Shown: piece by piece, positions 1 to 36,472 of the stretch
Position numbering within the stretch: position 1 is the stretch's first letter
Layout of the letters: each line of letters opens with the position of its first letter
Assembly (NCBI GenBank): GCA_028685665.1
Contig: JAQUDN010000010.1
Location: 1 to 36,472 of the forward strand
Direction of reading: 5' to 3'
Length of the DNA: 36,472 nucleotides
Source: Burkholderiaceae bacterium
GTDB taxonomy: Bacteria > Pseudomonadota > Gammaproteobacteria > Burkholderiales > Burkholderiaceae_C
The notes under the pieces: model-generated
Seen by the model: the letters and a program-made list of their open reading frames with translations, nothing else
The model's database searches: none
What the model was told of the DNA's origin: nothing
Position numbers and translations under genes: made by a program

Positions 1-61
1 CCGGTGGGTTCCGGCGCGTTCAGGCGCGTGGGCTGGCGTCCTCGGGGGCGCGTGCGCCTTC

Positions 62-2260
62 GTGGTGGCGTGTGGACTGTGGCTGTGGTCGGCGGGCGCA
101 ATCGCGGCCGAGCGGACGGAAGAAATGCCGGCAGAACTGGCCGCGAAGGCACCCGCTGCGATGGCCCTCCAGGCCTTGCAGCACGCCACCCTGGACACAT
201 CGACGGGTTCACAGACGGTCCTGCTGCCCCACAGCCTGGCATCAGCCGATGTCCCGCCGGCCGGCGGCACTGTGCGCTATCACCTGGAGTGGCAACTTCC
301 GGCGATCCCCGATCGGCCCCAAGCGGTCTATGTCGCCAAGATGGCGCTGTCTGGCCGCTTGTTCGTCAATGGCCAGCTGGTCGGCGCCTGTGGCTATGCG
401 CCGCTGGAGGTGTTGCGCTGTTTGCACCAGCCCCAGCTGTTCCGGGTGCCCGCAGCCCTGTTTCGCGAGGGGCTGAACACGCTGGAGTTCGAGATTTACG
501 CCACGGCGCGCCAGATGAATGGCCTGTCTGTGGTGCGGGTAGGGGATGCCGATGCCCTGTACACGCAGTTCTATGTCTGGCGCAAGTGGCTGACGGCCGA
601 CCTGCATACCAGCCTGTCCTGGCTGTCGATCTTGCTCGGCCTGCTCTCGCTGATGGTGGGGCTGATCCTGCGGCGAAAAACGGTATTCCTCTGGTTTGGC
701 CTGGCCAGCGTGGTCAATGCAGTCGCGTCGATGAATGGTTTTGTGATCCATCCCTGGATCGATATTGACCTGTACAACTGGCTGATTTTTTCGTCCCGGC
801 TCGTGTCGGTGCCTCTGACCTTTCTGACCTTGCTGGGCATTTTTGCCAAAGATGGCGGCCGTATCGCCCGTCTTCTGCTGGTCTACAGCGTCCTGGCGCC
901 GGCCGTGGTGTGGCTCAGTGGAAACCACCGGACGGCGGTGTTTGCGTTGTACGCCCCCTTTGTGGTGGCCTGCCCCTTCTTTCTGTATTCCGCCTTCCGC
1001 TGGAGTTGGCGTTCGCGCGACCCGTTTCATGCCATCACCGCCCTGATGATGCTGGCGTTTTTTGGAGGGGGGGCGCTGGACTGGATCCGTCTGGCGGGGG
1101 GCGGGCCTTTTGACGGGATCTACTTCAGTGCCTATCTGTACAGCGGGATGATGTTCGCGATGGGGCTGGTGCTGGTGGGGCGCCTGGCGCATGCCCTGGT
1201 GCAGTCCCAAACCATGCGGGCCTTGCTGGAACGCAAGGTGGCAGAGCGCATGGCCTACGAAGTGACCGAGCACATTCCCGTGGGCACCTACACCATGGTG
1301 CTGCAAGCGGGGGAAACCACCGCGCATTTTTCTTTCATGAGCCGCCGTTTCCTGGAAATGATCGGCCTGGAACGCGACGTGCTGGCCCGTGATCCCTTCA
1401 GGGTTTTCGACTGCCTGCATCCGGAGGATCGCAAGGCGTGGATTCAGCGCAATGTGGAAGCCTTCACCCAAAAAGCCCCCTTGCTTGGCCACATCCGCAT
1501 CGTGCGCGACGGGGTGGTGCGCTGGGTGATTACCGAGGCGATACCGCGCGCGCTTCCTGGCGGTGCCACGCTGTGGGAAGGGGTGCTGATCGACGATACC
1601 GACCGTGTGCTGGCGATGGAGTCCGCGGAAAAAGGCCGTGCCGCCCTGCAGGCCCATTTGCTGGAGCAGTCGCGCCTGCAGGAGCGTGAGCAGTTGCTGC
1701 GGGACATGCACGATGGCTTTGGATCGCAGCTGGCCAGTGTGCGGATGATGGTGGAAAAAGGCCGTATCCCGTCGAGCGCCCTGGCGAGCTACCTGCAGGA
1801 GGTGAGCGCGGACCTGCATCTCGTGGTGGACACCCTGGGCCAGTCCAATATCACGCTGGAAGAGGCGATCTACAACAAGCGCTACCGCATCGAACGCCGT
1901 TTTGCGGGCAGCGGCATCCAGTTCGATTGGCATGTGGCCCTGGAGGCGCTACCGCCCTTGTCGCCCCGGACGATTTTGCAAATCCTGCGCATCGTGCAGG
2001 AAGCCATGCACAACGCCATCCGCCATGCCGATCCGAAACACATTGCGTTGACCGCCGTCTACCAGCCGGGCGAAGACCAGTTGCTCGTCCGTATCCAGGA
2101 CGACGGGACCGGAATGCCCGAGCAGCCGCGCCATGGGCGGGGCCTGGACAATATGCGCAACCGCTCCCGCGAGATTGGCGCGCAATGGCGCATGGACCCC
2201 GGTGCTCCCGGGACCATCATCGAGCTGCGCTTTACCCACCCAGGATCTGCGGGAGGGTAG
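62..2260 (+). CDS. Sensor histidine kinase: N-terminal 7TMR-DISM-like extracellular and 7TM region, PAS domain, HisKA_3/HATPase (NarX/DegS type); true start may lie upstream of the window
   Basis: Multiple TM segments, PAS-like region, phosphoacceptor motif 'LLRDMHDGFGSQLASVRMMVEKG', HATPase-like 'IVQEAMHNAIRHADPKHI...DDGTGMPEQPRHGRGLDNMRNR'. Frame stays open to the window edge and the start codon used is GTG. Confidence 0.9.
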   Translation: MVACGLWLWSAGAIAAERTEEMPAELAAKAPAAMALQALQHATLDTSTGSQTVLLPHSLASADVPPAGGTVRYHLEWQLPAIPDRPQAVYVAKMALSGRLFVNGQLVGACGYAPLEVLRCLHQPQLFRVPAALFREGLNTLEFEIYATARQMNGLSVVRVGDADALYTQFYVWRKWLTADLHTSLSWLSILLGLLSLMVGLILRRKTVFLWFGLASVVNAVASMNGFVIHPWIDIDLYNWLIFSSRLVSVPLTFLTLLGIFAKDGGRIARLLLVYSVLAPAVVWLSGNHRTAVFALYAPFVVACPFFLYSAFRWSWRSRDPFHAITALMMLAFFGGGALDWIRLAGGGPFDGIYFSAYLYSGMMFAMGLVLVGRLAHALVQSQTMRALLERKVAERMAYEVTEHIPVGTYTMVLQAGETTAHFSFMSRRFLEMIGLERDVLARDPFRVFDCLHPEDRKAWIQRNVEAFTQKAPLLGHIRIVRDGVVRWVITEAIPRALPGGATLWEGVLIDDTDRVLAMESAEKGRAALQAHLLEQSRLQEREQLLRDMHDGFGSQLASVRMMVEKGRIPSSALASYLQEVSADLHLVVDTLGQSNITLEEAIYNKRYRIERRFAGSGIQFDWHVALEALPPLSPRTILQILRIVQEAMHNAIRHADPKHIALTAVYQPGEDQLLVRIQDDGTGMPEQPRHGRGLDNMRNRSREIGAQWRMDPGAPGTIIELRFTHPGSAGG

Positions 2261-2275
2261 GCCTCCAAGGCACCC

Positions 2276-2303
2276 TGTGAACCCCATGAATATGGGATTC
2301 ACA
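2276..2303. promoter_or_regulatory. 28-bp imperfect dyad TGTGAACCCCAT-GAAT-ATGGGATTCACA between kinase and giant adhesin gene
   Basis: 11 of 12 positions in the arms are complementary; located in the intergenic region upstream of the adhesin start at 2443. Confidence 0.5.
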
Positions 2304-2442
2304 AGCTTTGCAGGGGTCCGTAAAGTGCAAGCAGTGGCGAAATCGCCGCACTGACCGATCTGCCCTGTCAGATCCCCTGCATGGTCTGCGGCCGCATTGC
2401 CACGGTTGGCATCGGCCCCCTTCTCGCGCCTTCCACTTTTCT

Positions 2443-11019
<8,577 letters not shown>

Positions 11020-11050
11020 TTCCATGCCCCCTGGCGCCGTCCGGCCCGGC

Positions 11051-11737
11051 TCACAACAGATCGTGGTTGCGGGCCTTGGTGATGGCCTGCACCTGGGAGC
11101 GCACATTCAGCTTGCGGTACAGGTTGCGCACATTCGATTGGATGGTGGACAGCGCCACCCCCATCTGCTGCGCGACGCGGTCATAGCTCAGGCCCTGCGA
11201 GAGAAAGCGCAGGGTTTCCAGTTCGCGCGGGGTCAATTTGAAGTCGGTGTCGTGGGCCGCCGTGTTCTGCTCGCCCGCCAGTTTCTTGAACAGAAATCGC
11301 GCCAGAGAAGGGCTCAGCGGATAGATGCCCTCCATCACCTGGGCAATCCCCTTGGTGATTTGCTGAATCGACTCGTCCTTGAGCAAATAGCCTTTGGCGC
11401 CCGCCTCGATCGCGCTGAGCACCACGGGCTCTGCCGCCACGACCGAGATCACGACGATCGGCAGGTCCGGAAACTGCTTGTGGCAGGCCTTGATGACCTC
11501 CAGGCCGCTGATGTCCGGCAGCCCCATGTCAATCAGTGCCAGGTCAAAGTGCTGCCGGGGTTCGCGGACCAGGGCCAGCGCCTGCTGGCCCTCACTGGCG
11601 GTGTGGATGCTCCAGGCCTGCGCCTGCTGGGCCACGGCTGCGCAGATCTGTTCTGCGAACAGGGGGTTGTCTTCGACGAGCAACAGGCGCAGCGTCTGCT
11701 CATTGTCTGGAGCGGTGGTGTTTGTCAATGAAACCAT
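11051..11737 (-). CDS. NarL/LuxR-family response regulator
   Basis: Translation from ATG at 11737: 'MVSLTNTTAPDNEQTLRLLLVEDNPLFAEQ...LIDMGLPDISGLEVI...GAKGYLLKDES...LTPRELETLRFLSQGLSYDRVAQQMGVALSTIQSNVRNLYRKLNVRS': receiver plus GerE-type HTH. Confidence 0.93.
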   Translation of the reverse strand: MVSLTNTTAPDNEQTLRLLLVEDNPLFAEQICAAVAQQAQAWSIHTASEGQQALALVREPRQHFDLALIDMGLPDISGLEVIKACHKQFPDLPIVVISVVAAEPVVLSAIEAGAKGYLLKDESIQQITKGIAQVMEGIYPLSPSLARFLFKKLAGEQNTAAHDTDFKLTPRELETLRFLSQGLSYDRVAQQMGVALSTIQSNVRNLYRKLNVRSQVQAITKARNHDLL

Positions 11738-11857
11738 AGCGCTTTGTACTCCAAGGTCCCTGGGACGGGGGTGCGCAAAATCGTCCGAAGCGACGACGCT
11801 GGCGGGCGGGTGCGCGGCGAACATGGGGCCCTCTTCCACTCCCCCTGAGAGCGCACG

Positions 11858-13036
11858 ATGTCCGAAGCCTATCTCGTTGCCACGGCCCGCACCGCCGGAG
11901 GCCGCCGGGGCGGCCGCCTGTCCGGCTGGCACCCGGTGGAGCTGTCTGCCCAGATCCTGAACGCCCTGGTGGACCGCAGCGGCATCGACCCGGCCCTGGT
12001 CGAGGATGTGTTCATGGGCTGCGTCAGCCAGGTGGGCGAGCAGTCCACCAACGTGGCGCGCAACGCGGTGCTGGCGTCCAAACTGCCCGAGTCGGTGCCC
12101 GGCACCTCGATCGACCGCCAGTGCGGCTCGTCCCAGCAGGCCATCCACTTCGCGGCGCAGGCGGTGATGTCCGGCGCCATGGACGTGGTGATTGCCGCCG
12201 GCGTCGAGTCCATGAGCCGCGTGCCCATGTTCAGCCCCACGGCCCTGGCGCAAAAAGCCGGCCTGGGCCACTACCAGAGCCCCAGCGTCAACCGCCGCTA
12301 CAACGAGGTAGTGTTCAGCCAGTTCATGGGCGCGGAAATGATGGCCCGCAAATACGGCCTGAGCAAGGACGACCTGGACCGCTACGCCCTGCAAAGCCAC
12401 CAGCGCGCCATCGCGGCCACGCAGGCCGGCGCCTTCCAGGACGAGATCGTGCCCGTGCGCGTACGCACCGCCGACGGCACCGACACCGAGGACTGGCACA
12501 CCGTCGATGAAGGCATCCGCTTCGAGGCCACGCTCGAAGGCATCCAGAACGTGAAGCTGCTGCAGGAAGGCGGCGTGGTCACCGCCGCCAACGCCAGCCA
12601 GATTTGCGACGGCGCCACCGGCGTGATGGTGGTCAACGAGCGCGGCCTCAAAGCCCTGGGCGTGCAGCCCCTGGCGCGCATCCACCACATGACCATGATC
12701 GGCCACGACCCGGTGATCATGCTGGAGGCCCCCATTCCGGCCACCGAGCGCGCGCTCAAGAAGGCCGGCATGAAAATCGAGGACATCGACCTGTACGAGG
12801 TCAACGAGGCCTTTGCCTCGGTGCCGCTGGCCTGGCTCAAGGCCCTGGGCGCCGACCCCGAGCGCCTGAACGTGAACGGCGGCGCCATCGCGCTGGGCCA
12901 CCCGCTGGGGGCCTCGGGCACCAAGCTCATGGCCACCCTGGTCAACGCCCTGGGCCAGCGCGGCAAGCGCTATGGTCTGCAGACCATGTGCGAGGGCGGC
13001 GGCATGGCGAACGTGACCCTCATCGAGCGCCTGTAA
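11858..13036 (+). CDS. Acetyl-CoA C-acyltransferase (thiolase)
   Basis: 'DRQCGSSQQAIHFAAQAVMSG' active-site Cys, 'VNGGAIALGHPLGASGTKL', 'GLQTMCEGGGMAN' thiolase signatures. Confidence 0.95.
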   Translation: MSEAYLVATARTAGGRRGGRLSGWHPVELSAQILNALVDRSGIDPALVEDVFMGCVSQVGEQSTNVARNAVLASKLPESVPGTSIDRQCGSSQQAIHFAAQAVMSGAMDVVIAAGVESMSRVPMFSPTALAQKAGLGHYQSPSVNRRYNEVVFSQFMGAEMMARKYGLSKDDLDRYALQSHQRAIAATQAGAFQDEIVPVRVRTADGTDTEDWHTVDEGIRFEATLEGIQNVKLLQEGGVVTAANASQICDGATGVMVVNERGLKALGVQPLARIHHMTMIGHDPVIMLEAPIPATERALKKAGMKIEDIDLYEVNEAFASVPLAWLKALGADPERLNVNGGAIALGHPLGASGTKLMATLVNALGQRGKRYGLQTMCEGGGMANVTLIERL

Positions 13037-13039
13037 GCC

Positions 13040-13846
13040 ATGGCGACCCCCCACAGCGACCGGGGCGATCCGCCCCTGCTGCACATCGAGGGCGTCACCG
13101 TGCGTTTTGGCGGCATCGTGGCGCTGGATGGGGTGTCCTTCGACGTGCGGCGTGGGCAGATTTGCGCGCTGATCGGCCCCAACGGCGCGGGCAAGAGCAC
13201 GCTGTTCAACTGCCTGTCGCGGCTGTACGCCTGCAACAGCGGCCACATCGCCTTCGATGGCCACCCCTTGTCCACCCTGCCGCGCCACCGCATGGCGGAG
13301 ATCGGCATTGGCCGCACCTTCCAGAACCTGGCGCTGTTTCGCAGCATGAGCGTGCGCGAGAACATCCTGGTGGGCTGCCACAGCAAGCACCATGCGGGCT
13401 TCCTGCGCAACGCGTTTCGCCTGCCCGGCGTGGCGCGCATCGAGGCCGATGCGCAGGTGCGCGCGCAGTCGCTGATCGACTTTCTGGGCCTCACGGCCGA
13501 GGCCGAGCGCGTGGTGGCCGACCTGCCCTTTGGCACGCAAAAGCGCGTGGAACTGGGCCGCGCCCTGGCTGCCCAGCCCCAGCTGCTGTTGTTGGACGAG
13601 CCCGCCTGCGGCCTGAACCACGAGGAACTGCACAGCCTGGGCAGCCTGATCCGTGACATCCGCGACCGCCTGGGCGTGACGGTGCTGCTGGTGGAGCACC
13701 ACATGGCCCTGGTGATGGGGATTTCCGACCATGTGGTGGCGCTGAACTTTGGCAAGAAGATCGCCGAGGGCACGCCCGCCGAGGTGCGGCGCCACCCCGA
13801 GGTGATCCGCGCCTACCTGGGCACGACCGAGGAGGAGACGGCATGA
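13040..13846 (+). CDS. livG: Branched-chain amino acid-type ABC transporter ATP-binding protein (LivG-like)
   Basis: Walker A 'GPNGAGKST', 'GIGRTFQNLALF', 'LPFGTQKRVELGRALAAQPQLLLLDEPACGLN', C-terminal LivG-type extension. Confidence 0.93.
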   Translation: MATPHSDRGDPPLLHIEGVTVRFGGIVALDGVSFDVRRGQICALIGPNGAGKSTLFNCLSRLYACNSGHIAFDGHPLSTLPRHRMAEIGIGRTFQNLALFRSMSVRENILVGCHSKHHAGFLRNAFRLPGVARIEADAQVRAQSLIDFLGLTAEAERVVADLPFGTQKRVELGRALAAQPQLLLLDEPACGLNHEELHSLGSLIRDIRDRLGVTVLLVEHHMALVMGISDHVVALNFGKKIAEGTPAEVRRHPEVIRAYLGTTEEETA

Positions 13847-14595
13847 CGCCCCCGAACCCCGCCCATCCCCCCAAGCCCGCGAACAAGATCCTTGAAGTGC
13901 GGGGCCTGCACGCCCGCTATGGCAACACCCGCGTGCTGCACGGCATCGACCTGGACATCGCCGACGGCCAGGTCACCGCGCTGCTGGGCGCCAACGGCGC
14001 CGGCAAGACGACCACGCTGCGCGCGTTGTGCCAGCTGATGGTGCAGACCAGTGGCAGCATCACGCTGGCGGGCCAGCGCATGGATGGCCGCTCCACCGAG
14101 CAGATTGCCCGCGCCGGCGTGGGCCATGTGCCCGATGGCCGTGGCACCTTCCTGGGCCTGAGCACCGAAGAAAACCTGCGCCTGGGCACCTATGCCCGCG
14201 CCAGCCGCAGCGGCATCCCAGAGGACATGGAGCGCATCTACGGCTACTTTCCGCGCCTGCGCGAGCGGGCCGCGCAGCAGGCAGGCACGCTGTCGGGCGG
14301 CGAGCAGCAGATGCTGGCCATTGGCCGCGCGCTGATGGGCCGCCCGCGCCTGCTGCTGCTCGACGAGCCGTCCTTCGGCCTGGCGCCGCTGGTGGTGCAG
14401 GACATCTTCGCGATCATGCGGCGCATCAACCAGGAGGAGAAGGTCTCCATCCTGCTGGTGGAGCAAAACGCCAAGCTGGCGCTGGAGCTGGCCGACCAGG
14501 CCTACCTGCTGGAGACCGGGTGCGTGGTGTTGTCGGGCTCGGCCGCCGAGATGCGCCGCAACGACGCGGTCCGCAAGGCCTATCTGGGCGAATGA
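13843..14595 (+). CDS. livF: Branched-chain amino acid-type ABC transporter ATP-binding protein (LivF-like)
   Basis: Walker A 'GANGAGKTTT', 'LSGGEQQMLAIGRALMGRPRLLLLDEPSFGLAP'; overlaps the livG stop by 4 nt. Confidence 0.93.
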   Translation: MTPPNPAHPPKPANKILEVRGLHARYGNTRVLHGIDLDIADGQVTALLGANGAGKTTTLRALCQLMVQTSGSITLAGQRMDGRSTEQIARAGVGHVPDGRGTFLGLSTEENLRLGTYARASRSGIPEDMERIYGYFPRLRERAAQQAGTLSGGEQQMLAIGRALMGRPRLLLLDEPSFGLAPLVVQDIFAIMRRINQEEKVSILLVEQNAKLALELADQAYLLETGCVVLSGSAAEMRRNDAVRKAYLGE

Positions 14596-14608
14596 GGAAG
14601 GCAAGACG

Positions 14609-15481
14609 ATGAACGAATTCCTGCACCAGCTGCTGGCGGGCCTGGCCACCGGCGGCATCTACGCCAGCGTGGCGCTGGCCCTGGTGATGATCTACCAGGC
14701 CACGCAGCACATCAATTTCGCGCAGGGCGAGATGGCGATGTTCTCCACCTTCATCGCCTGGAGCCTGATCCAGGCGGGGCTGCCGTACTGGGGGGCCTTC
14801 TTCCTGACGGTGGTGATCTCCTTTGTGCTGGCGGCGGTGGTGGAGTTCGCCGTCATCCGCCCCATGCACCGCGCGCCCGAGCTGTCGGTGGTGGTGGTGT
14901 TCATCGGCCTGCTGGTGATCTTCCACAGCCTGGCGGGCTGGCTGTTTGGCTACACGATCAAGCAGTTTCCCAGCCCGTTTCCGGCCAATGCCTGGTATGG
15001 CTCGGCGCTGATGTCGGCGCACGAGGTGGGCGCCATCGTCGTCGCCCTGCTGATGGTGGCGGCGCTGTTTGCCTTCTTCCGCCTCACGCCGCTGGGCCTG
15101 GCGCTGCGCGCTGCGGCGCAGAACGCGCCCTCGTCGCGCCTGGTGGGCATCAACGTGGGCCGCATGCTGATGCTGGGCTGGGGCCTGGCCGGCGCGATCG
15201 GCGCGGTGGCCGGGATGATGGTGGCCCCCGTGGTGTTTCTCGACCCGCACATGATGACCGGCGTGCTGCTGTACGCCTTTGCCGGCGCGCTGATCGGCGG
15301 CATCGACAACCCGGTGGGCGCGGTGATGGGCGGCTTCATCGTCGGTGTGCTGGAAAACCTGATCGGCACCTACATCGTGGGTACCGAGCTCAAGCTCTCG
15401 GTGGCGCTGGTGCTGATCGTGGGCGTGTTGATCGTGCGGCCGGCCGGCCTGCTGGGCAAAACCATTGTGAAGCGGGTGTAA
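14609..15481 (+). CDS. livH: Branched-chain amino acid-type ABC transporter permease (LivH-like)
   Basis: 'LLAGLATGGIYASVALALVMIYQATQHINFAQGEMAM' and multiple TM segments. Confidence 0.92.
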   Translation: MNEFLHQLLAGLATGGIYASVALALVMIYQATQHINFAQGEMAMFSTFIAWSLIQAGLPYWGAFFLTVVISFVLAAVVEFAVIRPMHRAPELSVVVVFIGLLVIFHSLAGWLFGYTIKQFPSPFPANAWYGSALMSAHEVGAIVVALLMVAALFAFFRLTPLGLALRAAAQNAPSSRLVGINVGRMLMLGWGLAGAIGAVAGMMVAPVVFLDPHMMTGVLLYAFAGALIGGIDNPVGAVMGGFIVGVLENLIGTYIVGTELKLSVALVLIVGVLIVRPAGLLGKTIVKRV

Positions 15482-15484
15482 GCC

Positions 15485-16441
15485 ATGAACCAGACCTCTC
15501 CCCTGTGCTCGGCCCGCGTCTGGGGCCCCGTCCTGCTGCTGCTGGCCCTGGGCCTGCCCTTCGTGGCCAAGGGCTACCAGATCTTCCAGGCCACCATGGT
15601 GCTGTCGTATGCGATTTCGCTCCTGGGCCTGAACATCCTGACCGGCTACAACGGCCAGATCTCGCTGGGCCACGGCGCCTTTTATGCCCTGGGCGCCTAC
15701 ACCACCGGCATGCTGATGGAGCACGCCGGCATGCCGTACTGGCTGACGATTCCCTGCGCGGCGCTGGTCTGCCTAGTGGTGGGCTACCTGTTCGGGCGCC
15801 CCGCGCTCAAGCTCGAAGGCCTCTACCTGGCGCTGGCCACCTTTGCGCTGGGCGTGGCCATGCCGCAGCTGCTCAAGTACAAGCACCTGGAAGCCTGGAC
15901 TGGCGGCGTGACCGGCATCGTGCTGATGAAGCCCGATGCGCCGTTTGGCCTGCCGCTGTCGCAGGACCAGTGGCTGTACTTCTTTGCGCTGCTGGTGGCG
16001 GCGGTGATGTTCTGGATCGCGCACAACCTGCTGGCCAGCGGCACGGGCCGGGCCATCCGCGCCATCCGCGACCACAGCATGGCGGCCGAAGCCATGGGGG
16101 TGGACAACCGCCACTACAAGTCCATGAGCTTTGGCGTGTCGGCTGCCTACACCGGCGTGGGCGGGGCGCTGTCGGCGATTGCGGTGCAGTTCGTCTCGCC
16201 CGACTCCTTCACGCTGTTTTTGTCGATCTCGCTGCTGGTGGGCATCGTCGTGGGCGGCGTGGGCACGCTGTGGGGGGCCTTGTGGGGCGCCGCCTTCATC
16301 ATGTTCGTGCCCAACCTGGCGGAGAAGGTCTCCAAGGCCGCGCCCTGGGCGGTGTATGGCCTGGTGCTGATCGCCTTCATGTTCGTGATGCCCGGGGGCG
16401 TGGTCGGCCTGCTGCGCAAACTCCAGGCCAAGTTCAAGTGA
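15485..16441 (+). CDS. livM: Branched-chain amino acid-type ABC transporter permease (LivM-like)
   Basis: 'LLGLNILTGYNGQISLGHGAFYALGAY', 'GVGGALSAIAVQFVSPDSF' LivM signatures. Confidence 0.92.
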   Translation: MNQTSPLCSARVWGPVLLLLALGLPFVAKGYQIFQATMVLSYAISLLGLNILTGYNGQISLGHGAFYALGAYTTGMLMEHAGMPYWLTIPCAALVCLVVGYLFGRPALKLEGLYLALATFALGVAMPQLLKYKHLEAWTGGVTGIVLMKPDAPFGLPLSQDQWLYFFALLVAAVMFWIAHNLLASGTGRAIRAIRDHSMAAEAMGVDNRHYKSMSFGVSAAYTGVGGALSAIAVQFVSPDSFTLFLSISLLVGIVVGGVGTLWGALWGAAFIMFVPNLAEKVSKAAPWAVYGLVLIAFMFVMPGGVVGLLRKLQAKFK

Positions 16442-16460
16442 TGTTTCTGGAAAGCCGTTG

Positions 16461-17273
16461 ATGTCCACCTTTGACACCCTCGAGATCGAGCGCCACGGCA
16501 ACGAGGCCGGCGTGGCCCTCGTGCGCCTGAACCTGCCGCACAAGCTCAACCCGATTGCCCACGCGTTGCAGGAAGACCTGCGCGCCGCGCTGGCGGCCCT
16601 GCGCGAGGACCGCAGCGTGCGCGCCCTGGTGCTGACCGGCGCCGGCAAGGCCTTTTGCGTGGGTGCCGACCTGAGCGCCATGCGGCCCTTGCCGCCCGGC
16701 AAGACCCTGGGCGACCAATCGGCCGAGACCATGGAGGCGCTGTCCAACCGCCTGATCGAGGACCTGCGCACGCTGCCTTTCCCGGTGGTCAGCGCGGTCA
16801 ACGGCCCCTGCGCCGGGGCGGGCGTGGGCCTGGCCTTGGCGGCCGATGTGGTGCTGGCGGCCGAGTCGGCGTATTTCTACCTGCCCTTCATGCCGCGCCT
16901 GGGCATCGTGCCGGACCTGGGCACCACCTGGTTCCTGGAGCGCATGCTGGGCCGCTCGCGCGCCGTGGCCCTGTCGCTGCTGGGCGAACGCCTGCCCGCT
17001 GCCCAGGCTGCGCAATGGGGGCTGGTGTGGCAAACCGTGCCGGACGATGCGCTGCAGGCCGAGGCGCTGGCCCTGGCCCAGCGCCTGGCCGAGCTGCCCG
17101 CCCATGCCGCGCAGGAGATCCGCCAGGCCTACGACCGGGCCGGCGAGAACAGCCTGGTGGCCCAGATGCGCTACGAGGCCGAGCGCCAGCGCGAGCTGAT
17201 CGACCGGCCCAGCTTCCAGGAGGGCGTGCGGGCGTTCCTGGAAAAACGCAGCCCGGTGTTTCCGCCGCGCTGA
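16461..17273 (+). CDS. Enoyl-CoA hydratase/isomerase family protein
   Basis: 'VLTGAGKAFCVGADL', 'NGPCAGAGVGLALAADVVLAAESAYFYLPFMPRLGIVPDLGTTWFL' crotonase signatures. Confidence 0.92.
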   Translation: MSTFDTLEIERHGNEAGVALVRLNLPHKLNPIAHALQEDLRAALAALREDRSVRALVLTGAGKAFCVGADLSAMRPLPPGKTLGDQSAETMEALSNRLIEDLRTLPFPVVSAVNGPCAGAGVGLALAADVVLAAESAYFYLPFMPRLGIVPDLGTTWFLERMLGRSRAVALSLLGERLPAAQAAQWGLVWQTVPDDALQAEALALAQRLAELPAHAAQEIRQAYDRAGENSLVAQMRYEAERQRELIDRPSFQEGVRAFLEKRSPVFPPR

Positions 17274-17307
17274 CGGGGTGCGTGGGCCGCCCGCTTCCTG
17301 TCGGCGC

Positions 17308-17385
17308 AGGTTTTCATCAAAAAAGCCTCTGGCGCCCGTTGATATTGTCTTTTTAGCTCTTTAAATGATAGCGTTTTGATGGCCG
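17308..17385. repeat. Possible dispersed intergenic element between convergent genes
   Basis: Reverse complement 'CATCAAAACGCTATCATTTAAAGAGCTAAAAAGACAATATCAACGGGCGCCAGAGGCTTTTTTGATGAAAA' has a layout similar to the sequence at 22414-22464 (TATCA..., GGGCG..., GAGGC). Resemblance to Comamonadaceae dispersed intergenic sequences is from memory. Confidence 0.35.
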
Positions 17386-17515
17386 GTCGAGGGCGCCGTG
17401 CCGGCGATGAGGGCGGGCCCTTTGGCCTGGAAATGGCCTTCCGATCCACGGTTCGGTGCATCCTGCAAGGCCAAGCCGCATGGCGTTCGGAGCCGGGCGG
17501 CCGCATGGTTGGCAT

Positions 17516-18298
17516 TCATCCCGCCCCGGCCAGGAGGGCCCGCAAGGGGTTGGCGGGCGCACTTAGCAACTTGACGGCCAGGGCGCAGCACACCACCACC
17601 ACCATGGGTCGTACCAGGCTGGGGCCCACACGCAACGCGCAGCGCGCGCCCAGTTGTGCGCCGGCAAAAGCAGCCACGGCCATCGTGAGAGCCAATGGCC
17701 AAATGATCACCCCTTTGGCCATGAAAACCGCCAGGGCCCCTGTATTGCTGGCTGCATTTCCCAGCTTGGTCAGGCCCATGGCACGCACCATGGGCAAACC
17801 GCACAAGAGCAGCCAGCCGATCATGAAGAAGGCGCCTACGCCGGGACCCAAAATGCCGTCATAGATTCCCAGCAGGGGGGCCACCGTCAGCGAAAAAAGG
17901 GCGACCGAGAGGCGTTGCCTGCCACGGCCATGGCCTATGGCGGGACTGCACCCAAAATACACGGCCACCCCTATCAGCAGGACCGGGACGGCGGCTTCCA
18001 GCCATTGCCTGTCCACCCTGCTGACGAGCAAGGCCCCACCCGCCCCGCCCAGCATGGCCAGGGGAACCAGCCACCGTGCTTCATGCCAGTCGATCAAGCG
18101 CTTGCGGGCAAACGTGCTTGCTGCTGAAACCGTCGCTGCGGCCGCCTGGAACTTGTTGGTCCCCAAGGCTGCGACGGGATCCAGGCCTGCCAGCAGCAAG
18201 GCTGGCAAGGTCACCAGCCCGCCCCCACCGGCAATCGCATCGAAGAAGCCCGCGCCAAAGGCGACGGTCGCCAATATCCACACAACATCAGCATTCAT
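17516..18298 (-). CDS. TSUP-family (TauE/SafE, YfcA-like) membrane permease
   Basis: 'MNADVVWILATVAFGAGFFDAIAGGGGLVTLPALLLAGLDPVAALGTNKFQ', '...YDGILGPGVGAFF', 'LTKLGNAASNTGALAVF'. Confidence 0.9.
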   Translation of the reverse strand: MNADVVWILATVAFGAGFFDAIAGGGGLVTLPALLLAGLDPVAALGTNKFQAAAATVSAASTFARKRLIDWHEARWLVPLAMLGGAGGALLVSRVDRQWLEAAVPVLLIGVAVYFGCSPAIGHGRGRQRLSVALFSLTVAPLLGIYDGILGPGVGAFFMIGWLLLCGLPMVRAMGLTKLGNAASNTGALAVFMAKGVIIWPLALTMAVAAFAGAQLGARCALRVGPSLVRPMVVVVCCALAVKLLSAPANPLRALLAGAG

Positions 18299-18579
18299 GG
18301 GAATGATCCCTTTTGGGGTTCTTCCCCCTGTGGATATTCTTGGGTGGGAATGTTTTTGTTTTTCAAATGATTTTCCTTGGATATTTGAATATTTAGATGT
18401 TGAAGATGGTTTCAACGAATTGGATTCGTGAAATTCCATGGATTTAATTTTATGGTTTCTCCTGTGGAATAAAAAGACACAGATAAGCCCATAAAAACAG
18501 AAACAGTTTTATAAAAAACGGCTCTGTTATGGTGGATTTACCTAGAATGTGTTTCCCTTGTTGTCCATCCACTGCCACC

Positions 18580-20028
18580 ATGCCCAATCCCCCGAGATAC
18601 CAGCAACTGGCCCAGCATTACCAGCAAGCCATTGAGGGCGGTGCGCTGGGTGTGGGTGACAAGCTCCCGTCGCTGCGAACGCTGATGCGCTTGCACGGCG
18701 TGGGACTTTCGACGGCGCTCCAGACGTGCCGCACGCTGGAAGAGGGTGGCTGGGTGCAGGGGCGGGAGCGTTCCGGCTACTTTGTGCGACGGCCATCGCG
18801 CATGGGCGGTATGCCACCGCCGGATGCGCCTGCCCTCCAAAGGCTGCCTGACCCTGCGCAATTCGTTGGTATTCACGAAAAGGTATCGGCCTTTGTCGCC
18901 CGGCGCCAGCAAGGAGGGCTGCGGCTGGATCTTTCCGTGGCCCACTGCGTTCCCGCGCTGTACCCCGGCGATGCGCTGCGCGCCGCGATGGCGCGCAGCC
19001 TGCGCCAGCAACCGGAGTTGCTTACCGCGCCGCCCCCCCAGGACTGTCTGCCTTTTGGCACCGCCGTAGCGCGGCGCGCCTTGCGTGCAGGGATGCAGTT
19101 GACCCCTCTGGATGTGTTGCCCACGCATGGCTGCACTGAGGCGCTGCACCTGGCCTTGCGTGCGGTCGCCCACCCTGGCGACACCGTGGCAGTGGAATCC
19201 CCTGCGTTCTACGGTTTGCTGCAGATCCTGGAAAGCCTGGGCTTGCGTGCGCTGGAAGTACCGACCCATGCACGCACGGGCTTGTCGGTCGAGGCGCTGG
19301 AGTTGGCGCTGTCGGCCTATGAGCGCATTCGCGCCGTGGTCGTGGTGCCCCATTTGCAAAACCCCTTGGGCAGCGTCATGCCCGATGCGCACAAGGCCCC
19401 GTTGGTGCGCCTGTGCAGTGCCCACGGTGTGGCGGTGATCGAGGACGACTGCTATAGCGAATTGTTCGACGATGGCAGCGCCCCGCGGGCGCTCCAGTCG
19501 TTCGACCAGGATGGCAGCGTGATCCACTGCGCATCGCTGCACAAGGCCCTGGCGCCAGGGCTACGGCTGGGATGGATGCATGGCGGGCGCTGGCATGCGC
19601 GGGTGCAAATGCTCAAGCAAGCCCACAGCCGCAGCAATGCCGCGCTGCCCTTGTGGGCCGTGGGTGGGTTCATGGCCAGCGGTGCCTACGAACGGCATCT
19701 GCAGCGGCTGCGTCTCGCCTTGCGCGTGCAGCGCGAGCGCAGCGCCGACTGCATCGCGGCCCATTTCCCCCCCGGTACACACATTGCCCGGCCCGCCGGC
19801 GGGGTGCAGCTGTGGGTGGAGCTGCCCAAGCCTTTGCCTGCCCAGCTTGTTTTTGAGGCGGCACTGCGCGAGGGCATTCTGGTCGCTCCGGGCGCCTTGT
19901 TTTCCCACAGCGGGCGCTTTGATCATTGCCTGCGCATCAACTGCGGCCAGCCCTGGACAGAGTCTCTGGAAGACGGATTGCGTCGCCTTGGCACCATTGC
20001 CACGCAGGCGTGGGCTGGTACGGGGTGA
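18580..20028 (+). CDS. MocR-type transcriptional regulator (GntR HTH fused to a PLP-dependent aminotransferase-like domain)
   Basis: N-terminal GntR HTH 'YQQLAQHYQQAIEGGALGVGDKLPSLRTLMRLHGVGLSTALQTCRTLEEGGWVQGRERSGYFV'; C-terminal fold-type I aminotransferase with 'PTHGCTEALHLAL', 'VVVPHLQNPLGSVM', 'DDCYSELF', 'SLHKALAPGLRLGW'. Confidence 0.93.
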   Translation: MPNPPRYQQLAQHYQQAIEGGALGVGDKLPSLRTLMRLHGVGLSTALQTCRTLEEGGWVQGRERSGYFVRRPSRMGGMPPPDAPALQRLPDPAQFVGIHEKVSAFVARRQQGGLRLDLSVAHCVPALYPGDALRAAMARSLRQQPELLTAPPPQDCLPFGTAVARRALRAGMQLTPLDVLPTHGCTEALHLALRAVAHPGDTVAVESPAFYGLLQILESLGLRALEVPTHARTGLSVEALELALSAYERIRAVVVVPHLQNPLGSVMPDAHKAPLVRLCSAHGVAVIEDDCYSELFDDGSAPRALQSFDQDGSVIHCASLHKALAPGLRLGWMHGGRWHARVQMLKQAHSRSNAALPLWAVGGFMASGAYERHLQRLRLALRVQRERSADCIAAHFPPGTHIARPAGGVQLWVELPKPLPAQLVFEAALREGILVAPGALFSHSGRFDHCLRINCGQPWTESLEDGLRRLGTIATQAWAGTG

Positions 20029-20409
20029 AACCGAGACTGCCAGGAGGGCTTCCCCCCAGCCAGAACAAAGCCCCCTTGGGGACGCAACCCTGCTTGAACG
20101 CGTTGTTCCCGCCCACAGGGGCAGGATGGGACCGCACCGGCAGGCTACCGCCACCGCAGGCTGGCGGTGGGGGAGAGGCTGGGGCCCCGGATTTTGAAAG
20201 AAGGGGGAGATAGAAGAGGGAGATTCTCGGGGAGCTGGATGGAATCGACAGACAGATCCACATCCCCTTGCGGCCCCTCAAGATGCTGCTTTGCCGGTGC
20301 CTGGCGTTCGTGAATGGCACCTGCTCTCCGTCGGTTCCCGCTTCCAGGAAAGGTCGGAGGCCTTCCTGGAACCGCGGGCGCGGGTGTTTTCGCCCCGCAG
20401 GGACAGGGC

Positions 20410-21594
20410 TTACACCCGCTCAAAGATCGCTGCAATGCCCTGGCCGCCGCCAATGCACATGGTCACCAGCGCGTAGCGGCCGCCGGTGCGGTGCAGCTCG
20501 GCAATCGCCTTGGTGGTGATGATGGCGCCGGTGGCGCCCACGGGGTGGCCCAGCGAGATGCCGGAGCCGTTGGGGTTGACCTTGGCGGGGTCGAAGCCCA
20601 GTTCCTGGGCCACGGCGCAGGCCTGGGCGGCGAAGGCTTCGTTGGCCTCGATCACGTCGATGTCGGCCAGCTTCAGGCCGGTGCGCTCCAGCACCTTGCG
20701 GGTGGCGGGCACGGGGCCGATGCCCATGTAGGCGGGCTCCACGCCGGCGTGGGCGTAGCCGACCAGGCGGGCCAGGGGCTTGAGGCCCAGGGCGGCCACG
20801 CGCTCGCCGCTGGCCATGACCACGGCGGCGGCGCCGTCGTTGATGCCCGAGGCGTTGCCGGCCGTCACGGTGCCGCCTTCCTTCTTGAAGGCGGGCTTCA
20901 TGCCGGCCAGGGTTTCGAGGGTGGTGGCGGCGCGCACATGCTCGTCGGTGTCAAACAGCGTGGTGCCCTTGCGGGTGACGATTTCCACGGGAACGATCTG
21001 TTCCTTGAAATAGCCCTGGGCGATGGCGTGGGCGGCGCGCTGGTGGCTGACCACGGCCAGCTGGTCCTGCATGTCGCGGGTGATCTTGTAGCGCTCGGCC
21101 ACGTTTTCGGCGGTCACGCCCATGTGCATTTTTTGCCAGGGGTCGTGCAGGATGCCCAGCATGTAGTCGATGCTCTTGGTGTCGCCCATGCGGGCGCCGT
21201 AGCGCGCGGCCTGGTCGAAGTAGGGGCCGCGGCTCATGGATTCGGAGCCGGCGCCAATCGCCACTTCGCAGTCGCCCAGCAGGATGGCCTGCGCCGCCGA
21301 CACGACGGCCTGCAGGCCCGAGCCGCACAGGCGGTTGACGTTGAAGGCGGGGGTTTCGATGGGGCAGCCCGCATCGACGGCGGCCACGCGGCTCAGGTAG
21401 GCATCGCGGGTGTCGGTGGGGATCACATTGCCCATGACCAGGTGGCCGATGGCGTCGGGGGCCAGGCCGCTGCGCTGGATGGCGGCCTTGACGGCGGTGG
21501 TGGCCAGCTGGGTGTTGGGCACGTCCTTGAGCGTGCCGCCAAAGGTGCCGATGGCGGTGCGGGCGGTGCTGACGACGAAAACTTCACGGGTCAT
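20410..21594 (-). CDS. Acetyl-CoA C-acyltransferase (thiolase)
   Basis: '[20 protein letters not shown]', '[18 protein letters not shown]', '[19 protein letters not shown]', '[15 protein letters not shown]'. Start taken at ATG 21594. Confidence 0.94.
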
Positions 21595-21622
21595 GGTTGT
21601 CTCCAGAGAAAGTGGTTTTTTG

Positions 21623-22405
21623 CTAGACGCCCTGAAATATAGCGGCTTGTTTGGTGAAGAAGGCGTCGATGCCTGCCGGCAGGTCGGCGGTGTGCGCGCA
21701 GGCGACAAAGGCCTGGGCCTCGGCGGCCAATTGGGCGGGCAGATCGCGGTCGAAGCTCTCGCGCACCAGGCGGCGCATATGGCCCAGCGCCACCGTGGGG
21801 CCCTGGGCCAGGCGCTGGGCCAGGGCGGCCACGGCGCCGTCGAGTTCAGCGGCGGGCAGCACGCGGTTGACCAGGCCCAGGCGCAGGGCCTCGGCGGCGT
21901 CGATGGGCTCGCTGAGCAGGGCGATTTCCAGCGCCTTGCGCAGGCCCACCAGCCGGGGCAGGGCCCAGGAGGCGCCCACGTCGCAGCTGGCGCCCAGGTG
22001 GATGTAGGCCAGGTTGAAGCGGGTACCTTCGGCGGCCAGCACGAAGTCGGCCTGCAGCATCAGGCTCAGGCCCGCGCCAGCGGCCACGCCATGCACCTGC
22101 GCGATGACCGGGGCGTTCAGGCGGCTGAGCAGGGTGACGGCTTCATTCAGGGGTGCGAGCAGGTCCTGGGCGCCTTGCACCGGGTCGGCGCGCAGCGTGG
22201 CCAGGTCGCCGCCGGCCATGAAGCCCTTGCCCGCGCCGCACAGCACCACGGCCCGCACGCCGGGGTCGGCGGCCAGGGTTTGGACGGCGGCCAGCAGGGC
22301 CTGGGCCAGGGGCACATCGATGGCGTTGAGGGCTTCGGGCCGGTTGAAGCGCAGCGTGGCGATGGCGCCCTGGCGTTCGAGCAGCAAGGGAGGGGGGGGG
22401 GACAT
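21623..22405 (-). CDS. Enoyl-CoA hydratase/isomerase family protein
   Basis: '[15 protein letters not shown]', '[16 protein letters not shown]', '[45 protein letters not shown]'. Confidence 0.92.
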
Positions 22406-22413
22406 GGTTGCTC

Positions 22414-22464
22414 CTGAATAAATAGCTATCAGCGCTTGATGGGCGTGGCCTGGAGGCCGAATTG
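22414..22464. repeat. Possible dispersed intergenic element
   Basis: 'CTGAATAAATAGCTATCAGCGCTTGATGGGCGTGGCCTGGAGGCCGAATT', similar layout to 17308-17385. Confidence 0.35.
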
Positions 22465-22505
22465 CCTTGATGGATGGAGTCGCCCGCGCGGCGGCGGGGC
22501 GGGTC

Positions 22506-24305
22506 TCAGTGGTACAGCGCCTCGATGTCGGCGGCGTAGGTCTGGGTGATGCTGGAGCGGCGCACCTTCATGGTGGCGGTGACTTCGCCATCGTCGTGGT
22601 CGAGTTCCTTGGTGAGCAGGTGGAACTTGCGGATCTGCGAGACCTGCGCCAGCCGGGCGTTGCCCTTGGCGATTTCTGCCTCGATCAGCGCGCGCACCGC
22701 AGGGGTCTCGACCAGGGAGCGGAAATGCGTGAAGGCCATGCGCTGCGATTCGGCCCACTGGCCCACGGTGTCGTAGTCGATCTGCACCAGCGCGCCCACG
22801 AACTTGCGGCCCTCGGCCACGATCACGCATTCCTTGATGTAGGGGCTGGCCTTCATGGTGTTCTCGATCTCGGAGGGCGTCAGGTTCTTGCCGCCGGCGG
22901 TGATCATGATGTCCTTGAGGCGGTCCACGATCTTGAGCTGGCCTTGTTCCTCGCGCACCACGTCGCCGGTGTGCAGCCAGCCGTCCACGATGCTGCTGGC
23001 CGTGGCCTCGGGGTTTTTGTAGTAACCGGCAAACACCATGTCGCCGCGCAGCTGGAACTCGCCGTTCTCGGCAATGCGCCAGGCCACGCCCTCCGTGGGC
23101 ACGCCCACGGTGCCGATGGCGACCTGGTCCGGCCGGTGGCCCGTGACCATGCCGGTGGACTCGGTCAGGCCATAGACCTCGATCAGCGGCACGCCCAGCA
23201 CCCGAAAAAACCGCACCACCTCCGGCGGGATCGGCGCGGCACCGGTCAGTGCCACCCGGACTTCGCGCAGGCCGATGAAGTTCTGCAGCGCGCGGAACAC
23301 CGTCCAGTAGCTGGCGTAGAAGCGCGCCTTGTCGCCCAGGGTCCAGGCGCTGCGGGGTTTTTCGGCCAGGGCCTGGCAGGCGGCATAGGCGGTCTCGAAG
23401 AGCTGGCGGCGCCATCGGCCGGTTTCGCGGACCTTGATATTGATGGCCGCGTGCATTTTTTCCCAGATGCGGGGCACGCCCAGGAACAGGGTGGGCGCCA
23501 CTTCGCGCAGGTCTTCCTGCACGGTGCGGATGGATTCGCCAAAGTTCACCTGCGAGCCCAGGTACAGCGGCACGAAGGTGGTCAGCATCTGCTCGGCCAC
23601 ATGGCACAGCGGCAGGTAGGACAGGTGGGTGGTGTCGGGGCGCAGCTGCAGCCGCTCGATGATGCCCGGCACCGCGCCCCGGATGTTGCGGTAGGAAATC
23701 ATCGCGCCCTTGGGCTTGCCCGTGGAGCCCGAGGTGTAGATCATCAGCCCGATGTCGTCGAGCGTCTGGGCGGCCAGGGCCTCGTCGATCAGCGCCGGGT
23801 GGCTGGCGGCCTGGCCCAGGGCTTCGACCTCGGCGAAGGTGACGATCAGGCGGCGCTCTTCGGGCGTGAAGCTGCGCAGGCCCTTGGTTTCCATGACCAC
23901 GATGTGCGTCAGGCGCGGCAGATCGGCCCGTGCGGCCAGCACCTTGTCGGTTTGCTCCTGGTCTTCGCAGACCATGATCTCGATGTCGGCATGCTGGACC
24001 ACATAGGCCACTTCCGGCGTGGGGCTGGTGGGGTACACGCCCACGGTGATGGCGCCGACCAGGCCCGCTCCCATCTGGGCCAGCACCCATTCGATGCGGT
24101 TTTCCGAGATCACGCCCACATGGCCCTGCGCAGGCAGGCCCAGCGCGCGCAGGCCCAGGCCGACGTGGCAGGCGCGCTGGTAGTAGCGCGCCCAGTCGAA
24201 GGGCTTCCAGATGCCGAAGTCCTTTTGCCGGATCGCCACGCGGTGGGCGTCCTGGCGTGCGCGCTCGCGCAGCATCTGCGGCAGAGTCAGTTCAGGAAAG
24301 TTCAT
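22506..24305 (-). CDS. AMP-binding acyl-CoA ligase (long-chain fatty acid--CoA ligase type)
   Basis: 'MIYTSGSTGKPKGAMISYRNI', 'EVYGLTESTGM', 'DGWLHTGDVV', 'DRLKDIMITAGGKNLTPSEIEN'. Start at ATG 24305. Confidence 0.94.
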   Translation of the reverse strand: MNFPELTLPQMLRERARQDAHRVAIRQKDFGIWKPFDWARYYQRACHVGLGLRALGLPAQGHVGVISENRIEWVLAQMGAGLVGAITVGVYPTSPTPEVAYVVQHADIEIMVCEDQEQTDKVLAARADLPRLTHIVVMETKGLRSFTPEERRLIVTFAEVEALGQAASHPALIDEALAAQTLDDIGLMIYTSGSTGKPKGAMISYRNIRGAVPGIIERLQLRPDTTHLSYLPLCHVAEQMLTTFVPLYLGSQVNFGESIRTVQEDLREVAPTLFLGVPRIWEKMHAAINIKVRETGRWRRQLFETAYAACQALAEKPRSAWTLGDKARFYASYWTVFRALQNFIGLREVRVALTGAAPIPPEVVRFFRVLGVPLIEVYGLTESTGMVTGHRPDQVAIGTVGVPTEGVAWRIAENGEFQLRGDMVFAGYYKNPEATASSIVDGWLHTGDVVREEQGQLKIVDRLKDIMITAGGKNLTPSEIENTMKASPYIKECVIVAEGRKFVGALVQIDYDTVGQWAESQRMAFTHFRSLVETPAVRALIEAEIAKGNARLAQVSQIRKFHLLTKELDHDDGEVTATMKVRRSSITQTYAADIEALYH

Positions 24306-24380
24306 TTCAGAGGTCCATGGCGCTGTGCCTGGGGCACCCGCGTGAAAACTGGCGCAATCCAAGCCAGCGGCCACCGCGCA

Positions 24381-24474
24381 AGGGCCGCCCCGCCGCGCGG
24401 GGGGCGTCCCCCTTCCCGCAGCGCGCAGCGATGCGAGAGAAGGGGGAAGGCGCGCAGCGCCTCAGGGGGGTGTT
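24381..24474. repeat. REP-like compound palindromic intergenic element
   Basis: Stem CCCCCTTC (24408-24415)/GAAGGGGG (24439-24446), followed by hairpin GGCGC-GCA-GCGCC (24449-24461), in the livF to ligase gap. Confidence 0.5.
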
Positions 24475-24479
24475 TCTGC

Positions 24480-25298
24480 TCATGACAGCCAACGCTTGCG
24501 GCGTTTGTAGTGCTTGATGTCTTTGAAACTTTTCGCCTCTCCACCGCCGCCCATGCCGAGGTAGAACTCGCGCACATCGGGGTCGCTGGCCAGGCGTTCG
24601 GCCGGGCCGTCGATGACGATCTTGCCGTTTTCCATGATGTAGCCGGTGTGCGCCACGGCCAGGGCCACGGTGGCGTTCTGCTCGACCAGCAGCATGGAGG
24701 TGCCGCGTTCGGCGTTGATGCGCGCGATGATGGTGAAGATGTCTTCCACCAGCTTCGGAGAAAGGCCCAGCGAGGGCTCGTCCAGCAGGATGAGGTCGGG
24801 CTGGGCGATCAGCGCGCGGCCAATGGCCAGCATCTGCTGTTCGCCGCCCGAGAGGTAGCCGGCCAGGCCCTTGCGGCGCTCGTGCAGGCGCGGGAAGTAG
24901 CTGTAGACCAGATCGAAGTCGGGCTGCAGGTGGGGGCGGCCGGTGAGCGCATAGGTGGCGGCGACCAGGTTTTCCTCCACGGTGAGGTCCTCGAACACCC
25001 GGCGGCCTTCCATCACATGCGACAGGCCCTGGCGCACCAGCTGCTGCGGCGCCACGGCGGCGGTGGTCTGGCCCTGGAACAGGATGCTGCCGCTTTCGAG
25101 GGCGCCGTCTTCCAGGGTGAGCAGCCCCGACACGGCCTTGAGCGTGGTCGATTTGCCCGCGCCGTTGCTGCCCAGCAGGGCCACGATCTGGCCCCGCGGC
25201 ACCACCAGTGACAGGCCCCGCAGGGCCTGCACCACCTTGTTGTAGACGACCTCGATGTTGTTGACTTCGAGGACGCAATCGGTCGATGGCGGGGTCAT
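24480..25298 (-). CDS. livF: Branched-chain amino acid-type ABC transporter ATP-binding protein (LivF-like)
   Basis: 'GSNGAGKSTTLKAVSG', 'LSGGEQQMLAIGRALIAQPDLILLDEPSLGLSP'. Start at ATG 25298. Confidence 0.93.
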   Translation of the reverse strand: MTPPSTDCVLEVNNIEVVYNKVVQALRGLSLVVPRGQIVALLGSNGAGKSTTLKAVSGLLTLEDGALESGSILFQGQTTAAVAPQQLVRQGLSHVMEGRRVFEDLTVEENLVAATYALTGRPHLQPDFDLVYSYFPRLHERRKGLAGYLSGGEQQMLAIGRALIAQPDLILLDEPSLGLSPKLVEDIFTIIARINAERGTSMLLVEQNATVALAVAHTGYIMENGKIVIDGPAERLASDPDVREFYLGMGGGGEAKSFKDIKHYKRRKRWLS

Positions 25299-25347
25299 GC
25301 TTGCGCGCCTGGGAAGCGGCACAGCCGCTCAGGGCGATGCCGCTGCA

Positions 25348-26529
25348 TCACAGCGTGATCCAGTCGGAGGCGGGCACCATGCGCTGCGCCTTCATGTCGG
25401 CCTTGTAGACCCGGCCCACGGGGATGGAGTTGCCCCGGATGGTGATCGGCACGCCGATCAGCCCGCCGGTGTCGAAGTCCTTGATGGAATTGAGCGCGGC
25501 CTTCAGGTTGGGGCCGGTGAAGGGCTTGTTGGCGTCCAGGCAGCGCTTGGCGGATTCGACGAACAGCATGGCCGCCAGGAAGCCCTGCATGTAGGCGGTG
25601 CTTTGGTACTCGGGGCGCATCTGGCGGATTTTTTCCAGCATCGGCGCCTTGGCCGAGGTGTCGTAGTAGTAGCGGTAGGGCATCACGCCCATGAAGCCGT
25701 CGCCGGCCTCGCCCATCTTCATGACGGTGGAGCTGTCCATGGTCCAGAAGGTGCCCATCCATTTGCTGGCCATGCCCATCTGCTTGCCCTGGCTGATGAA
25801 CTCGGGGATGGGCGCCAGGATGTAGCCGTGGAAGAGGGTGTAGTCGGGCGCGGCGCGGCGCAGCTTGATGACCTCGGTGGACACGTCCACGCTGCCGGGC
25901 GGGGTCATGAGCTTGATCACCAGGTTCAGGCCCAGTTGCTTGGCCAGGGCCTCGCCCTCGTCGATGGGGTCGCGGCCGAACTCGGAGTCCGAGTACACAA
26001 AAGCCACCTTGGCCCCGGGTTTTTCCTTGGCGATGTGCTTGAGCAGGATGCTGAACATCTCGGTGTAGTCGGGGCCCACCAGGAACTGGTGGGGGTACTT
26101 CTTGGGGTCGTTGATCTCGGTGGCGAACGAGGCGCCCGCCATCAGAATGCTGCCGTTGCGTTCCAGCTCGGGGTTGATGGTTTTCGAGAAGCCGGTGGAG
26201 TCGCCGTAGTAGAGGTGGACCTTGTTCTGGCTGGTGATCTTCTTGAAGGTGGCCACCGAGACATCGACCTTGTAGCCGGTGTCCTCGCCCACGAAGCGCA
26301 GCTTGCGGCCCTTGATGCCGCCCGCGTCGTTGACGATCTTCACGTAGTCCGAAATCCCGGCGTTCACACCCACGCCGGCAAAGGCGAACACGCCGGTCAT
26401 GGGAATGGAGCCGCCGATCACGATGTCTTCACCGCCCGCCTGGGCGTGGGCGGCCAGCGGTGCGGCCAGGGTGGCGCCAGCGGCCAGCAGCAAAGAGCGG
26501 CGGCGGGGGGACTGAATGGGCTTGTGCAT
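25348..26529 (-). CDS. Branched-chain amino acid-type ABC transporter periplasmic substrate-binding protein
   Basis: Signal-peptide-like N-terminus 'MHKPIQSPRRRSLLLAAGATLAAPLAAHAQAGGEDIVIGGSIPMTGVFAFAG', Peripla_BP_6-like body. Start at ATG 26529. Confidence 0.93.
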   Translation of the reverse strand: MHKPIQSPRRRSLLLAAGATLAAPLAAHAQAGGEDIVIGGSIPMTGVFAFAGVGVNAGISDYVKIVNDAGGIKGRKLRFVGEDTGYKVDVSVATFKKITSQNKVHLYYGDSTGFSKTINPELERNGSILMAGASFATEINDPKKYPHQFLVGPDYTEMFSILLKHIAKEKPGAKVAFVYSDSEFGRDPIDEGEALAKQLGLNLVIKLMTPPGSVDVSTEVIKLRRAAPDYTLFHGYILAPIPEFISQGKQMGMASKWMGTFWTMDSSTVMKMGEAGDGFMGVMPYRYYYDTSAKAPMLEKIRQMRPEYQSTAYMQGFLAAMLFVESAKRCLDANKPFTGPNLKAALNSIKDFDTGGLIGVPITIRGNSIPVGRVYKADMKAQRMVPASDWITL

Positions 26530-26573
26530 GGATGTCTCCTGTGAGGGGGGCGGTTCGGGGGCAAAAAACGGCG

Positions 26574-27611
26574 TCAGTTGCGGAAAGGCCAGAGGTGGAA
26601 GAAGCGGCGCACCCGGCGCCACATTTCGGCCAGCCCGTGGGGCTCGAACACCAGGAAGCCGATGATCAGCAGGCCAAAGATCACGGTGCGCACGGGCGAG
26701 AGGAAGACGGTGTAGTCGGCGCTGTGGGGCAGCCAGTCGAACACCAGCTTGAGCAGCTCGGGCACCAGGGTCATGAACACCGCGCCCAGGATGCCGCCCA
26801 GGATCGAGCCCATGCCGCCGACGATGATGGCGGCCAGGAAGAAGATCGACATCAGGAGCGGAAAGCTCTCGGGCGTGACCACCCGGAAGAAATAGGCCCA
26901 CAGCCCGCCCGCCACGCCTGCGTAGAACGAAGACAGGCCAAAAGACAGCAGCTTGTAGCGCAGCAGCGGAATGCCCAGCACCTCGGCCGAGATGTCGCGG
27001 TCGCGGATGGCGATGAAGGCCCGCCCGATGCGGGTGCGGAACAGATTGGCCGCGCCCAGCAGCATGAGCAGGGTCACCGGCACGATCAGCCAGTACAGGC
27101 GGAAGGACGTGTCCAGCAGCTGGCCGAACAGCCGGGCGGGCGGCACGCTCAGGCCGCCGGTGCCGCCGGTGAACTGCAGGTTGGCGAACAGGAAGTGCGC
27201 CAGGAAAGACGCAGCAATCGTGGCAATCGCCAGGTACAGGCCCTTGACCCGCAGCGAGGGAATGCCCACCACGATGCCGCCCAGCATGGCCACGACGCCG
27301 CCGGCCAGCAGGTTGAGCAAAAAGGGCGTGCCCAGGCGGTTTTCCAGGATGGCCACGGTGTAGGCGCCCAGGCCCATGAAAGCCGCCTGGCCCAGGCTTA
27401 CCAGGCCGGTGTAGCCGGTCAGGATGTTCAGCCCGCAGGCGCTGGCCACGTTGATGCTGACCAGGCAGGCCAGGTAAAGCCAGTAGTCGCTGGCCACAAA
27501 CGGAAACAGCAGCAGCAGCCCGGCGGCGATGCCCAGCCAGGCCTTTTGCGTGCGGGAGTCGAACAGCGCCGCGTCGGCGACGTAGCTTTCCTTGAGGGTT
27601 CCGATGCGCAT
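26574..27611 (-). CDS. livM: Branched-chain amino acid-type ABC transporter permease (LivM-like)
   Basis: 'ACGLNILTGYTGLVSLGQAAFMGLGAYTVAIL', multiple TM segments. Confidence 0.92.
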   Translation of the reverse strand: MRIGTLKESYVADAALFDSRTQKAWLGIAAGLLLLFPFVASDYWLYLACLVSINVASACGLNILTGYTGLVSLGQAAFMGLGAYTVAILENRLGTPFLLNLLAGGVVAMLGGIVVGIPSLRVKGLYLAIATIAASFLAHFLFANLQFTGGTGGLSVPPARLFGQLLDTSFRLYWLIVPVTLLMLLGAANLFRTRIGRAFIAIRDRDISAEVLGIPLLRYKLLSFGLSSFYAGVAGGLWAYFFRVVTPESFPLLMSIFFLAAIIVGGMGSILGGILGAVFMTLVPELLKLVFDWLPHSADYTVFLSPVRTVIFGLLIIGFLVFEPHGLAEMWRRVRRFFHLWPFRN

Positions 27612-27701
27612 CAGGCCTCCCGCCGGGCCGCCCCCAGGGAGGCTTGCGCCCCCTTGGCGGGCCGTGAATACACGCAGGGATGAATGTGGGGGGTCATGTG
27701 G

Positions 27702-28583
27702 CTAGAGCCTTTCGATTTCGTGGGTGCCGAACAGGCCGTAGGGGCGCACCATCAGGATGGCCACCAGCACCAGGAAGGTGGCCAGCAGCTTGAACTCGCC
27801 GCCCAGGTAGGCGCCGGCCAGCGCCTCGACCAGGCCAATGCACAGGCCGCCGACCAGCGCGCCGAGCACGCTGTCCAGCCCGCCGACGATCACCACCACC
27901 AGCACCGACAGGCCGAACACCCCCATGCTCGATGAAATGCCGCCGATCGAGCCGACGATGATTCCGGACAGGGCTGCCAGCATGCTGGATACCACCCAGG
28001 CCAGCGAGAACACCCGGGGCACGTTGATGCCCACCGAGTACGCGGCCGCCTGGTCCGAGGCCGTGGCCCGCAGCGCCACGCCGCCGCGCCAGAAGCGGAA
28101 CACCAGCAGCACCGCCGCGATGAAGACCACCGCCACCATCGCGCCCCAGAACACCTTGGGCGCCAGGAAGGCCTCGCCCACCATGATGGGCTGGGTGGGC
28201 ATGAATTCGATCAGGCGGCGCTGGTCGGCCGACCAGATCATCTCGACCAGCCCCACCAGCACCGAGGCCAGGCCCACGGTGACCATGAACACCGAAATGG
28301 GGGGCTCGCCGAGCAGGGGGCGGATCATGGTGCGCTCGATCACCGCGCCCAGCAGCCCGGTGCCCAGCACGGCGGCCGGAACGGCCACCCACAGCGGCAG
28401 TGCCAGCATCGAGGCAAAGGTGAAGAACAGGTAGGCGCCGACCATCAGCATCTCGCCGATGGCGATGTTGACCACCCGCGTGGCCTTGTAGACCATCACG
28501 AAGGCCAGGGCTGCCAGCGCGTACAGGCCGCCGCTGGCCAGGCCGGTGAGGGCGATTTCGAACAGGAAAGCCCAATCCATCAT
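27702..28583 (-). CDS. livH: Branched-chain amino acid-type ABC transporter permease (LivH-like)
   Basis: 'ALTGLASGGLYALAALAFVMVYKATRVVNIAIGEMLM', multiple TM segments; start overlaps the livG stop. Confidence 0.92.
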   Translation of the reverse strand: MMDWAFLFEIALTGLASGGLYALAALAFVMVYKATRVVNIAIGEMLMVGAYLFFTFASMLALPLWVAVPAAVLGTGLLGAVIERTMIRPLLGEPPISVFMVTVGLASVLVGLVEMIWSADQRRLIEFMPTQPIMVGEAFLAPKVFWGAMVAVVFIAAVLLVFRFWRGGVALRATASDQAAAYSVGINVPRVFSLAWVVSSMLAALSGIIVGSIGGISSSMGVFGLSVLVVVIVGGLDSVLGALVGGLCIGLVEALAGAYLGGEFKLLATFLVLVAILMVRPYGLFGTHEIERL

Positions 28584-29455
28584 GCGACTCCGGTGGCAAG
28601 GGGAAGGGCGCTCGGGCCGGCCTTGGCGCTGTGCAGCTTGCGGCGCAGCTCGCCCACATCGCCCGAGCCCAGGTAGGCGCGGACCACTTCGGGGTTGGCC
28701 TGCACCTCGGCCGGCAGGCCCTGGGCAATGACCTGGCCAAAGTTCAGCACCACGACATGGTCGGACAGGTCCATCACCATGCCCATGTCGTGCTCGACCA
28801 TCAGCACCGTCACGCCCCATTCGGCGCGCACGTCGAGGATGAAGCGGGCCATGTCCTCGGTCTCCTCGCGGTTCATGCCGGCGACGGGCTCGTCCAGCAT
28901 CAGGATTTCGGGCTGCATGGCCAGCGCACGCGCCATTTCCACGCGCTTTTGCAGGCCGTAGGGCAGGGCGGCCACGGGGGCGTGGCGGATGTGGTCGATT
29001 TCCAGGAAATCGATGATGCGTTCCTCGATCTCGGCGCGCAGGGCGGCCTCCTCGCGGCGGGCGCGGCCCAGGTAGAACAGGGCATCGAACACATTGGTTT
29101 TGAGGTGGGCATGGCGGCCCAGCTTGATGTTGTCCAGCACCGTCATGCCGCGGAACAGCGCGATGTTCTGGAAGCTGCGGCCCAGGCCCCGCTGGGCCCG
29201 CAGCGGCGCGGGCACGCGGGTGATGTCTTCCCCCTTGAAGCGGATGCTGCCGCCCGTGGGCCGGTAAAAGCCCGAGATGGTGTTGAACAGCGAGGTCTTG
29301 CCGGCGCCGTTGGGGCCGATCACGGCCGTGATCGAGCCGGGCTGTACCTCGAAGCCGACGCCGGACAGGGCTTTGACGCCGCCAAAGGCAAGCGTGACGC
29401 TGTCCACCTGCAACAGGGGCGCAGCCTGGGGGCGGCGGTTGGCTTGTGTCTCCAT
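28580..29455 (-). CDS. livG: Branched-chain amino acid-type ABC transporter ATP-binding protein (LivG-like)
   Basis: 'GPNGAGKTSLFNTISGFYRP', 'GLGRSFQNIALFRGMTVLDNIKLGRH', 'LPYGLQKRVEMARALAMQPEILMLDEPVAGMN'. Confidence 0.93.
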   Translation of the reverse strand: METQANRRPQAAPLLQVDSVTLAFGGVKALSGVGFEVQPGSITAVIGPNGAGKTSLFNTISGFYRPTGGSIRFKGEDITRVPAPLRAQRGLGRSFQNIALFRGMTVLDNIKLGRHAHLKTNVFDALFYLGRARREEAALRAEIEERIIDFLEIDHIRHAPVAALPYGLQKRVEMARALAMQPEILMLDEPVAGMNREETEDMARFILDVRAEWGVTVLMVEHDMGMVMDLSDHVVVLNFGQVIAQGLPAEVQANPEVVRAYLGSGDVGELRRKLHSAKAGPSALPLATGVA

Positions 29456-29490
29456 CGGGGCCTTGTACGGGTTTGTGCGAACCGTGTTTT

Positions 29491-29525
29491 TCTACTTTTA
29501 CGTAGACTGTCTACTTGTGAGTAGA
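29491..29525. promoter_or_regulatory. Two tandem 16-bp palindromic boxes TCTAC-N6-GTAGA (29491-29506 and 29510-29525); candidate TetR-family operator
   Basis: Sequence reads TCTACTTTTACGTAGA-CTG-TCTACTTGTGAGTAGA; located 36 bp upstream of the divergent livG start and on the tetR side of the shared intergenic region. Confidence 0.7.
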
Positions 29526-29575
29526 TTCTGGGATCTCCCGCTGACCCGCGGCATTGGTACTTTCCCTGCGCACCC

Positions 29576-30865
29576 TGTATGGACCGGAGAGATGGGAAAC
29601 GGGTGTGCGAGGACATAGGAAACACTTCTTCAGCGCGAGTAGCGCAAGGAGAAGCCTATGACTTGGCAACCGAAAGACCTCATGGACATCAAACGCGACT
29701 TCGTAGCGCTCGCTCTGCAGGAAGGGTGCAACCGGCGCGAGTTGTGCCGACGCTTTGGCATCAGCCCGAAGACCGGCTACGCGCTGCTGGCACGCCACGC
29801 GCAGGAGGGATCTGCAGCCTATGTGCCCCGTTCCCGAAGGCCCGCAGGAAGTCCTACACGTACCTCGCCAGAAGTAGAGAAGGCCGTGACCGATCTGCGC
29901 ACCATGCATCCGGCCTGGGGTGGCCGCAAGATCGCCCGGCGTCTGGCAGACCTGGGGATGGACAAGGTACCGCCCGCGAGCACCATTACCGCCATCTTGC
30001 ATCGCCATGGCCTGATCAGCCCTCAGGCCAGTTTGGCCGCCCAGCACTGGCAGCGCTTCGAGCACGAGCGTCCCAACGCGCTGTGGCAAATCGACTTCAA
30101 GGGAGACTTTGCAACCGAGCAGGCGCGCTGCTACCCGCTGACGCTGCTGGACGACCATTCGCGCTTCAATCTGGCGCTGCAGGCCTGCTCCGGCGTGGCC
30201 GCCAGCGGCGTGCAACCTCACTTGAGCCAGGTGTTTCAGCGCTATGGGCTGCCGATGCGCATCAATGCTGACAACGGCGCGCCCTGGGGCAGTCCCCGGC
30301 GGGCGGAGCACGGCCTGAGCGAGCTGAGCGTGTGGCTGATTCGGCTGGGCATACGCGTGAGCCACAGCGCGCCCTACCATCCGCAGACCAATGGCAAGAT
30401 CGAGCGCTTTCACCGTTCGCTCCAAGCCGAGGTGCTGGCCGGACGCAGCTTTGCCAATCTGCAGCAGGCGCAGACGGCCTTCGAGCACTGGCGCGACGTC
30501 TACAACCACGATCGCCCCCACGATGCGCTGAACCTGCAGACGCCCGCCATGCGCTACCAGCCCAGCCTTATCAGCTATCCGCAGACTTTGCCCCCCATCG
30601 AGTACCCCGATGGCGACACGGTGGCGCTCGTCAAGTGGAACGGCGAGGTGCACTTCAAGGGCAACAAACTGCGGGTATCGAGTGCGCTGCTCAAGCTGCC
30701 AATAGCCTTCAGAGCAGACGCTGAGAACCACGATTGCTACGATGTGTTCTTTTGCCATCACCGCTTCATGCGGCTCGATTTAAGTGCGCCGGCAGCCGCC
30801 GTTTGAGACCCCCAGGTGTTTCCTATGTCCTCGCACACCCGTTTCCCATCTCTCCGGTCCATACA
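29576..30865 (+). mobile_element. Complete IS481-family insertion sequence, 1,290 bp
   Basis: 50-bp perfect terminal inverted repeats (29576-29625 and 30816-30865; TGTATGGACCGGAGAGATGGGAAACGGGTGTGCGAGGACATAGGAAACAC), 6-bp direct repeat GCACCC at 29570-29575 and 30866-30871, single DDE transposase ORF. Confidence 0.95.
29658..30806 (+). CDS. IS481-family DDE transposase
   Basis: HTH 'LALQEGCNRRELCRRFGISPKTGYALLARH' plus rve integrase core 'NALWQIDFKGDF', 'LTLLDDHSRF', 'INADNGAPWGS', 'SAPYHPQTNGKIERFHRSLQAEV'. Confidence 0.95.
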   Translation: MTWQPKDLMDIKRDFVALALQEGCNRRELCRRFGISPKTGYALLARHAQEGSAAYVPRSRRPAGSPTRTSPEVEKAVTDLRTMHPAWGGRKIARRLADLGMDKVPPASTITAILHRHGLISPQASLAAQHWQRFEHERPNALWQIDFKGDFATEQARCYPLTLLDDHSRFNLALQACSGVAASGVQPHLSQVFQRYGLPMRINADNGAPWGSPRRAEHGLSELSVWLIRLGIRVSHSAPYHPQTNGKIERFHRSLQAEVLAGRSFANLQQAQTAFEHWRDVYNHDRPHDALNLQTPAMRYQPSLISYPQTLPPIEYPDGDTVALVKWNGEVHFKGNKLRVSSALLKLPIAFRADAENHDCYDVFFCHHRFMRLDLSAPAAAV

Positions 30866-30872
30866 GCACCCC

Positions 30873-31535
30873 ATGACCCTGCAAAAAATGGCCCGCAAGC
30901 CTTCCCCTGCACCCGAGGCCGCTTCCCCGTGGAGCGGTGCGCCCGACCGTGAACAGCAGCGCGAGGCCAAGCGCCAGGCGGTGCTGTCGGCGGCCGCGCA
31001 GCTGTTCAACGAGCGCGGCTTTCACGCCACCTCGCTCGACGACATTGCCGCGCGGCTCCAGGTGAGCAAGCCCACGCTGTACTACTACGTCAAGAACAAG
31101 GAAGAAATCCTGCTGGGCTGTGTGCGCCAGGGCCTGCAGATGACGATTGAGGGCATCGAGGCCTCGCGGGCGGCAGGCGGCAAGGCCATCGATCAGCTCA
31201 TGGCCTGCATGCAGGTGTATGCGCGCATCGTGATGCAGGACTTCGGGATGTGCCTGATCCGGGTGGGCGACGAGGAGCTGTCGCCCGACAGCCGCCAGGA
31301 GCTGCGGCGGCTCAAATCAGAGATTGACCAGGCCTTTCGCCGGCTGGTGGCCGAGGGCGTGGCCGAGGGCTCGCTGCCACCGTGCGACCCCAAGATGACC
31401 GCCTTCGTGATCGCCGGCGCGCTGAGCTGGGTGGGCCGCTGGTACCAGCCCGGCGGGGCGTACACGCCCGAGCAGGTGGCCGACCAGTGCATTGCCACCC
31501 TGTGCCAGGGCATCCTGAAGCGCCCGGGCGGTTGA
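30873..31535 (+). CDS. TetR/AcrR-family transcriptional regulator
   Basis: 'RQAVLSAAAQLFNERGFHATSLDDIAARLQVSKPTLYYYVKNKEEILLGCVRQGL' TetR_N HTH; ATG at 30873, 8 bp after the IS end. In-frame starts also exist inside the IS end (GTG 30816, ATG 30825). Confidence 0.93.
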   Translation: MTLQKMARKPSPAPEAASPWSGAPDREQQREAKRQAVLSAAAQLFNERGFHATSLDDIAARLQVSKPTLYYYVKNKEEILLGCVRQGLQMTIEGIEASRAAGGKAIDQLMACMQVYARIVMQDFGMCLIRVGDEELSPDSRQELRRLKSEIDQAFRRLVAEGVAEGSLPPCDPKMTAFVIAGALSWVGRWYQPGGAYTPEQVADQCIATLCQGILKRPGG

Positions 31536-31586
31536 ACCGCGCGGTGCGGGCCCTGGGCCTGCCGGGCTTGGCGGCCGGGGAGCGGG

Positions 31587-31787
31587 TTACAGCAGCACGT
31601 CGTAGCCCGCCTCGACAATGGCGGTGGCCAGCGCATCGCGGGTGTGGTGGGTGTCCACGGTGACTTTGTCATGGGCGCGGTCGATGAGGACCTGGGCTTC
31701 GGGGTCCACGCTGTGTACGGCTTCGGTCACGGCTTTCTCGCAATGGCCGCAGGTCATGCCTTGAACGGTCAGGGTGTATTGGTGCAT
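31587..31787 (-). CDS. copZ: Heavy-metal-associated domain protein (CopZ-like copper chaperone)
   Basis: 'MHQYTLTVQGMTCGHCEKAVTEAVHSVDPEAQVLID', 66 aa with GMTCxxC motif. Confidence 0.88.
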   Translation of the reverse strand: MHQYTLTVQGMTCGHCEKAVTEAVHSVDPEAQVLIDRAHDKVTVDTHHTRDALATAIVEAGYDVLL

Positions 31788-32112
31788 GGGGGCTCCTGGC
31801 TCACAAAAAAGGGTGAAAACGGGAGCGGTATCTTCGCATGGGCGGTGACCTGGTCGCGGAACTTGGCGGGGAGGCCCTTGGGGGGGAGTACGTCCACCGC
31901 CACGCCCAGCAGTTGGGAAAGTTCGAGCTGGACTTGGCAATGTCCATCAGCGTGGTCTCGGGCGTCGGCTCCACCAAGAGGTCGAGGTCGTTGTCGTCGG
32001 TGTCTTCGCCCTGCGCCACCGAGCCGAACACGCGCAGATGGGTGACTCGGTGGCGCACGGCGATGGTGCGAATGGCATCGCGGTGGGTCTGGCGTGCGGT
32101 CAATGGGCGCAT
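31769..32112 (-). pseudogene. MntA/MNT-type nucleotidyltransferase, apparently frameshifted
   Basis: N-terminal frame (start 32112) has 'RHRVTHLRVFGSVAQGEDTDDNDLDLLVEPTPETTLMDIAK'; the family-like continuation 'VQLELSQLLGVAVDVLPPKGLPAKFRDQVTAHAKIPL' is in a different - frame. A single missing base near 31935-31940 would restore one ORF. Confidence 0.7.
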
Positions 32113-32359
32113 GGCTCGGGCTCCTGAAGCTATCGAAATGTCGTGTCACAAAGCGGCGCCACCCCTCAGCCAGGGACACGATGCCTGTTCCGAGGCCGAA
32201 GCTTGGGGTCTTTTGATCCTCCAGCCCAACAAATACCATCGGTGCCAGCTATTAATTCAGGAGTGATTGATCCGCCTCAAGGGCCCGCAGCCCGCGCAGT
32301 CCACCACCCCGCGCGCTTGGTGGGATGATGGCCTGTGCCCCCGCACGATGGATTTGCCC

Positions 32360-34598
<2,239 letters not shown>

Positions 34599-34674
34599 AG
34601 CGCGGCGATCCCGGTGGGGGGCCTGCGCCCGGTGCCCGGTCCGGGCCCTGCCGTCTGGCAAACTGCAGTCATTC

Positions 34675-34691
34675 AGGGCGCAAGGCGCCCT
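34675..34691 (+). promoter_or_regulatory. Hairpin AGGGCGC-AAG-GCGCCCT in the leader of the chemotaxis receptor gene
   Basis: Perfect 7-bp stem with 3-nt loop, 21 nt upstream of ATG 34713; not followed by a T tract. Confidence 0.35.
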
Positions 34692-34712
34692 TACAGAGAG
34701 GGAGGGCACACC

Positions 34713-36281
34713 ATGGGACTTTTTTCGATGATGCGGCAGTTCACCATCCGGTTCCGGATGCTGGGGGCGATTGCCGTGGTGCTGGGTCTGCTGGGTCTGT
34801 TGGGCGGGGCCGGGATGGTGGGCATGTTCCGCCTCCAGGCCGTCAGCCAGGACTTCATGGACCATGCGTTTGCCAAGGTGGGGCACCTGGCGGCCTTGCG
34901 CGGCGAGATGGGGGCGGTGCGCCTGCATGAAAAAGACATGTTTCTGCAGCAGGACCAGCCGGCCGCCGTGCGCCAGGCCCAGGCCCGCTGGCTCGCCAGC
35001 CTGGAGCAGTCGCGCCAGGTGGCCGAGCGCTGGCTGCAAGGGCCCGAAGGCCCCGACAGCGCGGTGGCGCGCCAGATTGCCGAGCGGCTGGAGCGCTACC
35101 GCGAGGCGTTCAGCGCCGTGGCCCGCCAGCTCGAAACCCGGGGCCCGGACAGTGCCGCCATCGTCCAGCGCATGGGGGGCCAGGCCCTGACCGAATTTGC
35201 GGCGGCCGACCAGCTGCTCCAGGAGCTGGAGACCGTCCTGCGCTCCCAGGCCAGCGCCTCGCTGGGCCAGCAGGCGGAGGTTTCGCGCCAGACCCTCTGG
35301 TTGTTTGCCCTGGCGGTGCTGATCACGGTGGCGGTGGTGGTGCCTTTGACCCTGATGAACATGCAGTCGATCTGCCGCCCCCTGGAAGAGGCGCGCCGCA
35401 TTGCCCAGCAGATCGCCAGTGGCGATCTGTCCCAGCCGATCCGCGCCGAGGGCCGCGATGAGGTGGCCGACCTGCAGCGCGCCCTGGCGGCCATGCAGGA
35501 CAGCCTGGGGGTGATGGTGGCCCAGGTGCGCCAGGCCAGCGAGAGCATTGCCACGGCCAGCCAGGAAATCGCCTCGGGCAACCAGGACCTGTCCCACCGC
35601 ACCGAGCAGACGGCCAGCCATGCGCAGGATGTGGTGGGCTCCCTGTCCACGCTGACGACCACGGTGCAGCACACGGCTTCGTCGTCGCAGATGGCCAACC
35701 AGCTGGCCCGCTCGGCGTCGGGCACGGCCACGCAGGGCGGCTCGGTGGTGGCGCAGGCGGTGGCCAGCATGCACGAGATTTCAGCGTCCAGCCGCAAGAT
35801 CAACGACATCATCGGCCTGATCGATTCGATTGCCTTCCAGACCAACATCCTTGCGCTCAATGCGGCCGTGGAGGCCGCGCGCGCGGGTGAGCAGGGCCGT
35901 GGCTTTGCCGTGGTGGCCAGCGAGGTGCGCCACCTGGCCCAGCGCGCGGCGGCGGCGGCCAGCGAGATCAAGGCCTTGATCAGCACCAGCGTGGGGGCGG
36001 TCGATGGCGGGGTGCGCCATGTCGAGGACGCCGGGGTGGCCATGCAGGACATCGTGGCCAGTGTGCAGCGCGTGAGCGACATCATTGGCGAGATCACTGC
36101 CGCAGCCTCTGCCCAGTCGGCGGGGATTGGCCAGGTCAACCAGTCGGTGGGAGAAATCGACCGCATGACACAACAGAACGCCGCCCTGGTCGAGCAATCG
36201 GCGGCGGCGGCCGAATCGCTGCGTGAGCAGGCGGCGCGCTTGTCGCAGGTGGTGCAGCAGTTCCGTCTGTCCCGGGCCTGA
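34713..36281 (+). CDS. Methyl-accepting chemotaxis protein (4HB_MCP-like sensor, HAMP, MA signalling domain)
   Basis: N-terminal TM 'RFRMLGAIAVVLGLLGLLGGAGMVGM', second TM 'LWLFALAVLITVAVVVPLTLM', hairpin tip 'INDIIGLIDSIAFQTNILALNAAVEAARAGEQGRGFAVVASEVRHLAQRAAAAASEIKALI'. Confidence 0.95.
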   Translation: MGLFSMMRQFTIRFRMLGAIAVVLGLLGLLGGAGMVGMFRLQAVSQDFMDHAFAKVGHLAALRGEMGAVRLHEKDMFLQQDQPAAVRQAQARWLASLEQSRQVAERWLQGPEGPDSAVARQIAERLERYREAFSAVARQLETRGPDSAAIVQRMGGQALTEFAAADQLLQELETVLRSQASASLGQQAEVSRQTLWLFALAVLITVAVVVPLTLMNMQSICRPLEEARRIAQQIASGDLSQPIRAEGRDEVADLQRALAAMQDSLGVMVAQVRQASESIATASQEIASGNQDLSHRTEQTASHAQDVVGSLSTLTTTVQHTASSSQMANQLARSASGTATQGGSVVAQAVASMHEISASSRKINDIIGLIDSIAFQTNILALNAAVEAARAGEQGRGFAVVASEVRHLAQRAAAAASEIKALISTSVGAVDGGVRHVEDAGVAMQDIVASVQRVSDIIGEITAAASAQSAGIGQVNQSVGEIDRMTQQNAALVEQSAAAAESLREQAARLSQVVQQFRLSRA

Positions 36282-36320
36282 TCCGGCAGGCCTGCGGGGC
36301 CGGGCCCCCGCACAAAGCAC

Positions 36321-36354
36321 AAGGGCTGGAAGACCAAAAAGTCTTCCAGCCCTT
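36321..36354 (+). terminator. Strong stem-loop (14-bp perfect stem) downstream of the MCP gene; probable terminator core
   Basis: AAGGGCTGGAAGAC-CAAAAA-GTCTTCCAGCCCTT; the 3' arm ends in TT and is followed by GGCGG rather than a T tract. Confidence 0.65.
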
Positions 36355-36360
36355 GGCGGC

Positions 36361-36472
36361 CTCAATTCTGAAGTGCAACACCCTTCAAAATTGAGGCATC
36401 CATGAGCAATAGAAGATACGAGCAGATCCAAGAGTCAGAGCGTCACGCGATAGCCTTGGGGCTGCAGCAAAA
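36361..36472 (+). mobile_element. Left end of a probable IS30-family insertion sequence, truncated by the window edge
   Basis: Short ORF start 'MSNRRYEQIQESERHAIALGLQQ' at 36402, resembling IS30-type transposase N-termini; preceded by an end-like 'ATTCTGAAGTGCAACACCCTTCAAAATTGAGGC'. Exact boundary not determinable. Confidence 0.55.
36402..36472 (+). CDS. IS30-family transposase, N-terminal fragment
   Basis: Translation MSNRRYEQIQESERHAIALGLQQ, open to the window end. Confidence 0.55.
   Translation, partial: MSNRRYEQIQESERHAIALGLQQ

Follow-up and report, generated by a model that had tools for sequence, protein, structure and literature searches.

What becomes of a TetR-type regulator when an insertion sequence lands in the control region that its gene shares with a divergent operon? 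The window, by which we mean the whole 36,472-nucleotide stretch of Burkholderiaceae DNA that was analysed, raises this question because an IS sits in the divergent gap between a livG-type ABC ATPase gene and a tetR gene (Table 1). Seven nucleotides lie between the IS and the tetR start codon (ATG at 30873), whose A is the eighth base; this corrects the distance of 8 bp given in an earlier, sequence-only reading of this DNA.

Table 1 Features of the livG/tetR locus in the window, ordered by position.
Feature	Position	Strand	Remarks
livG-type ABC ATPase, first gene of divergent operon	28580..29455	-	
Conserved element CGGGTTTGTGCGAACC, livG side	29468..29483	-	conserved across many Comamonadaceae loci
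Operator-like box A, CTACTTTTACGTAG	29492..29505		conserved in relatives
Operator-like box B, CTACTTGTGAGTAG	29511..29524		19 bp from box A; conserved in relatives
Conserved element GGCATTGGTACTTTCCCT, tetR side	29550..29567	+	relatives' consensus GCATc.GtAcTTtCCC, 17-19 nt after boxes
Target duplication GCACCC, left copy	29570..29575		6 bp
IS481-family insertion sequence	29576..30865	+	1,290 bp; 50/50 bp inverted repeats; IS481 transposase; single copy in assembly
Left inverted repeat	29576..29625	+	50 bp
Transposase, 382 aa, intact	29658..30806	+	NF033577 match; AAGGAG upstream of ATG
Right inverted repeat	30816..30865	-	50 bp
Possible in-frame TetR N-terminal extension, 16 codons	30825..30872	+	open frame from 30807; AGGTG upstream
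Target duplication GCACCC, right copy	30866..30871		6 bp
TetR-family regulator, 220 aa, intact	30873..31535	+	TetR_N, TetR_C_24; orthologues adjoin livG in relatives

The inserted DNA is a complete IS, as the sequence-only reading had claimed. Its ends read TGTATGG...CCATACA, with the TGT...ACA termini of the IS481 family, and one end, TGTATGGACCGG..., matches the reverse complement of the other at 50/50 bases; a 51st matching base pair of the repeats is flanking DNA outside the IS. The transposase scores 272 bits against the NCBIfam IS481 profile NF033577 (cut-off 224) and contains rve, HTH and LZ_Tnp_IS481 domains, and GCACCC stands on both sides of the element. Transposase type, TGT...ACA repeats and a short direct duplication, here 6 bp, thus all place the element in the IS481 family. 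A perfect 50-bp repeat combined with an exact duplication is far beyond chance. The perfection of these repeats and the length of 1,290 bp are where the window element differs from the family, the type IS481 element being shorter than this. A search of the assembly gave a single match and no further copies of the IS in its own genome, and no match was found in a search of plasmids. The source of the element was not found either, the nearest copies being 76–77% identical at the DNA level. The inverted repeats of related copies match at 44–47 of 50 positions, compared to 50/50 in the window, and their target duplications are 5–8 bp long. The perfect repeats, the exact duplication and the open transposase and TetR frames fit a fairly recent insertion. 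An intact transposase gene, together with four identical copies of a relative in genome G370, suggests that relatives of the IS are active.

On the host side, the TetR protein matches PF00440 (N-terminal DNA-binding domain, 61.7 bits) and PF17932 (C-terminal domain, 99 bits), and has relatives of ~70–85% identity across Acidovorax, Simplicispira, Delftia, Comamonas and others. The livG-type ATPase gene is followed in its operon by genes for permeases, a binding protein and a second ATPase, and an AMP-binding enzyme (22506–24374) and an enoyl-CoA hydratase are encoded on the same side. Elsewhere, the window carries a second liv-type ABC cluster with a thiolase (11858–16438, + strand) and a GntR/aminotransferase-type (MocR-like) regulator (18529–20025). 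A gene for a heavy-metal-associated domain protein (31590–31787, − strand) adjoins that of a divergent P-type ATPase with an HMA domain (32421–34598, + strand), and the two are likely a copper chaperone and exporter pair. A small nucleotidyltransferase-like frame (31769–32239, − strand) gives weak Pfam matches below the curated cut-offs at 31804–32112; it seems to continue in another frame, as a frameshifted gene or a sequence error would.

We then compared the locus with 85 distinct Comamonadaceae-type loci in which livG and tetR are divergent, all without the IS. Each of the 85 has an uninterrupted livG/tetR gap of ordinary length, which is the empty-site check that had been proposed at the outset. 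The aligned gaps contain three conserved blocks, namely a pair of boxes, an element on the tetR side and an element on the livG side. The boxes follow the form YTACTnnnnnGTARA and lie 19 bp apart, with a mean conservation of ~1.4–1.5 bits per column compared to 0.3–0.5 in their flanks (83 loci), and at the set score the tandem pair was present in 84/85 relatives. Palindromic boxes had been read at 29491–29525; the boxes are real, though their exact spans are those of Table 1. The GCATcGGtAcTTtCCC element is found 17–19 nt beyond the boxes toward tetR in the aligned relatives, and the tetR-side element of the window is probably a promoter or transcript start. The strongly conserved GCATTGGTACTTTCCC element is now on the livG side of the IS. 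Upstream of livG, the 29468–29483 element reads GGTTCGCACAAACCCG on the livG strand. In the window all three blocks lie to the left of the IS, and tetR retains only GCACCCC. The palindromic operator-like boxes of the divergent promoter region, which in relatives are adjacent to tetR, are thus present here and separated from tetR by the IS. The 85-locus comparison therefore agrees with the earlier proposal that the IS splits the gap and leaves the boxes with livG; tetR no longer adjoins its probable operator or any of the conserved elements of the shared control region.

From their conservation, symmetry and position, we infer that the tandem boxes are the operator of this TetR. The protein resembles the FadP and LiuQ regulators of Burkholderiales (PMC5343134, PMC12543098) in belonging to the TetR family and in having acyl-CoA and branched-chain-type transport genes as neighbours. 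FadP has been reported for Comamonadaceae (PMC5343134, PMC12543098) and controls on average ~18 genes per genome (PMC5343134), whereas a scan of the window's own genome found the tandem operator-like pair once, in the livG/tetR gap only.

How tetR might still be expressed depends on what now lies upstream. The old tetR promoter, the transposase gene and tetR all point in the + direction, and the tetR ATG follows the transposase stop (30804–30806) by 66 nt, in frame with it and uninterrupted by other stop codons. A scan of 29400–30950 found no terminator-like site on the + strand. Given this codirectional arrangement, read-through starting at the operator-controlled promoter may still feed tetR, if in attenuated form, and autoregulation may therefore be weakened instead of lost, so that calling it probably broken went too far. 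Nor was the statement that tetR expression now depends on the IS sustained, since the same scan, which is weak evidence on this point, found no outward sigma-70-like promoter at the right end of the element. The known IS481 promoters of Bordetella pertussis depart strongly from the consensus (PMC11774165), and by analogy a right-end outward promoter of non-consensus type is possible. A read-through RNA would hold both 50-nt repeats, which are predicted to pair over their full length. Because of this pairing the stability of the transcript may fall, and in this model the duplex could attract RNase III, cutting tetR output to near zero.

At the level of translation, the native ribosome-binding site of tetR had been thought displaced. 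This is unsupported, since a Shine-Dalgarno-like match is missing both from the leader of the empty site (dG −2.9) and from the new leader at ATG 30873 (anti-SD dG −3.5). An ATG at 30825, inside the right repeat, is preceded by AGGTG with an anti-SD dG of −6.4, compared to −3.5 for ATG 30873, and starting there could yield a predicted TetR that is 16 residues longer. The protein could probably accommodate such an extension, since relatives vary in the N-terminal stretch that precedes the DNA-binding domain. The sequence-only reading is thus right on the separation of tetR from its operator and too firm on the regulatory result.

We also rebuilt the empty sites of related IS copies and compared the targets. 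In G370 four identical copies, and in G242 and G311 one copy each, occupy the loops of a ACTTTTCTTTG-N6-CAAAGAAAAGT-type palindrome, and a 56% relative in G729 is inserted in a similar palindrome. Insertion in a palindrome loop was noted for loci L156, L162, L163 and L164 (G370), L039, L043 and L151. The palindrome sites are much more palindromic than their surroundings, where 0.04–0.23% of nearby positions score as high. Related copies in G295, G191 and G664 show a poor fit to the palindrome or none. Palindromes of this type with no IS in them are present in G370, G311 and G242, and in a variant form in G031. In the window's own genome no ACTTTTCTTTG-N6-CAAAGAAAAGT palindrome was found with up to 3 mismatches, and a shorter palindrome pattern showed no excess over the control. 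The window insertion was rejected as a palindrome insertion, as its arms pair at 3/12 positions compared to a background best-shifted mean of 5.3. To the left of the insertion, the flank TGGTACTTTCCCTGC forms a weak half-site within the top 0.45% of window positions, and both flanks together reach the top 1.6%; half-site use is suggestive only, as this scoring is post hoc and the profile T-rich. Most close relatives of the IS thus appear to insert into palindrome loops, and the window copy differs. Targeting of REP palindromes is known for the IS3, IS110, IS4, IS256 and IS5 families in a survey from which IS481 is absent (PMC1525189). The relatives in palindrome loops are like these elements, whereas the window insertion itself lies outside any palindrome. 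In the literature searched we found no specific report of an IS481 target preference for palindromes, and the preference of this subgroup may interest transposon specialists.

Taken together, we favour, with moderate confidence, an explanation in which a single IS481-family element transposed fairly recently into the livG/tetR control region, so that the two boxes and the promoter-side conserved element stayed with livG and tetR came to lie downstream of the transposase gene. Observed directly are the anatomy of the element, the unbroken genes and, in relatives, the conserved empty site. TetR would bind the tandem boxes and repress in both directions. Its production would now be lowered or altered, depending only on transcripts that read through from the promoter over transposase and tetR and/or start in the IS, and the protein may carry a short extra stretch at its N-terminus. 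Repression of the livG/acyl-CoA operon would then probably be less tight, with regulation persisting, because both the operators of the operon and the TetR protein have stayed intact. Our best reading is that TetR is reduced, not abolished, and the operon partly derepressed.

A more severe outcome, in which the insertion is effectively a tetR knock-out through scant read-through, a missing start signal and dsRNA cleavage and leaves the livG operon constitutive, appears unlikely to us although it deserves serious weight. It would fit the separation of all conserved elements from tetR, the ATG at 30873 that lacks a Shine-Dalgarno sequence and the predicted 50-bp RNA duplex. Against it, our scan gave no terminator anywhere from the old promoter to tetR, a second in-frame start codon preceded by AGGTG is available, and the TetR frame is unbroken, although after a recent insertion an unbroken frame would carry little weight. 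The opposite outcome, constitutive tetR expression from an outward promoter at the right end of the IS and over-repression of the livG operon, is less likely still. Outward promoter activity is documented for IS481 in B. pertussis (PMC11774165), where, as here, an IS481-family element lies beside a host gene whose expression it may alter. There, however, the outward promoter makes an antisense RNA to fim2, whereas in our locus tetR follows the right end and is read in the sense direction. The Pout documented for IS481 overlaps the transposase transcript start and points against the transposase gene, so that it exits the left end, away from the side of tetR here, and our scan found no promoter-like outward site at the right end.

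We give slightly less credence again to an arrangement in which the host operator/promoter drives transposase and tetR together as a feedback unit, a palindrome-seeking IS481 subgroup having used the conserved ACTTTCCC element as a half-site where no canonical palindrome was available. Were this true, transcription of the IS would also come under the effector of a catabolic repressor. That the insertion is an artefact of assembly, or a variant carried by a minority of the sampled population, is highly improbable. The draft assembly is fragmented (285 contigs, 88% complete) and the genus is represented by one genome, but the 6-bp duplication is exact, the whole single-copy element lies within one contig, and orthologous flanks stand on both sides of it.

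As a natural example the locus is clean, in that the IS has uncoupled a repressor gene from its probable operator while the latter stays with the target operon. The event is ordinary in kind, belongs to a well-known type and does not change the general view. In addition, the footprint from the 85 relatives provides a ready candidate operator for a liv/acyl-CoA operon regulator of the TetR family that appears to be widespread in Comamonadaceae.
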